IMG/VR virus record: IMGVR_UViG_3300035070_003059 | Span: 1 to 49,018 of that record | Origin: a virus | Direction: 5' to 3' (one strand) | DNA length: 49,018 bases | In this document: one piece after another, positions 1-49,018 of the stretch | Position numbering within the stretch: the stretch's first letter is position 1 | How the letters are laid out: the number at the start of each line of letters is the position of its first letter | Made by a program: the position numbers and the translations under genes | The notes under the pieces: generated by a model | The model's input: only the letters and a program-made list of their open reading frames with translations | Told to the model about the DNA's origin: nothing | The model's database searches: none

Positions 1-168
1 GTGCGGGCTTTCTTCGTAGAATGCCAACATGTGACCATGTTTGATGTCACGAAAACGCCAGCCAGATGGCAGGTCAACCGGCAACAGTTCGACGGTGATG
101 TCTGGTAATTGCTCTTTTGCCTGCTCTTTTAGTGCGTCTAGGTTTTCCAGACCTTTTACAACTGTCAT
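1..168 (-). CDS. Tail assembly chaperone, N-terminal part (runs off the window)
   Basis: The first 56 codons of a gene whose ATG is at 168 and which continues beyond position 1. It starts MTVVKGLENLDALKEQ and has an acidic/amphipathic N-terminus. It lies immediately downstream of the tail tube gene, where siphophages encode the gpG/gpGT tail assembly chaperones; the tape measure gene expected next is found at the opposite end of the window. The assignment rests on position, not on a recognised motif. Any -1 frameshift site would lie outside the window. Confidence 0.5.
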   Translation of the reverse strand, partial: MTVVKGLENLDALKEQAKEQLPDITVELLPVDLPSGWRFRDIKHGHMLAFYEESPH

Positions 169-178
169 AGGTTCTCCG

Positions 179-583
179 TTATGCGGAAATTGCAGCGATG
201 GTGAGGTCGTCCATCACCCCACTGCCGGAATAAGAACTGAACCCATTGACCGGGAAATCGAAAGCGATGTCGGTGATGATTGCGTTGGTGCTGGTAATGC
301 CAATGTCCCCGGCAGTCGTGCCCGCTGGTTGCAGTACCATTGCCCCGCTATCATTTGCCCTGACGTTGTTCATTAGCGCGGTGTCGTCATCAGCCAGCGC
401 CCCGGAAAACGAGAACGTTACACGAGGAAGCCCGGTAACGTACGTTACCGAACTAGACCCGGCGCACTCTACTTCGGTAACTGGTGCGGACTCGCTAACG
501 TTGACGCTCTGCACGCACGTCAGCGCGTTGCCACCGATGGTCAAGGTAAAGTTTGCATTTTTGATATTGAATAAATCGCCCAT
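179..583 (-). CDS. Major tail (tail tube) protein
   Basis: A 134-residue protein rich in beta-prone segments, Ser, Thr and Gly (MGDLFNIKNANFTLTIGG start). Size, composition and position (after the tail terminator and tail completion genes, before the tail chaperone) match small siphophage tail tube proteins that polymerise into the tail shaft. The start is supported by a purine-rich AAGGGGAG about 10 bases upstream of the ATG. No enzymatic motif is seen. An alternative is a minor tail protein. Confidence 0.65.
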   Translation of the reverse strand: MGDLFNIKNANFTLTIGGNALTCVQSVNVSESAPVTEVECAGSSSVTYVTGLPRVTFSFSGALADDDTALMNNVRANDSGAMVLQPAGTTAGDIGITSTNAIITDIAFDFPVNGFSSYSGSGVMDDLTIAAISA

Positions 584-604
584 TAGGTTTTGCTCCCCTT
601 TCTT

Positions 605-790
605 TTATGAATACAACCGCGCCTGAATGTGCGCAATTGTGGCCTGCAACTTGGCTCGGCAGTTGCGATATGCCATATGTTTTTGATCATCAGGCGCTAA
701 CTCTGCCTGTTCGGCGTCAATCTGCGCCAATGCCTGGGTCAGTAGGTCAAGCGTTAAAGTTTGCCCTACTTCAATCTTTTTCTTTGCCAT
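605..790 (-). CDS. Small hypothetical protein in the head-tail region
   Basis: A 61-residue, mostly helical protein (MAKKKIEVGQTLTLDLLTQ start) with many Ala, Gln and acidic residues. I chose the ATG at 790 because ACGGAG sits 6-7 bases upstream; the open frame extends further upstream, but without a ribosome site. It lies between the tail terminator-like gene and the tail tube gene. I do not recognise the family. Similar small helical proteins occur beside tail tube genes. Confidence 0.55.
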   Translation of the reverse strand: MAKKKIEVGQTLTLDLLTQALAQIDAEQAELAPDDQKHMAYRNCRAKLQATIAHIQARLYS

Positions 791-837
791 AAATAGCTCC
801 GTTGGTAATGTCTCGTTGTTGCATTCACACGTCATAC

Positions 838-1308
838 CTACACGCTTGCCCTTGTCTCCGTGATGATTTGCGTTATCTCTGCGTAGTGGCACAATGCCCC
901 GCCGTCACCACCAAACAACCGATGTTCTAAAACATCTATGCTGGCTGGCTGGGTGTCCGGGTAACCACTTGCCCGTATGCTGGTCGCGTCGTCTAGCGCA
1001 TTTGCTACCGTTTCGGCCAATGCGGCGAATAGCTTTTCGCTGGCGATGGAATCAATGACGCTCATGTAGCCACGAATGCGGAAGCGGTGAGACCTCACCA
1101 CGCGGCAGGTGTTTGGCTCCTCACTCTCAAATCCTTCGTGCGCAATCGTCCAGGCTCTAATCTGCTTTTGCCCGCCGATAGTCGTCTGGTAAAAGTTCAG
1201 GAAGGCGTCAAGCTCGTTGCTGTATCGGTGATAGTCATAGACTTTGCCGATGTCAGTCACGCCGCTAACGATGGTGTACAGTAGCCCGCGTATGGTTGCT
1301 TGGCTCAT
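838..1308 (-). CDS. Probable tail terminator / tail completion protein
   Basis: A 156-residue protein with mixed alpha/beta character (MSQATIRGLLYTIVSGVTDI start). Its start overlaps the end of the upstream gp10-like gene by four bases (ATGA). Its place between the gp10-like gene and the tail tube gene is where the tail terminator (gpU-like, or neck/completion protein) sits in siphophages; that protein caps the tail tube and joins it to the head. The call is from synteny and size. No catalytic motif is present or expected. Confidence 0.5.
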   Translation of the reverse strand: MSQATIRGLLYTIVSGVTDIGKVYDYHRYSNELDAFLNFYQTTIGGQKQIRAWTIAHEGFESEEPNTCRVVRSHRFRIRGYMSVIDSIASEKLFAALAETVANALDDATSIRASGYPDTQPASIDVLEHRLFGGDGGALCHYAEITQIITETRASV

Positions 1309-1793
1309 CCCACCAGCCTCCGCACGACGCGCCCCGGAAAGTCAGCCCACAGCTTTTTAACCGTAGGCAATGCCGCCTGATAGCCTTTCTTAAACATGAA
1401 TGCGCCTTTAGTGCCACGCCGCCCGATTGCCCGCGCAATCAGGAATGCCACGCTTTTGGAATTGCTTCTGTCGGCTATGCCCTTGCGGATGACCCATAGC
1501 TGAATCGCTTCAACTGGCGGCGGCGGTCCAGGCGGACGGCCGTTTTCCATGTGGTAAGCGTACTCAACCGGGTTGATTACAATCCCCTGGATGTTGAACC
1601 CAGCGCCGAGGATGTCCGTCGTCGTTCCCGCGCGTAGCGTGCCCGTATTCACAGGCGTGTACGCGGCTACCTGAGCTTCTACCACGTCAACGGACTGCTG
1701 CATGGTGCGCCGTGCCTCACCATTCAAAGCACTGTCAAACTGGTACAGCTTTTCGGCAAATGCTATCACCTGGCTTGCATCGACTCCGCTCAT
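1305..1793 (-). CDS. HK97 gp10-like tail/neck component
   Basis: A 162-residue protein. The central part, with PVNTGTLRAGTT followed by a VEYAYHMENGR-type segment, matches the conserved pattern of phage gp10/minor tail protein Z-like proteins (a 'P.dTG.Lr.s' segment followed by a 'yA...e.G' segment). The ATG at 1793 overlaps the stop of the previous gene as ATGA, so translation is probably coupled. The C-terminus is basic. It probably acts in joining head and tail. Confidence 0.65.
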   Translation of the reverse strand: MSGVDASQVIAFAEKLYQFDSALNGEARRTMQQSVDVVEAQVAAYTPVNTGTLRAGTTTDILGAGFNIQGIVINPVEYAYHMENGRPPGPPPPVEAIQLWVIRKGIADRSNSKSVAFLIARAIGRRGTKGAFMFKKGYQAALPTVKKLWADFPGRVVRRLVG

Positions 1794-2503
1794 CGACCAC
1801 CCCAAAACAGATACCGCCGACGGCCGTCGCCTGTGTCGGTGTCCCAATTGATAAATTCACCAGCGGGGCGCAAGTCTTGATCCTTGTCTAATTCCATGTG
1901 GTTAAGGTAGACCTTCTCAAGCTCACGCGCCCGCGCGGCGAACTCCCCAGCCCTAGAGGTGTGCCCAATGGCATCAGCCGCTATGCCGCTGTCGGTGGTT
2001 TTGCTGTACCGAATGGCCAAGCTCTGGCAGTACATTGACGCCAGCAAATGCCCCAAGGCGTAAAAATCACGCGCCGGGATGTTGTACGATCCGCTTGTCT
2101 CGACGTATGGCACGGTGTAGCGGATTCGCATTGTCTCTGTGTTGGCTGGTGCGTGATTTGGCAAAAACAGATAACGTGTACCGGCTACCCAGTAGTCGTC
2201 ATCCCAATCGTCGTTATCCAGATAGACCGGCACATCGTCGCTGGCAATGGTGATTGCCGGGTATTCGATGCTGGTAATCGTGCTGTATCCCTCGACCCAT
2301 GACGATAGGCTGGCGGCGATACCGTAATACCGCCCACCGTCGCCCGTTACGTCCGTCGTCACGTCCTCCGGCCGGTCGTGGCCGTAGCGCTCAACAGCAG
2401 CCGGTACGATGTCCTGCCGTGTTGCCTGCGACATAATGTTGGCGTCGTCGATGTGCGCCAGGGACACGGCGTAAACAATCAGGGAATCAACGTCTACAGT
2501 CAT
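1790..2503 (-). CDS. Head-tail connector / adaptor-like protein
   Basis: A 237-residue protein (MTVDVDSLIVYAVSLAHID start) with an N-terminal helical part and a long acidic, aromatic middle. It lies between two small head proteins and the gp10-like gene. In this slot phages encode adaptor or connector proteins that dock onto the portal ring. No sequence motif clinches it, so the name is positional. The ATG directly follows the stop of the 94-residue gene upstream. Confidence 0.45.
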   Translation of the reverse strand: MTVDVDSLIVYAVSLAHIDDANIMSQATRQDIVPAAVERYGHDRPEDVTTDVTGDGGRYYGIAASLSSWVEGYSTITSIEYPAITIASDDVPVYLDNDDWDDDYWVAGTRYLFLPNHAPANTETMRIRYTVPYVETSGSYNIPARDFYALGHLLASMYCQSLAIRYSKTTDSGIAADAIGHTSRAGEFAARARELEKVYLNHMELDKDQDLRPAGEFINWDTDTGDGRRRYLFWGGR

Positions 2504-2787
2504 TAACGGTACACCACATAGGCGGCGGCACTTGCCCCGCCAATATCAGCATAGATGCCATTGGCGAATACGTAACCACACGACGGGGTCCACTGCGCAG
2601 ATGTGCCCGTGGCCGCTTTAAGCGTGGCCAGAATCGTGCCACTTGCCGCGCTGGCATTGTCATACAGGATGATAGACCCGGCGGCTGCGTCACCTGCCGT
2701 CAACAGGACAGAGTACAAAACGCCGTTAGACGCCTTGACGACTCCATCGGCCGTTACCGCTGCGTGCGCTGCTAGTCCGTAACTCAT
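2503..2787 (-). CDS. Small beta-rich structural protein
   Basis: A 94-residue Ala-, Gly- and Ser-rich protein (MSYGLAAHAAVTADGVVKAS start) that reads like a compact beta-sandwich. It overlaps its upstream neighbour by four bases and abuts the connector-like gene. A head decoration or fibre-attachment role is possible. No family is recognised. Confidence 0.5.
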   Translation of the reverse strand: MSYGLAAHAAVTADGVVKASNGVLYSVLLTAGDAAAGSIILYDNASAASGTILATLKAATGTSAQWTPSCGYVFANGIYADIGGASAAAYVVYR

Positions 2788-3032
2788 TTCTTTTTCCTTG
2801 TCCGCGTCTTAGGCGCGGGCGCTTCCGTTTCTGCGGCTGGCTGTTCAGATTCGGCGCTTGCGGCCTTCGTGGTGGTTAATTCTGACAACGGGATTTCAAA
2901 CTTTGGACAGCCCTTGATCCCGTTGTCAATTACCAATACGAAAACCTGATTCGCCTCATCTACACGAGAGACCATCACCTGTTCAGGCGTAGCCCCCACG
3001 TATGCACAAGCCGCTTTCAGGTAGTCAGTCAT
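2784..3032 (-). CDS. Hypothetical protein with a basic, Ala/Pro-rich tail
   Basis: An 82-residue protein. It has a folded-looking N-terminal half (MTDYLKAACAYVGATPEQ) and a C-terminal tail rich in Ala, Glu and Pro that ends in alternating Lys/Arg/Thr. The ATG at 3032 overlaps the upstream stop as TAATG, which fixes the start despite a longer open frame. It sits in the capsid-connector interval. Function unknown; the charged tail suggests contact with DNA or another capsid protein. Confidence 0.5.
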   Translation of the reverse strand: MTDYLKAACAYVGATPEQVMVSRVDEANQVFVLVIDNGIKGCPKFEIPLSELTTTKAASAESEQPAAETEAPAPKTRTRKKK

Positions 3033-3400
3033 TACGCGCCGTAGCTCCCCGTCAAAGCCAGGATGTTCCCAACGATGATCGTTGCGTTGGCGGCGTTGTT
3101 GGCATCGAAGGTCAGTACGGACCCAGCGGGCACAAATACCGGGGTGTTTGTGCCGCCAAAGTGGGTAGATTTCCAGGTGCCGGGCGTAGCCTTGACAGCG
3201 CAAGCTAAACCGGTGATGTCATCGCCGCCGCTGCTGTTAATGTCCAGGGTCAAACCAGCATCATCAGCCGACGGGGCAGCAGATACGCCCACGATGGTCA
3301 TATCTACCAGAGTAGTAATTGCGGCGTAGGCATCGCCCAAAGCCGCCGCCGAGCCGGGGTAAATGGCTGGCAAAGCAATAGAAATTAATCGTTCTTGCAT
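3032..3400 (-). CDS. Probable head decoration protein
   Basis: A 122-residue beta-rich protein (MQERLISIALPAIYPGSAAA start) encoded just after the major capsid gene, the usual place for capsid decoration (stabilising) proteins. GGGAG lies 9 bases upstream of the ATG at 3400. The low-charge, Gly- and Ala-rich composition fits a surface protein. The assignment rests on position. Confidence 0.5.
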   Translation of the reverse strand: MQERLISIALPAIYPGSAAALGDAYAAITTLVDMTIVGVSAAPSADDAGLTLDINSSGGDDITGLACAVKATPGTWKSTHFGGTNTPVFVPAGSVLTFDANNAANATIIVGNILALTGSYGA

Positions 3401-3464
3401 TAGGTTTATCTCCCAAAGTAGGGGGATGGTGTTACCCATCCCCTTTACTGTGTCAGGTCAATTC

Positions 3465-5711
3465 TTAGACGTTGGATTTGTGCAGGCCACGGAAGTCAGC
3501 AACCGGGGCACAGTCGTAGGTGCTGGAGAAGCGATATGTGAGCTGCCGAATTTTGAACCGTAGTTCATCGTTGGTAAACATAGCGCCGTTGGTCTCCTGG
3601 TCGGCAGTGAACAATTGCGGCGTGCGCTGGCCACGGGGGAAGATCAAGTAAATGCTCGGTGCCTGCATCGGGTCAGCCATGAGCGCCCAATTGTTGGTAT
3701 CGGTCCAGTCGGGAACGGTGATAACCTCGAATTGGCCACGATAGCGGTTGATGCTCTGGTTTCCCGTGGTGCCCGCGCCATTGGCTTCTGGCACCAATTC
3801 GCTGTTACGAATCTGGTAAGCGGTCGCTTCCAGGTCAACAGGAACAAGCAGGTACTTAGGCTCCAGCAGCAGCTTGCGGCCAGCACCAAGCGTCATGTCG
3901 GTTTGTTTCCGCATAGCCGTGCGGGCTGCGTCAAAAGCAGCGTAGCTCAGGGCGGTTGTCAGCAGGTTGGCGTGTCCTCCCGCCGTGCCAACGGCCGTCG
4001 CGTTGAACAGCGCGCCCGTGTCACTTAAGACAGGACCGGCGGCGCTGTTAACGGTAAACACACCGCTTACCAAGCTCGACAGCGTGTTGAACCAGGTGTT
4101 CGACAGGACGGTCGGGATACGGCGCACAAAGTTGATTTTGTCGCGCATGAGGGTTTCCATCGTGATCCCGATGTAGTTACCGCGCTTTACAAAACTGGCG
4201 GTTTCTTCTTCGTCCGCCATTGGCAGTTCGGTGTAAGCCGCACCCTCGTTGACGGTGGACAGCGTAGACACGCCATACACGCGGGCCAGGGTGGTGTCGT
4301 CGATGGTGTCCACTTCTTCGGTTTTCACCAGCGGTTCGTACCAACGTTCACGGGCGGAGTAGTCAGCAGCCACCATAATGTTTACGGTGTTTTTGACCAC
4401 AGTCGCCAAGCTGGAAGTCGTCGCGGCTTCATACGCCCGGTTGTTGAGGAGCGGATCGCCGTCAAAATACTGATAAAGCAGGTGGGACAGCTTGCCGTAA
4501 TTGCCTGTGTTGGGTTTGCCGTGATTTACCCACGACTTATAAACGGCGTTTTCTTGCACCCGTTCCTGCACCAAGTCGTTGCTGTTGTGCTCCAACTCGC
4601 GGAATGCGGAATTGCCCATGATGATGCGCTGCATCTCAAGAGCGAATTTATCTTCCGGGCCGATTCCAACCTCGACACGGCTATTGCCCGCGTCTGTCAC
4701 GCGCCCGCTGGGGTCATTGGCGGCTTCGGTAGCCCGCACCTTTTCAATCATTGCCTGTACCTCTTTCTCTTCCACAATGCGGCCTTCAAAAGCGGCTTCC
4801 ACGACGGCGCGGCCTTTTTCGGTCAGCTTGGCTTCAGCCAGTTTGCGACTCATCAGCAGTTCAAAGCGAGCGGCGCGGGCTTCTTGCAAAGCGGCGGCGG
4901 CGTCCTGTGCGGCTTTGTCGTTCACTGGTTCGGCCTGTACCGGTTCATCGGCTTCCGGTTCCGTTTCGTTTTCCTGTACTGGTTCTTCTTCCACATCGGC
5001 GGCGAGGGATTCCGCGATAGTGGAGCGAACAATCACAGGAAGGTTTGCCTGAATGCCGTCAATCTTGGCATCCAACTTGGCAAAAAGTTCTTCCAATTTT
5101 GTTTCGTCCATTTGATTGGCTCCCATATTGTGTAAATCTTGCGGAGTGGCGGCGGCTATTAGACGTTCAAAGCCGCCACCCGCCGCCGGGTCTCCTACGA
5201 GGTCAACTGATAAAATTTTCTTAAACCCTTCAATCGTTGGCATACGCACTCCCTCGAATGCGATTTCGCCGCCGATCTCTGGAAAGGTGTCAATGCTTAA
5301 TCCAATAGCGCCCAAAATTCCCGCGTCGTGCGCGTTCTTGAGCTTCTTGGCTAGTGAATCCTCCACCACCTTAAAAACGCCCCTGAGCTGATTTCTGGCG
5401 GCATCCCAGCGTGGTTTGACGATGGTTCCCAGCCATTCTTTGCTTGGTGAACGCATTCCCTGTTTGGCTTCAAATTCGGCTTGTGTCAGGTGGTTGTCGT
5501 AGACCTTCACGCCTTCCCACTGCGCCGCGCTTTCTTCGATGGCGCTGGTGGAATATAAACGGCCGTTCTTACTGCGAATGTAGGTGCGCCCGTCAACCGT
5601 CACGAGGTCATCAGGCGTCCGTGCGCCGATAATGGTCACTTCCCATTCGCGCCCGGTCTTTTCTTCTGTGGCCTCTAGTGTGGCCTCAAGGTAGAGTTGT
5701 TGTTGTGTCAT
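3465..5711 (-). CDS. Prohead protease - scaffold - major capsid protein fusion
   Basis: One 748-residue frame carries three normally separate parts. Residues 1-190 resemble phage prohead proteases, with candidate catalytic His74 (VYDNHLT), Ser139 (GAIGLSI) and Asp170 in SVDLVGDPAA. Residues 200-320 are Glu- and Ala-rich and coiled, like a scaffold or delta domain. Residues from about 340 on look like an HK97-fold major capsid protein (EPLVKTEEVDTIDDT and the long alpha/beta tail). An internal ATG at 5111 (Met201) has GGGAG 8 bases upstream and could yield a scaffold-capsid product alone. The upstream gene overlaps the start. Protease action on itself would release mature capsid protein. Confidence 0.85.
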   Translation of the reverse strand: MTQQQLYLEATLEATEEKTGREWEVTIIGARTPDDLVTVDGRTYIRSKNGRLYSTSAIEESAAQWEGVKVYDNHLTQAEFEAKQGMRSPSKEWLGTIVKPRWDAARNQLRGVFKVVEDSLAKKLKNAHDAGILGAIGLSIDTFPEIGGEIAFEGVRMPTIEGFKKILSVDLVGDPAAGGGFERLIAAATPQDLHNMGANQMDETKLEELFAKLDAKIDGIQANLPVIVRSTIAESLAADVEEEPVQENETEPEADEPVQAEPVNDKAAQDAAAALQEARAARFELLMSRKLAEAKLTEKGRAVVEAAFEGRIVEEKEVQAMIEKVRATEAANDPSGRVTDAGNSRVEVGIGPEDKFALEMQRIIMGNSAFRELEHNSNDLVQERVQENAVYKSWVNHGKPNTGNYGKLSHLLYQYFDGDPLLNNRAYEAATTSSLATVVKNTVNIMVAADYSARERWYEPLVKTEEVDTIDDTTLARVYGVSTLSTVNEGAAYTELPMADEEETASFVKRGNYIGITMETLMRDKINFVRRIPTVLSNTWFNTLSSLVSGVFTVNSAAGPVLSDTGALFNATAVGTAGGHANLLTTALSYAAFDAARTAMRKQTDMTLGAGRKLLLEPKYLLVPVDLEATAYQIRNSELVPEANGAGTTGNQSINRYRGQFEVITVPDWTDTNNWALMADPMQAPSIYLIFPRGQRTPQLFTADQETNGAMFTNDELRFKIRQLTYRFSSTYDCAPVADFRGLHKSNV
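5109..5124 (-). promoter_or_regulatory. Internal ribosome binding site and start inside the capsid fusion
   Basis: Within the protease-capsid frame the sequence reads GGGAG (5124-5120), 8 spacer bases, then ATG (5111-5109) for Met201, at the junction of the protease and scaffold parts. This is a canonical site and would let extra scaffold-capsid protein be made without the protease. It recalls the nested C/Nu3 arrangement of lambda-like phages. Confidence 0.55.
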
Positions 5712-6526
5712 ACTTGCCTCTGTACCGCTCTTAGTATCGCCTCAGCCCGCTTGTCGGCCGTATCCATGCGCCGCTTAACGCTGTTGGCCCATTCCATGCC
5801 AGGACGCCCGCCCCACAGCAGACCGGCGATCATGCCGTTGCCTTTTTCCGGCGGCGTGTCCAAGTTCTTTTCATGCCGTGCAAAGAAGGCGACCATCTGG
5901 CGGATGGTGTCAAGGCTTACTGCTTTACCGCTGGCCAGCGTCGTGGCACGGGCTACGCCTGAACCGATCCCCTGTTCTCCTGCCTCGTTGGTATCAAGTC
6001 CGCCACGGCCGTACTTGCGGCGCAGCATGAGGCCACGCATGGCGGCTTTTTGAACCGCTTCCGGCGGCGTGAAGTCAATCCCTTGATATTTCACCGGTAC
6101 GGCCTCTTGTGTTGATTCTGGCTCCGTAAACGCTTCCCCAAGAGATACCCGACAAATGGCGATTGCCGCGCTCATATCCTTACCCTGTGCCATGACCTTG
6201 CTCACACACCGCTTGCCCTTAGCCGATGCCCCGCGCCACGCTTCCAGGGTGGGGGCGTCTGGACCTGCCTGTATAACGGCCTCGCCCATGACACCCGCCA
6301 ACACCCCAGGAACCATGTCAGCCTTGCACTTCGCGCCTAACTCACAGGCTGCGTCGTGTACCTCTTGAATGCGTTGGGCGTCCGTGCGGCTGTTGCGCGC
6401 GCCGTATTCAACCAGCCGGGTAATCTGTTGTTCCAGCAGGCGGTCGAAGGCATTGGCTTGCCCCCGCGTTAACTGCTGCGATTTCATACGTTTTTTGAGC
6501 TTAGTGATACGGGCGTCTCGTGTCAT
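5708..6526 (-). CDS. Head-region protein with a C-terminal domain common beside prohead proteases
   Basis: A 272-residue protein. The N-terminal half is helical and charged. The C-terminal half (from DFTPPEAVQKAAMRGL to about GRPGMEWANSVKRRM) contains the 'GGL.T.EA..QGIGSG..RA..LA.G' and 'NG.IA.LLWGG..G..WA' patterns that I associate with a phage domain often fused or next to prohead proteases. The overlap with the protease-capsid gene fits this. I chose the ATG at 6526, but no clear Shine-Dalgarno site precedes it. An intrinsic terminator (6538-6575) lies only 12 bases upstream. Confidence 0.65.
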   Translation of the reverse strand: MTRDARITKLKKRMKSQQLTRGQANAFDRLLEQQITRLVEYGARNSRTDAQRIQEVHDAACELGAKCKADMVPGVLAGVMGEAVIQAGPDAPTLEAWRGASAKGKRCVSKVMAQGKDMSAAIAICRVSLGEAFTEPESTQEAVPVKYQGIDFTPPEAVQKAAMRGLMLRRKYGRGGLDTNEAGEQGIGSGVARATTLASGKAVSLDTIRQMVAFFARHEKNLDTPPEKGNGMIAGLLWGGRPGMEWANSVKRRMDTADKRAEAILRAVQRQV

Positions 6527-6537
6527 GTTCTGGAAAC

Positions 6538-6575
6538 AAAAAAAGGGCTGCGCTCCCAAGAAGGAAACGCAGCCC
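6538..6575 (-). terminator. Intrinsic terminator within the head operon
   Basis: On the minus strand a perfect 8-bp stem (GGGCTGCG / CGCAGCCC, 6575-6568 with 6552-6545) is followed by seven T (6544-6538). It lies after the 94-residue gene and directly before the 5708-6526 gene, with no room for a new promoter, so read-through or antitermination is implied. Confidence 0.75.
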
Positions 6576-6599
6576 GTAAGCTGTAAATATTCAAATGTT

Positions 6600-6623
6600 G
6601 CGGTGGGTCAACATGACCACCGC
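6600..6623. other. Strong hairpin in the intergenic spacer
   Basis: GCGGTGG (6600-6606) pairs with CCACCGC (6617-6623), and the stem extends inward through GTCA/TGAC with one bulged base. It lies between the 6657-6941 gene and the terminator at 6538-6575. It is possibly an RNA processing or stability element. Confidence 0.5.
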
Positions 6624-6656
6624 CTATAGTTTAAGTTATTTATCTTTCTGTGTCAA

Positions 6657-6941
6657 TTACGACCGTTCTATAGATTCAATAATCAGTTCTGTATTACTCT
6701 GCATCTTGCTATGGCGCTGTATATCGTCCCGCGTATCTTCAAAAACAACCCGTCCGACCAGCGTCAATGTCACAACGGAAAAATCATCAGTGGGGCGCTC
6801 AACTTCAAACCCAGTCACCGCGCCAGATATGTCGTGCCCATCAACGATAATATGCGTATATCGGGCAACGTGCCCATTATCCAGACAGCGAAAGCTATCC
6901 GGCAATTCTTCCAATGGCATTTTGATTACAATATCTTTCAT
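6657..6941 (-). CDS. Hypothetical protein, distant paralogue of the 7255-7455 product
   Basis: A 94-residue alpha/beta protein (MKDIVIKMPLEELPDSFRCL start). A GGAG site lies 5-8 bases upstream of the ATG. The segment THIIVDGHDISGAVTGFEV, followed by an alternating hydrophobic strand, resembles TVLIDGMEIMALTDYTI in the gene at 7255-7455, which suggests one small beta fold present twice. Function unknown. Confidence 0.6.
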   Translation of the reverse strand: MKDIVIKMPLEELPDSFRCLDNGHVARYTHIIVDGHDISGAVTGFEVERPTDDFSVVTLTLVGRVVFEDTRDDIQRHSKMQSNTELIIESIERS

Positions 6942-6967
6942 TTGGTCTCCTCGTCAATTACGGCCTG

Positions 6968-7246
6968 TTACCCGTATTCGCCGTCTCTCCATGCTTGACG
7001 CGCTAGGTCAGCATCGTTTTGGTCGTTTTCCATCAACCAGCGGTAGAAGTGGGCAAAGTCTACCGTGTCGCCGTCAATAAAGTACACGCTATCATTCGCG
7101 CGTTGCGTCTCTATTGGCGCTCCAAAGTATACCCAGGCATCAGCGTTTAGATCGCTGGTGCAATTCTGAAAAACCTCAAAATCCCAGCCAGTACCGGGAG
7201 AAAAGCCCATCATGCTTATGATTTGCTTGAATTGGTCAATGGTCAT
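6968..7246 (-). CDS. Hypothetical acidic protein
   Basis: A 92-residue acidic protein rich in Asp, Asn and Trp (MTIDQFKQIISMMGFSPGTG start). AAGGTG lies a few bases upstream of the ATG. It sits between two small related proteins in the interval between MuF and the capsid genes. No known domain is recognised. Confidence 0.6.
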   Translation of the reverse strand: MTIDQFKQIISMMGFSPGTGWDFEVFQNCTSDLNADAWVYFGAPIETQRANDSVYFIDGDTVDFAHFYRWLMENDQNDADLARQAWRDGEYG

Positions 7247-7254
7247 CTTGCACC

Positions 7255-7455
7255 TTACGTTTCCTTTCGCATCGGCTCCGGTTGTACTTCCGCATGGAAC
7301 TCGATAGTAACCGTGGCAAGCCCCCGCGCATAGTGGCTTATGGTGTAATCCGTTAACGCCATTATCTCCATGCCGTCGATTAAAACGGTTGTGATCCTGT
7401 TACCCTTTTCGTCAGTGGTGATGACAGGTGTGACCGTGTGGAAATTTTTACTCAT
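7255..7455 (-). CDS. Hypothetical small beta protein
   Basis: A 66-residue protein (MSKNFHTVTPVITTDEKGNR start). The ATG at 7455 overlaps the end of the upstream gene (ATGAGTAA), which sets the start. The segment TVLIDGMEIMALTDYTI resembles part of the 6657-6941 product. Role unknown. Confidence 0.55.
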   Translation of the reverse strand: MSKNFHTVTPVITTDEKGNRITTVLIDGMEIMALTDYTISHYARGLATVTIEFHAEVQPEPMRKET

Positions 7456-7660
7456 CTTGCACCATCCTTCCCGCTGGGTGGCCGTCGAAGAACGATACCC
7501 GCCCGCCGTCAACCTGTATCACAAGCAGGAACGGCCGTCCCTGTCTGCCTGCTGTCGCTTCCATGTGGCGATAGCGGGCAACTATTTTTGCTTCAATAAT
7601 GCGAATGGTCTCATCTTCAGTCTGCAACGTTGCCCCGTTTAGCGTGCTGTTTGTCGTCAT
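7448..7660 (-). CDS. Hypothetical small protein
   Basis: A 70-residue protein (MTTNSTLNGATLQTEDETIR start). The ATG at 7660 overlaps the upstream stop as ATGA, so I take this start over longer open frames. The pattern FLLVIQVDGGRVSFFDG suggests a small beta hairpin fold. No function is assigned. Confidence 0.5.
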   Translation of the reverse strand: MTTNSTLNGATLQTEDETIRIIEAKIVARYRHMEATAGRQGRPFLLVIQVDGGRVSFFDGHPAGRMVQDE

Positions 7661-7848
7661 GTCTTGCCCTTCATCTGTGCGCCCGATTCCGCCAAAACGG
7701 ATTGCCAAACTTGCGCCGCGATAGGACCAAAAACACAAAACGCCTGTGCCGCATCATCTACACTTACGCCAAAATCTTTTACTGCTGACGCGGCTCCTGC
7801 TGCCTGCTTGCTTATTTCATCAATGTTGCTTTTAATCTTACTTGTCAT
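7657..7848 (-). CDS. Small Ala-rich hypothetical protein
   Basis: A 63-residue protein (MTSKIKSNIDEISKQAAGAA start), mostly helical, with a hydrophobic middle around AQAFCVFGPIAAQVW. It is coupled by ATGA to the next gene. It is encoded in the string of small genes between MuF and the capsid fusion. Function unknown; the hydrophobic helix could be membrane- or capsid-associated. Confidence 0.5.
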   Translation of the reverse strand: MTSKIKSNIDEISKQAAGAASAVKDFGVSVDDAAQAFCVFGPIAAQVWQSVLAESGAQMKGKT

Positions 7849-7868
7849 GTCTTGCCCTCGTGGTTGCG

Positions 7869-8264
7869 TTACTGCCCGTCTGCCATTGCCGCCGCTTCTT
7901 CTCGCATGTTGTCCAGCGTCTTTTGTTCCCGTCGCCGCTTGCCGCCCGCTGGCAAGCTGTCCACCAACGCCTGCTGATTTGGTATCAACACGTCATACGG
8001 TTCAGGGTAGGCAGGAACGGCCGTTTGCTTCTTGCTTTCCAGTTGTGCGCTTGATGCCTGTAACGTCAAGCTGGCCCATGCTGCCAGCTTGTCAGGTGGC
8101 GTGGCCGGGTACAGTTCTTGCCAAACCTTAGCGCCTTCTGATACCAACAGCGCGGCCAGTTCGACGTCGCGCTGCATACGCTCGGCAACGTTACGCATTC
8201 GCCCCGCCAAGATTTGCTGCTGGGTCATGCCTGCGTTGAGTAGGATTTCATTACCTGTCGTCAT
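7869..8264 (-). CDS. Hypothetical helical protein next to MuF
   Basis: A 131-residue, largely helical protein (MTTGNEILLNAGMTQQQILA start) ending in a charged helix. Its start overlaps the previous stop by four bases (8261-8264). Synteny (portal, MuF, small proteins, capsid) could make it scaffold-like, but the capsid fusion already contains a scaffold-like region. No motif recognised. Confidence 0.5.
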   Translation of the reverse strand: MTTGNEILLNAGMTQQQILAGRMRNVAERMQRDVELAALLVSEGAKVWQELYPATPPDKLAAWASLTLQASSAQLESKKQTAVPAYPEPYDVLIPNQQALVDSLPAGGKRRREQKTLDNMREEAAAMADGQ

Positions 8265-8449
8265 GCTGGTTCCTTTGTTATCTTTATGCGTTCATCGGCC
8301 GCTTCAATAAACTTTTGCAATAAATTATGTAATCGTGCGTAGTCTCGTTTGCTTATGCCCGAATATTCGGGCATAACATGATTTAGAACAGCTTGCGCGG
8401 CTCGGAATTTCGCCTTGTTACATACGTTGATATATTCAACCTCTGTCAT
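8261..8449 (-). CDS. Small hypothetical protein downstream of MuF
   Basis: A 62-residue basic helical protein (MTEVEYINVCNKAKFRAAQA start). Its start overlaps the MuF stop by four bases, and its stop overlaps the next gene likewise, so it belongs to a translationally coupled trio. Unknown function. Confidence 0.5.
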   Translation of the reverse strand: MTEVEYINVCNKAKFRAAQAVLNHVMPEYSGISKRDYARLHNLLQKFIEAADERIKITKEPA

Positions 8450-10407
8450 TGCGCCGGTTCCTTTTCCTTTTTAACCTGGCTATCCCGCCGTTCCTTCTCC
8501 GCCTCTATCTGGTCATCTAGCGGCGTTGGTATCGTGCCGATTTCGGGATGCACCGTGTAATGGCGGCAGCGGCAGTTATGGACAAATACTGTACTGCTGA
8601 TGTATAATTCATCAAACGTTTGGAGGTCATAAACATGTCCAGTAAACTCGAATTTTCTAATGCTGACAACCTGTCTAGGCTCTATCAATCCGGCAAATCG
8701 ATCAAAGATATTGCGGATATTTTCGGAGTTTCCCCAATCACCGTCAGACGGCGAATGATTAAGTGGGGGATACCAATCAGGAGTCACAAGGAATCCCAAA
8801 AGGTCAGATGGGACAATGCGCCGGAATCTGCCAAAAAAATAATGGCTGATGTTGCCAAGAGCAATAAAATATTTATCCCAAATCTTGACTTTATTATTGA
8901 ACGATATATCGCTGGCGAGTCCGAATTTAGACTTGCCAAAGAGATTGGAGTTTCTCGCGCCGCGCTCCGATCTCGTTTCGTTGAACGTGGCGTGACCATC
9001 AGAAACGGAAGCGATGCCAACAGGGAGAGAATGAAGCGGCTCTCTCCCGAAGATCGTAAGGAACTTGCTAAGGCGGCGCACGATAAAATTCGCGGCTCTA
9101 AGCGTAGCAAGGCTGAGTTGATCCGTCGGGCCGTCAAAAGGCAGGAAACGCTTCAATACCAATCCGAAGCGGAAAAAGTTCTCATTCAACTTCTTAGAGA
9201 CAGGGGGGTATTGGGGATCGTGCCACAAAAGGCTATCGGGCCATACAATATCGACATTGCCATCGAGGGACAATCCATCGCCGTGGAAGTCATGGGGCAT
9301 AGCCGAGCGAGACAGGCTCCGACTCTTAGCGGATACAAAAAGAGAACGCCATACCTCCTCGATCTTGGTTGGGATGTGATAATTGTACGGGTCGATGGCA
9401 CTCGCTATTTCTTGACCGAAGCGGCTGCTGATTACATAGTCTCCCACATTCAAGAGTCCAGCGGCAATAAATCCGCGCGGGGTCAATACCGGGTGATTAG
9501 GGGTAATGGTGAGCTTGTGGCCGTTAGATATGGTCAACTCGAATACTGGACCTGAGTAATGAGAGCGGCTTGCCGCCATTAGTTTTGGTGCGAAAACCTC
9601 ATTGTCTGGCAATATACAATTAATCGTATTCTTTGCGCTGCCTGCCGGGTCTCGCGGGAATGCCAGCTCCTCCCCGCCTACGGTGAACTTATCATTGACC
9701 CCTACGATCTGACCATGTGCCGACAGGTGAGCATTGCGCGTCCTAAAATCGCCCGTACTCATCCACGCCTTTTGCAGCTCTGGAAACTCTTGCAGGCTGG
9801 TTTCCATCTGCGACTGCGTGGCCACGCTAAAGGCGCGGTTGGTTTCCGTCCGTACTATCGTCTCCGCCCTTGACGCAATGCCGCCCACAATCTTGCGCCC
9901 ACCTTGCACCCCTAAGATGTCTGTGACTTTTTGCATGGCTTGATACGGCGTCAGCGCACCCAGGCCCACGCGCCCGATCTCGCTGCTTATCAGCTTGATA
10001 ACGTCGCCTGTAAGCCCTTTGATGAGGTCGGCGCTGTAATCCATCAGTACATTGATTTGCGCCACGCTGGAGCGGAAAAACGCGCCTTCTATGCTGGCTG
10101 CTATCAACGGCTCGACCACCATCTCGACGCCATCGGTTACGGCCGTTTGCAATGCGCCGTTCTGCATGGTGACGAGTTGACGGCGTAGCGTCTCGGTCTG
10201 GTTTTCGATGTTGGCTTTAATTTCACCCAGGGCGAATGAGGCAAAATAACTATCATCCGGCACGCTGGACAGGTAGCCGATAACGTCCCGGCGGTACTGT
10301 TCAAGGAAGGCCACCATCTGCTTGACGGTGGCTTCTTCCATCGTTTCAAACCGCTTTATGACGCGGTTCATTGCGGCGGCATACTGCCGTTGTTTAGCTG
10401 TTGCCAT
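8446..10407 (-). CDS. MuF-type phage head morphogenesis protein interrupted by an intein
   Basis: A 653-residue precursor. Residues 1-263 and 612-653 form a MuF-type minor head protein (N-terminal helices, then RAETIVRTETNRAF and GDFRTRNAHLSAHGQIVG, ending at the NCRC motif), which is built into the head near the portal. Residues 264-611 are an intein with Cys264 as first residue, a block B with the TPNH signature, a block F (GHVYDLQTFDELYIS) and a terminal VFVHN, followed by Cys612. Splicing would give a 305-residue MuF with an intact N-CRCRH junction. The gene overlaps the portal gene by 14 bases. The middle of the intein is antisense to a nuclease gene. Confidence 0.9.
   Translation of the reverse strand: MATAKQRQYAAAMNRVIKRFETMEEATVKQMVAFLEQYRRDVIGYLSSVPDDSYFASFALGEIKANIENQTETLRRQLVTMQNGALQTAVTDGVEMVVEPLIAASIEGAFFRSSVAQINVLMDYSADLIKGLTGDVIKLISSEIGRVGLGALTPYQAMQKVTDILGVQGGRKIVGGIASRAETIVRTETNRAFSVATQSQMETSLQEFPELQKAWMSTGDFRTRNAHLSAHGQIVGVNDKFTVGGEELAFPRDPAGSAKNTINCILPDNEVFAPKLMAASRSHYSGPVFELTISNGHKLTITPNHPVLTPRGFIAAGLLNVGDYVISSRFGQEIASAIDPYNYHIPTKIEEVWRSLFVSAKSRSLSRSAMPHDFHGDGLSLDGNVDIVWPDSLLWHDPQYPPVSKKLNENFFRFGLVLKRFLPFDGPTDQLSLATLRAANFIVRRLSKFLTIFGREPLHSLPVGIASVSDGHATFNETRSERGARNSNLFGKSKFGLASDISFNNKVKIWDKYFIALGNISHYFFGRFRRIVPSDLLGFLVTPDWYPPLNHSPSDGDWGNSENIRNIFDRFAGLIEPRQVVSIRKFEFTGHVYDLQTFDELYISSTVFVHNCRCRHYTVHPEIGTIPTPLDDQIEAEKERRDSQVKKEKEPAQ
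8579..8635 (+). promoter_or_regulatory. Promoter and RBS of the antisense nuclease gene
   Basis: TGGACA (8579-8584), an 18-base spacer and TATAAT (8603-8608) form a near-consensus sigma70 promoter. It lies entirely inside the last 34 bases or so of the intein coding sequence (opposite strand). The predicted start near 8615 falls in a perfect palindrome CAAACGTTTG (8613-8622), followed by GGAGG (8622-8626) and the ATG at 8635. The palindrome could be an autoregulatory operator. Confidence 0.7.
8635..9555 (+). CDS. Antisense-encoded homing endonuclease candidate (HTH-HTH-Vsr/DUF559-like nuclease)
   Basis: A 306-residue protein encoded wholly inside the intein DNA, on the other strand. HTH1 is near residues 20-50 (KDIADIFGVSPITVRRR); HTH2 is near 85-123 (FRLAKEIGVSRAALRSRF). 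A C-terminal PD-(D/E)XK core follows: SEAEKVLIQLL, Asp207 in NIDIAIEG, Glu218 in IAVEVMGHS, then LDLGWDVIIVRVD. This is the pattern of Vsr/DUF559-type nucleases, a fold also used by EDxHD homing enzymes. The start is the ATG at 8635, with GGAGG 8 bases upstream and a TATAAT further up. The precise family is inference; two-strand coding over 307 codons plus initiation signals argues against chance. Confidence 0.85.
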   Translation: MSSKLEFSNADNLSRLYQSGKSIKDIADIFGVSPITVRRRMIKWGIPIRSHKESQKVRWDNAPESAKKIMADVAKSNKIFIPNLDFIIERYIAGESEFRLAKEIGVSRAALRSRFVERGVTIRNGSDANRERMKRLSPEDRKELAKAAHDKIRGSKRSKAELIRRAVKRQETLQYQSEAEKVLIQLLRDRGVLGIVPQKAIGPYNIDIAIEGQSIAVEVMGHSRARQAPTLSGYKKRTPYLLDLGWDVIIVRVDGTRYFLTEAAADYIVSHIQESSGNKSARGQYRVIRGNGELVAVRYGQLEYWT

Positions 10408-12037
10408 TTGCCCCTACTGGAACGGCCGTTCCCTTGCTAACGGACATTGGTTGAGTAACGGCCAGCGTGTTTGCCGCTTGCCCGTTCGCCTGTGCCATCA
10501 TTGCCTTAAGCTTGTCGTTATTGGCCTGCTCATTGTCAAGTTCGGCCTGCTCGTCCACCTCGTCGATTTCGTCAAGTTCCGCCGCCGTGTCGATTTCGAT
10601 GTTAAGTTCTTTCAACAGCTTGTGGAATACCTCAGCCGCTTTGCGACGGCCGATAATGCCCATCTGCATGGCCTTTTCCAGCGCCGCAATGGTGGGCGCA
10701 AAGGTAGCCGTCACGCCCTTCATGTCCTCGGCGCGTAGGCTGGGCAGCTCGATAGCAATCGTCGGGTACCTGTCCTTGTCAGGCGTCCACTCGTTAGCGA
10801 TTTCGGCCTGGTCTGCCACGAACTGGCACAACATCAGCAGCATTTCCTCGACGATGCCTTGGTCGTGTTCCAGTGACTTCTCCGACGGTGTGGCTTGTTC
10901 GGACAGTGTAGAGCGGTTGGTATCGTTGCCAAAAGCAAACCAGCTCATCGGGTAGCCCACGCCGCCCATATTGTGACCCAGCAGCGCCTCGGCGGCGGCA
11001 ATACTGCCCGACTGTTTAAGGTCGGCCGTTTTCAAGTCCCAATCTTCGTTTTCGTTGGTCATGTTGACGCTGCCGCGTTTGGGCGGGTTCCGCATGATGC
11101 GATTGCGCGCCCGGTTCCAAGCGTCCGATCCTTCCTGCACCCCTGTCAACTTCACGAACCACGAGAAGTAAGCGGCGAACTGCTCCCGCTCACCCAGGGC
11201 AAAAAGCGTGTGTTCGTACTGGTCAATCCAGTCAGCCACTTGCAGCAGGTCGCTATGCCCCCGCGCCTGATTCGATACGCTGTTGACCTTGAAGAAAAAC
11301 ACCGACCCCTTGTACTCTTTCAGTCCCTTCTCCTTCAGCAGCGCCGTTTCCCACGGCTCGATATTGGCCTGCTCTGCCGTCACCAGCTTGCCGGGGTGTT
11401 TGGCTGGAACCACCCGCCCGCCTTCAACATAGTCGTCGTCGTGCCGGATGATACGATAGGCTTTTGTCGGGTTCTCGTAAGAGCCACCGACAAAGATGAT
11501 AGACATCTGCATACTGTTGTCAGGATGGCACACCACGCCGCTAATTGCGGTCGTATCAATGTAGCCAATGCGTGTACGGCCGTCCGACTCCCGTACAAAT
11601 GCCGGGTATATTTGCTCACCCAGCAAAAACAACTGAAGGGTAAACTCCCGCGCCCGTGCCTCCAGTGCGTTGTCATCCCAAAACGAATCAAGGATGGCTT
11701 GCAGCTTTTCATCTTTCGTGATCGGCCTGGCATTCTTGCCAATGATGTGATCCCGTTTCAGCGTCATGATACGCCGGGCCAACGGTGACGACTGCCACAA
11801 TGTCCAGACGGTCTCCATCTGTTTTTCGCGCGGCACCTTGGTAAAGTCGCGTAGCTTGCCACTGCCTCCCATTTCACGATAGCCAAACGATTTTAAGTCG
11901 CCAGATGGCGGCTCGTCGTTGGCGTCTGAATATCCCGCTTCATACGCGCGGGCGGCGGCTGATTCAGTCGCCTCTTGCATTCTAGCGGCAGTCACGCCGC
12001 CCAATGATTCAATGATTCGTTCTCCCAATGTTGCCAT
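10394..12037 (-). CDS. Portal protein
   Basis: A 547-residue protein between the large terminase and MuF genes, as expected for the portal that forms the DNA entry ring. Supporting segments: SSPLARRIMTLKRDHIIGK near residues 85-103, FTLQLFLLGEQIYPAFVR, and SWFAFGNDTNRSTLSEQ followed by EKSLEHDQGIVEEML, typical of SPP1/HK97-type portals. The C-terminus is acidic then Gln- and Ala-rich. The ATG at 12037 follows the terminase stop by 13 bases. Confidence 0.85.
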   Translation of the reverse strand: MATLGERIIESLGGVTAARMQEATESAAARAYEAGYSDANDEPPSGDLKSFGYREMGGSGKLRDFTKVPREKQMETVWTLWQSSPLARRIMTLKRDHIIGKNARPITKDEKLQAILDSFWDDNALEARAREFTLQLFLLGEQIYPAFVRESDGRTRIGYIDTTAISGVVCHPDNSMQMSIIFVGGSYENPTKAYRIIRHDDDYVEGGRVVPAKHPGKLVTAEQANIEPWETALLKEKGLKEYKGSVFFFKVNSVSNQARGHSDLLQVADWIDQYEHTLFALGEREQFAAYFSWFVKLTGVQEGSDAWNRARNRIMRNPPKRGSVNMTNENEDWDLKTADLKQSGSIAAAEALLGHNMGGVGYPMSWFAFGNDTNRSTLSEQATPSEKSLEHDQGIVEEMLLMLCQFVADQAEIANEWTPDKDRYPTIAIELPSLRAEDMKGVTATFAPTIAALEKAMQMGIIGRRKAAEVFHKLLKELNIEIDTAAELDEIDEVDEQAELDNEQANNDKLKAMMAQANGQAANTLAVTQPMSVSKGTAVPVGANGNS

Positions 12038-12050
12038 GTTATATGCTCCC

Positions 12051-13433
12051 CTATCTGCGCCGTGTCAAAAATGTTGACACGTCAAATTCAATTGATTCGC
12101 TGGCTGGTAGTGTATTGTCTCCGTCAAGATGCATTACCATATAACGCAATGCATCCATGCCGTGATTATAGGCGTCTACCGGCACCTCTTTGTCGTTGCG
12201 GTCGCGCTTGGCCTCTGGCCAGCAGTACGATCCAAACTCGTCTAGTGTGCAGGTCGGCAGTCCTTTGCTTCTCAGTTCGCCGTCAAGCTCGACCAGCGCG
12301 TCGTCAACAACAAACAATCGCGGCTTGCCATCACCCTGAATCTTAAGCCGTTCTTTCACCAAGTCAATACCTCGTGTAATGGCTTTGTTAGCGGCGACGG
12401 TGTATATGCCGTTCTCTTGCAACGTGGCCCGGTCCTCTGCGTCGTGGTCGGCTACACTTGCCGTAATAGATTCTTTGTACCTGTTTATCTTTTCGCTGTG
12501 AACCTTCACCGTGCGCTGTGAATGATAAATCTCGCGGAACAGGTACAAACGGCCGTCATGGTCTGTGCCGTACCAGGAACAGACAAAAGGATTCGTAAAG
12601 CCAAAATCTATTGCCCGATATATTGACCGTAGTTTAGGCAACTGGTCCGACTTGATAACGTGAATGTTCCGGTCAAACTCATCATATACCAGCCCTTCAC
12701 GCGCCGCCCATATGCCCTTACGATAACGCAGGAAGCGAACGCCGGTCAGCTTATCTAACACGCCGTTGATATACCGCTTCCCTTCATCGGTGAACTCGCC
12801 CTTATCCATGTCATAGTAAAGCGGGTTATCCTCATGCCGGGTCACAATGCGCGTCATCACATCAGTGTTGGCCCGCTGGTTTAGCCAGTGTATATCGGCG
12901 TCTGGGTTGCAGTCACTTATGATTTGCGGCGCTGGAACTGTGCCAGCACGAAGGCGGGTTGTTAATGTCTCGTGTTCGTTCTCTGTTAGCTCGTTGGCTT
13001 CGTTGCAATATACTATGTCCCACTCAGAAGAAAGTATCTTGGTGGGCTTGTCCATACCACCAACGGCTATGATGCTGCCGTTGGTGTATTTGTATGCCTG
13101 AACAGTGGTATTAAATGGGCAATCGTCACGCTGCACAAACCGGTCAAACGTAGCCATAACGGAATGTGTCATGCTGGCGCGGGTCTTGCGAATGATGAGG
13201 ATTCGCGCCCCCTTGTGCTGCCTGGCTGTGGAATCTAGCAATTCTAGAATGGTGCGTGTCTTTGCCGTGCCCGCTGGTCCCTCCACCAGCACCTCTTGGT
13301 CACGACAGCCCCATACGGTCAACATTGCGCCCTGGAGCTTGATACGCGGTGCGCCCCCGCCCCCCGCCGCCCGAGCGCCAAACGAAAACGGCCCCGTGTC
13401 TATGACTGGTAAATCAATCGACAGATTGAGCAT
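12051..13433 (-). CDS. terL: Terminase large subunit (packaging ATPase and nuclease)
   Basis: A 460-residue protein. Walker A is GPAGTAKT at residues 52-59 and Walker B is DIVYCNEA at 141-148. A C-terminal RNase H-like nuclease is marked by Asp278 in YRAIDFGFTNPF and a late Asp in VDAYNHGMDALRY. It cuts concatemeric DNA and pumps it through the portal. It overlaps the small subunit gene by 20 bases. Length is normal for the family. Confidence 0.95.
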   Translation of the reverse strand: MLNLSIDLPVIDTGPFSFGARAAGGGGAPRIKLQGAMLTVWGCRDQEVLVEGPAGTAKTRTILELLDSTARQHKGARILIIRKTRASMTHSVMATFDRFVQRDDCPFNTTVQAYKYTNGSIIAVGGMDKPTKILSSEWDIVYCNEANELTENEHETLTTRLRAGTVPAPQIISDCNPDADIHWLNQRANTDVMTRIVTRHEDNPLYYDMDKGEFTDEGKRYINGVLDKLTGVRFLRYRKGIWAAREGLVYDEFDRNIHVIKSDQLPKLRSIYRAIDFGFTNPFVCSWYGTDHDGRLYLFREIYHSQRTVKVHSEKINRYKESITASVADHDAEDRATLQENGIYTVAANKAITRGIDLVKERLKIQGDGKPRLFVVDDALVELDGELRSKGLPTCTLDEFGSYCWPEAKRDRNDKEVPVDAYNHGMDALRYMVMHLDGDNTLPASESIEFDVSTFLTRRR

Positions 13434-13788
13434 TGCGATCTAGTGCTTCAATTTTGCGGAATGCTTTATCCTGCATTACCCCAAATAGTACGGCTGCATC
13501 GGCGGCGTTTTGCTTGCGTAGCCACTCTGGATCACGAAAAGCGCGGGACATTTCCTGCAAAGAAATCAACTCTTCTTCCAGCAACCCTAAAATCAGTTCG
13601 CCCAATGCGTTCTTTTTTTCTGTTGCAACTACGGCATTAGTTGCAGGCTTTAGCTCCCTAGATTTCCAGTTTTTCACAGTCCCAACAGGGATGCTATATT
13701 CTTTCGCAACATGGTGAATTGACTGCCCCATAAGTAGCGCAGCCAGAACCGCCGCCTTTTTTTCGTCGCTGTATACAGTCCTGCCCAT
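13414..13788 (-). CDS. terS: Terminase small subunit (HTH DNA-binding)
   Basis: A 124-residue protein with an N-terminal helix-turn-helix (VLAALLMGQSIHHVAKEYSI then VGTVKNWKSRE) and a C-terminal helical oligomerisation region. It directly precedes and overlaps terL. The fit is to TerS proteins that recognise packaging sites. The ATG at 13788 abuts the stop of the 69-residue gene upstream. Confidence 0.8.
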   Translation of the reverse strand: MGRTVYSDEKKAAVLAALLMGQSIHHVAKEYSIPVGTVKNWKSRELKPATNAVVATEKKNALGELILGLLEEELISLQEMSRAFRDPEWLRKQNAADAAVLFGVMQDKAFRKIEALDRNAQSVD

Positions 13789-13997
13789 TATTTTAACCTG
13801 CCCCCGTATTCCTTTTCGCTTTCCTTGACAACTGCCGGAACCAATGTCATCTCCACCGGCACCCCGTTGCGCTTAATCTCCATCAGGTGCGCGGATTCTA
13901 GAACGGCCGTTTCTGGTAGGTCAAAAGTCCAGCGTATGCCGCCGTCGGCAAGCGTCTGGACCTTGTTCACTGCTGCGGTTACGGTGATGGTTGTCAT
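13788..13997 (-). CDS. Small hypothetical protein before terS
   Basis: A 69-residue beta-rich protein (MTTITVTAAVNKVQTLADGG start). The ATG at 13997 overlaps the previous stop as ATGA, and its own stop abuts terS. It is probably co-translated with its neighbours. The alternating pattern and the LMEIKRNGVPVEMTLV segment suggest a small beta sandwich. Function unknown. Confidence 0.55.
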   Translation of the reverse strand: MTTITVTAAVNKVQTLADGGIRWTFDLPETAVLESAHLMEIKRNGVPVEMTLVPAVVKESEKEYGGRLK

Positions 13998-14215
13998 TGC
14001 AGCCTTTCGTTTATGAGAGCGTGCCACAAAAGGCCGTACTTCTCAATTACCTTTTTGGCGTGGGCTTCCCACTCGTCAGGCTCCCACACCGTGCCCTGAA
14101 TTGGGCATTCCTGTTGATCGCAGCGCCAGCGGTCAATATACCGCGTTGGCTGTGGGTCGTAGATTGCCCTCGGTGATAGTTGCGTCATAGGGTGTCCGCA
14201 TTCCTTGCAGTCCAT
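13994..14215 (-). CDS. Small zinc-ribbon protein
   Basis: A 73-residue protein. Paired cysteines (CKECGH near the N-terminus; WRCDQQEC about 25 residues later) suggest one zinc ribbon, followed by a helical tail. It overlaps both the upstream 48-residue gene and the downstream gene. It may bind nucleic acid or another protein during packaging; no specific function can be named. Confidence 0.6.
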   Translation of the reverse strand: MDCKECGHPMTQLSPRAIYDPQPTRYIDRWRCDQQECPIQGTVWEPDEWEAHAKKVIEKYGLLWHALINERLQ

Positions 14216-14331
14216 TGTAATTTCCCCATTTTCTGTGATTGAAAAAACGGCAAGCTTTCCGGTTCCAGCTCGCCCCAGGTGAGGTTGTTGGCGTGTAGGT
14301 ACTGCGTGAATTGCTTGGTGATGGTCGTCAT
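14185..14331 (-). CDS. 48-residue first gene of the packaging operon
   Basis: A short frame (MTTITKQFTQYLHANNLTWG start) with ATG at 14331, AAGG upstream, and stop at 14185, overlapping the next gene by 31 bases. It is the first gene after the promoter at 14379-14407 and is about the usual size of small phage leader proteins. No motif recognised. Confidence 0.5.
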   Translation of the reverse strand: MTTITKQFTQYLHANNLTWGELEPESLPFFQSQKMGKLQWTARNADTL

Positions 14332-14346
14332 GCCTTGCCCTTGTTG

Positions 14347-14365
14347 ACGTGCAAAAAATGCACGT
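14347..14365 (-). other. Leader hairpin of the packaging operon
   Basis: A perfect 7-bp stem (ACGTGCA / TGCACGT, 14347-14353 and 14359-14365) with a 5-base loop. It sits in the 5' leader about 7 bases after the predicted transcription start and about 15 bases before the first start codon. It may stabilise the mRNA or act as an operator. Confidence 0.5.
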
Positions 14366-14378
14366 ACTGCTTCACGCT

Positions 14379-14407
14379 AGTATAATAGATTGCGCTTGCC
14401 GTGTCTA
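14379..14407 (-). promoter_or_regulatory. Promoter of the packaging/head operon
   Basis: On the minus strand TAGACA (14407-14402), 17 bases, then TATACT (14384-14379). It lies between the terminator of the preceding operon (14426-14451) and the 48-residue gene that leads into terS and terL. Five of six -35 bases and five of six -10 bases match the sigma70 consensus. The same TATACT -10 occurs at the two nuclease-cassette promoters. Confidence 0.6.
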
Positions 14408-14425
14408 CCGCTGGCAGCAAGCGCG

Positions 14426-14451
14426 AAAAAGCCCCGACGTGTGCCGGGGCT
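14426..14451 (-). terminator. Intrinsic terminator
   Basis: Minus strand: AGCCCCG (14451-14445) pairs with CGGGGCT (14436-14430), followed by a run of T ending at 14426. It closes the operon ending with the 14465-14857 gene, just before the next promoter. Confidence 0.8.
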
Positions 14452-14464
14452 GGGGTTACTCCAT

Positions 14465-14857
14465 TTAGTAAAATTCTAGCGGTTCACCTGCCGCATGTGC
14501 GGATCGGCAACCAGTAATAAATCTTTTAGTAACTTCCTTAAACCCTCCCTCCCTTTCAATGTGCCCCCAATCTGTAGAACTGTCAATTTTTGGTAACAAT
14601 TCCTCAAGCTCGTCAGCAATTAATTTGCAGTCGTCCGGCGATATTTCGCCCTCACAATCAGAATGGCAAAAGAAAATGTATAATCCAGGGTGAGTTGATT
14701 TAGAATACCCGTCGCCCCAATACCACATGCTTGGGTCAAATTTATTGTCACCGTGCGGCGGGTAACTGCCACTCATTGCTTTTGCAACAGCCTGACGAAA
14801 ACGATTAAACGCCGAGTATGCACCATGAAAAGCGTCGTGTGAACAATCTAATCCCAT
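14465..14857 (-). CDS. Conserved-looking hypothetical protein
   Basis: A 130-residue protein (MGLDCSHDAFHGAYSAFNRF start). It has several Cys/His/Trp-rich segments and an acidic core, including FFCHSDCEGEISPDDC and LADELEELLPKI-type patterns. The N-terminal MGLDCSHDAFHGAY pattern seems familiar from phage and bacterial hypothetical families, but no function is known to me. The start follows GGAGGGGG. It is the last gene before a terminator. Confidence 0.6.
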   Translation of the reverse strand: MGLDCSHDAFHGAYSAFNRFRQAVAKAMSGSYPPHGDNKFDPSMWYWGDGYSKSTHPGLYIFFCHSDCEGEISPDDCKLIADELEELLPKIDSSTDWGHIEREGGFKEVTKRFITGCRSAHAAGEPLEFY

Positions 14858-14858
14858 A

Positions 14859-15134
14859 TCATTCCCCCTCCCCCATCGCGCCGCCGTCGATGGCGGCTTG
14901 CATAAAGCCATAAACATTTAGAAGTTGGTCACTGTGGATTATACAATACGGGCTGCCATCGACTTCGTGCTGTGATGCTTCGCCAAACATATAACGAGCC
15001 GCCTCGCCCACCGCCCGCAGCAGCTCCTCGCGCCGCTGGGATTCGGCAAGTTGGGTTTCGAGGGCGGCGATTTGCTTTTGTAGGTCGTTGATTTTTAGCG
15101 CCTTGATAACATTAGCGCTGCTGTCCTTGCTCAT
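14859..15134 (-). CDS. Coiled-coil hypothetical protein
   Basis: A 91-residue protein. A coiled coil spans about residues 12-45 (LQKQIAALETQLAESQRREE), followed by a short globular part with two Cys/His positions. It overlaps its upstream neighbour by four bases. Possibly an oligomerising accessory protein. Confidence 0.55.
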   Translation of the reverse strand: MSKDSSANVIKALKINDLQKQIAALETQLAESQRREELLRAVGEAARYMFGEASQHEVDGSPYCIIHSDQLLNVYGFMQAAIDGGAMGEGE

Positions 15135-15514
15135 TTCGTCACCATCCCGGCCGCAATGGCCAGCTCCAGAATCTTGTCAAGCCAGGCGCGTTGTGGAGTC
15201 TTGTCGGTAATGTATTCTGTGTCATGATTTGTAAACCAAACGCGAAACTTAAGCCCTGAATAAACACGCCAGTCCTCATGATTTAACACAATTGCAACAG
15301 AGGGTTTGCAAAGCCACGAAACAACCCGCCACGCCAGCGCCATCCACTTTTCATCATAGAGATAGTTCGGCGCTTGTAACACGGTCGTGTCTTTTTGGTC
15401 AATCCAAAGAATAATATCATCCCCATCTTCACCAATGCCCCATATCGACCAATCAGGCATCAGGTTAATAAGTTGTACCGTCTTTTGGTGGTCGCTCATT
15501 TCGTTGATGTTCAT
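15131..15514 (-). CDS. Hypothetical protein
   Basis: A 127-residue, Trp- and Asp-rich protein (MNINEMSDHQKTVQLINLMP start). AAAGGA lies 6 bases upstream of the ATG at 15514, favouring it over the ATG two codons earlier. An acidic segment (GIGEDGDDIILWID) and later aromatic residues suggest a compact fold. It overlaps the next gene. Function unknown. Confidence 0.55.
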   Translation of the reverse strand: MNINEMSDHQKTVQLINLMPDWSIWGIGEDGDDIILWIDQKDTTVLQAPNYLYDEKWMALAWRVVSWLCKPSVAIVLNHEDWRVYSGLKFRVWFTNHDTEYITDKTPQRAWLDKILELAIAAGMVTK

Positions 15515-15548
15515 CGTCATTCCTTTGCTACATGATAGCATTTTGCGG

Positions 15549-16223
15549 TTATTTGTGATACCCGTTTGCGGCTACTTTTTCTTTCCAGCGGCGGGCGGTT
15601 CGGTCACTAATTGCGGCCATTTCTGCCAACTCGCCAGAGGTCAAGGCGTCGATCATATCTTTTTGCTCTGTGGTAAGTAACCGAAAGTCGCCGGGCAATT
15701 GACCGGACATCTGTCCGTTTGTGACCGCTGGTTTTGTGACCGCTTTTACTTCCACCTGAGCCAGCTTAACGGCCGTCTTGTCCGCCTGCGCCTGCCGTTT
15801 TAATTCTCGTTCTAGCGCCCGGTCTTTCTCTAGCTGCTCCCGTTCCCATGCCGTATTATCTGCCGCCGCCTTCTCGGCATCCTGGTAGCCGTCCGCCCAT
15901 GCTGATGCCACGTAAGCCAACGCGGCCACCAGCGGCAACACTAGCAAGGTGTTATTCGTTCTGAGCATCCAACCGGCAACGGCAACATAGGCAATCATCT
16001 GGACGGCCGTGCTTGCCTTGCCCGCTCCGTTGGCCCACGCCTTCTTAAGGTTCTCACCTGCCGTGATGCCCCAAAGTTCGATACCGACGCTGGACAAAAA
16101 AGCCGCCGCCGCAATGACGTACACCAGGAGCCCGGCGGCGTGTTGCTGCTCGGTGATTTCGATGGTCAAGAATACTACCATTGCAGATGGTACAGTAATT
16201 CGGGTTAGGGTTGAAAATTTCAT
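15549..16223 (-). CDS. Membrane protein with C-terminal helix-turn-helix
   Basis: A 224-residue protein with several hydrophobic segments in its first about 110 residues (around VPSAMVVFLTIEI, LLVYVIAAAAFLSSV, MIAYVAVAGWML and LLVLPLVAALAYVAS). A charged coiled coil follows, then a C-terminal HTH-like end (GELAEMAAISDRTARRWKEK). The start at 16223 has GGGAG 8 bases upstream. The layout recalls a membrane-tethered DNA-binding protein. It lies in a run of membrane proteins unusual for this kind of phage. Confidence 0.6.
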   Translation of the reverse strand: MKFSTLTRITVPSAMVVFLTIEITEQQHAAGLLVYVIAAAAFLSSVGIELWGITAGENLKKAWANGAGKASTAVQMIAYVAVAGWMLRTNNTLLVLPLVAALAYVASAWADGYQDAEKAAADNTAWEREQLEKDRALERELKRQAQADKTAVKLAQVEVKAVTKPAVTNGQMSGQLPGDFRLLTTEQKDMIDALTSGELAEMAAISDRTARRWKEKVAANGYHK

Positions 16224-16225
16224 AA

Positions 16226-16846
16226 TTACCGCTCCCATGCATAAAACGGACGCCGCCCGTTTCGTGCAATAAATGTTTGCTCTCGCTGTTCAGCAGCGGT
16301 CATTGCTGGCACGTTGATGTTACGCCGGTCCGGGTTGGCCAGGGTGTACATCATTTCCCGTGCGTACCATTCGGCCTCGTCCCGACGAAGGTAATTAAAC
16401 GCCGCCACTAAACAAGGGCGGGCGTATGCTTTGCAACGTAGATACCATTCTTGGTGGCGGGAGTGAATTGGGTCCCAGCTCATTATCAAATCTGCAAGAC
16501 GGCAAAAAGCGTCGTCGTGGTCGTCACCCAACGGCACGAAGGTCACTGGCAATACTGGGTCAATGGTAAAATGTGGCACAAACTCCACCAAAGCAACGCG
16601 CCCAAACGTGTCTAAAATGCGGAGAGATTGCAACGGCCGTTTGACCAACGATGACACCTTAATGGCAATCTGTTTGTAATCCGCTTCTGTAAATTCGCGC
16701 ACTGGGTCCCATTCCATGCTTTTTACAGGCACAACCTCGCCCCGGCTATTGAGGGGTTGCTTCACGTGCAAAGCTGGCAAGTTTTTGCCGCTTTCGTGCC
16801 ATTGTGCGTTTAGTACAATTCGTCTGTCTTCTTTAATTTGCTTCAT
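16226..16846 (-). CDS. Hypothetical protein in the membrane-protein cluster
   Basis: A 206-residue soluble-looking protein (MKQIKEDRRIVLNAQWHESG start). Its middle contains conserved-looking aromatic and acidic residues (GDDHDDAFCRLADLIMSWDP). The ATG at 16846 overlaps the stop of the 28-residue membrane peptide as ATGA. No domain recognised. Confidence 0.55.
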   Translation of the reverse strand: MKQIKEDRRIVLNAQWHESGKNLPALHVKQPLNSRGEVVPVKSMEWDPVREFTEADYKQIAIKVSSLVKRPLQSLRILDTFGRVALVEFVPHFTIDPVLPVTFVPLGDDHDDAFCRLADLIMSWDPIHSRHQEWYLRCKAYARPCLVAAFNYLRRDEAEWYAREMMYTLANPDRRNINVPAMTAAEQREQTFIARNGRRPFYAWER

Positions 16847-16929
16847 GATAACCCCCAATAGATAAATCCTACAATGATAAAAAATGCCATCATTACCAGG
16901 ATGGCACGAACAAATTGATTAAAGGTCAT
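16843..16929 (-). CDS. 28-residue single-pass membrane peptide
   Basis: A very small frame beginning MTFNQFVRAILVMMAFF, with a hydrophobic stretch of about 18 residues. The start overlaps the upstream stop (16926-16929, ATGA) and its stop overlaps the next start (ATGA). Coupling on both sides supports expression. A small accessory subunit of a membrane complex is possible. Confidence 0.5.
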   Translation of the reverse strand: MTFNQFVRAILVMMAFFIIVGFIYWGLS

Positions 16930-17609
16930 TGTGGCCACTGCTGCCGATGGTTACGTTGTGCTGCTGTTTGCGTAACACTAGCGGGCGCAACCGCTGGCTG
17001 CTGTTGACCATCACGGGAAGGCTGTTTACCGTTGCTTTGCCGTTTGGCTTCTTTGTTGACGCCCCGAAAGTCAAATCCGCCTGCTGCCACGATTCCAGCA
17101 CGAAAAAAGCGCGGCGGGCGTTGCCCCATCGCCTGCATATGGTCGGCTACCAATTGCAACATACTGCCTAGGGCCAACGACACGCCTTCTTCAAACCATG
17201 TAACCAAAAATGCCATTGCCTGACCTACTGGCTGCGTAGCATTAATAAACTCAGCCGAGCGGCCTTGCTCTATCAGATACGTAGCCCAGGTGGGCCACCA
17301 TTCGCGGAACGTAACGACGTTGGTGTAGGCGTCTAGCGCGTTGACTAGCAAGGCGCTGGCAATCAGTACCGTTGCCATACGGCCGTTTCCGTTCAGCTTA
17401 GAGATGGCGGCAGCAACCAGCATCATTTGGGGTGCAAGCTGAATAAGCCAGGCACCAGCGGCAGCGGCGTCAATGCCGACAACGGCGCTCATAAAATCTT
17501 GGGTTTGGTCGAGCGACCAACCATAGGAGAGGCTCAACATAGCCCAAATCCCTACGGCGTGGATAATAATCAAAATTACGTTACTAACTGGTGAAAAATT
17601 TCTTGTCAT
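16926..17609 (-). CDS. Multi-pass membrane protein
   Basis: A 227-residue protein with about four hydrophobic segments (VILIIIHAVGIWAML near the N-terminus; AGAWLIQLAPQMMLVAAA; MATVLIASALLVNAL; AMAFLVTWFEEGVSLALG). The C-terminal 50 residues are polar and Gln- and basic-rich. AAGGAAGG lies just upstream of the ATG. It shares a cluster with other membrane genes. No family recognised. Confidence 0.6.
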   Translation of the reverse strand: MTRNFSPVSNVILIIIHAVGIWAMLSLSYGWSLDQTQDFMSAVVGIDAAAAGAWLIQLAPQMMLVAAAISKLNGNGRMATVLIASALLVNALDAYTNVVTFREWWPTWATYLIEQGRSAEFINATQPVGQAMAFLVTWFEEGVSLALGSMLQLVADHMQAMGQRPPRFFRAGIVAAGGFDFRGVNKEAKRQSNGKQPSRDGQQQPAVAPASVTQTAAQRNHRQQWPQ

Positions 17610-17644
17610 CTGGCACCTTCCTTCGTGGTGGTGATAGGTCGTGG

Positions 17645-17683
17645 GGCGTCGTGGTGGTCGTTGAGGTCGAGTACCACGACGCC
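17645..17683. other. Perfect 11-bp inverted repeat
   Basis: GGCGTCGTGGT (17645-17655) and ACCACGACGCC (17673-17683) pair perfectly around a 17-base loop in the spacer between two membrane-protein genes. On the plus strand it is followed by TTTT, so it could stop antisense transcription. On the minus strand it lies in the 5' leader of the 16926-17609 gene. Confidence 0.55.
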
Positions 17684-17695
17684 TTTTACGTTAAT

Positions 17696-18433
17696 TTACA
17701 AATCAGTGGGGGAGGGGAACAACTTCTTTCCCTCGTTTGTCCAGTCATAAGGCTGACGATCCCCCCTGCTTTTAATGCATTGAGTTGTTTCCAAAATGGA
17801 AACGACTTGCGCCGCCGGGGCTACGCCTACACTTGACCATCGACTAATCCCCAACGCGTCAAGTTTGGTTGGTGAGATACTGTCAAGCTCTCCCGCCTCT
17901 CGTTTTTCAGCCACGGTATAGAGCCATTCGGTATTAAACCCTTTTGGAATGTCCATTACATGACCGTTAATGTTTAGCCGGTCGCCCCACACCAGTTTGT
18001 CGGTGTTGATAATCCACTGCGGCAGCTCTTCATCTTCAAACGGATCGGCCTCATCTTCCAGCGGGATGACCTCTACCTGTAACGGCTGGCGTACTGGCTG
18101 CGCTTCCATGCGGCGCGGCTCCCGTTTTGGTTGTCCCGTCGGCAAGTTGGGCTTGCCGTCTAAATCCAGCCCGGTTGCTTCCTCCGCCTTTTGCAGCAGC
18201 AAAGCAGGCAAGCCAGGCAGCACCTTGACAACCACCAGCGCCAGCACGTAAGCGCCGCCAGCCCACATCAAAAACTCAGCACCCGCCCGCCACAGGATGA
18301 TTGCGTTGAACGTTTCCATGCTAGGCAGTCGGTACAATGCGCCTGATAAATTCGCAGCGGCGGCAACTGTGCCAACGCCTACTGCAAAGCGCATTTCTGT
18401 ACTGGTTTCGCTGTACTGGTTGTCGTATGTCAT
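17696..18433 (-). CDS. Membrane protein with a large cytoplasmic domain
   Basis: A 245-residue protein. Two hydrophobic regions lie in the first about 95 residues (VGTVAAAANLSGALY; AYVLALVVVKVLPGLPAL). A Pro-rich basic linker, an acidic patch (PLEDEADPFEDEELPQ) and a C-terminal soluble domain follow. The ATG at 18433 overlaps the upstream stop as TGATG. No ATPase motif is present. Role unknown; the context suggests part of a membrane complex. Confidence 0.6.
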   Translation of the reverse strand: MTYDNQYSETSTEMRFAVGVGTVAAAANLSGALYRLPSMETFNAIILWRAGAEFLMWAGGAYVLALVVVKVLPGLPALLLQKAEEATGLDLDGKPNLPTGQPKREPRRMEAQPVRQPLQVEVIPLEDEADPFEDEELPQWIINTDKLVWGDRLNINGHVMDIPKGFNTEWLYTVAEKREAGELDSISPTKLDALGISRWSSVGVAPAAQVVSILETTQCIKSRGDRQPYDWTNEGKKLFPSPTDL

Positions 18434-18738
18434 CAGTCGCCTCCACAGCTCCGCGTGCTGGCACACCCCCGCTCGTTGCTCTGTGTCCCGCGTTGCGCGT
18501 CGCTAGTGGCCGCTTGCGTAGCGGTTGGCGTTGCGCTGGGAACGGCCGTTGGCGTTGCCCAAGTGGGCTGAATGATTTCAACCCGTGCCGGTTCTGTTGT
18601 CGGGTACACAATTTGGATCGGCTGCGTCATTCGCTGCGGCTGGCGTATCTCTGGCAATGCAAATCCGTTTGTTGCCAACATCTGCCAGACTACTATGCCG
18701 ATGATTGCGCCGAGTAGAATTTTTACAAAATCTTTCAT
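18433..18738 (-). CDS. Small membrane-anchored protein with a Thr/Pro-rich tail
   Basis: A 101-residue protein with an N-terminal hydrophobic helix (FVKILLGAIIGIVVWQML), then a low-complexity tail rich in Thr, Pro, Ala and Gln with two late Cys. It looks like a single-pass anchor exposing a flexible tail. AAAGGAG is upstream. It is the first gene of the membrane cluster. Confidence 0.6.
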   Translation of the reverse strand: MKDFVKILLGAIIGIVVWQMLATNGFALPEIRQPQRMTQPIQIVYPTTEPARVEIIQPTWATPTAVPSATPTATQAATSDAQRGTQSNERGCASTRSCGGD

Positions 18739-18749
18739 GATGCTCCTTT

Positions 18750-18775
18750 GCCCCGGCCAGCGTACCGGCCGGGGC
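18750..18775. other. GC-rich hairpin between genes
   Basis: GCCCCGGCC (18750-18758) pairs with GGCCGGGGC (18767-18775) around an 8-base loop. No U-tract follows on the minus strand; the next gene's Shine-Dalgarno site follows immediately. It may be an mRNA processing or stability element rather than a terminator. Confidence 0.6.
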
Positions 18776-18790
18776 GTGGGGGAAGAGGGG

Positions 18791-19105
18791 TTAATCGCTA
18801 TCCGTTGATGGAACTGGTACGTTTTTATTCAACCAGTCCATAAATGAGCGATACTCATTGTATCGCGGACCATGTCCCATAAACGTGCCAAGCCCCATAT
18901 GCTGCTTTGTTTCCTGCCAATATTGGCGCAAAAAAGGCACGTAGTAATCTTTGATGTTAATTGATGCCGGTTTTTCAATGCGTTTATTGTTGTCGTCATA
19001 GTGAAGTATCTGGTAGGGTGCGCCACACGTTAAGCAAACGATCTCGCCGTGAAGATCAGACCATGATCCGCGTAATTCATTTTTGCAAATTTTACAGTTA
19101 TCCAT
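18791..19105 (-). CDS. Zinc-ribbon hypothetical protein
   Basis: A 104-residue protein. CKIC near residue 4 and CLTC near residue 24 form a typical zinc ribbon. A soluble C-terminal part rich in Tyr and Asn follows. GGAGG precedes the ATG, and a terminator lies only 15 bases upstream of it. Function unknown. Confidence 0.6.
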   Translation of the reverse strand: MDNCKICKNELRGSWSDLHGEIVCLTCGAPYQILHYDDNNKRIEKPASINIKDYYVPFLRQYWQETKQHMGLGTFMGHGPRYNEYRSFMDWLNKNVPVPSTDSD

Positions 19106-19120
19106 GTCATCCTCCTGTAT

Positions 19121-19154
19121 AAAAAACGCCCCGCTCTTGCACAGAACCGGGGCG
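19121..19154 (-). terminator. Intrinsic terminator before the zinc-ribbon gene
   Basis: Minus strand: CGCCCCG (19154-19148) pairs with CGGGGCG (19133-19127), followed directly by six T (19126-19121). Placed just before the RBS of the 18791-19105 gene, it implies read-through or antitermination for the membrane cluster downstream. Confidence 0.75.
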
Positions 19155-19258
19155 ATAAGCTAGAATAATCTAGCCTTTGCACGCGCCTTGCCGGTTCCGT
19201 GCGATTGGTTAGCCCTCACCTGATACTCGCAATATCGGGTGAGGGCGTTTTTGTTTAG
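19155..19258. other. Non-coding spacer with stacked inverted repeats
   Basis: No gene is seen. The spacer holds GCTAGA/TCTAGC (19159-19174) and a long pairing GCCCTCACC / GGTGAGGGC (about 19212-19250) followed on the plus strand by TTTTT. With the terminator next to it this makes three hairpins in about 130 bases. It could be a small structured RNA or a bidirectional stop. Confidence 0.45.
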
Positions 19259-19522
19259 TTAAACATTACCAAATGGCGTGTGCCTTATTTTGGCCACCAG
19301 TTTGTCGGTAAAATCTTTGGGCCATCCGCTTTTCTGCAACGGCTCTGTAAAATCACCCTCAGCGGCCTTTGACAGCACCAACGTCAACCACTCAACTGGT
19401 AAAACGTGGTCTATTGTGTAAACGCAACAATGACCAACTTTTAAATGAACAAGGCCGTCACCCAGGTTTGTCAATTGGATATTGTCACCGCCGTTATTAC
19501 CTTCGCTATAAAAATCACTCAT
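19259..19522 (-). CDS. Hypothetical protein
   Basis: An 87-residue protein (MSDFYSEGNNGGDNIQLTNL start) with an acidic, Gly/Asn-rich N-terminus and a C-terminal helix. It overlaps the end of the ribbon-helix-helix gene by eight bases, so the two are probably expressed together. No motif. Confidence 0.55.
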   Translation of the reverse strand: MSDFYSEGNNGGDNIQLTNLGDGLVHLKVGHCCVYTIDHVLPVEWLTLVLSKAAEGDFTEPLQKSGWPKDFTDKLVAKIRHTPFGNV

Positions 19523-19664
19523 CTTTCACCTGTGCCTGTCGTTTTTCTAGCCATTCGCGGATGGCCCGGCGGACTTGCTCTGCTATCGGTATGCCGTTAG
19601 CCTTGCTGAGTTCCTGCAATGCTTGGTACTGTTCGTCGTCAACTCTTACATGCTTATCTGCCAT
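19515..19664 (-). CDS. Small ribbon-helix-helix regulator
   Basis: A 49-residue protein: a short strand (KHVRVDDEQ), then helix (YQALQELSKANG), then IPIAEQVRRAIREWLEKR, the classic Arc/CopG-like pattern. These act as dimeric repressors. A GTACAC-AA-GTGTAC inverted repeat lies 11-24 bases upstream of the start and could be its operator. Confidence 0.7.
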   Translation of the reverse strand: MADKHVRVDDEQYQALQELSKANGIPIAEQVRRAIREWLEKRQAQVKDE

Positions 19665-19674
19665 GACCACCATT

Positions 19675-19688
19675 GTACACAAGTGTAC
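19675..19688. promoter_or_regulatory. Operator-like inverted repeat upstream of the RHH gene
   Basis: GTACAC (19675-19680) and GTGTAC (19683-19688), separated by AA. It lies just upstream of the ribbon-helix-helix start and inside the 3' end of the previous gene's surroundings. It fits autoregulation by a dimeric repressor. Confidence 0.45.
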
Positions 19689-19720
19689 ACGCCAACGCAA
19701 TACCCCCAACCTTAAAATTT

Positions 19721-20074
19721 TTACTTCCCCACACTTGCCGCCCAATCAAACGGCCGTCCAGCCCCCACCGCAGGGATATACAGATACCCTGGCCGCTTTA
19801 CCGGTTGCGGCTCTTGGGCAACGGTAACACGCTCCCGCATGGCGTCATACTCTGTCTGCGGGTCACGCTTTTTCTGCGGCCTCTGGTATGATTTCACCTC
19901 AATAACGCCAGATTCCAGCGCAACCAAAAAGGCGTTAAATTCGGTGTCGGTGATGCACAAGCGGTTTTGCTCGCCGATGTGCGGCTCGATGCCAAGCCGC
20001 CGCACGTAGCGCCATACGTGTTTGTAATCAATCCCTGTTTTCTTTTTGATGTCGTTAGCTGTGTAAGTTTTCAT
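19721..20074 (-). CDS. Helix-turn-helix protein
   Basis: A 117-residue protein with an N-terminal HTH-like segment (YTANDIKKKTGIDYKHVWRY then VRRLGIEPHI) of the MerR/excisionase-like type, followed by a basic linker and a Pro-rich end. AGGAG lies 6 bases upstream of the ATG at 20074. It could regulate the operon or act as an excisionase-like factor. Confidence 0.6.
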   Translation of the reverse strand: MKTYTANDIKKKTGIDYKHVWRYVRRLGIEPHIGEQNRLCITDTEFNAFLVALESGVIEVKSYQRPQKKRDPQTEYDAMRERVTVAQEPQPVKRPGYLYIPAVGAGRPFDWAASVGK

Positions 20075-20119
20075 TTTGTCTCCTAAAAATAATTGCACGG
20101 CCGTTTGTGGCCGTTGGGT

Positions 20120-20929
20120 TTAGCCAAACACCAGCAACGGCGGATTGGCGTACGCTACCCGCTTGCGGGCAAGTTCAACGTATTCAGGGCTGATGTCAAA
20201 GCCGAGGTAATTACGGCCGTTCTGCATGGCCATCTGGGCAGTCGTGCCGCTACCGACGAATGGATCGAAAACAAGATCGCCCTTATTTGACCATGACAGT
20301 ATGTGATCCCTTGCCAAGTTGTCAGGAAAAGGCGCGTCATGCTCGAAGGCAAGAGCGCTCTTATTGCTCACCCCCTTGCCCGTCGGGTAATACCAGACAT
20401 TAGCCCTAACCGACATGTCGGGTGTCATAAACCGTTCATTCTGACGGCTTCCATCTTTGCGCCGTCTCGTTGATGTGTTGCGAGTCCCAGCGTAAATATT
20501 TTTGTGGTCCTTTATCCGGTTTACCGTTTTAGGCTTGCCTTTAGAAAAAACGAACATATATTCCCAAGCCTGCCAATAGGCTAAATTGCTCCCCTTTGCG
20601 CCCTGGCTTCCCGTGTGATACACCATCGTATCGTGCAGCCGCATCCCCTTAGCCATAAAGTACAGCGCCTGCTTGAAGCTGGTCCCCGTTTCGCTGCCGT
20701 TCACCGTCTGGTCAGCCACTACCCACACGATGACGCCGCCGGGTTTTGTCACCCGTATCAACTGGCGGGCAATTGCGAAAAAGTCGAACGTATAGCCGTT
20801 GTAGCTCCGCAGGTTGTCATACGGTGGGCTGGTCACTGTCAAGTCAATGCAGGCATCTGGCAAATGGCTCATCATTTCGGCACACTCGCCGCAGTAAATG
20901 TTATTTGGTTCATATGGTCCTAAGTTCAT
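20120..20929 (-). CDS. DNA methyltransferase (N4-cytosine/N6-adenine, beta class)
   Basis: A 269-residue protein. The catalytic TSPPY is at residues 33-37 and the S-adenosylmethionine-binding DPFVGSGTT at 222-230, in the catalytic-first order of the beta class. The ATG at 20929 overlaps the upstream stop as ATGA. No cognate restriction enzyme gene is adjacent, so it is an orphan phage enzyme, probably protecting phage DNA. Its target cannot be read from the sequence. Confidence 0.9.
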   Translation of the reverse strand: MNLGPYEPNNIYCGECAEMMSHLPDACIDLTVTSPPYDNLRSYNGYTFDFFAIARQLIRVTKPGGVIVWVVADQTVNGSETGTSFKQALYFMAKGMRLHDTMVYHTGSQGAKGSNLAYWQAWEYMFVFSKGKPKTVNRIKDHKNIYAGTRNTSTRRRKDGSRQNERFMTPDMSVRANVWYYPTGKGVSNKSALAFEHDAPFPDNLARDHILSWSNKGDLVFDPFVGSGTTAQMAMQNGRNYLGFDISPEYVELARKRVAYANPPLLVFG

Positions 20930-21114
20930 CGCCCCGCCTCCAGCCACGCCGCCAGCAGTCGCGGCGATACAAGGTGCCTCACCTCGCGCACGATGGCTTG
21001 TGCCGCTTCCACCTGTTTTTCCAGGCGTTCCACGTCCGCCGCCGTCACCGTGCGGAGAATTGGCCCGCCGTCGCTGTCGTAGTAGATGATGGAACCGCTG
21101 CTTTTTGTGGTCAT
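20926..21114 (-). CDS. Small coiled-coil protein before the methyltransferase
   Basis: A 62-residue protein (MTTKSSGSIIYYDSDGGPIL start) with a coiled-coil helix (VERLEKQVEAAQAIVREV). It overlaps both the helicase and methyltransferase genes by a few bases. Unknown role. Confidence 0.5.
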   Translation of the reverse strand: MTTKSSGSIIYYDSDGGPILRTVTAADVERLEKQVEAAQAIVREVRHLVSPRLLAAWLEAGR

Positions 21115-22106
21115 AGTTGCACCACCTTGATTTCGTTCGTCTTGAAGTTGATTTCACACGGCCACATCTTGCCAGAGGGCAAGCCGCCGCGCTGCTTAAG
21201 TACCTTCACCCACATCATGCTTTCGTTGACCTCGTATTCCTTGCCCGCGTAGCTTAGGCGCTGGCCCACTTGGTGGGTTTGCTTGGGCATCCACAAACTA
21301 ATCGAGCGGTCAGTACGCTGGGCAATGCTTGACGATTCTTCACCGTCATACACGCCAGGGATTAGCATGTTTGGGCCAATCGGATTGTTTAGCTGCTGCT
21401 TTGCCTGCACCCCGAACACAACAGGACAGGCAAAGTGTTTCGCCATCTTTTTGATTCGATACATGTCTTGCCGGACCTGAAGCCGCCGCTGGTTCATAAG
21501 GTCGCTGCCCGCTTTAACTTCCGGGTCAATCGGCAGCGCCTGTAAATAGTCCAGAAAGATACAAGCCACTCGCAGCGGCTCGCCGGTAACGTTGCCATCC
21601 TTGATATACTTAATCGCCCGGTATACGTTGCTCAGGTACAGTTCCGGGGCGCTCTCATCACCAAGCGGGTCAGCGATGCGGTAAATTGGCACACCAGCGA
21701 TTTTGCCAGCAGCATGGATAACAGCGCCCCAATCGTGAACATTGCCCCGCGATAAATCGGCAATGGTGTGATTACTCAGGCGTGAAACTTCCATCATGCC
21801 TAGCTCCTCGATAGCGTTTTCAACGTCAACGCGAATTATGATTTCGTCGCTGCGCCCTTGTGCCACCAGATGCCGCGCCAGTGCCTTTTCCCACATCTCC
21901 ATGAAAAGCGTTTTACCGTTATGAGTTTGGGCCACAACCGCGCAGGTGTTACCTGGCAGCAGGTCAGCAAAGTATTCCCCCATACCAATGCCAGGGATTG
22001 GCAACGGCATAGACCGATGTTTGCTGTTCTGGATACCCTGCAAATGGGTTATGGTTTTGCTACCGGTTTCCGGCGGCGTGTTAATTAGCTTGCGAATTTC
22101 AGACAT
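21111..22106 (-). CDS. DnaB-type replicative helicase (RecA-fold domain only)
   Basis: A 331-residue protein. A Walker A-like AQTHNGKT is at residues 59-66, a Walker B-like IFLDYLQA at 183-190 resembles DnaB's FIDYLQL, and a late QRTDRSISLWM segment fits. It lacks the N-terminal DnaB domain, as in several phage helicases. Its start (TAATG overlap) is coupled to the initiator-like gene. It unwinds DNA at the phage replication fork. Confidence 0.75.
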   Translation of the reverse strand: MSEIRKLINTPPETGSKTITHLQGIQNSKHRSMPLPIPGIGMGEYFADLLPGNTCAVVAQTHNGKTLFMEMWEKALARHLVAQGRSDEIIIRVDVENAIEELGMMEVSRLSNHTIADLSRGNVHDWGAVIHAAGKIAGVPIYRIADPLGDESAPELYLSNVYRAIKYIKDGNVTGEPLRVACIFLDYLQALPIDPEVKAGSDLMNQRRLQVRQDMYRIKKMAKHFACPVVFGVQAKQQLNNPIGPNMLIPGVYDGEESSSIAQRTDRSISLWMPKQTHQVGQRLSYAGKEYEVNESMMWVKVLKQRGGLPSGKMWPCEINFKTNEIKVVQL

Positions 22107-22798
22107 TAGTAAAAACTCCCGTCGGTGTTGGTTATGCCAGCATGTGCGGCGTGGCCATTGGTTCCGTTTTTCGATAACGTTTTGCGGCCGTTCTGCTTCC
22201 AGTTCTTCAAAATCGCCTCGATGTACTTCCACTTGCGAACGTTGTTAGCGACCGCCTCCCGCATGGCATCAACTACCATTGGCTCGGAGTAGGTGTCTAC
22301 TGCATCGAGAATTAGCTGCGAACTATGCGGAGTGATGCCGTCAATGTGATTTTCATAGAACACAATGGCAGAATCTGTATTCTCATTGGCGGCGGCGGCT
22401 ACTGTCGCCACCTTAGTTTTTTGTTTAATTTCTTTAGCCTTAAGATGGCGTTCATGTGGTAGAACACTGTGTTCATGTGGTAGAACATCGCGTTCATCTG
22501 GTAGAACATCGTTCATGTCATGTAACAAGTTTTGTTGTGTTTGTTCATCTGGTATAACGGCAACGTAGCCCATTTTCTGCGTTCTTTGGTCAACATCCCG
22601 CACAATCCAACCGTTTTCAAGAAGCCATTGCAACGCCTGGTTAACTTTGCCTAAGCTGATATTCATGCCGTCTGCCATGCTCCGCTGGCTCTCAAAACAC
22701 ACGCCCCGGCGCAAAACTCGCAGCCACACGCGGGACTGGTAAACATCTAAATCCGAATCATCTAAAGCGTATATTGCTGTTGCGTAGTTAAGTGTCAT
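22106..22798 (-). CDS. Replication initiator / DnaD-like replisome organiser
   Basis: A 230-residue protein. The N-terminal winged helix (QSRVWLRVLRRGVCFESQ; SLGKVNQALQWLLENGWI) is followed by a linker with repeated VLP-(D/H)-E-(R/H) units (about residues 100-120). A C-terminal DnaD-like part (FYENHIDGITPHSSQLILD then KWKYIEAILKNW) closes it. Such proteins load the helicase at the origin. The repeated linker is encoded by direct repeats that look like iterons (22450-22558). It sits between the HNH gene and the helicase gene. Confidence 0.75.
   Translation of the reverse strand: MTLNYATAIYALDDSDLDVYQSRVWLRVLRRGVCFESQRSMADGMNISLGKVNQALQWLLENGWIVRDVDQRTQKMGYVAVIPDEQTQQNLLHDMNDVLPDERDVLPHEHSVLPHERHLKAKEIKQKTKVATVAAAANENTDSAIVFYENHIDGITPHSSQLILDAVDTYSEPMVVDAMREAVANNVRKWKYIEAILKNWKQNGRKTLSKNGTNGHAAHAGITNTDGSFY
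22450..22558. repeat. Iteron-like repeats, candidate replication origin
   Basis: Five copies or near-copies of GTTCATSTGGTAKAAC, starting at 22450, 22471, 22492, 22511 (diverged) and 22543. The first three are spaced by 21 bases. Each unit has GTTC/GAAC dyad symmetry. They lie inside the initiator gene beside AT-rich stretches (about 22410-22440 and 22522-22542), as in lambda O and other phage initiator genes. Confidence 0.6.
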
Positions 22799-23046
22799 CA
22801 CCCACCCCTCCAAAACTGACGTGCTTTATCTAAAAACTTTTTCTTTTTATATCCATGAGCGCCAGCGTGGCACGATTCGCACAACAGCTTGAGGTTGCCG
22901 TCGTCAAAGGTTCCACCATCGCTAACCTCAACAATATGGTGAAGTTCGACGTATCCTGTATACCCGCACGATTCACAGCGATTTCCGCGCTGCTTTATAG
23001 TTCGTTTTCTAGCCAGCTGCTGTGATGCTTGGTTTCTGTTTGCCAT
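22798..23046 (-). CDS. HNH endonuclease
   Basis: An 82-residue protein. CESCGYTGYVELHHIVEV, later NLKLLCESCHAGAHG, is a compact zinc-containing HNH motif (C-x2-C, then HH, N and C-x2-C). AAAGGG lies 10 bases upstream of the ATG. It could serve in packaging or be a free-standing homing enzyme. It has its own promoter and a structured leader with a T-tract (23079-23247), unlike its operon neighbours. Its stop overlaps the initiator start (TGATG). Confidence 0.85.
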   Translation of the reverse strand: MANRNQASQQLARKRTIKQRGNRCESCGYTGYVELHHIVEVSDGGTFDDGNLKLLCESCHAGAHGYKKKKFLDKARQFWRGG

Positions 23047-23067
23047 GTCGTCGTACCCTTTGGAACC

Positions 23068-23213
23068 TTGCGAAACGCAAAAATCCCACCATTTACCTTG
23101 TGATTGTCTAGGTCACATCAGCGCGGACGCTGCCAGTAAATGGTGGGATCATTACCCACAAAGTATTTAATTGGCGGAACAAAAAATCCGCGCAATTGAT
23201 GTAACCTAGACAA
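23068..23213 (-). promoter_or_regulatory. Pseudoknot-type leader with T-tract before the HNH gene
   Basis: Read on the minus strand: X (23213-23197), Y (23149-23136), X' (23120-23104), Y' (23096-23083), then TTTTT. X/X' match 16 of 17 and the stem extends by 7 more pairs (23193-23187 with 23127-23121). Y/Y' match 14 of 14. X-Y-X'-Y' is interleaved, so the two stems form a pseudoknot or are alternatives. Y/Y' plus T5 is a terminator. A small hairpin TTGCG/CGCAA (23068-23080) follows. Confidence 0.65.
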
Positions 23214-23218
23214 GAGAC

Positions 23219-23247
23219 AGTATAAACGATCTCGCCCATTAAATCAA
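23219..23247 (-). promoter_or_regulatory. Promoter of the HNH cassette
   Basis: Minus strand: TTGATT (23247-23242), 17 bases, TATACT (23224-23219). Transcription would begin near 23212, at the very start of the structured leader, overlapping the end of the upstream methyltransferase gene. Confidence 0.6.
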
Positions 23248-23750
23248 CCCCCATCCTGTCCATAAATCGTCGTGTACATCGGGCCGCGATAGTTGCGCTG
23301 GAAATGGATAGCGCCAATGGCAAAGCCTATGGGGAAACCTAGCCTAGACCCTGGTCCGTAAATCCGCATATGGTTTATCCCTCCCCACTTGCTAACCTTT
23401 AGCATCATGCCGTAAGAGATGAACGGCTTGTCTGCTGGAAACAAAAGGCAAATATTCTTTGCGAACTGCAAGCTGTGATGTATCCATTTTGCATAACTTT
23501 TGTACGGCGGATTACCAAAAACCCAATCTACCGGCTCGGTCCACTTGAAAAAATCGCGCCCTTCTTGAATCTCGCACCATTCGGTATGCGGCGGTAGGTA
23601 CTTGAGGAAAACGCCGTCACCCTTGCACGGTTCCAGGATGCGCCCCGATGGCTTGAAAAATTCCACCATGTCACGGGCTACCCAATCGGGCGTATAAACC
23701 ACGTCGCCAGGGTCAAGCGGGATTTGTAATAGTTGCGGTTGGATGCTCAT
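23244..23750 (-). CDS. Small adenine-specific DNA methyltransferase-like protein
   Basis: A 168-residue protein. An SAM-binding motif-I-like segment (GRILEPCKGDGVFLKYL) is followed by the catalytic NPPY. This is the order of gamma-class N6-adenine enzymes, but at about 168 residues it lacks a large target-recognition domain. The start overlaps the primase stop (TGATG). It is probably a second orphan phage methylase, or a relic. Confidence 0.75.
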   Translation of the reverse strand: MSIQPQLLQIPLDPGDVVYTPDWVARDMVEFFKPSGRILEPCKGDGVFLKYLPPHTEWCEIQEGRDFFKWTEPVDWVFGNPPYKSYAKWIHHSLQFAKNICLLFPADKPFISYGMMLKVSKWGGINHMRIYGPGSRLGFPIGFAIGAIHFQRNYRGPMYTTIYGQDGG

Positions 23751-24718
23751 CAGTTCACCTTCGCTGAGTGCTGGATATACCCGTTAAACATTTGGGCATC
23801 AAACCCGTACTCAACAAACAAATCATCTGCTTTCGCTGGAAGCTGAACCAACCGCGCCCGCTCCCGTCCTACCAGCTCCACCAGCCTATCAACCGCCGCC
23901 GGTAGAATCTTGCCATCCCGCGCCTTCGTGGGCGTATAGGCGTCAGGGTCCAGACAGATGTACACCGGATCGCAATCTGCCAAGATGGTCAGCATATCCG
24001 CGCCAGGTGTTTTGCTTGGCACGGCCACAACGGAGAAACGGCCGTTGCCACTGGCCACCGTGTTGATGAACGTCACCGCCGCCTTTTTCATGCCCTCCAT
24101 GAGGAGCGCCGCGCCGTTGGGCTTTTCGTCCGGGTCTGCCAGCCATGCGCCCGCCTTTAGCCCTGCCTGAAATCTGTACTTGTCGTTTGGTGCTGGTGGG
24201 TTTGTGAGCCTGTACTGTATCGTTGTCGCTTCCCAGCCAGGCGAAAAGTAAGGGATCGTCATGCTGGGGCTTGTAAAGTCTCGCCCCTGGTATTCTGTGA
24301 ATCCGAGCTGCCAGAAGTCTTGCATACTATCAGGGATACCCGCCTGCCGCCACAATGCCCGGTGCCCTTCTTTCATTGCGTCATGATACCCGCGCCAATA
24401 CTCGTTTTTGCGTAGCTCCTGAATGTACCCGCGTAGGCGGTCATTCTCTGCCTTTAGCATGGCCTCGCGTAGGTTGCGGGCCTGCTCTATTTTTACCGGG
24501 TCTGGCCGCTGGTTGTCGTTGGCATCTGCCCACTCAAAATGTGAACATTGACGGCACCACGCGCGGGCGTTCCCTTTGGCATCGGCGGCAAATAGTCTGA
24601 ACCTATCTTCTCCGCCACAAACTACGCAGGCGCTAGACCATTCGCCGCTGCCGCGATACTTCAAATTTGGCAACGTTGCAAAGCGTGATAGTTCTTGCGG
24701 TAACGGTAAATTATTCAT
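23750..24718 (-). CDS. Primase with zinc-binding and TOPRIM domains
   Basis: A 322-residue protein. The N-terminal zinc ribbon uses Cys31, Cys34, Cys55 and Cys58. The middle has a linker helix. A TOPRIM-like C-terminal part shows ALLMEGMKKAAVTF (Glu), then YICLDPDAY (DxD) and a late KADD. It makes primers for phage DNA synthesis together with the DnaB-like helicase in the same operon. Confidence 0.8.
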   Translation of the reverse strand: MNNLPLPQELSRFATLPNLKYRGSGEWSSACVVCGGEDRFRLFAADAKGNARAWCRQCSHFEWADANDNQRPDPVKIEQARNLREAMLKAENDRLRGYIQELRKNEYWRGYHDAMKEGHRALWRQAGIPDSMQDFWQLGFTEYQGRDFTSPSMTIPYFSPGWEATTIQYRLTNPPAPNDKYRFQAGLKAGAWLADPDEKPNGAALLMEGMKKAAVTFINTVASGNGRFSVVAVPSKTPGADMLTILADCDPVYICLDPDAYTPTKARDGKILPAAVDRLVELVGRERARLVQLPAKADDLFVEYGFDAQMFNGYIQHSAKVN

Positions 24719-25076
24719 CTCTGCGGCTCCTCATGTGGCCATGCTGGCAAGTGCGATCTGTCCACCACGTGCCCATTACCCTGACGCGCCGCACGAATAT
24801 CATTAGCAGTTCACCGCACGTCTGGCAAAACTCGTGAACGATGCTAAATTCTTTGCCGTGGGCTTCATCGTGGCAACGGCGGCATAACGATTCTAAATCG
24901 CTCATGCGCTCGTGGCCGAATCTTTCATATGTTTTGTGATGTACATCTAGTGGTTTGTTTTTTGCACTACACCCCTGGCAGGTGTAGTTGTCTTTTTCAA
25001 GTCTGGCCCGGCGCTTTTTGTCCCAGGCCTCAGAGTTCATGTATTCGGTGTATTCGTCAGTGAGATGTGTCATCAT
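24711..25076 (-). CDS. HNH endonuclease with C-terminal zinc ribbon
   Basis: A 121-residue protein. The HNH core is CQGCSAKNKPLDVHHKTYER, then LESLCRRCHDEAHG. A C-terminal CQTC ... CQHG segment could bind a second zinc. AGGGGGA sits just upstream; the ATG one codon earlier (25079) is also possible. It is located before the primase. A homing or packaging-type nuclease is likely. Confidence 0.8.
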   Translation of the reverse strand: MMTHLTDEYTEYMNSEAWDKKRRARLEKDNYTCQGCSAKNKPLDVHHKTYERFGHERMSDLESLCRRCHDEAHGKEFSIVHEFCQTCGELLMIFVRRVRVMGTWWTDRTCQHGHMRSRRDE

Positions 25077-25081
25077 TCCCC

Positions 25082-25300
25082 CTAATACGGCAATCCCTGC
25101 GCCTGCTGCCGTTCCAGCAGGTTGACGGCCGTTTGCAGGCCGTCGATACGGGCGCGCGTTTCTGCCCATCTCCCCGTGCGTTTTAGGGTCGTGCTGTAGT
25201 CACCGCGATCACGTGCGCGGTGCGCTACGTCTAAATGGTGCGCGGCGATTCGTTCCGCCGTTTCAATCTTCGCCCGTAATGCTGCTATCGTTTCGTCCAT
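25082..25300 (-). CDS. Small coiled-coil protein
   Basis: A 72-residue, Ala/Arg-rich helical protein (MDETIAALRAKIETAERIAA start). Its stop lies just before the HNH gene. No function is recognised. Confidence 0.55.
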   Translation of the reverse strand: MDETIAALRAKIETAERIAAHHLDVAHRARDRGDYSTTLKRTGRWAETRARIDGLQTAVNLLERQQAQGLPY

Positions 25301-25319
25301 GTCAATTCTCCATTGGAAT

Positions 25320-25352
25320 AAAAAAAACCGCTGCTATCTACTGGCTAATAGC
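25320..25352 (-). terminator. Terminator after the HTH-nuclease gene
   Basis: Minus strand: a GCTAT / ATAGC hairpin overlapping the stop codon of the nuclease gene, five more bases, then eight T (25327-25320). The stem is short, so termination may be partial. It marks the downstream edge of the AT-rich cassette. Confidence 0.5.
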
Positions 25353-26026
25353 CAATAGGCATTATGGTATTTTAGATATTTACTAATTTCTGGGCGCTTT
25401 GTCGGATAACAAAATTGAATCTTTTGCACATGTTCTGGAATAATAATTGAAGGTATGACAAAAACATCTTTATTACCAGTAATGCAGAAGTAATAATCAC
25501 AATCTCGCCTTTTATCCACACCTATATGAAATTTCCATTGAGGGGAGATCAAGCGCCCATCAAGAGAGGGTGCAATCTTTTTTGATAAACCAGCCTTTAC
25601 ATCAACACGGTTTCCATCAACAAGTAAATCAAATGGGTGATTATAGGGCATCGCCCTAACGTCAAACCCCATAGTTTCTAAGTGAGCTATGGCCCAATTC
25701 TCCCATTTTGTTCCAACCTTTCTGCTATTGTTTGGCTTGCCATCAACCTTATATCTTTGCCCAGCCCGTATTTTGCCAACCGTTCTGATAGCTAAGTTCA
25801 ATTTATTAGCCAGCTGGCTGTTGGTAAGGAGTGGATTGCCCCGAATATAATTGTGCAAGTCCTCAGTTTTCTTGTAATTCTCTAGCCAACCAGTATTACC
25901 TATAACCTTCCAAACAGATTGTTTAGTGATACCATATTTATCACCAATCTCTTGCAGGGTTAGCCCATGTTCCCTCAGCGCTATCATGTCTCGCTTTCTT
26001 TCTTCTCTCTGTTTTTTGCTTGCCAT
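25334..26026 (-). CDS. HTH plus PD-(D/E)XK nuclease, probable free-standing homing endonuclease
   Basis: A 230-residue protein. HTH-like segments are near residues 20-45 (LTLQEIGDKYGITKQSVWKV) and 66-90 (LLTNSQLANKLNLAIRTVGK). The nuclease core has Glu109 (KWENWAIAHLETMG), Asp133 (HPFDLLVDG) and VDVK with Lys144: an E...D...D-x-K set. The gene is visibly more AT-rich than its neighbours, suggesting recent transfer. The start at 26026 avoids the longer frame that runs back into the leader hairpin. It has its own promoter and structured leader. Confidence 0.8.
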   Translation of the reverse strand: MASKKQREERKRDMIALREHGLTLQEIGDKYGITKQSVWKVIGNTGWLENYKKTEDLHNYIRGNPLLTNSQLANKLNLAIRTVGKIRAGQRYKVDGKPNNSRKVGTKWENWAIAHLETMGFDVRAMPYNHPFDLLVDGNRVDVKAGLSKKIAPSLDGRLISPQWKFHIGVDKRRDCDYYFCITGNKDVFVIPSIIIPEHVQKIQFCYPTKRPEISKYLKYHNAYWLLASR

Positions 26027-26033
26027 AAGATAC

Positions 26034-26161
26034 AAAAAAACTCCTAAACTTTGACTAAGTGGTTTGTGGCTTGAGTGGGGTATTGCGCAAATATGGCAGA
26101 TGCGCCTACATCCAACAAACCACCTAGTCAAAGGCTAGGAGCCTGATTACCGCCACTCAAG
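26034..26161 (-). promoter_or_regulatory. Pseudoknot-type leader with T7 before the HTH-nuclease gene
   Basis: Minus strand order: A (26161-26153, CTTGAGTGG), B (26141-26116), A' (26078-26070), B' (26066-26041), then seven T (26040-26034), 7 bases before the ATG. A/A' match 9 of 9; B/B' match 23 of 26. The pairs interleave, as in the HNH leader. B/B' plus T7 is a strong intrinsic terminator, so the gene is off unless the terminator is bypassed or melted. Confidence 0.7.
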
Positions 26162-26191
26162 TCTTTCATGTAGTCTATGAGGCGCTGCCAT
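26147..26191 (-). CDS. Possible 14-residue leader peptide
   Basis: A mini-frame MAAPHRLHERLEWR with GAGG just before the ATG (26191) and a stop at 26147. It covers the first repeat (A) of the leader, so ribosomes on it could affect A-A' pairing. Spacing to the ribosome site is short, so this is only a candidate. Confidence 0.25.
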   Translation of the reverse strand: MAAPHRLHERLEWR

Positions 26192-26215
26192 TCACCTCAA
26201 AAACATTGTTCCTAA

Positions 26216-26244
26216 AGTATAATGATTCTCTACCCAAATGTCAA
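26216..26244 (-). promoter_or_regulatory. Promoter of the HTH-nuclease cassette
   Basis: Minus strand: TTGACA (26244-26239), 17 bases, TATACT (26221-26216). Near-perfect sigma70 promoter just downstream of the 26272-26511 gene. Transcription would start near 26209. Confidence 0.75.
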
Positions 26245-26271
26245 AACTTTTTTTACAGCAGCGGCAGCTGC

Positions 26272-26511
26272 TTACCCAATGCTTCCGGGCCAGCGGTGGT
26301 TTTGCCGTTCGCTTGTTTCAATCATCCACTCATCGCCGCCGTAATCCGGCTCATCTTTGCTGCGTCGCACCCATATGGCATACAGCCCGCAGCCTGGGCA
26401 CTGAATCTGCTTATGACGACGGCTTTTCTGCAATGCCCACTCGTGCCATTGTAAATAGCCTGGAGGGGATGGCGTGTGCTTTGCCTCGTTGGGGCATGTG
26501 CTTTTACTCAT
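26272..26511 (-). CDS. Small zinc-binding protein
   Basis: A 79-residue protein. QCPGCGLYAIWVRR gives one C-x2-C knuckle and an N-terminal Cys/His pair may complete a zinc site. The C-terminus is acidic then polar. It is one of several small Cys-rich early proteins. Function unknown. Confidence 0.55.
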   Translation of the reverse strand: MSKSTCPNEAKHTPSPPGYLQWHEWALQKSRRHKQIQCPGCGLYAIWVRRSKDEPDYGGDEWMIETSERQNHRWPGSIG

Positions 26512-26513
26512 GT

Positions 26514-26654
26514 CTATTTCCCTTGCCGCATCAGCGCGGCGATAAATTCCAACTCGTCCGGCTCCCCCAACCCGTCATCCGCTGGCAGCGCCCCGACCTG
26601 GTAGTCGCGAGCGTATACCCGCACGTTGCCAACAATGTATTTGTCGTCGCTCAT
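26514..26654 (-). CDS. 46-residue acidic protein
   Basis: A short frame (MSDDKYIVGNVRVYARDYQV start) whose ATG overlaps the upstream stop as ATGA. It is about 25% acidic. It is probably co-translated with the 169-residue gene. No motif. Confidence 0.5.
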   Translation of the reverse strand: MSDDKYIVGNVRVYARDYQVGALPADDGLGEPDELEFIAALMRQGK

Positions 26655-27160
26655 TGCGTTGCCTCATTCTTGGCCTGATGAGCCAACTCGCATAATCGAT
26701 TAAACAGTTCTTGGTCCAGCCTTTCTCTCGCCACATCCATAAAGTAGTTAGCAAAGGCACGCTGGCGCGCCCTGGAGCGCTTGTCGGATAGCTTTCTTCT
26801 GGACAGTTCGGTTTTTACGGCCGCGAATTTGGCGTTGTACTCCGCCTGCTCTTTCAGCAGCGCCGTGAATTCTTTAGGGGGTAGGTAAATACCATTATGG
26901 GCATTTGCTTTTGCCGCCAAAACGGCCGCTCGGATTTCGCCGATAATCACCTCCAGTTCTTGCTGCAGCTCCGATAGCGCATCACGGGAAATTATCGGAT
27001 CGCTAAAAAACAATCGCAGATCCCGCGCTGGCTTTGCGGCCAACTCCGCGCCGGTGGGTAGGCTGCGCAGTTGGTGACGCTCGCGCCACCGCTCCATTCT
27101 GTCGTCTAGTTCACGCGCCCACCGGCGCGATGATTCGGAAACAAGTACAGTTACAGACAT
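26651..27160 (-). CDS. Charged helical hypothetical protein
   Basis: A 169-residue, Arg/Glu-rich, mostly helical protein (MSVTVLVSESSRRWARELDD start) with probable coiled-coil stretches. The start at 27160 lies within the end of the previous gene; the longer frame upstream is a shadow. It could be a nucleic-acid-associated early protein. Confidence 0.5.
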   Translation of the reverse strand: MSVTVLVSESSRRWARELDDRMERWRERHQLRSLPTGAELAAKPARDLRLFFSDPIISRDALSELQQELEVIIGEIRAAVLAAKANAHNGIYLPPKEFTALLKEQAEYNAKFAAVKTELSRRKLSDKRSRARQRAFANYFMDVARERLDQELFNRLCELAHQAKNEATQ

Positions 27161-27339
27161 AAAAACCTCACAACAAACTCGCCTGCACCAGCTCGCGCCA
27201 GAACAGGGCCTTTGTAATCGCGGGCGTTGTACTGCACGCCGTTGATGGTCACAGCGGAAGGGTAACGGCCGTTGACGTAGAATGAATAGCCGCCAAAGTC
27301 TTTTACAACTTGTGGAAGCTGTGGGGGTGTCGTGCTCAT
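27151..27339 (-). CDS. Small beta-type protein
   Basis: A 62-residue protein (MSTTPPQLPQVVKDFGGYSF start) with alternating strands (FYVNGRYPSAVTINGVQY). It overlaps the upstream gene by four bases. It looks like a small barrel or KTSC-like fold. Not assigned. Confidence 0.5.
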   Translation of the reverse strand: MSTTPPQLPQVVKDFGGYSFYVNGRYPSAVTINGVQYNARDYKGPVLARAGAGEFVVRFLCL

Positions 27340-27884
27340 TCGCTGTCGTCCAGTTCAAACATCATTGGCAAACGGCCGTCACCGTGCGCCCATTTTTGGT
27401 AATCGCTTAGGTGGTCTGCGCATAAATAGCTGTGATGGCTCCCACTGTCATCCATTGTCTGAACCTCCCAAAGTGCCGCGTGTTCGCAGCACCCAGGGCC
27501 GGAGCCGTCGCCTTCACAATCCACTGGTTCTCCGCTGTAAACTCGCGCCACAGTAGTTATTCGCAGCTTTCTTACCATCTCGCGCAATTGGGCATTTTCC
27601 GAGTAAAAAGCGTCCGCCTGCTTGGTCATCAGGTGGAGGTTGTACAACGCTTCCGCCAGTTCGTCGGCGAGGCTGTCACGTTCATCGCGCAGCAGATAAT
27701 ACGCTGTCGATTCGGCTTGAAGTTGTTGCTTGAGGCGGGCGTTTTCGGCGCGGAGCTTGCTATTTTCTACCAATTGCCGCGCAGCAAGCCCTGTGTTTAT
27801 GCGTGCCTCTTCTAGCGCGTCAGCCAATTGTTCTTCTAGTCCCTCAATCGTCAATGCTTGTATATCGTGTTCACTGTCCATCAC
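27336..27884 (-). CDS. Long coiled-coil protein with Cys/His-rich C-terminus
   Basis: A 182-residue protein. A coiled coil covers about residues 12-105 (leucine heptads such as LRAENARLKQQLQAES). The C-terminal 70 residues contain Cys and His (CEGDGSGPGCCEH; HHSYLCADHL) able to bind zinc. An adaptor-like early protein is likely. Confidence 0.55.
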   Translation of the reverse strand: MMDSEHDIQALTIEGLEEQLADALEEARINTGLAARQLVENSKLRAENARLKQQLQAESTAYYLLRDERDSLADELAEALYNLHLMTKQADAFYSENAQLREMVRKLRITTVARVYSGEPVDCEGDGSGPGCCEHAALWEVQTMDDSGSHHSYLCADHLSDYQKWAHGDGRLPMMFELDDSE

Positions 27885-28088
27885 TCACCATCCTTTGCCG
27901 TTAACGGCCGTGTCCGCCGGGGCGGGGGTTAGTTGCTGCTCATAATCCGCAATGATAAGGTTCTTCACGTACTCGCTCATGTTTGGTTGCTCTGCCACAA
28001 ACTCTTTAAGCACTGGCGGTAGCTTGACCATCAAAATATCCGTGCTTTTTTCTGTCGCCAATCGTTTGTAAAATTCAAGTTCGTTCAT
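27885..28088 (-). CDS. Ribbon-helix-helix-like protein
   Basis: A 67-residue protein. DILMVKLPPVLKEFVAEQ, then MSEYVKNLIIADYEQQL, matches the strand-helix-helix pattern of Arc/CopG-type regulators. It abuts the coiled-coil gene. Possibly a transcription regulator of the early region. Confidence 0.5.
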   Translation of the reverse strand: MNELEFYKRLATEKSTDILMVKLPPVLKEFVAEQPNMSEYVKNLIIADYEQQLTPAPADTAVNGKGW

Positions 28089-28185
28089 AATGGTTTTTGC
28101 CTTGTATGGGGGGTTAAACTACCTTTTGATAATAGCCGTTACAATCTGCAATCATAAACGGCACGTTTTGCCTCGGGGTCGTTGG

Positions 28186-28437
28186 TCATTTTTTCTCTGG
28201 TTTCTGCTGTAGCTTTAATTCGCTAGGGCGTACGGGAAACCAATACGAATCTTTGAATAAGTGAATAAATCTTCCATAAAAAGAATCGTCTTTTGCAAAC
28301 CCAAAGATTACAAGATTTTCAAACTTTACCCCGTATTCGTTGGTAAACGTCACAACATCACCAACCTTAAAGCCGCATTCTACTGGCGGAGTTTTTTGAC
28401 AATGATTTTCGATAAATTTTTCTATTGCTGCTTCCAT
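28186..28437 (-). CDS. Small SH3-like hypothetical protein
   Basis: An 83-residue protein. FKVGDVVTFTNEYGVKFENLVIFGF suggests a small beta barrel. The end is basic (QQKPEKK). Its stop overlaps a further 16-codon frame in the following spacer, which is too short to call. Function unknown. Confidence 0.5.
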   Translation of the reverse strand: MEAAIEKFIENHCQKTPPVECGFKVGDVVTFTNEYGVKFENLVIFGFAKDDSFYGRFIHLFKDSYWFPVRPSELKLQQKPEKK

Positions 28438-28489
28438 TAGAGGTTTCCTTTGCCGGATATTGTGACCCTTCGGCGAGGGTTAAGATTGA

Positions 28490-28651
28490 TTAATTCAGTT
28501 CTTTAATTCTGCCCGTCATTTTGCAAAGGCTAAAAACCAAATCGGCTTGTCCATGTTCGCTGTTATTGTGAAGCTTTGTTAGCAATTCAAGAGTTTCTTT
28601 GTCTGTCTGGTAAGCCTTGCCGTTTAATTCAAAAGTTTTATCTAGTTTCAT
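28490..28651 (-). CDS. 53-residue hypothetical protein
   Basis: A short gene (MKLDKTFELNGKAYQTDKET start), with GGGGAAAC upstream of the ATG at 28651 and the stop at 28490. It is the first gene after the promoter at 28697-28724. Lysine-rich and helical; no motif. Confidence 0.55.
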   Translation of the reverse strand: MKLDKTFELNGKAYQTDKETLELLTKLHNNSEHGQADLVFSLCKMTGRIKELN

Positions 28652-28696
28652 TATGTTTCCCCTTGTGTCTCTGTTTGTGCTTGCCTTATGAAGATA

Positions 28697-28724
28697 AGTT
28701 TAACAGAGTCAATACTATTGTCAA
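28697..28724 (-). promoter_or_regulatory. Early promoter
   Basis: Minus strand: TTGACA (28724-28719), 16 bases, TAAACT (28702-28697), following the terminator at 28761-28786. It contains a direct repeat TATTGAC spaced by 12 bases that could be a regulator site. It would serve the 28651 gene and the operon below it. Confidence 0.5.
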
Positions 28725-28760
28725 TACCTAATCTATAGAAAGCGGGTACTAATTCGCAAC

Positions 28761-28786
28761 AAAAAAGCCGCCTGGTTAGGGCGGCT
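28761..28786 (-). terminator. Intrinsic terminator
   Basis: Minus strand: AGCCGCC / GGCGGCT stem (28786-28780 with 28772-28766) followed by a run of six T. It closes the short operon ending at 28815. Confidence 0.8.
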
Positions 28787-28814
28787 CTATTGGCGCTGTT
28801 GGCTGGCTCAAAGG

Positions 28815-29015
28815 TCACAGAGCGGCATCCGCGCCGTGTTCTACGCCTAAATGCTCCGCCAACTTGTCTAACGCAACTAGTGCTGTGCTGTTGTCAATCT
28901 GCCAGCTCAGTTCAGTTGTGCCAGCGTTCGGGTCGTCGATGGCAATGCAGCCATGATCGGCGCTTAACGCCTCGCCGATGGTGTCAATCAATTGTTTTAG
29001 TTGTTTTTTTGTCAT
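28815..29015 (-). CDS. Hypothetical protein
   Basis: A 66-residue protein (MTKKQLKQLIDTIGEALSAD start), acidic in the middle. It overlaps the 68-residue gene by four bases and is followed by a terminator. Unknown function. Confidence 0.55.
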   Translation of the reverse strand: MTKKQLKQLIDTIGEALSADHGCIAIDDPNAGTTELSWQIDNSTALVALDKLAEHLGVEHGADAAL

Positions 29016-29218
29016 TTTAGATAATCCTCTCTAATTGGTTTGTTGATAGAAGGTTGCCCCACAAAGCCGTATGATTTTAGGTGCCACCAATAGCAGATGG
29101 GGCACTCGTAATACTCGTGATAAACGCCTGTTTGTTTCGTGCGCCGCCTTTTTGCTTTTTGCGCCTGGTTGCGCGTGTAGCGTTTTTTGCTGGCGCAGGT
29201 GGTTATAGGGTCGGTCAT
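29012..29218 (-). CDS. Small basic zinc-finger-like protein
   Basis: A 68-residue protein. Basic N-terminal helices (KRYTRNQAQKAKRRRTKQ) are followed by YYECPICYWWHL, a C-x2-C...H knuckle. Similar small proteins lie next to RusA genes in other phages. Probably binds DNA. Confidence 0.6.
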   Translation of the reverse strand: MTDPITTCASKKRYTRNQAQKAKRRRTKQTGVYHEYYECPICYWWHLKSYGFVGQPSINKPIREDYLK

Positions 29219-29625
29219 ACGGCCACCACCTCGATCTCCACCCGTGGACGCTTGTTGTCCTTGCAGCTTTCCACCCGTACGGCCGTCACGTATTGCGGGC
29301 TGTCATCTTCAATCAGCCAGCCAATAAGCGCATCCTCATACGGCTTAATGCACACGTTGGAACAATCCTGCGCATTGCCCTTGAAAAACGCTCTGACGCG
29401 AACCTCGACGGGCTGAGCGAACATCTGAACGTTTGGGTCAAGCTCCGCCCGTACCAGCATTTGCACCCGGTCCTTTTCGGCGCTGCGCTTCGACCAGTGC
29501 ATACCCGACCAGTACTTGTTCCACGAGAACGGCCGTTCCCCTTCCAGCACAATCAGCACCCGCCGGGGCGGGAGGGTCGCGGCGTAGGCGGGCCAGTCGT
29601 TGACGTTGATTGCTTTTAGTCTCAT
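29215..29625 (-). CDS. rusA: RusA-like Holliday junction resolvase
   Basis: A 136-residue protein. The RusA signature is clear: Asp87 (QDCSN), Lys94 and Asp98 (IKPYEDAL), then Asp107-Asp108 (IEDDSPQYV), preceded by a SWNKYWSGMHW-type segment. It resolves branched DNA before packaging. It overlaps the basic zinc protein by four bases. Confidence 0.85.
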   Translation of the reverse strand: MRLKAINVNDWPAYAATLPPRRVLIVLEGERPFSWNKYWSGMHWSKRSAEKDRVQMLVRAELDPNVQMFAQPVEVRVRAFFKGNAQDCSNVCIKPYEDALIGWLIEDDSPQYVTAVRVESCKDNKRPRVEIEVVAV

Positions 29626-29637
29626 GATGTCATCCTC

Positions 29638-29844
29638 CTAAAACGGCACCGGGCTTGTCGGCGGTGTCACGTGCCGTTCCGCCAGTTGGTGCCAATACGA
29701 CCGTTTGCTAACGTCGTTGGCGTTGAGGTCAACAACCGCGCCTTCAGGATGTCGCCACTTGCCGTCCGCTGTTGGTTGCCATCCCGCCGCCAGCATGTGT
29801 GACAGGAGTTGCCAAAGTTGCCACTTTTTACGCTCGATTAGCAC
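29638..29844 (-). CDS. Small hypothetical protein with GTG start
   Basis: A 68-residue protein (MLIERKKWQLWQLLSHMLAA start). GTG at 29844 is preceded by AAGGGG with 6-base spacing, a better start than upstream ATGs that would overlap more of the previous gene. Trp-rich helix; unknown role. Confidence 0.5.
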   Translation of the reverse strand: MLIERKKWQLWQLLSHMLAAGWQPTADGKWRHPEGAVVDLNANDVSKRSYWHQLAERHVTPPTSPVPF

Positions 29845-30112
29845 GTTCCACCCCTTGGCGCGTAGCCTCTGTCGTGAAGCCATACGGCGCAACGTAAACT
29901 GCCGTAAACGGCTTGCCTTGATATTCTGCCACTATTCCCCAGGTGCGCTTAAGCTCCCGCCGTGCGCGGCTGGCTATGCGGTTGTGGGTTTTTACGCATT
30001 GACGACACCAGCTCTTACGGCCGTTGCGCTTGGCGTGGTCTCTGTAGAATTTGGTGAATAGCTTTTTTGTTTTGCAGTGGGTGCATGTGATGAATTGCGT
30101 TGCTGTTGTCAT
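29828..30112 (-). CDS. Zinc-ribbon protein
   Basis: A 94-residue protein. CTHCKTKKLFTKFYRD, then CRQCVKTHN, forms a zinc ribbon seen in many phage endonuclease VII-adjacent proteins. The C-terminal half may be a small SH3-like domain. AGGAG lies 8 bases upstream of the ATG at 30112. Confidence 0.65.
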   Translation of the reverse strand: MTTATQFITCTHCKTKKLFTKFYRDHAKRNGRKSWCRQCVKTHNRIASRARRELKRTWGIVAEYQGKPFTAVYVAPYGFTTEATRQGVERANRA

Positions 30113-30128
30113 GTTCATCGCTCCTATG

Positions 30129-30239
30129 CTACTTTCGCCCGTGCGCCTGGTCGTTGCGTCCAGCCAATATCACCGCCGCCAGCACAATAATACCGGCAAC
30201 GATTACAATAATACCAAATCCGTAAATGCAGTATGTCAT
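30129..30239 (-). CDS. 36-residue membrane peptide
   Basis: A short frame (MTYCIYGFGIIVIVAG start) with one strongly hydrophobic helix and a basic end. AAAGGA lies 7 bases upstream of the ATG at 30239, with the stop at 30129. A small phage membrane protein, perhaps for superinfection exclusion or lysis timing. Confidence 0.55.
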   Translation of the reverse strand: MTYCIYGFGIIVIVAGIIVLAAVILAGRNDQAHGRK

Positions 30240-30545
30240 GATCGCATCCTTTAAGAGGATGGCAGCGTAGCCAGAGAAGAGTTGTGTATGTCGCGTTTTC
30301 TACCTTGGAGGGTCCTTGGAGGATGTAAAAAGGGGGGGAGGCTACGCTGCCATGAAAAAACGAGCCGCCGGGTTGTCTTTTGCCACAATCCCACTTTGAT
30401 ACCAGTAAAATACCCTGGCCCGCTGTTTCCGATGATAAGGTCCTGGGCGGCGGCAACCGCCTCTTGTGACCACCGGTAATCTGTTGGCTGGTCATGCTCT
30501 GACGATTACCGGATGCGGCACGCCGCCGCCCGTGCAAAACGGCCG
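30240..30545. other. Non-coding, highly structured region below the repressor
   Basis: No convincing gene in about 305 bases. Inverted repeats: a perfect 14-base pair (30259-30272 with 30340-30353), CCGGTAATC / GATTACCGG (about 30473-30481 with 30504-30512), and a GGCGG/CCGCC hairpin (30447-30462). Minus-strand GCCGCC ... GGCGGC followed by TTTTTT (30360-30355) may end a small RNA starting in or after the repressor gene. A candidate ncRNA or leader of the 30129-30239 peptide gene. Confidence 0.45.
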
Positions 30546-30791
30546 TTACCCCTCGTTTGGAGAGGCGGCCGGAATTGCTATTTCGTAAATATCGCCTAAA
30601 CGGATATTGCGCACCTCGTCAACTGCCCAGCCAGCAGCCAGCAACACGGAAGCAACCGTGTCTGGCTTGGGGGCATTGTACGCCAGAATGCCGCTTAGGG
30701 ATTGCGGAGAAACGCCCATTATCTGAGCAACTTCTTTTTGACTCTTGCCGCTCTTTAATATTTCTTGTTTTAGGAATAGTCTAGTATTCAT
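30546..30791 (-). CDS. CI-like helix-turn-helix repressor
   Basis: An 81-residue XRE-type protein: helix-turn-helix KSQKEVAQIMGVSPQSLSGI near residues 16-35. It faces the plus-strand early operon. The ATG at 30791 lies about 7 bases after a minus-strand -10 (TATCAT), so the mRNA is probably leaderless, as for lambda cI. It is short for a repressor and lacks a cleavable C-terminal domain. The likely operator is the palindrome at 30823-30838. Confidence 0.7.
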   Translation of the reverse strand: MNTRLFLKQEILKSGKSQKEVAQIMGVSPQSLSGILAYNAPKPDTVASVLLAAGWAVDEVRNIRLGDIYEIAIPAASPNEG

Positions 30792-30797
30792 GTACCA

Positions 30798-30862
30798 ATG
30801 ATAAAGTAATTTTGTTTTTCCGTCAAGCAATTGCTTGACAACTACTAAAAAATCTTTATAAT
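30798..30862. promoter_or_regulatory. Divergent early promoters sharing one operator
   Basis: Plus promoter: TTGACA (30835-30840), 16 bases, TATAAT (30857-30862). Minus promoter: TTGACG (30826-30821), 17 bases, TATCAT (30803-30798). A perfect 16-bp palindrome TCAAGCAATTGCTTGA (30823-30838) overlaps both -35 elements. One site could thus control both directions, the hallmark of a lysis-lysogeny switch. Confidence 0.8.
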
Positions 30863-30910
30863 GGTATACATATTGATTAACCGACACACAAACCCGGCAA
30901 GGAGATCGAC

Positions 30911-31135
30911 ATGGAACACAAACAATTAGGCGTTTTCCCAATCGTAATCGAAAAAGACCGCACCCGCTTAACCATCAGCGTTGACGGCCCATACTGGTAC
31001 TCGGAGAATTTTATCAAAACTGGCAACTATGCAGGCAAATCTATTATCAGCAAATCGCCTCGTATCGGTCACGGTCGCGCTGTGAAAGCCGCCGTCGCTC
31101 ACGCCGAGTTAAACGGCTGGGTTAACCAAGCATAA
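30911..31135 (+). CDS. First gene of the rightward early operon, unknown
   Basis: A 74-residue protein (MEHKQLGVFPIVIEKDRTRL start), basic, with a beta N-terminus and helical C-terminus. AAGGAG precedes the ATG. In cro-type switches this place often holds a cro or an anti-repressor, but no HTH is evident. Unknown. Confidence 0.55.
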   Translation: MEHKQLGVFPIVIEKDRTRLTISVDGPYWYSENFIKTGNYAGKSIISKSPRIGHGRAVKAAVAHAELNGWVNQA

Positions 31136-31155
31136 CTAACAGCACGGAACCGGCA

Positions 31156-31176
31156 GCCCCGCCTCACCAGCGGGGC
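31156..31176 (+). other. Hairpin between early genes
   Basis: GCCCCGC (31156-31162) pairs with GCGGGGC (31170-31176) with a 7-base loop. No T-tract follows, so a processing or stability role is more likely than termination. Confidence 0.5.
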
Positions 31177-31196
31177 ACAAACAAAGGAACATGACA

Positions 31197-31352
31197 ATGA
31201 CTCAACGAAAAGACAACCCCAAACACAAAGTATGGCGAGTTCAGGTATGGGCAAATTACCATTATGGGCAAATGCCTATGGAAGATGCCGAGCGGCTGGC
31301 TGGCCCAGAGCCAGAACGCTGGATTGAAGCAGAACAGGACAAGGTGCAATAA
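31197..31352 (+). CDS. 51-residue hypothetical protein
   Basis: MTQRKDNPKHKVWRVQVWAN start; AAAGGA lies 8 bases upstream of the ATG at 31197. The stop overlaps the next start (TAATG). Basic first half, acidic end. Not recognised. Confidence 0.5.
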   Translation: MTQRKDNPKHKVWRVQVWANYHYGQMPMEDAERLAGPEPERWIEAEQDKVQ

Positions 31353-31576
31353 TGAAAACCATGCTAACCATTGGCAAGACGCGACACTGCCGCTACTGCG
31401 GAACAAGTACAATCCACAATCATGGCGGCGTTCAGGAGTTCCCCCACAAACATTACACGCTTTGGAACTGCGCCGTTTGTGGCGATACATCCTCAGAACT
31501 AAAATGCATTGTGGACGCCGCCGATTTTGACGAAAACGAACAAGCCAGCTTTTTAATGGGCACTGGGCGGCTATGA
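31352..31576 (+). CDS. Zinc-ribbon protein
   Basis: A 74-residue protein with CRYCGTSTIHNHGG and later WNCAVCGDTS, two C-x2-C knuckles of a zinc ribbon. The end is acidic. Its stop overlaps a 25-residue membrane peptide as ATGA. Possibly a transcription-related early protein. Confidence 0.6.
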   Translation: MKTMLTIGKTRHCRYCGTSTIHNHGGVQEFPHKHYTLWNCAVCGDTSSELKCIVDAADFDENEQASFLMGTGRL

Positions 31577-31650
31577 TAGCGCAAATTATCATAATGGCAG
31601 TGATAGCGGGGATGGTTATTGAGTTCTTACTGGAGGCGGGAAAACGATGA
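31573..31650 (+). CDS. 25-residue membrane peptide
   Basis: A tiny frame (MIAQIIIMAVIAGMVIEFLL start) with one hydrophobic helix. Start and stop both overlap neighbouring genes as ATGA. Coupled translation supports reality. Role unknown. Confidence 0.45.
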   Translation: MIAQIIIMAVIAGMVIEFLLEAGKR

Positions 31651-31850
31651 CACACGACGAAAACGTTAGACCTTGCTCGATTTGCAGCGACCCCGACGCC
31701 TTCAATTTTGAAGGTGAAATGTTCCTCTGTGAAAAGTGCCGGGAGGATTACGAGCCAATGACGCCCGGCTTTATGGTCATTCTGACCAACGAAGGCAGCG
31801 AGGCATTTTGTGATATGCTGGCTGCGTATCAGGAGAAAGTGAAACAATGA
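31647..31850 (+). CDS. Small zinc-binding protein
   Basis: A 67-residue protein. CSICSDPDAFNFEGE and later LCEKCRED give two C-x2-C pairs. It overlaps the next gene by four bases. Another member of the small Cys-rich early set. Confidence 0.55.
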   Translation: MTHDENVRPCSICSDPDAFNFEGEMFLCEKCREDYEPMTPGFMVILTNEGSEAFCDMLAAYQEKVKQ

Positions 31851-32224
31851 GACTAACTACCATCAGCGCCACGTATGATCGCAAGCTCAATCTAGGCGAT
31901 TACAACAGCGCTCACATCGCCATGACGCTATGGGCTGACCTTGAAGAAGGCGACGACCCAGCCGCTGCCGGAGAAGCTCTGCGACAAATGGCACGGCATC
32001 AGGTAATGGCAGAAATGGCACGGATTAAGCCAGAACTTCAGGCAAAAGTTGACGGGGTTTTTATGGGTCTACCGGTTAGTGTACAAAGTCAAGTTTATCC
32101 AGTTGACAAAAACGGTATACCGTATACTCAGGCCGAAAACGGCAGACACTATCACGGGGAAAACGCGAAAAAAGCCGTGGAGAATGACCTGAAAGATTTA
32201 GATCGAAAACACGGAGAATATTAA
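31847..32224 (+). CDS. Phage early protein, conserved-looking, unknown function
   Basis: A 125-residue protein (MRLTTISATYDRKLNLGDYN start). The 'YnRKLNLGdYNSa.I..TLWAD' pattern resembles small phage proteins near recombination genes. It sits one base from the gp3-like gene and may be a partner of it. Confidence 0.6.
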   Translation: MRLTTISATYDRKLNLGDYNSAHIAMTLWADLEEGDDPAAAGEALRQMARHQVMAEMARIKPELQAKVDGVFMGLPVSVQSQVYPVDKNGIPYTQAENGRHYHGENAKKAVENDLKDLDRKHGEY

Positions 32225-32225
32225 A

Positions 32226-33236
32226 ATGCCCATCATAGGATTGACCACAAACGGCGCGGCGTTTCCGCGTATCGGAGAATTGCGCAAAGGCGCAGAGAAG
32301 CCAGCAACGGGCAACCGTCCCGGCGCTGACCTGACTTATTTCCGCTTTACCAGCCAAAACGACGCCGTAGTGCAAAAGTTTACGGCCGTCTACGGCAACC
32401 AGCCGCAGGGCGTCAACATCTTTTTGCCCTATGCCACCACCGATGAAAACTTTGAAGCATGGCAAGAGGAGTGGGGCGCTGGTAGCCTCAAGCACCGCTG
32501 TGACGGCGAACACGTTGTCATGATTCAGCGCAACGGCGAATACGTGCAACCAGCGCCCAAAACGGTAAAATGCCCCGGCAATTGCAAGCAGGTTGGGCGG
32601 CTCAAGGTCATCATTCCAGAATTAGGACGCCTGGCCTACGTGGTTGCCCTCACGACGTCTATTTGGGACATTACCGAGGTACACAGCAACCTGGCAGCAT
32701 ACGAAGCACTACGCGGCGATTTGCGCGGCATTCCGTTCATTTTGTCCCGTGTGCCCCGTATGATTAGCACCCCAACAAAAGACGGCCGTGTACGCCGCGA
32801 AAAATGGCTGTGGCATATTGAGGCCGCGCCGGAATGGGTGCAGGCTCAATTGTCCGTCATGCAGCGCCAAGCATTGCCAGGAGCCGCACCGCTACAAATT
32901 GCGGAACGTGTAGACGGTTCGACGGGTGAAATTTTGGAACCTGACAACGAAACGGCAGAAGGCGAGTATGAAGAAGATGCCCCATCTTACTCTATGGATT
33001 TTCTCAACTACTGCGCCGCCAACATCAACCGATACAGCGGCAACCCGTTTGCAGCCCGCACGGCATTACAGAAAGAATTTGCCGCGCCGCCCGCTGGCAA
33101 ACCAGAGGCCAAAGCGCAATTTGAGTGGCTAAAGGAACACGCCGCGCAACGAAACGCAGAAGAGATTGAAGCGGCTCAGGGCAGTTTATTTGACGATGAT
33201 ACGGCCGTAAGCGACGGCGCGTACAGCGAGGCATAA
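32226..33236 (+). CDS. gp3/recombination-directionality-factor-like protein
   Basis: A 336-residue protein. The order 'FR.TS ... VYG..P ... F...WEA/WQEEWG', Cys-His-rich RCDGEHVVM and CPGNC, then GRLKVIIPELGRLAYVVALTT, resembles the actinophage family annotated as hydrolase/metal-binding protein or recombination directionality factor (phiC31 gp3-like). The C-terminus is acidic. If so, it would control integrase direction, but no integrase is seen in the window. The family call is from memory. Confidence 0.5.
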   Translation: MPIIGLTTNGAAFPRIGELRKGAEKPATGNRPGADLTYFRFTSQNDAVVQKFTAVYGNQPQGVNIFLPYATTDENFEAWQEEWGAGSLKHRCDGEHVVMIQRNGEYVQPAPKTVKCPGNCKQVGRLKVIIPELGRLAYVVALTTSIWDITEVHSNLAAYEALRGDLRGIPFILSRVPRMISTPTKDGRVRREKWLWHIEAAPEWVQAQLSVMQRQALPGAAPLQIAERVDGSTGEILEPDNETAEGEYEEDAPSYSMDFLNYCAANINRYSGNPFAARTALQKEFAAPPAGKPEAKAQFEWLKEHAAQRNAEEIEAAQGSLFDDDTAVSDGAYSEA

Positions 33237-33283
33237 TCAGATCGTGGGGCGCGGCACGTAAAACGCGCAAAGGTAGGCGAGTG

Positions 33284-33481
33284 ATGAGTAAAAAATTAGT
33301 TAGCCGAATCCTAAGCTCTCGTCAAGAAGTGACCACAACGGCAGATGGCAGATGGCACGGATGGACAGAAACGGAGTTAAGTCTAGCGGAATACGCGGAG
33401 GAGCTGCAAGAAGAAGTCGCCCGCCTCGCCGCTGAACTGGCGGGGGCGCATTCCGCCCTAGCGGCGGCAGGGGGCGAGTGA
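33284..33481 (+). CDS. Small coiled-coil protein
   Basis: A 65-residue protein (MSKKLVSRILSSRQEVTTTA start) with a helical coiled-coil end (YAEELQEEVARLAAELAGAH). AAAGGTAGG lies upstream of the ATG. Unknown role. Confidence 0.5.
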   Translation: MSKKLVSRILSSRQEVTTTADGRWHGWTETELSLAEYAEELQEEVARLAAELAGAHSALAAAGGE

Positions 33482-33553
33482 TGGAATTCAATATTGATTG
33501 CGAATTGGTTCTATAATTCAGAAACGGCCGTTTTCCGGCCAAAGGAGCATCAC

Positions 33554-34246
33554 ATGGCAGAAAAACCCATACTCTTCAGCGGCGAAATGGTCCGGGCCAT
33601 CCTGGACGGCCGCAAAACCCAAACGCGGCGGGTGATAAAGTTCCCTAAGCACGTCCCTGATTTCGTCACCCATGACATTGCTTCTGTAAATCCAGACGGC
33701 AGAGGGGATTGGGTGGCGTGGTCTCCGAGGCCAGTTACCGATGAACAAAGCAAAAAAATGTACCCAAACGGCGGCGGATTTATATGCCCCTACGGCCCCG
33801 GCGATCTTCTTTGGGTGCGGGAAACGTGGGCAACATGGCGCATGTATGACGATGTAAAGCCGAGCGAACTATCAGAAGATGTTTCTTTGTGGTGGCCCGC
33901 AAATGGCAGCTCCCGCCGCGAATTGCACCATAAGCCAGGGAAAAACCGCCCGTCTATCTTCATGCCCCGCTGGGCCAGCCGCATCACCCTGCGCGTCACC
34001 GACGTGCGGGTCGAGCGGGTGCAGGACATCAGCGCAGATGACGCAATTTTTGAGGGGGCAGTGGATGCTGGAGTGGTTGCCGCTTATGAAGCTTCTGAGT
34101 ATACAGAGTACGGCGACGAACACGAAATACCAGATATGTGCATAGACCAGTTTAGGGCACTTTGGGAATCCATCAACGGCCCGCGCGGCTTCGGTTGGGA
34201 TGAAAATCCCTGGGTTTGGGTTGTAGAATTTGAAATGGTGCGGTAA
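33554..34246 (+). CDS. ASCH/PUA-like phage protein
   Basis: A 230-residue protein. MVRAILDGRKTQTRRVIK, then GDLLWVRETWATW, then ITLRVTDVRVERVQDISADD and NPWVWVVEFEMV, form a pattern common in phages that I associate with ASCH-like folds. AAAGGAG lies about 6 bases upstream of the ATG at 33554. Suggested roles of ASCH domains are RNA or modified-base recognition; the exact function is unknown. Confidence 0.65.
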   Translation: MAEKPILFSGEMVRAILDGRKTQTRRVIKFPKHVPDFVTHDIASVNPDGRGDWVAWSPRPVTDEQSKKMYPNGGGFICPYGPGDLLWVRETWATWRMYDDVKPSELSEDVSLWWPANGSSRRELHHKPGKNRPSIFMPRWASRITLRVTDVRVERVQDISADDAIFEGAVDAGVVAAYEASEYTEYGDEHEIPDMCIDQFRALWESINGPRGFGWDENPWVWVVEFEMVR

Positions 34247-34289
34247 AATCCCCCCGTTCCCTCCCCCAATATTGGCATACGACGACCAG

Positions 34290-34317
34290 AAAAGCCCTAC
34301 CGCCCGGTGGGGCTTTT
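34290..34317 (+). terminator. Bidirectional intrinsic terminator
   Basis: AAAAGCCC (34290-34297) pairs with GGGCTTTT (34310-34317), with a GC inner loop. A and T runs at either side make it work in both directions. It ends the rightward early operon after the ASCH-like gene. Confidence 0.8.
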
Positions 34318-34356
34318 CATTTTCCAAAACTCGTTGCAAAGTAGTACCTTTTGCGC

Positions 34357-34385
34357 TTGACAAGCTATACAATCTGCTATACAAT
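34357..34385 (+). promoter_or_regulatory. Promoter of the first accessory operon
   Basis: TTGACA (34357-34362), 17 bases, TACAAT (34380-34385). A direct repeat CTATACAAT (34365-34373 and 34377-34385) overlaps it and could bind a regulator. It drives the genes from 34419 to 35030. Confidence 0.75.
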
Positions 34386-34418
34386 AGAGCTAATTCAGAA
34401 CACAGACAGGAGATAGCA

Positions 34419-34688
34419 ATGGTCAACCTAACAGGCAAGCAAAAACAAGATTACGAAAGATTGCTGAAATTGCAAAAACGGGCCATGTGTAGCCCGAATC
34501 AGTTGGTAAAACTTTCAGCAGGCAATTACTATTTTTATAGCAAGCTTGAAAACGAATTGCTGATAGTATCGGATGACAGTTACGAAAATGGTGGCTCTCC
34601 TTGTTGGGTGGTTCGTCAAGAAAAAGACCATAACGTTGTTAACGATTATCCTACACTTAAAGAATTCAAAAAGGACTGGGCAAAATAA
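34419..34688 (+). CDS. Accessory (moron) gene, unknown
   Basis: An 89-residue protein (MVNLTGKQKQDYERLLKLQK start). Lys-rich N-terminal helix, then a beta-type end with a Cys (GGSPCWVVRQEKDH). AGGAG precedes the ATG. More AT-rich than the core genes. Own promoter suggests expression in lysogens. Function unknown. Confidence 0.55.
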   Translation: MVNLTGKQKQDYERLLKLQKRAMCSPNQLVKLSAGNYYFYSKLENELLIVSDDSYENGGSPCWVVRQEKDHNVVNDYPTLKEFKKDWAK

Positions 34689-34867
34689 TGTCAAACAAAA
34701 AATATGTCATGCGAATTGTAAAAAAAATAGAGCCGCTTTATGGTGGCAGTCGGGGCAAGGTATGGGGTCTAACTCTTGAATGTGGACATTACGTAACGCC
34801 CCGGGCGGGTGGGGATAATATTCATTTTGTCGGGAAAACAAAGGCGCGTTGTTATGAGTGTGAGTAA
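34688..34867 (+). CDS. 59-residue zinc-binding-like protein
   Basis: Starts MSNKKYVMRIVKKIEPLYGG at 34688, overlapping the previous stop as TAATG. LECGHYVTPR and a terminal CYECE could hold one metal ion. It overlaps the next gene's start. Unknown function. Confidence 0.5.
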   Translation: MSNKKYVMRIVKKIEPLYGGSRGKVWGLTLECGHYVTPRAGGDNIHFVGKTKARCYECE

Positions 34868-35030
34868 GCAGGTTAATATCCGCCTCCCCGAACGCACCAA
34901 ACAGCAGATACAAGAGCTAGTCAAGGCTGGCGGGTATCGCAGTCAGGCAGAGTTGATCATGATACTGGTGGACAGGGAACACCAGAAAGAAAAAACCCGC
35001 AAAAGCAAGCCCAGCCAGAATGAGGCGTGA
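34854..35030 (+). CDS. Ribbon-helix-helix protein
   Basis: A 58-residue protein: QVNIRLPERTKQQIQELVKA then YRSQAELIMILVDREHQ, a clear strand-helix-helix of the Arc/MetJ type, with a basic tail. It may regulate its own operon, whose promoter carries direct repeats. Confidence 0.65.
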   Translation: MSVSKQVNIRLPERTKQQIQELVKAGGYRSQAELIMILVDREHQKEKTRKSKPSQNEA

Positions 35031-35050
35031 GCTTCTGCATTTAGCCACTT

Positions 35051-35072
35051 AGCCCGCTTCGGCGGGCTTTTT
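35051..35072 (+). terminator. Intrinsic terminator of the first accessory operon
   Basis: AGCCCGC (35051-35057), loop TTCG, GCGGGCT (35062-35068), then TTTTA. A textbook tetraloop terminator. Confidence 0.85.
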
Positions 35073-35742
35073 ATTTCCCAGCCGCCGCTCGCCAAACCGC
35101 AATACGCGCCAGCGCGTGCCCTACTCGCTCTTCTAACCGCCCTGGGCCAATGTCCATTGCCTCCAGCAGCTTCTCCAAATACACCCCGGCCCGCTGTTCG
35201 GCAACCTCCACCACCAACGGCAGCACGTCGCTGGCCGTTGCCTCTAGGATGGTATACGGCCGTCTGATCGCAATGCCCTGCCAGGGCTTTGCGTACACGG
35301 GGTTGGCCCACGCCTCGCTCAACTCTGCCTCAGACCACGCACGAAACGCGCCGCGCTCATCAGGCCACAGCGGATCGTGTACCAAAAACGAGCCATCAGG
35401 CAGATACCCGGTAATGATGACATAGTGGTTTCGATGGTAGTCTGTCGCCCGCTGTTCTTCGGGCAAACGGCCGTATCCCACCAGCGCAATGACTGGATGC
35501 CCATTGGACAACCAGCGGCGCACGTCTGGCGGCGTCACAGCCTCGAAGTGCTCCCGTGGCGCACGATACGCGGTGAGGGCTGTCATGATGCCCGATAAAT
35601 GCATTGGCGCGTCACGCTGTTGATTTACGACCGCCAAAACCTTGTCAATTGTCACGCCACACAGCATCGCCACGCAAGCCGCGCCGCAGTCGTTACGGTG
35701 ATGGTTTCCCTGTTGGGTCACAAATGGGATTTGTAGTTTCAT
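35071..35742 (-). CDS. C39-like cysteine peptidase
   Basis: A 223-residue protein. HHRNDCGAACVAMLCG places the catalytic Cys at residue 19. Later RNHYVIITGY (His106) and VHDPLWPDE (Asp123) complete a papain-like triad as in the C39-like family. The start at ATG 35742 has AAAGGA upstream; a longer TTG start is less likely. No signal peptide is visible. It could act as a cell-wall peptidase (lysin) or as a processing protease. It is transcribed away from the neighbouring accessory operon. Confidence 0.75.
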   Translation of the reverse strand: MKLQIPFVTQQGNHHRNDCGAACVAMLCGVTIDKVLAVVNQQRDAPMHLSGIMTALTAYRAPREHFEAVTPPDVRRWLSNGHPVIALVGYGRLPEEQRATDYHRNHYVIITGYLPDGSFLVHDPLWPDERGAFRAWSEAELSEAWANPVYAKPWQGIAIRRPYTILEATASDVLPLVVEVAEQRAGVYLEKLLEAMDIGPGRLEERVGHALARIAVWRAAAGK

Positions 35743-35795
35743 GGTTGGGTAACTTTTTCCTTTGGAAGATATACCTACGAGTTTTGGATTTGGGG

Positions 35796-35824
35796 TTGAC
35801 AACTATGTACCAATTTGGTACAAT
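35796..35824 (+). promoter_or_regulatory. Promoter with operator palindrome, second accessory operon
   Basis: TTGACA (35796-35801), 17 bases, TACAAT (35819-35824). The spacer contains GTACCAATTTGGTAC (35807-35821), a perfect 7-base inverted repeat around one central T, placed between -35 and -10, where a repressor would block transcription. Confidence 0.8.
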
Positions 35825-35855
35825 GATTGCATATTACACAGCAGGAGAAAAAAAA

Positions 35856-36134
35856 ATGAAATCAACAGATTGGACACAACTTATCCCGAATCTCCCAAAG
35901 AACACTACCATTCGCAAAATGGTTCAAGACGAACTAGATGAAGGCACACAGTTTTTGGAAATGTATGAAGCTGCAATTGACAAAGCGGCCGATTATTTGA
36001 ATCGTGAATTTCAAGCAGTTCCAAAAGCTACCTGGAAAGCAGCATTAAAAAATCCAGATAATGTTGAATTCACAGACAGTCATCGCGCAGCTCGTTTTGA
36101 AGCTGCTCAAAAATGGATTGGCACGCAATGCTAA
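35856..36134 (+). CDS. Accessory gene product, unknown
   Basis: A 92-residue protein (MKSTDWTQLIPNLPKNTTIR start), helical and rich in Ala and Lys. AGGAG lies 9 bases upstream of the ATG. AT-rich, with codon use unlike the core genes. The first gene after the operator-controlled promoter. Function unknown; candidate exclusion or anti-defence protein. Confidence 0.55.
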   Translation: MKSTDWTQLIPNLPKNTTIRKMVQDELDEGTQFLEMYEAAIDKAADYLNREFQAVPKATWKAALKNPDNVEFTDSHRAARFEAAQKWIGTQC

Positions 36135-36151
36135 TTAAAAAGGAGAATAAA

Positions 36152-36361
36152 ATGAATTACAAAAAAAAATGGTTTATTGGAAAAATTATAAGAAATTACC
36201 CATCACAAGCCGGAAATTTTCCGGCAAAAGTAATCGGATACCAGAAAGAGAGAAATCTCAATTCTGGTGAAGAACATATTTTAGTCCGAGTAATGGTAAA
36301 TCGGGCAGATGGAAGCCACGAAGAAACATTTGACCCCAATCTGGCTTATCTCTTCGAGTAG
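36152..36361 (+). CDS. Small basic accessory protein
   Basis: A 69-residue protein (MNYKKKWFIGKIIRNYPSQA start). AAGGAG precedes the ATG at 36152. Lys-rich N-terminus and an SH3-like beta remainder (KVIGYQKERNLNSGEEH). Unknown function. Confidence 0.55.
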   Translation: MNYKKKWFIGKIIRNYPSQAGNFPAKVIGYQKERNLNSGEEHILVRVMVNRADGSHEETFDPNLAYLFE

Positions 36362-36468
36362 CCTACTAAATCCCCCGCTCGCGCCTTATGCTTAGGCATT
36401 TAGGAAAATCGCATCAGCGGCAAAGACGGCGGGGCAGAATCGCCACTAGCGATTAACAAGGAAACAAA

Positions 36469-36711
36469 ATGAGCAAGCAAATCAGATACGGCAAAGGCAA
36501 CGGCGACAAAGTGCGGGTGGCGTCTATTACCCAGCAGCAAATCAGCGAACTCGCTGATGCGCTAGACCTCACCCAGGCGGGAGTCATGCAAGAGGCCATT
36601 GTTCGTCTCTACACTCAGACATTTATCGCTCCAATGGCCAAAAAGTTAGCGGAGCTGCAAAAAGAATATGAATCCCTTTACGTCGCTTACTGCGACGCAA
36701 TCAATAAATAA
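36469..36711 (+). CDS. RHH-type accessory protein
   Basis: An 80-residue protein: KVRVASITQQQISELADALD followed by TQAGVMQEAIVRLYTQTF looks like a ribbon-helix-helix, then a coiled tail. Could be an antitoxin-like or transcription regulator. AAGGAAAC lies upstream. Confidence 0.5.
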   Translation: MSKQIRYGKGNGDKVRVASITQQQISELADALDLTQAGVMQEAIVRLYTQTFIAPMAKKLAELQKEYESLYVAYCDAINK

Positions 36712-36764
36712 ATCAACAGCCCGGCAACCCCTCGCAGCTGGTGGAAGGGGGAAAAGGAAACGAA

Positions 36765-37130
36765 ATGGAATCAATGGAATGGGAAATTCAGCGAGAAGTA
36801 TTATGGATGACAGGAATCAATTATTTGGTTGATGCCACTATCGAACAAGTAGAAGCTTTGTATCCGTCTCATGGCATTGCCGCCACAAACGGCTATGTTT
36901 CTAAAAAAGACTTATTTTGCCGGGTGGAGTTTGAAGGCAGCGAATACACCGCCATCAGCGGCAGCTCAGAAAATACCAAAGGGGATTTGCTCCGTTACAA
37001 AATAGATACCCGCGCTGGCGGCGACACCAGATATGGCCTTAATAAGGTCATGAAGCAGGCGTTTAACAAGTTTGGCGGTCTTCAGGTGAAGCTGATAAGC
37101 CGGAACGCAATGACCTATCGGATTATCTAA
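36765..37130 (+). CDS. Accessory gene product, unknown
   Basis: A 121-residue protein (MESMEWEIQREVLWMTGINY start). AAAGGA precedes the ATG at 36765, chosen over a GTG nine codons earlier. The C-terminal half is basic and beta-rich. The last gene before a terminator. No motif known to me. Confidence 0.55.
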   Translation: MESMEWEIQREVLWMTGINYLVDATIEQVEALYPSHGIAATNGYVSKKDLFCRVEFEGSEYTAISGSSENTKGDLLRYKIDTRAGGDTRYGLNKVMKQAFNKFGGLQVKLISRNAMTYRII

Positions 37131-37148
37131 TTGTTAAAGTTCAGCCCC

Positions 37149-37178
37149 AGCCCGGCCTAATCCGCCGGGCTTTTTATT
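37149..37178 (+). terminator. Intrinsic terminator of the second accessory operon
   Basis: AGCCCGGC (37149-37156), 7-base loop, GCCGGGCT (37164-37171), then TTTTATTT. It faces the convergent minus-strand EAD cassette. Confidence 0.85.
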
Positions 37179-37269
37179 TCCGCCAATTGTCCCACATCAG
37201 CACTGCGGCCACCAGAACCGCCACCGCTATCACCAGCAAACTCCCTATCACCGCCGCTTTGTCAATCAT
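37174..37269 (-). CDS. 31-residue membrane peptide coupled to the EAD gene
   Basis: MIDKAAVIGSLLVIAVAVLV start: one long hydrophobic helix then MWDNWRK. The ATG overlaps the EAD stop as ATGA, so it is probably made together with the EAD protein. It may anchor a partner at the membrane or act as a small pore/antiholin. Confidence 0.55.
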   Translation of the reverse strand: MIDKAAVIGSLLVIAVAVLVAAVLMWDNWRK

Positions 37270-37592
37270 GTGGGTGTCCAATTCTCCCCCGGCCGCGCAT
37301 CCTGGCACAGCCGAATAAGCCTCACCAGGTCTCCACGCTTCTCTACATACAGGTACAATTCCCGGCATTTTGCCGACAATGTATCACCCGGCAGCTCCTC
37401 AAAATTCACCGCCAAATCAAAACAAAGCTGCCGTACCTCATCCAGCGAAAACGCTTCCGCCATCTGATCATGAAACGTGGCCCGCGTTTTCAGCTCACCC
37501 GTCTTGGGCTTAATCAACGAGCGCAAAAACGAAACCAGCTCTTCAACGGCTTTTAATCGGCGGTGAATAATGCGGATCGCAACCCGCTCCAT
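37266..37592 (-). CDS. Effector-associated-domain (EAD, death-fold-like) protein
   Basis: A 108-residue protein. Residues about 40-105 (AEAFSLDEVRQLCFDLAVNF, EELPGD, KCRELYLYVEKRGDLVRLIR and RPGENW) match the pattern of bacterial EADs, small helical adaptors that recruit proteases, NTPases or TIR/caspase-like effectors in conflict systems of multicellular bacteria. The nearest subfamily by memory is EAD7; this is not verified. No ribosome site is seen at the ATG. Instead an A9 tract just upstream would allow a -1 slip from the preceding coiled-coil gene. Confidence 0.7.
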   Translation of the reverse strand: MERVAIRIIHRRLKAVEELVSFLRSLIKPKTGELKTRATFHDQMAEAFSLDEVRQLCFDLAVNFEELPGDTLSAKCRELYLYVEKRGDLVRLIRLCQDARPGENWTPT

Positions 37593-37804
37593 CCATACGA
37601 TTTTTTTTTATTGGCCGATATATCCTCATTCTGCGCTGCTGTTGTCACCGCCAAATCACCCCGAAGGGCCTTGATCTCGTTGCGGGTCTCGTTCCGCAGC
37701 TGGTCAATCTCGCTGCGTAGGGATTGGGTGTCGCTGCGATTGGCGCGAACTTCCGCCATCAGCTCCGCAAGCTGCCGGGCAATGTCGGCTAATGGCTCAT
37801 TCAC
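37553..37804 (-). CDS. Coiled-coil protein with a 3' A9 slip site
   Basis: An 83-residue protein with a coiled coil (LRSEIDQLRNETRNEIKALR). Near its end the codons AAT AAA AAA AAA TCG (minus strand, A9 at 37609-37601) allow a -1 shift into the EAD frame, joining residue 68 or so to KIVW-MERV. In frame it ends shortly after. The start overlaps the previous stop as ATGA. Confidence 0.6.
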   Translation of the reverse strand: MNEPLADIARQLAELMAEVRANRSDTQSLRSEIDQLRNETRNEIKALRGDLAVTTAAQNEDISANKKKSYGWSGLRSALFTAD

Positions 37805-38121
37805 GGTTTGCGGCTCACTTTGCCCAGCTCGGCCATAAGCGCCACAATCTCCGCGTGGCGTCTTGTATTTTCATCCTCCAGATCATCGACCTTTGCGTTC
37901 AGCGTGTCGATTTTTTCGCCCTGAAGTTCTGCGATTTTTCGCCACACGTCCGCCTGCTGCGCCGCGTCGCGCAGCTGGTGAGTGACCCCCTGAAGCTCCT
38001 CATGGCACTTTTGCAAATCGAGGAGCTGGGTTTCCGCCAGCACCTCTAATAACGTTTTGCGGGTCTCCCGCTTCAGTGCCTCCAAAATGCCAGGGGGAAT
38101 GCTTAGTTGTTTATCTGCCAT
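37801..38121 (-). CDS. Coiled-coil hypothetical protein near holin
   Basis: A 106-residue protein (MADKQLSIPPGILEALKRET start), mainly coiled coil with Leu/Glu heptads (LQGEKIDTLNAKVDDLEDEN). It lies between the holin and the EAD pair and overlaps the next gene by four bases. Not recognised. Confidence 0.55.
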   Translation of the reverse strand: MADKQLSIPPGILEALKRETRKTLLEVLAETQLLDLQKCHEELQGVTHQLRDAAQQADVWRKIAELQGEKIDTLNAKVDDLEDENTRRHAEIVALMAELGKVSRKP

Positions 38122-38156
38122 GCGTTGCCTCGTTGGTTGGATACGGCCGTTTTTCG

Positions 38157-38354
38157 CTATTTGCTAAACTTTGCCGCCGCATCCTCAACGGCGATACCAG
38201 CAATCACAATGCCAGCCAGCGTGACAATCGCGTCCACTAGCGCCTGGGCGTCAATGCCGCCCTGAGCGAAAACAATTACCGCGCCAATGACGCCAATAAA
38301 AGCAAGCCAGAACTTACGGCTTTGTAGTAAGGCTTTTAAGAAATCGAGGTTCAT
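38157..38354 (-). CDS. Holin-like protein
   Basis: A 65-residue protein. Two hydrophobic helices (KFWLAFIGVIGAVIVF and ALVDAIVTLAGIVIAGIA) joined by a short polar turn and charged ends, the class of small phage holins. AAAGGA lies 9 bases upstream of the ATG at 38354. It would open the membrane for release of a lysin. Confidence 0.65.
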   Translation of the reverse strand: MNLDFLKALLQSRKFWLAFIGVIGAVIVFAQGGIDAQALVDAIVTLAGIVIAGIAVEDAAAKFSK

Positions 38355-38382
38355 TTTGTTCTTTTCCTTTTGTAACGTCTGC

Positions 38383-38421
38383 CGCGTGGCAACATGGAAC
38401 ATCAGATTTGTGCGCCACGCG
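38383..38421. other. Hairpin in the holin leader
   Basis: CGCGTGGC (38383-38390) pairs with GCCACGCG (38414-38421). It lies in the transcribed leader before the holin gene, with no T-tract. It may modulate holin expression. Confidence 0.5.
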
Positions 38422-38433
38422 AATAATCTGTAC

Positions 38434-38463
38434 TTGATATGTTCTAACATTTATTGATACAAT
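38434..38463 (+). promoter_or_regulatory. Promoter giving a leaderless transcript
   Basis: TTGATA (38434-38439), 18 bases, TACAAT (38458-38463). The ATG of the next gene is at 38470, 7 bases after the -10, so the mRNA probably starts at or beside the AUG. Confidence 0.6.
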
Positions 38464-38469
38464 GCCCCC

Positions 38470-38703
38470 ATGATCAAAATAACCGATAGTGCCAAAGAAA
38501 AAATAGCAGCAGGCAAATTAAAAAATGGCGACATGATAGACCTTGAAATTTCAGTGTCCGCAGTTGATGCCCGCAGCGCAGAGTTATTCATTACCGGCCT
38601 CAAGAACGGTATTGCTGTTTTCGAGTGCGGTCCGGTTGTTGTGGAACCCGGCGGTTGTCTGCATTTTGAAAATTTCATGCCATTAGAAATCGAATTGCGT
38701 TAA
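38470..38703 (+). CDS. Lone plus-strand gene inside the tail region
   Basis: A 77-residue protein (MIKITDSAKEKIAAGKLKNG start). The opening recalls IscA/HesB-type proteins, but the cysteine set is not clear (one Cys in VFECGP, one in GGCLHF). It lies opposite to all surrounding late genes with its own promoter, so it looks like a moron. Function unknown. Confidence 0.55.
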   Translation: MIKITDSAKEKIAAGKLKNGDMIDLEISVSAVDARSAELFITGLKNGIAVFECGPVVVEPGGCLHFENFMPLEIELR

Positions 38704-38707
38704 CGTT

Positions 38708-38989
38708 CTATCGTTGCCTGCATGTAATTTTAATCGTTCGTTCGTCTGTTTGGCTGTCGCTAGTGGTGATAAGGCAGGCAACATCATAAACGTTTCCCGC
38801 CGTGCCACCAGACAGCGTAACGGTTACGCTTGTGTTTGTGTCTGTGATGCTCGACGAATCAACCGTGATACCTGCCTCTGGCGTTATTGTATGTGTGCTA
38901 ATTGTCTCGCCGCTTGCCAGCCAATCGGACCAATCGAATTTGTACTTAAGCACAGCATCAGGGTCTTTTGTAAAAACATTGCTTGCCAT
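38708..38989 (-). CDS. Small phage fibre/Ig-like protein
   Basis: A 93-residue beta-rich protein. FTKDPDAVLKYKFDWSDWLA and VTLSGGTAGNVYDVACLITT match a widespread small phage structural pattern (KDPDAVLDYKFDWS.WL) placed beside tail fibre genes. It likely forms an Ig-like module at the tail tip or virion surface. Confidence 0.65.
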   Translation of the reverse strand: MASNVFTKDPDAVLKYKFDWSDWLASGETISTHTITPEAGITVDSSSITDTNTSVTVTLSGGTAGNVYDVACLITTSDSQTDERTIKITCRQR

Positions 38990-38999
38990 GTGTTATCAC

Positions 39000-39398
39000 C
39001 TATAGCGCGAAGATCCCCGACGCATTCCACGTAATGTTAATATCTCCGCCGTTGGGCGTGGCGGGTAGACCGCTCGACGCGCTGTCGATGTAGGCAATCA
39101 GAAGGTCAGTTGACGGTGTGCCTGTATCGAGGAAAATCACCAGCGCTTCCGCCGTATTGCCTGTCACGGATGAAAATGTGATATTGGCGGCATCAAAAAC
39201 GCCATCGGTAAAAGTTTTTGAACCAAATGCGTCAGATTCCGTGCCAACCACGCCTGACAAATCGTCATATGCGTTGTGAGCAGAATTGTAGGTGTACGTT
39301 CCCGTATCAATCAATACGGCCCGCACCGTGGCGGACGAGAGGTTAATACCGCCTTGTAACATCTGTTCTTTTGCTTTTGGGTAAATTGCACTTGCCAT
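39000..39398 (-). CDS. Tail fibre-associated beta protein
   Basis: A 132-residue protein (MASAIYPKAKEQMLQGGINL start). The ATVRAVLIDTGTYTYN and LTDLSGVVG-like segments are frequent in phage genes next to tail fibres. Four bases separate it from the repeat protein. A structural role is likely. Confidence 0.6.
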   Translation of the reverse strand: MASAIYPKAKEQMLQGGINLSSATVRAVLIDTGTYTYNSAHNAYDDLSGVVGTESDAFGSKTFTDGVFDAANITFSSVTGNTAEALVIFLDTGTPSTDLLIAYIDSASSGLPATPNGGDINITWNASGIFAL

Positions 39399-39401
39399 TT
39401 T

Positions 39402-41249
39402 TTAAGCTCCTTGTGTAATGGTGTAGACCCGCGATTCTAGCGGGATGTTCCACACTCTCGATTCACTTTCGATAAGATAGGTGCGGTTCTCTCCCGCAAT
39501 TACATACGTTCTATCGTCTGGTACAGGTATCTCAACACCACCAGAGACAGACGGTTGATAAACAACCGACACATTATTGATAAAGGTTGGAGCTATGTCT
39601 ATTGCCCCAGGTGTGACCGTAGGCTGGTAGATGGTTGATGTGTTGGTCAGCAGGTCAACCAGAATTTCATAACTTGCGCTTACGGCAGGCTGGTATACCT
39701 GCTCCGCGCTTTCGATTCGATTAGCTGCAACGGTGATAGCCCCAGGTGTGACCGCTGGCTGGTATACCTGCTCCGCGCTGCTAATGAAATCAACTTCGAT
39801 AACAGACCCACCCGCCGTTACTGTTGGTTGGTATATGGCCGTCGCGCTTTCGATTCGCTCTGGAGCAATGTCTACCGCGCCAAATGTTAGGGCTGGTTCA
39901 TAAACCGTTGACGTTGATTCAATGCGGCTTGCTTCAATGACAAGCACCCCGGTGCTAACGGTAGGCTCGTAAACAACGGCCGTGCTAGTAATGAAAACTG
40001 GCGAGACATCCACCGCCCCCGGCGTTACCGTTGGCTGGTATACAATCTCTGTACTCTCGATTCGATTGGCGGAAACATTTACCGCGCCAATCGTAACGTT
40101 CGGTTGATATACCTCGTTGCTGCTTTCGATTCTGTCAGGCGCTATAGTTATCGCGCCAGGCACGACGGCTGGCTGGTAGACCGTTTCTGTTGAGGCAATA
40201 AAATCAGGCGCAACGGTTATCGCGCCAAAGCTGACTTCTGGCTGATAAACTTCCGAAACGCTGCTGATAATATTGGGGGTAATGGTAATAGCCCCGGGAA
40301 CAACAGAAGGTTGATAAACGGTGCTGCTGCTTTCGATTCTGTCGGCTGCGATGTTTGCCGCGCCGGGTGCTACTGTCGGTTGGTACACTACCTGTGTTGA
40401 GGCAATAAAATCAGGCGAGACAACAACGGCCCCAGGTGTGACCGCTGGCTGGTATACCTGCTCCGCGCTGCTGATAATATTGGCGGCGATGTTAATAGCG
40501 CCAGGTACAACGGCGGGTTGATAAATGGTGCTGGTGTTGGTTAGCAGATTGGCGGCAATGTCTTGTTCGCCCCCACCCGCCGCCGCCTTAATCACCAGCG
40601 CAACGGCCGAAATCCTAAATACCGCCCCGCTGCCGGTCTGCGTGTCTGTCCAAGCCACAGAGGTGGACGTGCTGCCTGTGCGGTATTGGCTTTGCATGTG
40701 CGCGTAATCCGCACCGCTGCCAAAATCCTGGCCCTCTGTCCAGCCAGCCCCCGGCGATGCTCCCCAAGTGCCGGTGTTGTCCATTTCGGCGTTTAGCCAG
40801 CCGACGACGTAATCACCAGTGTCAGGAGCTGCCGATAGCGTGATGCTGTCCGCGCCGTTGCTGGCTATGTTGTTGTCGCTGGCAGTGCCGCCGATTGGGG
40901 TGGTGGTGTCCTGGCCCGTGTAGTGATAGACGCTGATATTGTAAGCGTTGACGTTGGTCGCGCCATGATCGACCGTGATGTTACAGTTGCCCGTGCTGGC
41001 GGCAACGGCCGTATACGTCCGCGCGCCGCTTGTCCAATTTGACAACACGCTGGACACGGTGACTTGCTGCGTCCAGGTAAGCCCCTGGCTGTCGCTAATT
41101 GTTGGTGCCCAGGTGGATGTCCCTGCAAAACCGCCGCCAATCGTCACCACCAGCAGCGCCCCGGCCGTCACTGATAGGTTGCCGGTGCTGGCGGTGCCTG
41201 TCCCAGTTGCTTGCGTTGCGCCGTAGAGGATGGTCTGAGTAAGTGCCAT
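39402..41249 (-). CDS. Tail/adhesion protein with fifteen 23-residue repeats
   Basis: A 615-residue protein. Residues 1-220 look like a lectin or concanavalin-like beta domain. From about 243 to 575 there are fifteen copies of a 23-residue unit centred on VYQP-x-V-x-PGA. The end (residues 577-615) has short (D/N/S)R(T/V)-aromatic-x-I repeats. It is a likely receptor-binding or spacer fibre. Repeat number can change by recombination. No signal peptide. Confidence 0.7.
   Translation of the reverse strand: MALTQTILYGATQATGTGTASTGNLSVTAGALLVVTIGGGFAGTSTWAPTISDSQGLTWTQQVTVSSVLSNWTSGARTYTAVAASTGNCNITVDHGATNVNAYNISVYHYTGQDTTTPIGGTASDNNIASNGADSITLSAAPDTGDYVVGWLNAEMDNTGTWGASPGAGWTEGQDFGSGADYAHMQSQYRTGSTSTSVAWTDTQTGSGAVFRISAVALVIKAAAGGGEQDIAANLLTNTSTIYQPAVVPGAINIAANIISSAEQVYQPAVTPGAVVVSPDFIASTQVVYQPTVAPGAANIAADRIESSSTVYQPSVVPGAITITPNIISSVSEVYQPEVSFGAITVAPDFIASTETVYQPAVVPGAITIAPDRIESSNEVYQPNVTIGAVNVSANRIESTEIVYQPTVTPGAVDVSPVFITSTAVVYEPTVSTGVLVIEASRIESTSTVYEPALTFGAVDIAPERIESATAIYQPTVTAGGSVIEVDFISSAEQVYQPAVTPGAITVAANRIESAEQVYQPAVSASYEILVDLLTNTSTIYQPTVTPGAIDIAPTFINNVSVVYQPSVSGGVEIPVPDDRTYVIAGENRTYLIESESRVWNIPLESRVYTITQGA
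39525..40523 (-). repeat. 69-bp tandem repeats in the tail adhesion gene
   Basis: Fifteen in-frame units with period 69 bp, each with a TGGTATACC-like or TGATAAAC-like core for Y-Q-P. Neighbouring units differ widely but some are near-identical (the units around 39757 and 40447 share about 35 bases). This suggests past unit duplication and shuffling. Confidence 0.8.
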
Positions 41250-41252
41250 TGG

Positions 41253-41381
41253 CTATCCACCCCCTGCCCAGCTCGTGACAAGTAGCGCCACCACGCGCAA
41301 CAGCCCGCAGCCAGCAAACAGCACGGCAACAGCCAAAACAACAGTCAGCCAGCTAACGACAAAAACGCGCGGCTTCTTCAT
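41253..41381 (-). CDS. 42-residue membrane or lipoprotein-like peptide
   Basis: MKKPRVFVVSWLTVVLAVAV start, with the hydrophobic helix continuing to LFAGC, which resembles a poor lipobox, and a hydrophobic end. The ATG overlaps the upstream stop as TAATG. May belong to the lysis or tail-tip cassette. Confidence 0.5.
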   Translation of the reverse strand: MKKPRVFVVSWLTVVLAVAVLFAGCGLLRVVALLVTSWAGGG

Positions 41382-41566
41382 TAGCTTGCCTGAACCTCCA
41401 ATGTTTGCTTGATGTCGTTTCCTCGTGCAAAGAACACGGGAACAAGCGTGCAGTTATATTTTTCAAGCGCCGCCTGTACCGCCGCCAAACATGCGGCCTC
41501 GCGTTCGGTTTTGTCCGCTTGGATCATCTGCTGTATTTCGTTTGCCGTCGGCTTTTTGTCTGTCAT
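41381..41566 (-). CDS. Small conserved-looking phage protein
   Basis: A 61-residue protein. QADKTEREAACLAAVQAALE then KYNCTLVPV is a pattern I associate with small phage proteins near tail genes. Function unknown. Its stop overlaps the membrane peptide start. Confidence 0.55.
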   Translation of the reverse strand: MTDKKPTANEIQQMIQADKTEREAACLAAVQAALEKYNCTLVPVFFARGNDIKQTLEVQAS

Positions 41567-41568
41567 CG

Positions 41569-42237
41569 CTATTGTCTCACAAGTGGTAAGTAGATAGGTT
41601 TTTGGCGTTGCAGCGATTGGTAAATCGTCTCGGCAATCAGCCGATGCCCCGCATCCGATGGATGAAAATTGTCACCCTCCCAATAGGGCGCAAATGGGGA
41701 AGGTGTCCCCGGCTGGCTTATGCAATCTGCACAATCCCGCGTGGCTGCCCATACGTCGGACAGAATGGCGCCGCTCTCGTTGGCAATGCTGGCTATGTGG
41801 CCGTTGTAATGCTCGTAGGTGGCATAGCTCTGGTGGCTGCTGGCAACCCCGTGAAACATCGTGGTAATGACCACCGTTGCCCCGGTTGCCTGAATATCCG
41901 CCACCAGGTCGGCGTAAACGGCCGACCAGGCGCTATCCGCGCTTTGTGGCGAACTGACATCATTCAGCCCCACCTCGATGACCACAATGTCCGGCTGCCA
42001 GGCTTGATACCGCTCCCAGCAGGCAACCACCTGGGCCAATTGCGGCCCGTAGCAACTGCCCAAATCAGCATTGAGCAAATCGGCCAAATGGTGCTTAAAT
42101 CCGTTCTGCTCGCTGGTGGCAAAGAGACCGACGGTCAAACTATCACCCACCACCAGCAGGCGCGGCCGTGCGGCGCTTTGTGCGGGTTGGCAAATGGTCA
42201 GCAACAGAATAATGAGCAGTGGCCAGAATTTACGCAT
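41569..42237 (-). CDS. Secreted SGNH/GDSL hydrolase
   Basis: A 222-residue protein. Signal peptide in residues 1-22 (FWPLLIILLLTICQPAQSA). Ser33 in GDSL, GLND at 90-93, and Asp189/His192 in DNFHPSD complete the SGNH catalytic set. It is probably an esterase or deacetylase acting on cell-surface sugar. The signal peptide is odd for a tail-operon gene and suggests that it is exported. It overlaps the end of the fibre gene. Confidence 0.85.
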   Translation of the reverse strand: MRKFWPLLIILLLTICQPAQSAARPRLLVVGDSLTVGLFATSEQNGFKHHLADLLNADLGSCYGPQLAQVVACWERYQAWQPDIVVIEVGLNDVSSPQSADSAWSAVYADLVADIQATGATVVITTMFHGVASSHQSYATYEHYNGHIASIANESGAILSDVWAATRDCADCISQPGTPSPFAPYWEGDNFHPSDAGHRLIAETIYQSLQRQKPIYLPLVRQ

Positions 42238-45200
42238 CTAACAATCTCCGTTCTAAATCCATTACCCGCGCCGCCAGTCGTTGCCGCTCTGTGTATTCCT
42301 GCCACACCGCGCCAATGGCCAGGCGTAGCAGGCGGCTCTCGTTGTAAAATCCGCTCTCGTGGAGGATGCCAGCTTTTACCAAATCCTCACGGCCATATTG
42401 CACCCAGCTATCAAAATCAGAATCAATTACCGAGCCAGGAGACACCGCCCGGTCGAAGGCGCGGGCCAGGTGAGCGTCATGGTATGTGTCGTAGGTGTTG
42501 TCGCTGCCGTCGCGGTGCGTATCACCCTCAGCATCCACGATAAACTTTGTGACACCGCCAGACCGAACCGCAAAAATATTCTCGTTGGCCCCGGCAACCG
42601 CCAGCCCCGTGCCGCTTTTCTTGACGGCGCTTACCTCAGCATAAGCCGATGCCGATGAGTTCTTGGTGGTGTCCCCCGTCGTGCCAATGCCTAGCAGCTC
42701 AATGCCTCTGGTGGCTTCGGTGTAGCCACGAACCGTTGCCCCGCCATCGGTTGCCGATAGCTTTTTGATGACGGCAAATGTGTCTGTCTCTGTGGAGTCG
42801 GTGATGCCGTGATCAATGTCGGAGCTTTTCAGCGCGATAATCTCACCATCATCTGCGCCCTGGTTGATTGTCAGGCCAATCGTCATAAAGCCGTTGACGG
42901 TTTCATTGAGGTACAGCCCGCCGCTCTGGTAAACGGTGCCATCCCCTTTTTGGAGCCAGCTTGTCACCCCGGCGTTGGAAAACGCCACCGCATTACCACT
43001 GTCGGCCACTGCCGCAATGCCGCTGCCGCTTTTAATAGCTGATGTGAGTTGCACAACCCCCTGACTCCCGGTAGAACCTAGCACCGTTGTTGTATCTGCC
43101 GCCTCGCCTAAATAGCCAGCCACCACCATTGCCCGCATGCCCAAACCGTCGGCGTCCCTGAAGCCACGAATGATCAACCCGCCCGACGCATCCCCGTTTG
43201 GACCTCCATCACCGCTTTTACCAAAGTATCCGTAGGTGTCTGTTTCGACGTAGTCGGTCATGCCGTGCGCTACATCTGAGCTTTTTAGCGTAATGATGCC
43301 GTTATCGGCCGTTCCCTGGTTGATGACAAGCCCGGTTGTCACATTGGCATCTGCCGTCTCGTTGATGTAAATCGTTGAGGAAACATTTAGGACGCCCGTG
43401 CCAGTTGCCGCCGTGCCTACGCCCAACCCTTGCACCTGCACACGGCCGTTGCTATCCGTTGCCAAGATGACGGCCGTTGCGCTGCTCACCGCGCTGCTAG
43501 TGGTTATGGCGTGCGTGTGGCTAGATGTTGTTACGCCGTTAGACGTGGACACCGTGAGCGTTGACGGTGTGCCAAGCGTGATGTTATTGCTGGTTTCCGT
43601 CAATCCGTTGCCCAAAATGTCGGTCACATCTACGGCGATAGAATCAGCGGCAACGTCTATACCATCCCCAGCCCCAACCGCCAAAACCTTGCTGGCAATG
43701 GTCAGTCCCGCTCCCGCTACGCTATCATCTAATTGCAGCGCCCCGGTAGAAAATGATAGGCCGCTAGTAGCTGCAAGATTGACGCGGATGTTATTCGTGG
43801 ATTCAGTGAGGCCAAACGACGTGTCAATAAAATCGGTCACGTCTACGGCCATTGTTACCGTGCTGTTTGCCCCGCCGTCGGTTAGGTCGATGCCATCCCC
43901 CGCCGTTAGTGCCCGTTCTGCGCTTAGGCTGGCCGTGTTGCCAATGGTCACGTAGGCAAGGCCAGATAATGAGCTACCGGGGCTGCTGTTGGTGATGGTA
44001 ATTGCCCCGGCGCTGTGGCCGACGCTAATACCTGTTCCCGCTGTCACCGTTTTGTATTCCCACGCCGTGCCCGCCGCATTTGTACCAGGCACTTGATTGG
44101 CACCGCCTACGGTGGTCAGTCCATTGATTGTCAACGTTCTGTCCGCGCTCAAATCAGCCGCCCCGCCTCCGTCAATGCGTACTGGCTGCGTGGCGTTGAT
44201 TGTGCGCCCGGTTGATACGCTGCCAGGGCTGGTGCTTATGTCGGTTTTGCGCGTGGTGTTCTGAGTTTTCCGCACGGCCTCCGCCATGACGCGCTCAGGC
44301 GTCGCCTGCTTTTTGACGGTGTTGGCAATCTGCAAATCGGTGTAGCGTATGCCGTCCTGGCCCACGCTGTTTGCTACTTCGTGAATAGTAAATGAGCTGT
44401 TGACGGTCCAGACGGCCGACCCGCCCGTCGTGCCGCCCTCATATTCGGTATTGTTGACGGCGACCGTCTGTCCCGGTCGGAGGTCATAGGCCACAATACA
44501 GCGCAACCGATAAAAGGTTTTCGCCCCATCACGCTCTTGCAGATAGTTGATGGCTTCTCGCCACAAATCAACCGCCGCGCTTGTTAGCTGCGTGGCGTTT
44601 GTCCCATCCTCGACGCCAATGTCGGAGAAGTCAACGTCAATCCGTTTGGTATAGCCGAGCGCCGTTTCTAGCGTGGTGTTGACAATGACGTTGCTGGCAA
44701 AGGTGGTGCTATAGCCACTTGGATCGCCGCCCGTGTCGCCGCTGTCAATGCCGGTGATGTCCAGCCGTCCATCACCTACGCCAGCCCCAAACGGCCGTAC
44801 GCCGGTAATACGCTCGCTTACGTCGGTTTCCTCTGTCATTGACAGGATAATGCCATCTGTTGTGCTGCCGTCGTAGGTTGCTGGAGTAGATGGCATTCTC
44901 AAGGTCACGCCGCTGCTGTCGGCACTCGCCCGCCATGCTACCGTTTTTGCCGGTGGGCTGTAGCTGGACAGCCGGAAAATGTCGCCGCTCCGTTTTGCGG
45001 TGGCAACCAACAATTGCAGCACATTATCGCCTTTTGTGGCGTGGTAGCTACCCGTCGAACTGCGCGTACTGCCACCCGTGCCCGTGGCGGTGTAGCTCCA
45101 CCCCGCCGCCGCGAATGCCATGATGTCGTCAATGTCGGTAGTGGATGGCCCGCCGCTGCCGTTGTCAATGGCTCCCGTGCCTGCGTTGGTATAGGTGAGC

Positions 45201-45532
45201 TGGTCGAGGATGTCCGCCCCGCTTACCGTTACCGTTGCGCCATCTGGTGACGTGGTAATATTGCGGCTGTCAATGATAATGCAGCAAACATCCATTGCCG
45301 CGCCGCTGGCCACGGCGTCGGTCTGGTAGATGTAAGCGACCTGCCCATCAGCGGCTTTAACGGCCGTGTGCAGGGTGTTATCACGGGCGCTGTAGGTAAA
45401 CGAACCAGAACCGACGCCGCTTAACACCTGCTTGCCCGTTGCCGAAAATATATTCGTGTGGGTGCTGCCGATGTTAGACAGGTCGGATAGGTTCTTAAGC
45501 TGGAGTGTTAGCGCGCCGTATCGTTGTGTCAT
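42230..45532 (-). CDS. Large tail tip / fibre protein
   Basis: An 1100-residue protein. The first about 430 residues are baseplate-hub-like (LTLQLKNLSDLSNIG; SRNITTSPDG; GADILDQLTYT). Middle 430-800: fibre-like Gly/Thr/Ser-rich repeats (ADRTLTINGL, ERALTAGDGIDLTDGG, TIASKVLAVGAGDG). Two similar modules near residues 750-960 contain TIYINETADANVTTGL and LYLNETVNGFMTIGL. The C-terminus is coiled coil (WQEYTERQRLAARVMDLERR). Host contact is likely. Confidence 0.75.
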   Translation of the reverse strand: MTQRYGALTLQLKNLSDLSNIGSTHTNIFSATGKQVLSGVGSGSFTYSARDNTLHTAVKAADGQVAYIYQTDAVASGAAMDVCCIIIDSRNITTSPDGATVTVSGADILDQLTYTNAGTGAIDNGSGGPSTTDIDDIMAFAAAGWSYTATGTGGSTRSSTGSYHATKGDNVLQLLVATAKRSGDIFRLSSYSPPAKTVAWRASADSSGVTLRMPSTPATYDGSTTDGIILSMTEETDVSERITGVRPFGAGVGDGRLDITGIDSGDTGGDPSGYSTTFASNVIVNTTLETALGYTKRIDVDFSDIGVEDGTNATQLTSAAVDLWREAINYLQERDGAKTFYRLRCIVAYDLRPGQTVAVNNTEYEGGTTGGSAVWTVNSSFTIHEVANSVGQDGIRYTDLQIANTVKKQATPERVMAEAVRKTQNTTRKTDISTSPGSVSTGRTINATQPVRIDGGGAADLSADRTLTINGLTTVGGANQVPGTNAAGTAWEYKTVTAGTGISVGHSAGAITITNSSPGSSLSGLAYVTIGNTASLSAERALTAGDGIDLTDGGANSTVTMAVDVTDFIDTSFGLTESTNNIRVNLAATSGLSFSTGALQLDDSVAGAGLTIASKVLAVGAGDGIDVAADSIAVDVTDILGNGLTETSNNITLGTPSTLTVSTSNGVTTSSHTHAITTSSAVSSATAVILATDSNGRVQVQGLGVGTAATGTGVLNVSSTIYINETADANVTTGLVINQGTADNGIITLKSSDVAHGMTDYVETDTYGYFGKSGDGGPNGDASGGLIIRGFRDADGLGMRAMVVAGYLGEAADTTTVLGSTGSQGVVQLTSAIKSGSGIAAVADSGNAVAFSNAGVTSWLQKGDGTVYQSGGLYLNETVNGFMTIGLTINQGADDGEIIALKSSDIDHGITDSTETDTFAVIKKLSATDGGATVRGYTEATRGIELLGIGTTGDTTKNSSASAYAEVSAVKKSGTGLAVAGANENIFAVRSGGVTKFIVDAEGDTHRDGSDNTYDTYHDAHLARAFDRAVSPGSVIDSDFDSWVQYGREDLVKAGILHESGFYNESRLLRLAIGAVWQEYTERQRLAARVMDLERRLLDA

Positions 45533-46048
45533 TTATTCCCAATTTGTTATTTGATCAAATGTATACTTCATGACCCCGCCCTTGCTCGCTGCTGTCGCTG
45601 TTCCTACCCCGCCAACTGAGGTTGGAATTTGCCGGGGGAATTTATGGAACGCCTCAAAACTAACACCAATCAATCTAGCGGTAGACGTATACTGTGAGCC
45701 ATAATTAGAGCCGACGGTTAATATGCCGCGTATCCCAACATTCGCGCTGGTATTGTCAAATGCGCTGCTAATTTCAACCTCTGCGCCACTTAAATCTATA
45801 CCGGGTTTTGGTATATATTTTTGCGTGATGACAGTAATCCCAGGCACTTGTGGCGATTGATATGTTTGGTACGGATCATATTTTACTTTGTTCGGCAACA
45901 TAATAGATGTTGCTGACTGTTCGTTTTTCGCTTCTATCGGGTCTGGCACTTTATTAAAAAATGTAGTCGAGCCGAAAAATATTACAGCAAAAGCAGGTGA
46001 ACTAACATCAAAACGAAACGGCATGAAATATCCAGAACTTTGCGCCAT
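45533..46048 (-). CDS. Tail protein of unknown type
   Basis: A 171-residue beta-rich protein (MAQSSGYFMPFRFDVSSPAF start). It sits between a small tail protein and the large fibre protein. No motif. Possibly part of the distal tail. Confidence 0.5.
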   Translation of the reverse strand: MAQSSGYFMPFRFDVSSPAFAVIFFGSTTFFNKVPDPIEAKNEQSATSIMLPNKVKYDPYQTYQSPQVPGITVITQKYIPKPGIDLSGAEVEISSAFDNTSANVGIRGILTVGSNYGSQYTSTARLIGVSFEAFHKFPRQIPTSVGGVGTATAASKGGVMKYTFDQITNWE

Positions 46049-46055
46049 GATTCAC

Positions 46056-46388
46056 CTATGTAGAAATAACGTACAAGGACACATTTGTTGCCGTTGACCA
46101 CGAACTAAGCGTAACCGTTCCGCTGTAAATAGATACAAGAAACGGGCCGATTATTTCACTCGTTCCATCGTCTATCGAATAGTCCCTGTCAGCTACGGCT
46201 AAATCGCTTTCAACAACTTGTGTTGTGATAGCTGTAAATGTCACGGCCCCGCCGCTGGCATTGCTAACAATTATCCTGGTTCGCTCGTTGTTAGTAAAAC
46301 TCACCCCGTCGCCAGTATTTACGCTTTGCGGAGTTAAAACCGTGCCCGTAACGGATGAACTTTGCACCGTTAATTCTGTTGCTGCCAT
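46056..46388 (-). CDS. Small beta tail protein
   Basis: A 110-residue Thr/Ser/Val-rich protein (MAATELTVQSSSVTGTVLTP start) that reads as a beta-sandwich module. It follows the tape measure gene. Structural role likely. Confidence 0.5.
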   Translation of the reverse strand: MAATELTVQSSSVTGTVLTPQSVNTGDGVSFTNNERTRIIVSNASGGAVTFTAITTQVVESDLAVADRDYSIDDGTSEIIGPFLVSIYSGTVTLSSWSTATNVSLYVIST

Positions 46389-46397
46389 AATATCCCC

Positions 46398-48935
46398 TTA
46401 TCCAAAGCCGGTGATCCCGGCCTCTCTAAGTGCTGCCATTGTGCCATTGCGGGCTTGTGCCATCGTGTCAGGACTGCTGCCCGTAAAGTTTTGCACAACG
46501 TTGACGCTGTTGCTGTTATTGTTTGTGGTTGATGCTCCGCCGCCGCCAACCGGCACGACATTAAACGCCTCGCCGCCGTGCAACGTGACAGGGTATGGCG
46601 CTCCTGTTGGTCCTGGTACAGTTTGCCATCCGTCGGTGCCACTGGCGAACGCTTGCGGAGTACCACCACCAACGCCGCCGCCAGTCGCTGGCCCATAATT
46701 GCCGCCCCCTGGCATGTTTGGCAGTGGGTCACTGGTGATGCTGATATGCGTAGCAATTTCCGAGGGTATCTCACCCATCACGCCGACAAGCTGATTGACC
46801 TCATCACGGCTGGTTGTGACACTGCCGGTCATGGTGTCCATGCTGACCGTCATGTTGTTAATGTCCGTAACGGCCTGCTGTGCAGCAGTCATATAATCGC
46901 CAAGGGTAATATCTCCCTGGGCGTAGGCTTCTGCCAGCGTGGTTAGGGTTTGTTCCAAAGCAATTTGCTTAATAATTGCCGCCGCCTGGGCTTCTGTTAG
47001 TTCACCCGTCGCAACTTTCAGCAGTGCCAGCGCCCCGGCGTTGGCTCCTGCGGAGTCCGCCGCCGCGTACATGGCATTGTAGAGAGCATCTTGATTGACA
47101 GTCAGACTGCCATTAACTGCCATCAGCTCGCCCGACACCGCCAATAACGGCTCCATGCTGGCCGACAGCTCCGCCATCAGCCCTTGTTGCTCTGCGATTT
47201 TTGCCGCCCGCGCTTCATCTGATAAATTTGCGCCCTTTACCCCAAGTTCGTAATCACGCAATGTGCCAGCGGCTTTGTTATACGCCTCCTGCAATCTAGC
47301 AAGGTCTGCGTTTTGGTCCGCCGTTCGCCCGCCTACCGACACCATGTGGTCGCCAATTTGCGACAGCTCTTCGTTAAAAATGCCAAGCGGGCCTTCTGTT
47401 TGCGACAACGTGGTGAAGGTATCACCCATTGTACGGGCAAGCTCGGCCTGTGCAGCGGCGGCTGCTTCTGCAGCGGCTTTTTGCTCTTCAAGCCCGGCAA
47501 AATATTTATCATTTGCCAAGTTCGCGGCAATCATGGATTGTTCTGCCGTGCCCGTGTGGTTGGCAAGCTGCAACTGTTTATCGGCCAAATCTTCGTTTGG
47601 CCCGCGCGCTTCTGCCGCCGCCGCGCTATAGGCTATGATGGCATCTGTTGCCATTCCAGCGGCGGCGGTGCTTGCTTTCCAGCTATTAAGCATCACCGTA
47701 TCGGCGGCGGCGGCTTCGCTGGCTGCGTCGGCGGCAACCTGTTGAGCGATTGCTAATTTATAGAATGACTCTTCGGTCATTCCCATTTGGGTTAAATACG
47801 CCTGGAACATCCGCCCTTGACGCGACCCACCAAACGCCTCTTCCATCCCGGCGCTGAACTCTTCAAAAGAGCCAGCCTGGTTGGCCATAGCGGAGGCCGT
47901 GTCACGAACGCCTTGTACAATCTCTTTTTCTGTACCGGTAATAGCTGCGCCAAGACCGCCCCAAATATCGCCAACTTCGGCAATCTTGCGCCCTTGTGCT
48001 ACCAGTTCATCAAAGCTCTTGGCGCTTTCGATGTTGCTATCAATGATTCCTTCAACCGCATCGCCATATTCGCCCGTCGCTTTGGCGGCAATGGATAGCC
48101 TGTCAACGGCTTTTGTTACTAGCCCCACCAGCTCACTCATTACAGGCAACAGCGCAGACCCGACCGTCACCTGCAAATCATTCATGGCGGCTTGCATGCC
48201 TTTTACCTGGTTGGCGTATGAATCGGCCGTGCGAATGGCATCGCCCTGGGCGTCGCTTGTGCCAGCCATGAGGAGATTGATACGCGCCTGCACCTTGGCG
48301 GCTTCCAATTGCGCCCCGGTCAGCTTGTCCCAGCCGTTAGCCGCCAATTCTGCCTTAAGCGTGTTTTCGTTAATCACCACGCCAAAAGCCAGCGCGTTTT
48401 CATGACTGCCGATTAGCGTACCTTGCAAACGCTGCAAAGCCTCATCCATCGACATATTGTTAAACGAGGATAGGTCTGTACCGAGCTTGACAAGCTGCGT
48501 GGATAGGTCTGCCGCCAAATCAGGCGCAATCCCCATCGGCTTTAGGGTGTCTTGCAGTGTGGCGGCAAACCCCATTAAATCGTACTGGCTACGGTTGGCG
48601 GCGTCGGCAAATGCGGTCAAGTCGCTGGTGACTTGCCCAGCCAGATCGCCAAATACGATATTGAATTTTGATTGCATCTCTTGGGCGTTTGATGCGGCTT
48701 CGATTGAGGCTTTACCAAATGCGAGGAGTTGTTGCCCGGCAGCCGCCAGGATGCCACCAGCCACTAATCCTTTGATGGCACCACTCATGCCAACACTGGC
48801 TTTACCGGCGGCGTCTAGCCCAGGCGCGGCGGATTTACCTGCTTTGCCGAGGTCGGTTAAATCGCCTTTTAGAGATTTTACCTCTCCGGCGTCTTTGACA
48901 TCTACGTCAATGACAATTTTCAAGTTCTCGGCCAT
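46398..48935 (-). CDS. Tail tape measure protein
   Basis: An 845-residue protein. It opens with a conserved tape-measure N-terminus (VDVDVKDAGEVKSLKGDLTD), contains a hydrophobic stretch (IKGLVAGGILAAAGQQLLAF), and then long Ala/Gln-rich coiled helices including the FADAANRSQYDLMGFAATLQ and MSMDEALQRLQGTLIGSHEN signature. It sets tail length and may help DNA entry. Size fits a tail of about 125 nm, using 1.5 angstrom per residue. Confidence 0.9.
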   Translation of the reverse strand: MAENLKIVIDVDVKDAGEVKSLKGDLTDLGKAGKSAAPGLDAAGKASVGMSGAIKGLVAGGILAAAGQQLLAFGKASIEAASNAQEMQSKFNIVFGDLAGQVTSDLTAFADAANRSQYDLMGFAATLQDTLKPMGIAPDLAADLSTQLVKLGTDLSSFNNMSMDEALQRLQGTLIGSHENALAFGVVINENTLKAELAANGWDKLTGAQLEAAKVQARINLLMAGTSDAQGDAIRTADSYANQVKGMQAAMNDLQVTVGSALLPVMSELVGLVTKAVDRLSIAAKATGEYGDAVEGIIDSNIESAKSFDELVAQGRKIAEVGDIWGGLGAAITGTEKEIVQGVRDTASAMANQAGSFEEFSAGMEEAFGGSRQGRMFQAYLTQMGMTEESFYKLAIAQQVAADAASEAAAADTVMLNSWKASTAAAGMATDAIIAYSAAAAEARGPNEDLADKQLQLANHTGTAEQSMIAANLANDKYFAGLEEQKAAAEAAAAAQAELARTMGDTFTTLSQTEGPLGIFNEELSQIGDHMVSVGGRTADQNADLARLQEAYNKAAGTLRDYELGVKGANLSDEARAAKIAEQQGLMAELSASMEPLLAVSGELMAVNGSLTVNQDALYNAMYAAADSAGANAGALALLKVATGELTEAQAAAIIKQIALEQTLTTLAEAYAQGDITLGDYMTAAQQAVTDINNMTVSMDTMTGSVTTSRDEVNQLVGVMGEIPSEIATHISITSDPLPNMPGGGNYGPATGGGVGGGTPQAFASGTDGWQTVPGPTGAPYPVTLHGGEAFNVVPVGGGGASTTNNNSNSVNVVQNFTGSSPDTMAQARNGTMAALREAGITGFG

Positions 48936-48941
48936 GCTATT

Positions 48942-49018
48942 TTACATCCATGCGCTGTAGCCAGCCTCTTTGCGCCATTTCCAGATTTGTGTCACGAGTT
49001 CCATGATGTGCCGGTTGG
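48942..49018 (-). CDS. Tail chaperone second frame, C-terminal part (enters from outside)
   Basis: The last about 25 codons of a gene before the tape measure, ending IWKWRKEAGYSAWM with stop at 48942. In this position siphophages encode the frameshifted gpGT part. The alternative frame, ending RMDVK at 48937, is also open, so the frame is not certain. Confidence 0.4.
   Translation of the reverse strand, partial: NRHIMELVTQIWKWRKEAGYSAWM

Follow-up and report, generated by a model that had tools for sequence, protein, structure and literature searches.

The phage genome analysed here (the window, the whole 49,018-base virus record) very probably carries a mobile intein in a MuF-type gene, with a homing endonuclease gene encoded antisense within the intein. 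Computation shows that both genes exist, that both are under selection, that translation signals accompany the antisense gene and its product is predicted to adopt a nuclease fold, and that the element occupies or is missing from an exact site. The host gene (8446–10407, minus strand) encodes a MuF-like minor capsid precursor of 653 aa including the intein, which matches PF04233 (Phage_Mu_F, E = 6.8e-8) and PHROG head proteins. The N-extein (9619–10407, minus) terminates in ...NTIN, and the C-extein (8446–8574, minus) starts with CRCRH, which supplies Cys+1. The intervening intein (8575–9618, minus) comprises 348 aa from Cys1 (9618) to Asn348 (8575), begins with CILPDNEV and finishes with VFVHN, and is matched by PF14890 and TIGR01445/01443. 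It contains the class 1 residues Cys1, TPNH of block B and VHN/C at the downstream junction, and the precursor is a single continuous ORF (8446–10407), not a split intein with two genes. A minus-strand intein in a MuF-like gene, as given in the preliminary description, is thus borne out by domain matches and splicing residues. No nucleotide relative of the MuF N-extein and portal region of the window was found in the phage collection.

The AlphaFold2 (AF2) model of the sense intein has a mean pLDDT of 65.6 and is ordered only in about residues 1–135 and 305–348. The N-terminal splicing part (residues 1–135; 9214–9618, minus) holds blocks A and B and a conserved EVFxSL and FHGD..VDVV extension, with pLDDT mostly above 80 and a dip to ~50 at residues 71–80. 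The C-terminal splicing part (8575–8706, minus) holds blocks F and G (GHVYDL...VHN/C), with pLDDT above 90 in most residues. They are separated by a linker (residues 136–304; 8707–9213, minus) that faces the HTH region of the antisense gene, seems mostly passive and has pLDDT below 50 at residues 149–295. This sense middle region is predicted to be disordered, and no Pfam match to an endonuclease was found in it. In a Foldseek search, the model matched Mtu RecA and other inteins with a probability of 1.00, indicating the Hint splicing fold. C1, T39, N41 and H42 are invariant among 56 aligned intein members; the intein blocks are complete, with C1, TxNH and the block F His invariant and the terminal Asn present in at least 90% of members. 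The extension at sense residues ~86–135 (EVFxSL...DFHGDG...VDVV; 9214–9363, minus) is a predicted folded addition to the splicing domain and is doubly coded with the nuclease active site.

A 306-codon ORF (8635–9555) of the plus strand lies wholly within the intein and overlaps 88% of it, exactly as first described. Sense and antisense codons are exactly aligned, so that sense position 1 lies opposite antisense position 3. The product is a putative homing endonuclease of 306 aa with an HTH-HTH-nuclease arrangement, and in its AF2 model (mean pLDDT 90.9) helical HTH units lead into a core with the order helix-strand-strand-strand-helix-strand. HTH unit 1 (residues 10–44; 8662–8766, plus) matches HTH_7 (E = 1.6e-8) and has predicted helices at 10–18, 23–30 and 34–43; HTH unit 2 (residues 84–117; 8884–8985, plus) has predicted helices at 84–92, 97–104 and 108–117 and PHROG DNA-binding matches. 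Both segments had been noticed in the sequence beforehand. The nuclease core (residues 178–254; 9166–9396, plus) matches the MTES_1575 nuclease family (E = 1.2e-5) and DUF559 (E = 5e-4), in both cases below the Pfam gathering scores (25.7 vs 38.2 bits and 20.3 vs 20.6 bits, respectively). MTES_1575 is matched by 33 of 77 family members at E ≤ 1e-3, and a profile search of the window protein matched the endonuclease-like protein 3hrl (E = 3.4e-6). Foldseek matched the core to Vsr (1cw0 and 1vsr) and the homing endonuclease I-Bth0305I (3r3p) with a probability of 1.00 and TMt values of 0.56–0.65, the E values being weak (0.01–0.04).

The antisense ORF had been presented as a single case, and it proved to belong to a widespread family. 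A tblastn search with the antisense protein found homologues in 132 phage records, with E values down to 7e-42 and phage hosts including Gordonia, Salmonella, Escherichia, Klebsiella, Vibrio, Pseudomonas, Haemophilus and Idiomarinaceae. With the sense intein as query, 134 records were matched, for the most part at the corresponding places on the opposite strand and with lower identity. All 16 loci read (15 fetched loci and the window) have an intact antisense ORF of identical phase, free of breaking stops, which is annotated in none of the records examined. Further loci were collected with a DNA pattern over the FHGD/VDIV core, single-protein locus queries having given nothing. This pattern over the doubly conserved core yielded 177 stretches from viruses and genomes, a few of which are chance matches; the genomes belong to Actinobacteria, Chloroflexi, Firmicutes, Proteobacteria, Acidobacteria, Spirochaetes and others. 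Most loci were found by the pattern, which fixes the codons of antisense residues 204–207 and 215–218, so the columns concerned were either left out or checked again in 27 loci that had been found independently of it. The antisense proteins form one blastp-connected family with 126 complete members, 112 of them non-redundant at 70%.

Judged by the CRC-type sequence 3' of the intein and by the genes examined, the host genes are mostly MuF or other minor-capsid genes. Two loci (L031 and L055) have the intein and antisense nuclease within uracil-DNA glycosylase genes, and the ORF of L055 also has a DNA polymerase A domain. Eight further phage loci chosen by their match to the sense query all have an antisense ORF, which in two is of a LAGLIDADG-like type. 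A search of 794 genomes at E ≤ 1e-12 gave more intein-borne copies (e.g., L202, L203, L205 and L212) and HTH-only partial matches; among the matches read, no free-standing full-length relative was clearly recognised. In a few members, the block F His position offers no usable start or the FHGD motif is missing. Idiomarinaceae phage 1N2-2 (L004) has LYGR and a genome copy (L204) has DLDAYISD in place of FHGD, and these are possibly degenerate or alternative members. In Rhodococcus phage REQ3 (L229), the nuclease motif is kept in the antisense frame, and the start and HTH region seem shortened.

Three conserved sites mark the predicted active site: the near-invariant E180 (9172–9174, plus), the YNxD motif with D207 (9244–9255, plus), which is the antisense of the sense VDIV and is equally invariant in loci that the pattern did not supply, and the (I/V)AVE motif with E218 (9277–9288, plus), which is the antisense of the sense FHGD and whose codons are doubly constrained. 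E180, Y204, N205, D207, A216 and E218 are invariant or nearly so, and this also holds when loci recovered independently of the pattern are aligned. Compared with the EDxHD residues, E180, D207 and E218 are conserved, the His is present in part of the family only, and the final Asp was not recognised. Of the nuclease core proposed at the outset, the Vsr/I-Bth0305I fold stands on the AF2 and Foldseek results, whereas the full EDxHD signature was not demonstrated.

ORF length was rejected as proof of the antisense gene because the same window contains other antisense ORFs of 297 and 313 codons. These control ORFs (10895–11788 and 41602–42543, both plus; 297 and 313 aa) are probably spurious, and neither has a Pfam match. 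The overlap in the window has zero TTA, CTA or TCA sense codons, and the probability that 306 antisense codons are free of stops, given the sense protein and the codon usage of the window, is about 1e-5. Extended to 121 relatives, this calculation yields log10 P = −466 for antisense given sense and −370 for sense given antisense; these values are indications only, since the relatives are not independent.

Selection was compared by codon position in seven Guernseyvirinae MuF genes, which include the Salmonella comparison. The N-extein shows 0.214, 0.138 and 0.505 differences per codon at sense positions 1, 2 and 3, while the corresponding values opposite the HTH region are 0.236, 0.040 and 0.092. 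In this region, it is the antisense strand that carries the third-position signal. Single changes there are synonymous in 446 cases and non-synonymous in 139 for the antisense frame, as against 89 and 496 for the sense frame. The pattern is mixed opposite the nuclease core (0.173/0.061/0.136) and returns to that of the sense frame beyond the antisense start (0.024/0/0.217). Comparisons among Gordonia phages and between the window and one relative (L022) reveal the same flip of codon position.

A reciprocal synonymous-shuffle test covered 112 sequences, with each frame examined on an alignment built from the other frame. The antisense protein is conserved beyond the requirements of the sense frame over its whole length. 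Conversely, the sense frame is conserved beyond the requirements of the antisense frame strongly at antisense residues 1–20 (block F), 195–243 and 261–306 (blocks A and B), and only marginally at residues 81–194. Residues 195–243 correspond to the sense EVFxSL and FHGD..VDVV, with pattern-fixed columns excluded, and GCC-GTG-GAA, which reads A-V-E in antisense and F-H-G in sense, is retained in 23 of the 27 loci found without the pattern. Codons that truly serve both proteins cluster at the splicing blocks and the nuclease active site. Where the sense frame faces the HTH region, much of it is, according to the structural model, likely a disordered linker under little or no constraint. The preliminary description of one element coding on both strands is thus upheld in that both frames are constrained, whereas double constraint does not extend over the whole 88%, sense residues ~149–295 being predicted to be disordered and their frame little constrained beyond the needs of the antisense protein.

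Such a disordered and nearly unconstrained sense middle would also be expected if only the antisense gene were real, that is, if a nuclease gene had been inserted into the capsid gene and the sense translation were tolerated filler, as proposed for the ShiLan domain. We consider this very unlikely, since the intein blocks are complete, C1, TxNH, the block F His and the terminal Asn are conserved, sense constraint is strong at the intein blocks, and the intein fold is confidently predicted.

The expression signals of the antisense gene are placed within codons of splicing blocks F and G. They comprise a predicted sigma70-like promoter (TGGACA-18-TATAAT, 11/12; 8579–8608, plus), a Shine-Dalgarno site GGAGGT (8622–8627, plus), which is the reverse complement of the block F codons for 'DL', and the start codon ATG (8635–8637, plus), which is the reverse complement of the His codon in 'GHVYDL' of block F. 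Across the family, the Shine-Dalgarno site is the reverse complement of the Asp/Asn-Leu codons of block F. CTC encodes the Leu in 89 of 126 members, where codon use in the same ORFs would predict 30.9 (z = 13), and CAT encodes the His in 59 of 73, where 27.9 would be predicted (z = 8.3); both values ignore shared ancestry. Of 133 relatives, 32 have an exact TATAAT in the region before the start, compared with 10.6 in sense-synonymous shuffles in which relatives are treated as independent. These enrichments indicate that selection acts on the start codon, the Shine-Dalgarno site and the −10 box of the antisense gene.

Two further explanations bear on these data. The antisense ORF could be a chance by-product, in which codon bias keeps the aligned frame open and the ORF mirrors the conservation of the sense intein; the further long antisense ORFs in the window and the mirror-image relation of FHGD and (I/V)AVE are in its favor. 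This is extremely improbable, since antisense identity exceeds sense identity, the antisense frame is conserved beyond the sense frame along its entire length, and the Shine-Dalgarno site and start codon are selected. The nuclease fold (pLDDT 90.9) also speaks against it, and the position flip, with substitutions falling at antisense codon position 3, already refutes it. The promoter-like site on the plus strand would equally suit a strand that acts solely as regulatory RNA, a reading with next to no probability in view of the protein-level constraint and the selection on the Shine-Dalgarno site and start codon. Homology, fold, codon-position flips and translation signals settle that the antisense gene is real.

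A second intein type with an antisense ORF was found in Gordonia phages Lennon (L230:2001–2591, minus), Nordenberg (L232:2001–2591, minus) and Barsten (L239:2001–2588, plus), where it occupies the same MuF codon. The Lennon/Barsten intein is outside the FHGD family, and its antisense strand contains a 196-aa ORF with a LAGLIDADG-like motif (AAYVAAFIDGEGTVTV). This ORF has no Pfam match; it shows a weak relationship to I-MsoI (E = 0.0013) and to proteins annotated as endonucleases in cyanophage PP and Caulobacter phages. The codon-position flip recurs between Lennon and Barsten, which differ at 51, 6 and 16 sites at sense positions 1, 2 and 3, and the antisense changes are synonymous in 42 cases and non-synonymous in 9. 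Since an unrelated intein at the same codon has an antisense LAGLIDADG-like ORF, the antisense-endonuclease architecture probably arose twice.

In Salmonella phage ER2, the LSPA1 gene occurs as an intein-less allele whose junction is exact; 451 records match the LSPA1 gene, and 58 of them span at least 80% of it. In Gordonia Vividuovirus phages, one MuF codon (HEVIN/C) is occupied by different inteins (Vivi2, Sedona and Lennon types), despite which the flanking exteins are 92–97% identical. An insert that comes and goes at an exact site between near-identical hosts, a hallmark of homing elements, is thus seen both in LSPA1 versus ER2 and in Vividuovirus. In Kagunavirus BEU35 (L233), the element is at a different MuF-gene site from that of Snoke and has FYGD/AIE instead of FHGD/AVE. 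The exact empty alleles and the turnover of inteins between near-identical exteins are the reasons for which we infer homing. Splicing, cleavage and promoter activity are also inferred.

The element may work as follows. The minus strand encodes the MuF-type capsid precursor, from which the splicing domain (intein residues ~1–135 and 305–348, with the disordered linker between them) would excise the intein. The codon-aligned plus strand is a complete gene with its predicted promoter, Shine-Dalgarno site and ATG in the C-terminal splicing codons. The two HTH units of the 306-aa protein would bind a long target, which the Vsr/I-Bth0305I-type core would cut at the insertion site in intein-less MuF alleles of co-infecting phages. 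Recombination repair would then copy the intein and antisense gene as one.

A real antisense protein might instead be a regulator, a defence protein or a host-attacking nuclease, since HTH units with a PD-(D/E)xK-like architecture also suit restriction-like enzymes. This is unlikely, because the intein accompanies the antisense protein in every member read, at exact insertion sites and with intein-less alleles, a homing endonuclease is among the nearest structures, and the second intein type has an antisense LAGLIDADG-like ORF instead. On the reading as a homing endonuclease, a single piece of DNA specifies protein splicing from one strand and a putative mobility enzyme from the other, and conserved intein residues are encoded by the very codons of the catalytic core. 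Endonuclease decay after fixation is the usual fate in the homing cycle. If the reading is true, entanglement would keep the endonuclease from such decay, which suggests why some endonucleases escape it; the sense homologues examined kept the antisense frame. The family also amounts to a large natural collection of antisense double coding in which each strand gives an independent readout, and it is a nuclease family that gene callers miss in well-studied phages.

It is quite possible, and we put it forward tentatively, that this is a fourth, undescribed intein configuration that is widespread in phages and has originated at least twice. Its endonuclease would be overprinted antisense, so that the active-site codons and start signals of the enzyme coincide with conserved splicing codons. 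A preprint on the non-canonical architecture of actinobacteriophage inteins, cited by the ShiLan paper, may describe some of the Gordonia MuF cases; most of the antisense-nuclease intein family is outside actinophages. The initial statement that no intein of such form had been described accordingly holds for the intein review, which does not mention an antisense endonuclease (PMC7765530), and may fail in part for that preprint. Inteins are described in that review as full-length (with an in-frame endonuclease), mini or split. Like canonical full-length inteins, the present element has a splicing domain interrupted between blocks B and F, carries an endonuclease and occupies a conserved host site. 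Unlike those with an in-frame LAGLIDADG or HNH enzyme, its nuclease is a separate opposite-strand gene with its own start that overlaps splicing-block codons, and the sense insert is a linker. It does not match a mini-intein, which has no endonuclease, since the antisense nuclease gene is inside the element. With Vsr and the EDxHD family (I-Bth0305I; PMC3943268), it shares the predicted catalytic fold, E/D acidic residues and an extended HTH DNA-binding region, whereas those enzymes are intron-borne or free-standing and this one is antisense inside an intein. The nearest precedent found is the out-of-frame HNH ORF of ShiLan, which has no intein (PMC11855218). The ShiLan domain and the hidden HNH insertions of Pacc40 are likewise phage nuclease ORFs in an alternative frame of an in-frame insertion; there, however, the alternative frame is described as being read from the transcript of the host gene, with no intein and no detected ribosome-binding site (PMC11855218), whereas the present gene is antisense and has an intein, a Shine-Dalgarno site and a predicted promoter.

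Follow-up and report, generated by a model that had tools for sequence, protein, structure and literature searches.

An antisense gene inside the intein of a phage head gene

How could a gene that lies within the coding sequence of another, on the opposite strand, come to be expressed? This question is raised by the window, by which we mean the whole stretch of DNA analysed (49,018 nucleotides, one strand, positions 1–49,018 of IMG/VR record IMGVR_UViG_3300035070_003059). The original prediction was of a dedicated promoter and ribosome site for an antisense gene: TGGACA-18-TATAAT, a 10-bp palindrome, GGAGG and an ATG, hidden in the codons of intein blocks F and G on the strand opposite MuF. 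A direct reading found all of these elements base for base on the + strand, and the translation confirmed their position opposite MuF within the block F and G codons. The MuF gene and its intein comprise the following.

8446–10407, − strand: MuF-like gene for a minor head protein, with an in-frame intein; ORF of 653 aa
8575–9618, − strand: intein of 348 codons, Cys 264 to Asn 611 of the MuF ORF
9493–9504, − strand: intein block B TPNH, opposite VIRG of the antisense protein
9274–9288, − strand: sense motif FHGDG; opposite lies the antisense strand AVE, and the F codon is paired with that of antisense E218

The MuF ORF matches Pfam Phage_Mu_F (6.8e-8) and Intein_splicing (3.2e-8), together with PHROG head protein/head morphogenesis families. 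The translation places the intein junctions at TIN/CILPDNEV and VFVHN/CRC, and there are also intein_Nterm and intein_Cterm matches. All the marks of a class 1 intein are present, namely Cys1, block B TPNH, block F GHVYDLQ and the terminal VHN/C. Taken alone, the window's intein scores 34.0 bits against a Pfam cut-off of 35.8; Intein_splicing was found in 53 of the 56 host proteins scanned. An AlphaFold2 model of the sense intein (41 sequences) is confident for the two Hint halves, residues 1–66 and 311–348 (about 90 or more), and has pLDDT mostly below 50 from about 129 to 296. The best PDB match of this model is the Mtu RecA mini-intein (Foldseek E 2.2e-4), and PI-PfuI and TliVMA are also among its structure matches. 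As judged from motifs and model, the element is a class 1 intein with a Hint fold, and it is predicted to splice.

The antisense product is a predicted Vsr-like nuclease

The antisense ORF spans the block F His codon to just beyond block B. The codons of the two frames coincide, so that sense position 1 is antisense position 3. Its features are these.

8635–9555, + strand: antisense gene, putative homing endonuclease; open frame of 306 aa
8662–8763, + strand: first helix-turn-helix, residues about 10–43 (Pfam HTH_7, 1.6e-8; model helices)
8884–8985, + strand: second helix-turn-helix, residues about 84–117 (model helices)
9157–9504, + strand: Vsr-like nuclease domain, residues about 175–290 (MTES_1575, fold match, invariant residues)

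In the window's own antisense protein, Pfam MTES_1575 and DUF559 fall below their curated cut-offs, and a phmmer search of the single protein against the PDB gave no useful match. MTES_1575 was found in 33 of 38 relatives (E ≤ 0.01), these being an alignment of the window with 37 of the 80 viral-contig loci described below. With this 38-row alignment AlphaFold2 gave a model of pLDDT 88.7, consisting of two helix-turn-helix units and an alpha/beta domain. The closest solved fold is Vsr (Z 10.9 over 116 residues, 2.8 Å, identity 21%), followed by an endonuclease-like protein of Neisseria (Z 10.4) and the I-Bth0305I catalytic domain (Z 10.3, identity 15%); Foldseek E values for Vsr and I-Bth0305I are 2.4e-3 to 7.1e-3. 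As mitoribosomal chains reach Z 8.8, the margin for the Vsr fold is moderate.

Three acidic residues, E180, D207 and E218, do not vary among the 38 antisense proteins and are putative catalytic residues. Both the nuclease fold and the conserved acidic residues that mark a Vsr-type (I-Bth0305I-like) enzyme are thus present. Codon V217 is GTG in 38 of 38 sequences, which makes the sense His of FHGDG 100% conserved as well. Since the antisense model is confident and the sense middle is poor, the middle of the intein is predicted to fold on the antisense strand only.

The antisense frame is conserved as a protein

The antisense protein as query matched 132 of 50,697 phage-collection records. In 22 of the 24 matched records examined, the antisense frame lies inside one annotated ORF, usually MuF/head morphogenesis, and these nested loci include both phages and prophages. 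Their hosts are Gordonia, Mycobacterium, Rhodococcus, Vibrio, Idiomarinaceae, Haemophilus/Aggregatibacter, Klebsiella, Salmonella, Escherichia, Cronobacter, Edwardsiella, Pseudomonas and Helicobacter; virus L020 also belongs to the 22. Only PK2 among the 22 has its antisense frame annotated in full as a CDS, and this conserved nuclease gene has gone mostly unannotated so far; in the remaining two records (L018, L024) the gene is free-standing and annotated.

A profile search of viral contigs gave 282 relatives, of which 80 were kept for analysis. For scanning the collections, a profile of 21 antisense proteins proved too divergent, whereas a four-sequence alignment worked; a viral-contig scan with a single antisense protein gave no relatives. 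The genome-contig profile search gave only one (L107), so bacterial prophages are thinly sampled. Relatives in the same place and phase occur in phages of Proteobacteria, Actinobacteria, Campylobacterota and Chloroflexota. Beyond this set, a plasmid of Candidatus Promineifilum breve (Chloroflexota) carries one more relative, which has TATAAT in the window's register, an SD and an ATG; its −35 is weak.

None of 106 loci has a stop inside the antisense frame, and in 103 of them the codon-aligned sense frame stays open over 831 nt or more (the exceptions are L018, L024 and L091). Open frames could arise if only the sense intein were selected, the similarity among antisense proteins being a by-product of codon-aligned pairing. 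Indeed, four of 16 ordinary control inteins have 281–775 open antisense codons in the same phase, and the sense FHGDG and TPNH motifs are conserved. The substitutions, however, argue for selection on the antisense protein, which changes most at its own third positions. In eight of nine pairs of related phages, sense position 1 has more differences within the overlap than position 3 (the exceptional pair has only 7 differences in all); in the N-terminal flank of the same pairs, position 3 has the most in nine of nine. Fewer antisense than sense amino-acid differences were found in seven of the nine. Across the 38 aligned sequences antisense identity is 35.7%, against 27.2% for sense on the same codons, and it exceeds sense identity in 699 of 703 sequence pairs. 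Moreover, the antisense proteins match nuclease and helix-turn-helix families and fold confidently, and free-standing relatives exist (L018, L024, L091). We regard selection on the sense intein alone as largely refuted, and it is the least probable of all the alternatives weighed here. The claim of a real antisense gene is upheld by the open frames, the antisense-type substitutions, the confident nuclease fold and the excess of expression signals described below.

Expression signals in the window

The putative signals lie opposite the following codons of the intein.

8579–8584, + strand: −35-like hexamer TGGACA, opposite the Phe-Val-His codons of block G
8585–8602, + strand: −35/−10 spacer of 18 nt
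8603–8608, + strand: −10 hexamer TATAAT, opposite Glu-Leu(TTA)-Tyr, between blocks F and G
8613–8622, no strand: 10-bp palindrome CAAACGTTTG, at the predicted start point
8622–8626, + strand: Shine-Dalgarno GGAGG, opposite the Asp-Leu-Gln codons of block F
8635–8637, + strand: start codon ATG, reverse complement of the block F His codon CAT (GHVYDLQ)

Measured against the sigma70 pattern (−35 and −10 hexamers with a 16–18 bp spacer), the site has 11 of 12 matches and a spacer of 18 bp, with one mismatch in the −35; the hexamers are the general consensus, to which promoters in actinobacterial and other hosts may not conform. In a scan of positions 6500–11500 it was the best of 10 sigma70-like sites, compared with 4.0 ± 1.8 sites when this region was shuffled. 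Over both strands of the whole window five sites reach at least 11/12, including that at 8579, which is the only one near head genes. The other four are as follows, with start positions counted from the translated frames.

30835–30862: −10 about 30–50 nt before a plausible start, an ORF at 30911
34357–34385: −10 about 30–50 nt before a Met at 34419
35796–35824: −10 about 30–50 nt before a Met at 35856
26244–26216, − strand: about 190 nt before a Met at 26026

Because three of these four precede plausible starts, the consensus appears to be fairly specific in this genome.

The gap from GGAGG to the ATG is 8 nt, and the final G of the palindrome is the first G of GGAGG (base 8622). An in-frame TTG is also present at 8620. 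The Leu codon under the −10, TTA, is rare, with a fraction of 0.07 in its own gene (pseudocount included). When the same intein residues were recoded with this gene's codon usage, the probability of a match of at least 11/12 was 0.0045, and that of the window's 6-nt SD match, in the same synonymous recoding, was 0.036.

Expression signals across the family

The original prediction proposed, as a check, that these bases be conserved beyond what the intein residues require. The sample began as 106 loci. L018 and L024 were left out first, then L049, L078, L090 and L091, which have no usable C-end, and the C-end of L022 was set by hand. The 100 loci with a located intein C-end gave 81 leaders after removal of exact duplicates and of leaders within 6 of 60 differences. 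For the expectation, each leader was recoded 2000 times with synonyms drawn by its own gene's codon usage. A strict promoter was defined as either at least 11/12 sigma70 matches or a perfect extended −10 (TGnTATAAT).

The 81 leaders contain 33 exact TATAAT hexamers (4.7 expected), 19 promoters of at least 10/12 (2.1 expected), 15 of at least 11/12 (0.51 expected) and 16 perfect TGnTATAAT (0.80 expected). Overall 31 of 81 leaders carry a strict promoter, compared with an expectation of 1.24. None was found in 480 antisense extein windows of the same loci (expected 0.0, sd 0.06). A draw of 299 genomes supplied 20 control intein loci, 17 with a C-end, and neither a strict promoter nor TATAAT was found in any of the 17. 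One control (L125) has the His/ATG feature and a 287-codon antisense frame, leaving 16 ordinary controls, mostly of similar type.

Two architectures were seen. In the first, 15 leaders reach at least 11/12 with −35 and −10 both inside the leader, and six of them are perfect at 12/12 (L037, L041, L047, L053, L073 and L081). All 23 leaders with at least 9/12 use only three registers: a −35 at offset 5 with a 17-bp spacer (12 leaders), that of the window's TGGACA at offset 4 with an 18-bp spacer (9 leaders, window included), and offset 4 with a 16-bp spacer (2 leaders). The second architecture, in 16 leaders, is an extended −10, mostly opposite Gly-Ile-Ile-x-His-Asn. Codon choice was also scored at these places in sequences unselected by promoter score. 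At the first place, TTA encodes the Leu of the Leu-Tyr pair in 12 of 18, against 1.37 expected; at the second, ATA encodes the Ile in 25 of 43, against 7.64 expected. Per-wobble conservation within promoter-bearing leaders was set aside as circular, those leaders having been chosen for their promoters.

The ribosome site was scored in the 74 leaders whose start codon lies at offset 60, 63 or 66. Of these, 34 have an SD match of 6 nt or longer, against 6.8 expected; for 5 nt or longer the figures are 49 observed and 12.3 expected, and for 4 nt or longer 68 observed and 40.5 expected. The His codon is CAT, giving ATG rather than GTG, in 59 of the 70 loci with His at that position, against 27.2 expected. 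Promoter, SD and ATG are thus all far above synonymous expectation, pointing to selection beyond the needs of the intein residues, and on sequence evidence the predicted dedicated promoter and ribosome site are strongly supported.

Loss of the −10 or SD beside an intact antisense frame had been named as evidence against the prediction. The SD is mostly kept, with 6 of 74 leaders lacking a 4-nt match. The strict promoter is absent more often, from 50 of 81 leaders. These are mostly but not only GC-rich, with 20 of 22 failing in the highest (0.7) bin and 4 of 11, 9 of 16 and 17 of 32 in lower bins. In L023 the usual start position holds no start codon. Moreover, the loci share ancestry, so the 81 leaders are not independent trials. 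With proteins clustered at 50%, strict promoters occur in 20 of 53 clusters (1.08 expected by weight); single-linkage clustering at 40% gives 5 of 14 clusters and a smaller excess (3.93 against 0.70 by weight). Placed on a quick tree, the two promoter architectures require no fewer than 18 changes of label (5 for the first, 13 for the second), and so the signals are not one inherited accident. These controls for ancestry weaken the apparent excess but do not remove it.

The mismatch in the window's −35, its 18-bp spacer and the 50 leaders without a strict promoter are what would be expected if intein residues and codon bias merely spelled promoter- and SD-like words, the gene being expressed from elsewhere or not at all. 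Such a coincidence is nevertheless very unlikely, given the 31 strict promoters and their absence from the extein controls, the concentration of TTA and ATA exactly where the −10 needs them, and the excess of SD and ATG. About equally unlikely is a real promoter whose main role is to make an antisense RNA that tunes MuF expression, with the protein secondary. The geometry suits such a role, as every base of the transcript would be complementary to the MuF message, but the SD, the ATG and the purifying selection on the antisense protein indicate that the protein matters. More improbable still is conservation of the leader bases as an endonuclease binding half-site, or for recombination, rather than as a promoter. 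Homing nucleases bind around their insertion sites, and the leader does adjoin the insertion site. However, different members match the sigma70 −35/−10 or TGnTATAAT in different registers, for which a binding site would have no need, and the SD spacing suits translation.

The palindrome and autoregulation

The palindrome had been taken as a hint of autoregulation, and this suggestion is unsupported. Among the 81 leaders none but the window has a 10-bp palindrome at this place, and any 10-bp palindrome occurs in 3 of 81, about 4 being expected, which is not beyond chance. The palindrome at 8613–8622 is probably a chance occurrence, and it was rejected as an operator. The −35 begins 4 bases inside the intein, beside the half of the presumed homing site that belongs to the C-extein, and repression by enzyme bound to this half-site is therefore conceivable; the palindrome lends it no support.

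Insertion site and mobility

The C-extein starts CRC in 52 of 81 loci and CKC in five, which is the same MuF site. The 56 host proteins scanned include 34 with Phage_Mu_F, 5 with Phage_min_cap2, 2 with VG15 and one of the dCMP deaminase family (L020). A query with the MuF of LSPA1 matched 451 records, 58 of them covering at least 80% of the query. Three Salmonella phages among the matches listed gave a two-piece match to LSPA1 MuF and have no intein. In phage ER2 the frame runs from PPAHPN directly into CRSTTAPV, which is the exact LSPA1 junction in an intein-less allele. Presence and absence at the same N/C site are thus seen between LSPA1, a relative and not the window, and ER2, with clean removal in frame. 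This pattern, as read from the sequences, is what homing inteins look like. In Acinetobacter phage P1068 a free-standing relative is convergent with an intein-less MuF.

A model for the element

We consider it highly probable that the element is a mobile intein whose homing endonuclease is unfused and encoded by its own, independently transcribed gene on the opposite strand. Anatomy, conservation, codon selection, predicted folds and the precise empty site in a relative were read from sequence; from these we infer transcription, translation, DNA cutting, splicing, homing and timing. The antisense gene would have as its leader the final 20 codons of the intein, with the −35 (elsewhere the extended −10) opposite block G, the −10 opposite the F–G spacer, the SD opposite Asp/Asn-Leu-Gln of block F and the ATG opposite the block F His codon. 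From this leader the endonuclease would be transcribed by host sigma70 RNA polymerase, separately from the head operon, and the sense strand would yield a MuF precursor from which the intein is spliced out. The endonuclease would then cut intein-less MuF genes at the conserved ..N/C[RK]C site, and repair would copy the intein, with its hidden gene, into the cut allele.

The geometry sets this promoter against MuF, so that transcription of the two would be opposed, as originally predicted. Collision and antisense pairing would be eased if the two transcripts were made at different times. There is perhaps an even chance that these loci form a distinct structural class of homing element across tailed phages, in which the essential motifs of each strand are embedded in the other, the endonuclease is made early and the gene ends are locked to splicing. 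Early sigma70 transcription would precede that of the head operon and so time cutting apart from splicing. With promoter, SD and start opposite blocks F and G, and the gene end opposite block B, the ends of the gene could not decay without harming splicing.

Comparison with known systems

In textbook inteins the endonuclease and the splicing domain form one polypeptide, and the fused homing endonuclease is of the LAGLIDADG or HNH type. The element described here has in common with these a Hint domain, Cys1, block B TxxH, block F and block G HN/C, as well as a conserved insertion site in the host protein and the existence of intein-less alleles. It is unlike them in that the endonuclease is a separate gene on the opposite strand with its own promoter, SD and start. 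Endonuclease and splicing would thus be uncoupled onto opposite strands, yet locked together by shared codons. A head-gene intein seemingly without an endonuclease was reported for the Mu-like prophage of Methylococcus capsulatus (PMC517821), and an antisense gene may explain phage head-gene inteins of this kind.

The enzyme shares its predicted Vsr-type nuclease fold with Vsr and with I-Bth0305I, a homing endonuclease by its PDB title. It differs from both in its low identity, its N-terminal tandem helix-turn-helix and its position antisense in an intein.

Promoters within a host transcription unit have precedents. According to PMC2988022, intron endonucleases of phage T4 have promoters of their own, and I-TevI has one within the host transcription unit, for which autorepression was shown. 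The embedded promoter is a point of likeness, although I-TevI has the orientation of its host gene and the gene here is opposite. For the yeast WHO elements, PMC7282813 describes endonucleases transcribed independently of the target gene, some in the opposite orientation. WHO genes involve no splicing and their target gene is functional without them, whereas the gene here is nested in a splicing intein.

A search of the open-access literature found no description of an antisense endonuclease in an intein. Antisense endonuclease genes are already known in group I introns, and what appears to be new here is their location inside an intein. In nuclear rDNA group I introns such genes have a separate internal promoter, and a spatial, probably temporal, separation has been proposed (both from PMC9548176). 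These introns resemble the present element in having an opposite-strand endonuclease gene with its own promoter, and in the problem of antisense interference. They differ in being RNA introns of eukaryotic rDNA, where the enzymes are of the His-Cys type and the sense strand has no frame that codes for protein, whereas here both strands encode protein in the same codons. The family offers a clean system for double-strand coding, with hundreds of natural sequences in which promoter, SD, start, nuclease and splicing motifs compete for the same bases.

Open antisense frames and the sense FHGDG motif

In four of the control inteins (L117, L118, L120 and L123) the codon-aligned antisense frame stays open for 281-775 codons, and in these four neither an ATG at the block F place nor a promoter was found. 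They serve as a warning that an open antisense frame is, by itself, no proof of anything. Selection seems to act on the sense intein too, at the His of its FHGDG motif, because the Val codon of the antisense AVE is GTG in 38/38 aligned sequences.

Sense motif
9274-9288 (and relatives), minus strand: FHGDG, opposite the AVE strand of the enzyme

Other hosts, sites and free-standing forms

In virus Rctr197k (L020 616-1968), an intein with a relative of the antisense gene on its opposite strand is housed in a dCMP deaminase-like protein annotated as a head morphogenesis protein. Such inteins occupy two distinct sites in one head gene of related Guernseyvirinae (L022 1224-3194 and L012 1593-3452). 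In Acinetobacter phage P1068 (L018 1806-3469), a relative of the antisense gene is free-standing and converges on a MuF gene that has no intein; this may represent a precursor or a collaborating state.

Other HTH genes in the window

The window also carries a free-standing gene for a second HTH protein, whose C-terminal part is possibly nuclease-like; TTGACA-17-TATACT lies on the same strand at 26244-26216.

Features
25334-26131, minus strand, Met at ~26026: second HTH protein gene (HTH_23, HTH_24)
30546-31135, minus and plus strands: two divergent ORFs

The minus-strand member of the divergent pair is a repressor-like HTH ORF with a promoter matching the sigma70 consensus hexamers at 10/12 bases (30826-30798). 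The plus-strand ORF, at 30911, is preceded by the sole 12/12 promoter of the whole window (30835-30862), and the divergent arrangement looks like a lysogeny switch.

Follow-up and report, generated by a model that had tools for sequence, protein, structure and literature searches.

In a 49-kb virus record, a methyltransferase-like gene and an 82-aa HNH gene on the minus strand are separated by a gap of 197 bp. This gap carries a leader (leader 1) which, from its sequence, most probably serves as an attenuator, or as a leaky terminator, in front of replication genes. We give about even odds (roughly 50%) to the more specific reading, that leader 1 is a cis-acting transcription attenuator of the phage replication operon. 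The whole record (49,018 nucleotides; classed as linear in IMG/VR) is referred to below as the window, and the features discussed are collected in Table 1.

Table 1. Features of the two leaders and their neighbouring genes, in the direction of transcription
Feature	Position	Strand	Remarks
Leader 2 with its promoter	26034..26244	minus	leader 26209-26034
Leader 2 candidate promoter, TTGACA-17-TATACT	26244-26216	minus	11/12
Leader 2 X	26161-26153	minus	
Leader 2 Y	26141-26115	minus	
Leader 2 X'	26078-26070	minus	
Leader 2 Y'	26067-26041	minus	followed by T7
Gene after leader 2, HTH domains and PD-(D/E)XK-like motif	25334..26026	minus	nuclease by motif only, read by eye
Candidate sigma70-like promoter of leader 1, TTGATT-17-TATACT	23219..23247	minus	9/12 consensus positions
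Stop codon of methyltransferase-like gene upstream of leader 1	23246-23244	minus	
X, 5' arm of long-range helix	23197..23213	minus	
X extension, GCGCGGA	23187..23193	minus	after 3-nt bulge
Y, 5' arm of terminator stem	23136..23149	minus	
X' extension, TCCGCGC	23121..23127	minus	
X', 3' arm of long-range helix	23104..23120	minus	
Y', 3' arm of terminator stem	23083..23096	minus	
T run, TTTTT	23079..23083	minus	last stem U counted
HNH endonuclease gene, 82 aa	22798..23046	minus	ATG at 23046; Pfam PF01844, E 8.9e-11
DnaD-like helicase loader	22106..22801	minus	PF07261, E 6.3e-12; phrog_186, E 5e-23
DnaB-like helicase ORF	21111..22232	minus	PF03796, E 1.5e-8

An earlier note on this DNA had described the order X-Y-X'-Y'-T5, and the coordinates confirm it on the minus strand. 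The X and X' arms match at 16 of 17 positions in the DNA and at all 17 in the minus-strand RNA, because the lone mismatch becomes a U-G wobble. As that note had also claimed, seven extra pairs follow, formed by the two extensions beyond a 3-nt AUU bulge; the X extension can alternatively pair with TTCCGCCAATT as a local hairpin. Y and Y' make the perfect stem ascribed to them (14/14 pairs around a 39-nt loop, then TTTTT). A U run lies directly 3' of this 14-pair stem, as in an intrinsic terminator, and weak pairs prolong the stem into the T run. The first half of Y can make a local hairpin of its own, GTGGG-TAATGAT-CCCAC. The promoter match overlaps the upstream stop codon and is weak by consensus; chance alone would give about 18 sites of its 9/12 quality in the 19 kb covered by the scan. 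The note had RNA starting at the first base of X; the promoter match is indeed present, and a start 7-8 nt past the -10 box would fall at 23212-23211, that is, within about 2 nt of that base.

The structure is real, strand-specific, and unusually ordered. We scored the architecture as interleaved stems ending at a T run and, as the control, shuffled the window 200 times under an order-2 Markov model. Leader 1 scored 33 and a second leader (leader 2, 26161-26038) scored 34, against 25.5 for the best of the shuffles, and these were exactly the two sites in the window that exceeded the shuffle range in the interleaved-stem scan. With Y and Y' fixed and the rest of leader 1 shuffled, the stem length of X-X' beat 3000 of 3000 shuffles. 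The folding z-scores are -5.9 for leader 1 and -5.1 for leader 2. In the main arms of both leaders, three of the four non-Watson-Crick positions are G-U on the transcribed strand, a bias with a chance probability of ~0.016 when the 12 mismatch types are assumed to be equally likely; with the A-C pair that flanks X in leader 2 counted in, this weakens to ~0.035.

Leader 2 shows the element order of leader 1, a much better promoter match, and a terminator stem of 26 pairs with a loop of 47 nt; AGGAG is located within its Y' arm. In neither leader is the loop the short one (about 3-8 nt) of strong terminators, and a standard terminator scan lists neither stem as a terminator. The earlier note had spoken of the same kind of leader. 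The shared order and the extraordinary terminator stem of leader 2 lend this moderate support, but its X-X' is marginal: with Y fixed, the stem length was matched in 3-6% of shuffles (p 0.03-0.06), and the duplex energy is not significant given Y, as 877 of 2000 shuffles (44%) reach it. That both leaders are one device is suggestive, whereas the case for leader 1 alone is solid.

All folding energies assume 37℃, which may not be the temperature of the host. In the nested ensemble of the growing leader 1 RNA, X-X' forms once X' emerges and before Y' exists, with Y trapped in its loop (P(X) 0.98 and P(Y) <0.01 from nt 112 on); the nested minimum free energy is -52.9 kcal/mol with X-X', versus -46.2 kcal/mol for the best fold with Y-Y'. 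In the growing leader 2 RNA, X-X' is complete at nt 140-152, where P(X) reaches 0.998 (nt 148), and the 26-pair Y-Y' then overturns it (P(Y) 0.98 from nt 172). X and Y have no bases in common, and a pseudoknot with both helices is therefore conceivable. By a rough Dirks-Pierce-style estimate, in which the penalty was set at 9.6-15 kcal/mol, a fold with both stems would have about -55 to -60 kcal/mol in leader 1 and -72 to -67 kcal/mol in leader 2. The linkers of leader 1 (8 nt for Y-X' and 7 nt for X'-Y', versus a 24-pair helix) could be just long enough to span the helix, and the X-Y linker of leader 2 (6 nt versus a 26-pair stem) looks too short for a complete knot.

These results divide what the earlier note had said about mechanism. 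It suggested that X-X' can compete with Y-Y', and the two are incompatible in nested folding; the pseudoknot estimate, the kind of check which the note itself had proposed, lets both form. A kinetic or topological competition is therefore plausible from the modeled folds, rather than strict exclusion. Its attenuator logic survives in so far as an early helix closes around the 5' arm of the terminator ahead of an ORF, but the stems share no bases and so do not exclude each other in the way the helices of classical attenuators do. A pseudoknot holding both stems is also conceivable and would terminate regardless, which counts against the attenuator reading.

The strongest case that the terminator is leaky or regulated comes from the genes beyond it. 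Leader 1 lies between primase-like and helicase-loader genes and is followed by the HNH, DnaD-like loader, and DnaB-like helicase genes, in that order, with the start of the loader gene overlapping the HNH stop codon. Our promoter scan found no minus-strand promoter of at least 9/12 from the leader 1 terminator down to 20325, so these three genes would have to be transcribed through the terminator. Downstream of leader 2 are the HTH/PD-(D/E)XK-like gene, an HNH gene, the primase-like gene, and the methyltransferase-like gene. The note had placed leader 1 just before a nuclease gene; the HNH gene does follow it, but only as the first gene of a replication operon, perhaps incidentally. Both leaders head blocks of the replication module, and their nuclease genes may be coincidental. 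As a separate observation, the DnaD-like gene contains three in-frame 21-bp direct repeats (22442-22508).

We propose that RNA starts at or near X. As X' is made before Y', X-X' (17 pairs, the bulge, and 7 more) would close first around Y, and, once Y' emerges, the Y-Y' terminator could form only by threading through the X-X' loop or by displacing it. The balance between X-X' and Y-Y' would then set how much transcription passes into the HNH, DnaD-like loader, and DnaB-like helicase genes. Leader 2 would follow the same order, with a stronger terminator taking over once complete. Of this scheme, our analysis shows the layout of the sequence, its excess over shuffles, and the order of folding predicted by the model; the start site, termination, readthrough, and regulation are inferences. 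A bolder generalization, which we regard as rather doubtful, is that of a reusable topological attenuator, in which an early helix controls a terminator by locking one of its arms, in at least two operons and with unrelated sequences. If true, this would be a class of attenuator invisible to sequence-based searches (motif or covariance), with attenuation by topology, and not by base sharing, at the gate of phage replication genes.

The rival that survives best, although we consider it unlikely, takes Y-Y' for an ordinary phage timing terminator that awaits a phage or host antitermination factor, with X-X' a separate feature such as an RNase III site or a 5' protection. Phages normally have terminators before their replication genes, as lambda has tR1 before O and P, and stems that share no bases and are allowed by the pseudoknot estimate to form together would suit such an arrangement. 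It leaves unexplained, however, why X-X' encloses one terminator arm only and why the order recurs in a second leader, and no antitermination gene was recognized among the proteins covered by a non-exhaustive scan.

Alternatively, each leader could be a free-standing gene for a structured, knotted RNA of ~130 nt that acts in trans, with the following gene living on leak-through. The compact promoter-RNA-terminator units at two places, their very stable folds, and the precedent of IsrK (PMC4825925) all point this way. Yet both units lie directly 5' of ORFs with no other visible promoter, and such an RNA has neither a target nor a family: Rfam gave no match at gathering score in the window and no relevant hit in 22900-26400 even at E values as high as 10, and its covariance models, including those for C4 antisense RNA and HEARO, were not matched. 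We think this reading improbable.

Searches for relatives were negative throughout. Blastn found no leader homologous to leader 1 in phages or plasmids (chance matches alone) and none homologous to leader 2 in phages. As no homologous leader was found, there is no covariation for either, and this is the main weakness of our analysis. No relatives were reached via the HNH, DnaB, primase, and DnaD proteins. From the HTH/PD-(D/E)XK-like gene we came to two viral relatives, both weak, and to nine bacterial matches in the HTH part only, none with such leaders. Terminase relatives reached at most 47%, on contigs without the DnaB-like gene, the primase-like gene, and the leader architecture, and a terminase search of bacterial genomes found none. 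No comparable architecture occurs in a further ~1.2 Mb of fetched sequence, which is mostly from viruses and has some overlap between loci, and no site there reaches 30; the best score there, 29.5, belongs to AT-rich low-complexity DNA. The exact X pattern gave nine scattered single matches in viral contigs, none of which pairs X with X', and we took them to be chance.

An element acting at the DNA level, with the inverted repeats as protein-binding sites or as part of a replication origin, is very unlikely. Its appeal lies in the location within the replication module, between primase-like and helicase-loader genes, and in X and X' being inverted arms 76 bp apart. The G-U bias on one strand and the T run do not fit, no GC-skew turn was found at leader 1, and the X sequence is absent elsewhere in the genome, which speaks against a multi-site DNA operator.

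Attenuation controlled by a ribosome, which would translate a short leader ORF and block X' or X, seems more improbable still. Each leader does contain a 14-codon ORF: that of leader 2 (MAAPHRLHERLEWR, 26191-26147) has GAGGTGA just before its ATG and stops at 26147, where the X helix has its inner end, and that of leader 1 (MIPPFTGSVRADVT, 23152-23108) stops inside X'. Short ORFs are common by chance, however; the two leader peptides have nothing in common, the ORF of leader 1 lacks a good ribosome site, and the site of leader 2 sits in a hairpin. Antisense-RNA-controlled attenuation, as in plasmids pT181 (PMC3753616) and pIP501, is scarcely credible, for although replication genes lie downstream and a 10/12 promoter-like site is found on the opposite (plus) strand (22972-23001), sites of that quality are expected by chance and no terminator for an antisense RNA was found.

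Elsewhere in the window, a third candidate leader, an inverted repeat with TGGCAGCG (30353-30259), was rejected, as it lacks a T run and its folding energy is unremarkable. In this region, ATGGCAGCGTAGCC forms a perfect inverted repeat of 14 bp whose arms enclose a loop of 67 nt, and a small membrane-protein-like ORF follows; TGGCAGCG is present in leaders 1 and 2 as well. A near-perfect palindrome, TGTCAAGCAATTGCTTGACG, at 30821-30840 lies between divergent promoter matches (30835, plus strand, 12/12; 30826, minus strand, 10/12) and resembles the repressor operator and early switch of a phage. Finally, a 615-aa ORF (41249-39402) contains 69-bp (23-codon) repeat units at 39586-40526.

Several known systems resemble the leaders in part. 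IscB omega-RNA (HEARO) is likewise a structured RNA directly 5' of an HNH-containing ORF, and the small HNH protein is closer to the HNH part of IscB and McrA than to other solved structures. Its match to the IscB model of NCBIfam (E 9e-10) has 38.1 bits against a cut-off of 175, and the 82-aa protein has no RuvC, bridge helix, or PLMP domain, so that an IscB/IshB omega system is not indicated. Type III toxin-antitoxin loci share the succession of promoter, pseudoknotted RNA, terminator, and nuclease gene; there, ToxI consists of short repeats in tandem and ToxN is an endoribonuclease, whereas no tandem repeats were found in leader 1, and an HNH gene takes the place of a ToxN-like endoribonuclease. 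The preQ1-I and fluoride riboswitch platforms also use an interleaved helix to control a following terminator, but as short, ligand-bound pseudoknots; the present leaders have stems of 14-26 pairs, with no ligand pocket recognized and no Rfam match.

Structured RNA also stands just ahead of the phage homing endonuclease genes I-TevI, mobE, and segB, where it hides the ribosome site (reviewed in PMC3014915). In leader 1, by contrast, the HNH start codon (23046) and the ribosome site that probably serves it lie outside both stems, past Y' and T5, and the element ends in a terminator. IsrK of the Gifsy-1 prophage has its own terminator and alternative structures; it is made both as a short RNA and as an mRNA formed by readthrough, and works in trans by RNA-RNA pairing on translation (PMC4825925). 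IsrK and the leaders are alike as phage leaders with their own terminators; we saw no relation in sequence or structure.

Classical attenuators of the trp and pT181/pIP501 types likewise run from a promoter-proximal leader through an early alternative helix to an intrinsic terminator and then the gene; the plasmid attenuators, moreover, also stand ahead of replication genes. Neither an antisense RNA nor a convincing leader peptide was found for our leaders. In classical attenuators the antiterminator uses bases of the terminator; unlike these, X-X' of leader 1 takes no base from it, and its only means of action would be to trap Y in its loop. While membership of a known family is not established, the device would be a topological variant of known attenuation.

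Follow-up and report, generated by a model that had tools for sequence, protein, structure and literature searches.

Selfish nucleases carried by phages need silence followed by timely release. The reviewed cases come from T4-like phages, where, as far as the available parts of the published accounts go, endonuclease genes are controlled by hairpins that hide the ribosome-binding site (RBS) together with late promoters, and where terminators lie within the 5' coding region of mobE and of segF (PMC2988022; PMC3014915). For the T4-type homing endonucleases I-TevI, I-TevII, I-TevIII, segB and Aeh1 mobE, the review, so far as available, describes a stable stem that hides the nuclease RBS, a nuclease gene placed within a larger transcription unit and, for several, a private promoter (PMC2988022). 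Each of these features is also found at the phage locus described here. In the T4-type genes, the position of the late promoter prevents late RNA from forming the hairpin, whereas here the promoter lies upstream of both arms and its RNA does not escape the hairpin; a U7 terminator on the same stem, a leader ORF and a competing fold, all three found here, are not described for the T4-type genes in the available part of that review (PMC2988022). If the reading developed below is true, an unrelated phage has solved nuclease control with a leader that acts on transcription and translation together, and that may sense the state of translation.

Ribosome-mediated attenuators of the trp and his type combine a short leader ORF, an exclusive early fold, and a terminator stem with a U tract. 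The leader described here resembles them in its ORF with a Shine-Dalgarno (SD) match, its exclusive early fold, and its terminator and U tract before the gene. It departs from them in that the antiterminator and terminator of trp share a strand, whereas here the two helices, A:A' and B:B', interlock on different segments; in that trp/his leaders have a run of regulatory codons, of which there is none here; and in that the terminator stem here also hides the SD of the gene. A literature search on homing endonucleases with leader peptides, and on phage attenuation with a pseudoknot or antiterminator, returned no title suggesting the same arrangement.

Layout of the promoter, leader and nuclease gene

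The locus lies on the minus strand of a single IMG/VR virus record, IMGVR_UViG_3300035070_003059, analysed as one stretch of 49,018 nt that we call the window. Its features are collected in Table 1. The initial annotation had described a near-consensus private promoter, followed by interleaved repeats A-B-A'-B' and seven T only 7 bases before the nuclease ATG, and the sequence bears out both parts of that description. Promoter sites with at least 11 of 12 matches number five in the window, against a mean of 0.33 and a maximum of 2 in 60 Markov resamplings, and the minus strand has just one of them, at 26244-26216. Its TTGACA begins 27 bases past the stop of a small upstream gene on the same strand, and transcription would start at about 26209. 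The predicted RNA then runs through D, A, B, D', A', B' and seven U into the nuclease gene, with 7 bases between the T tract (26040-26034) and the ATG at 26026. This anatomy of promoter, leader and nuclease is real, and better than chance.

Table 1. Features of the nuclease locus, in order of transcription, followed by the block that contains them.
Feature	Positions	Strand	Description
Promoter	26216..26244	-	Private, sigma-70-type, TTGACA-17-TATACT; 11/12 consensus matches
Hairpin P1	26178..26199	-	5' arm holds the leader-ORF SD; loop ATGGCAG complementary to the PC loop
Segment D	26168-26191	-	Partner of D' (complementary blocks)
Leader ORF	26147..26191	-	14 codons, MAAPHRLHERLEWR and stop; GAGGTGA (26198-26192) directly before
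Segment A	26148..26161	-	9 pairs, bulge and 4 pairs with A'; spans the leader-ORF stop and the codons just before it
Segment B	26115..26141	-	5' arm of the terminator-like stem; alternatively in local hairpin PB (26145-26116)
Segment D'	26093..26111	-	In and around hairpin PC; third interleaved pair with D, suggestive only
Segment A'	26070..26082	-	3' arm of the alternative (read-through) fold
Segment B'	26041..26067	-	3' arm of the terminator-like stem; ends in AGGAG (26045-26041), the nuclease SD
Seven T	26034..26040	-	Terminator U tract, and spacer between SD and start
Nuclease gene	25334..26035	-	TTG start at 26035 or ATG at 26026 (230 aa, P0001)
Low-GC block	25301..26271	-	About 40% against 54-55% in flanking genes; probable acquired cassette, ends approximate

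Inverted repeats are also what an origin, an operator or another protein-binding site would present as DNA. The neighbourhood holds replication-type genes, such as a primase-like gene at 23750-24718 (PHROG match), and the HTH domains of the nuclease could bind such repeats. However, promoter, SD, ORF, stem and T tract all run in one direction, and positions 25900-26400 contain no direct repeats, so that an element of this kind in a replication module is very unlikely. A type III toxin-antitoxin system was considered and dropped, there being no tandem repeats in the leader (direct repeats, 0).

Two competing folds of the leader

Folding and repeat analysis agree that B:B' is by far the strongest feature of the leader. 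Its 27 positions, counted by hand, comprise 24 Watson-Crick pairs, 2 G-U pairs and 1 mismatch, so that the earlier figure of 23 pairs in 26 is corrected to 26 paired positions in 27; the helix runs for 19 uninterrupted pairs plus 7 more. The folding energy of the 175-nt leader is -65.3 kcal/mol; shuffled sequences average -44.7 +/- 4.0 kcal/mol (z -5.2), and none of 200 did as well. The stem stops at 26041 and the T tract begins at the next base, as in an intrinsic terminator. A consensus terminator scan, which looks for short loops, omits B:B' because its loop is 47 nt long, and this loop may weaken termination. The initial assignment of B:B' is retained, as a terminator-like stem, with that caveat.

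The same stem contains the nuclease SD. AGGAG, at the foot of the B' arm, lies 5 nt before an in-frame TTG at 26035, while no SD stands at normal spacing before the ATG at 26026; in the fold, the unpaired probability of the SD is at most 0.04. Because this SD belongs to the B' arm, the terminator hairpin should also block translation of any read-through RNA. The earlier suggestion that the nuclease is held nearly silent is strengthened, as its only good SD is in the B' arm and A overlies a leader ORF with a long SD match.

RNase III cleavage activates translation in some phage leaders. A helix of 19 uninterrupted pairs followed by 7 is long enough for the host enzyme, and the SD stands at the stem foot, where cutting the 26-pair stem would free it and activate translation. 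Such a cleavage site would need neither A:A' nor the leader ORF nor the U7, and we regard it as highly improbable.

A second fold precedes the terminator. A (26161-26153) and A' (26078-26070) form 9 perfect pairs, which continue past a one-base bulge for 4 more pairs, to 26148/26082, and total 13. In a transcript that has reached A' but not yet B', the most stable structure has A:A' closing local hairpins (-50.0 kcal/mol; z -3.1), and 3 of 500 shuffles do as well; the claim that A:A' competes with B:B' is upheld computationally. Once B' is finished, the terminator fold has an advantage of about 15 kcal/mol over the pre-B' fold. A nested path from one to the other crosses a barrier of about 22 kcal/mol, which is an upper bound in that pseudoknotted routes lie outside the model; the true barrier should be lower, because the PB loop CCTTTGA can pair directly with B'. 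Over an identical 126 nt, mutually exclusive folds, one of them a terminator, have energies of -32.9 versus -43.8 kcal/mol. By computation, then, the leader has two good, competing folds.

How far A:A' exceeds chance depends on the measure. Among 5000 shuffles made without B and B', 1.2% gave a helix of at least 9 pairs (5' part with loop) and 0.16% gave at least four helices of at least 6 pairs, while by duplex energy 49 of 2000 shuffles were as strong as A:A', a weaker significance than by pair counts. D:D' was set aside as a third interleaved pair, since 246 of 2000 shuffles had duplexes as strong. The spacers are short, 6 nt from extended A to B and 2 nt from A' to B', and by this geometry the full A:A' and full B:B' helices are probably mutually exclusive; the pseudoknot of the initial annotation, taken as a stable joint structure, is doubtful for that reason.

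With B:B' so dominant and A:A' only moderately beyond chance by duplex energy, a simpler account may suffice, in which B:B' is a constitutive terminator and an RBS-hiding hairpin, allows only a trickle of the selfish nuclease and insulates its gene against phage transcription arriving from upstream, and A:A' and the leader ORF are incidental. T4 offers precedents that fit this account, to the extent that the partly available review covers them: terminators within the 5' coding regions of mobE and segF, and hairpins that hide the RBS of several endonuclease genes (PMC2988022). It would leave as coincidence a pre-B' fold that beats 497 of 500 shuffles and the overlap of A with the end of a leader ORF that has a strong SD match, and a private promoter firing solely into a terminator would need some other purpose. 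We consider this a possible but somewhat doubtful explanation.

The leader ORF and a proposed attenuation mechanism

The possible 14-residue leader peptide over A, pointed out in the initial annotation, corresponds to an ORF whose SD match, GAGGTGA, is 7 nt long. By comparison, 37 minus-strand phage gene starts, hand-chosen from a program-made ORF list, have matches of 0 to 6 nt, and the probability of an ORF with an SD match of at least 7 nt was 0.004 in shuffles. As in ribosome-mediated attenuators, an ORF with an SD overlaps the first pairing segment, and it ends inside A. Three Arg and two His occur among its 14 residues, with no run of a single amino acid; two of the Arg codons are AGA, which makes up 9% of Arg codons in the phage (a post hoc remark). 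Only a short spacer separates the leader SD from its ATG, and hairpin P1, of up to -13.4 kcal/mol, contains that SD. Because P1 may hide it, efficient translation of the leader is doubtful, and the ribosome is uncertain as the sensor. A second short ORF lies in a different frame at 26169-26128 on the minus strand (13 codons, ATG at 26169); it runs partly over the leader ORF, stops within B and lacks an SD match.

Our leading interpretation, held tentatively and with rather less than even confidence, is that the leader is an attenuator on a homing-type nuclease cassette that the phage acquired along with a private promoter. In the OFF state, B:B' would form and RNA polymerase would halt at the U tract, and in any RNA that read through the stem would still sequester the nuclease SD. 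In the ON state, A:A' would form ahead of B' synthesis, with B kept in the local hairpin PB, so that B' and its SD would be left free, and both transcription and translation could continue. The choice would be made during RNA synthesis. The likeliest sensor would be a ribosome on the 14-codon leader ORF, which at the leader stop would cover A and favour OFF; a ribosome stalled early, or absent, would leave A free and favour ON.

Several observations argue for such an attenuator: the strong B:B' stem with U7, the pre-B' fold at -50.0 kcal/mol with its nested barrier of about 22 kcal/mol, the buried AGGAG, the 7-nt leader SD, and a low-GC block that spans leader and gene. T4 homing endonuclease genes provide precedents for both RBS-hiding hairpins and terminators, within the available part of the review (PMC2988022). 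Against it, a strong terminator at this position would also silence the downstream replication-type genes, the leader peptide lacks a single-amino-acid run, the B:B' loop is long, and neither seven related nuclease loci nor any search produced a relative of the leader (see below). The more specific joint claim of an attenuator with pseudoknot topology, in which translation of the leader chooses between interlocked helices without a common strand, the terminator helix governs both transcription and translation of the mobile nuclease, and the nuclease is released only if leader translation falters during infection, is rather unlikely as a whole. A nuclease switch is a reasonable prediction from this single sequence.

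The nuclease, its relatives and the probable acquired cassette

P0001 has matches to HTH_23 (residues 6-42) and HTH_24 (56-83), both above Pfam cut-offs, followed at 130-144 by a PD-(D/E)XK-like core of the form HPFD...VDVK; the core reads HPFDLLVDGNRVDVK. D133, D142 and K144 are invariant in all six aligned rows. Structure prediction gave a low-quality model (mean pLDDT 45.6), although its order of helices and strands fits a PD-(D/E)XK core. Pfam PDDEXK_5 matches a relative, at only 0.053. P0001 matches PHROG 28936 (8.3e-7) and PHROG 12058, both of unknown function, and shares with the phage nucleases of PHROG 28936 a core of the form HP(F/Y)D...D(V/I)K. A profile search of solved structures with the nuclease gave no match, and neither did PADLOC.

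Relatives are few. Seven loci were found (L002, L095, L096, L097, L098, L099 and L100), not counting L003, which matched in the HTH part only; L095 is a Bacillus plasmid copy, and L095, L097 and L099 encode the same protein as far as read. No relative was found in genome contigs. L002 is 51% identical to P0001 over 50 residues. In the other six, unlike P0001 with its leader, the nuclease gene either overlaps its upstream neighbour or starts at most about 50 nt after it. The upstream neighbour in L096 is SSB by Pfam, and by eye the upstream genes of the others seem to encode SSB-like acidic tails, which would put most of these nucleases behind an SSB gene. L002 has a promoter match directly before the gene and a strong upstream fold (z -3.6), and was rejected as an instance of the same arrangement because its best-placed promoter match comes after its hairpin. 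A human gut phage record (L100:1287-3047) has its related nuclease flanked on one side by a gene whose product has an SSB-like tail and on the other by an ERCC4-type-like nuclease, as judged by eye.

The leader is absent from all seven of these loci, the relatives being distant, and it did not appear elsewhere. BLASTN of 22800-30700 against phages gave no match; the cassette gave only chance pieces of 28-33 bases against plasmids, and, in a set of 50 records or genomes that carry related terminases (47 of 80 kept viral loci and 3 MAGs), the leader gave four matches of 14-21 bases that we attribute to chance. Two exact-pattern scans of viral contigs returned 28 and 3 matches, none of which beat its own shuffled-flank control, with one tie. 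Covariance model R1, for which the one leader stretch was entered twice, recovered nothing but the window, on both strands, from 74 sources among which the window was counted, and no second copy there; it found nothing in 198 genomes of one phylum, chosen from a MAG with a related terminase and so perhaps not the phylum of the host. In everything searched, the leader is an orphan, and the switch is predicted from this one example. From the initial interpretation, then, the promoter, the terminator-like B:B', the competing A:A' and the leader ORF stand; a stable pseudoknot is doubtful, and conservation of the interleaved pairs, the check proposed there, found no support among the distant relatives and the collections searched. 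The word CCTAGNNTTTGACTAGG, from the hairpin, occurs in 28 viral-contig stretches (L111-L138), several of which have it in terminator-like hairpins that recur in related records.

Small RNAs such as the phage P4 or P1 c4 immunity RNAs act in trans, and a complete transcription unit from promoter to terminator, with interleaved complementary blocks D-A-B-D'-A'-B', might be an independent gene for an RNA of about 175 nt with the nuclease merely downstream. The lack of a second copy in the window counts against this, as does Rfam: nothing in the window reaches a gathering score, and a search relaxed to E 10 yields just six sub-threshold matches, all to miRNA, snoRNA and lncRNA families and none credible. 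The nuclease SD moreover lies within the 3' arm of the supposed RNA, whose low GC is the same as that of the nuclease. An independent small RNA is improbable.

Composition favours the acquisition that the attenuator reading assumes. The nuclease has 39.5% G+C and the leader 41.5%, while the flanking stretches have 55.5% and 53.8%; because leader and nuclease form one low-GC block, they are probably a single acquired cassette. The nuclease was not found in the 50 records or genomes with related terminases, in a search without a positive control, nor in four further records, and the ten loci that have the upstream flanking gene hold no further neighbour in common, which leaves no empty insertion site to be read. 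The same gene cluster contains a second low-GC stretch, at 28000-28750 (37-39%).

Elsewhere in the window, the MuF-like head gene at 8446-10407 (minus strand) contains an intein (Pfam Intein_splicing, residues 268-611). Inside it, on the opposite strand, is an ORF at 8635-9555 (plus strand) for an HTH and MTES_1575/DUF559-like nuclease, with its own promoter match, TGGACA-18-TATAAT (8579-8608), and an SD. Such a combination of intein and antisense nuclease seems unusual. A GDSL-like protein, recognized by eye at 41569-42237 (minus strand), ends in IYLPLVRQ, a tail known from exported proteins of Chloroflexota and a possible hint to the host.
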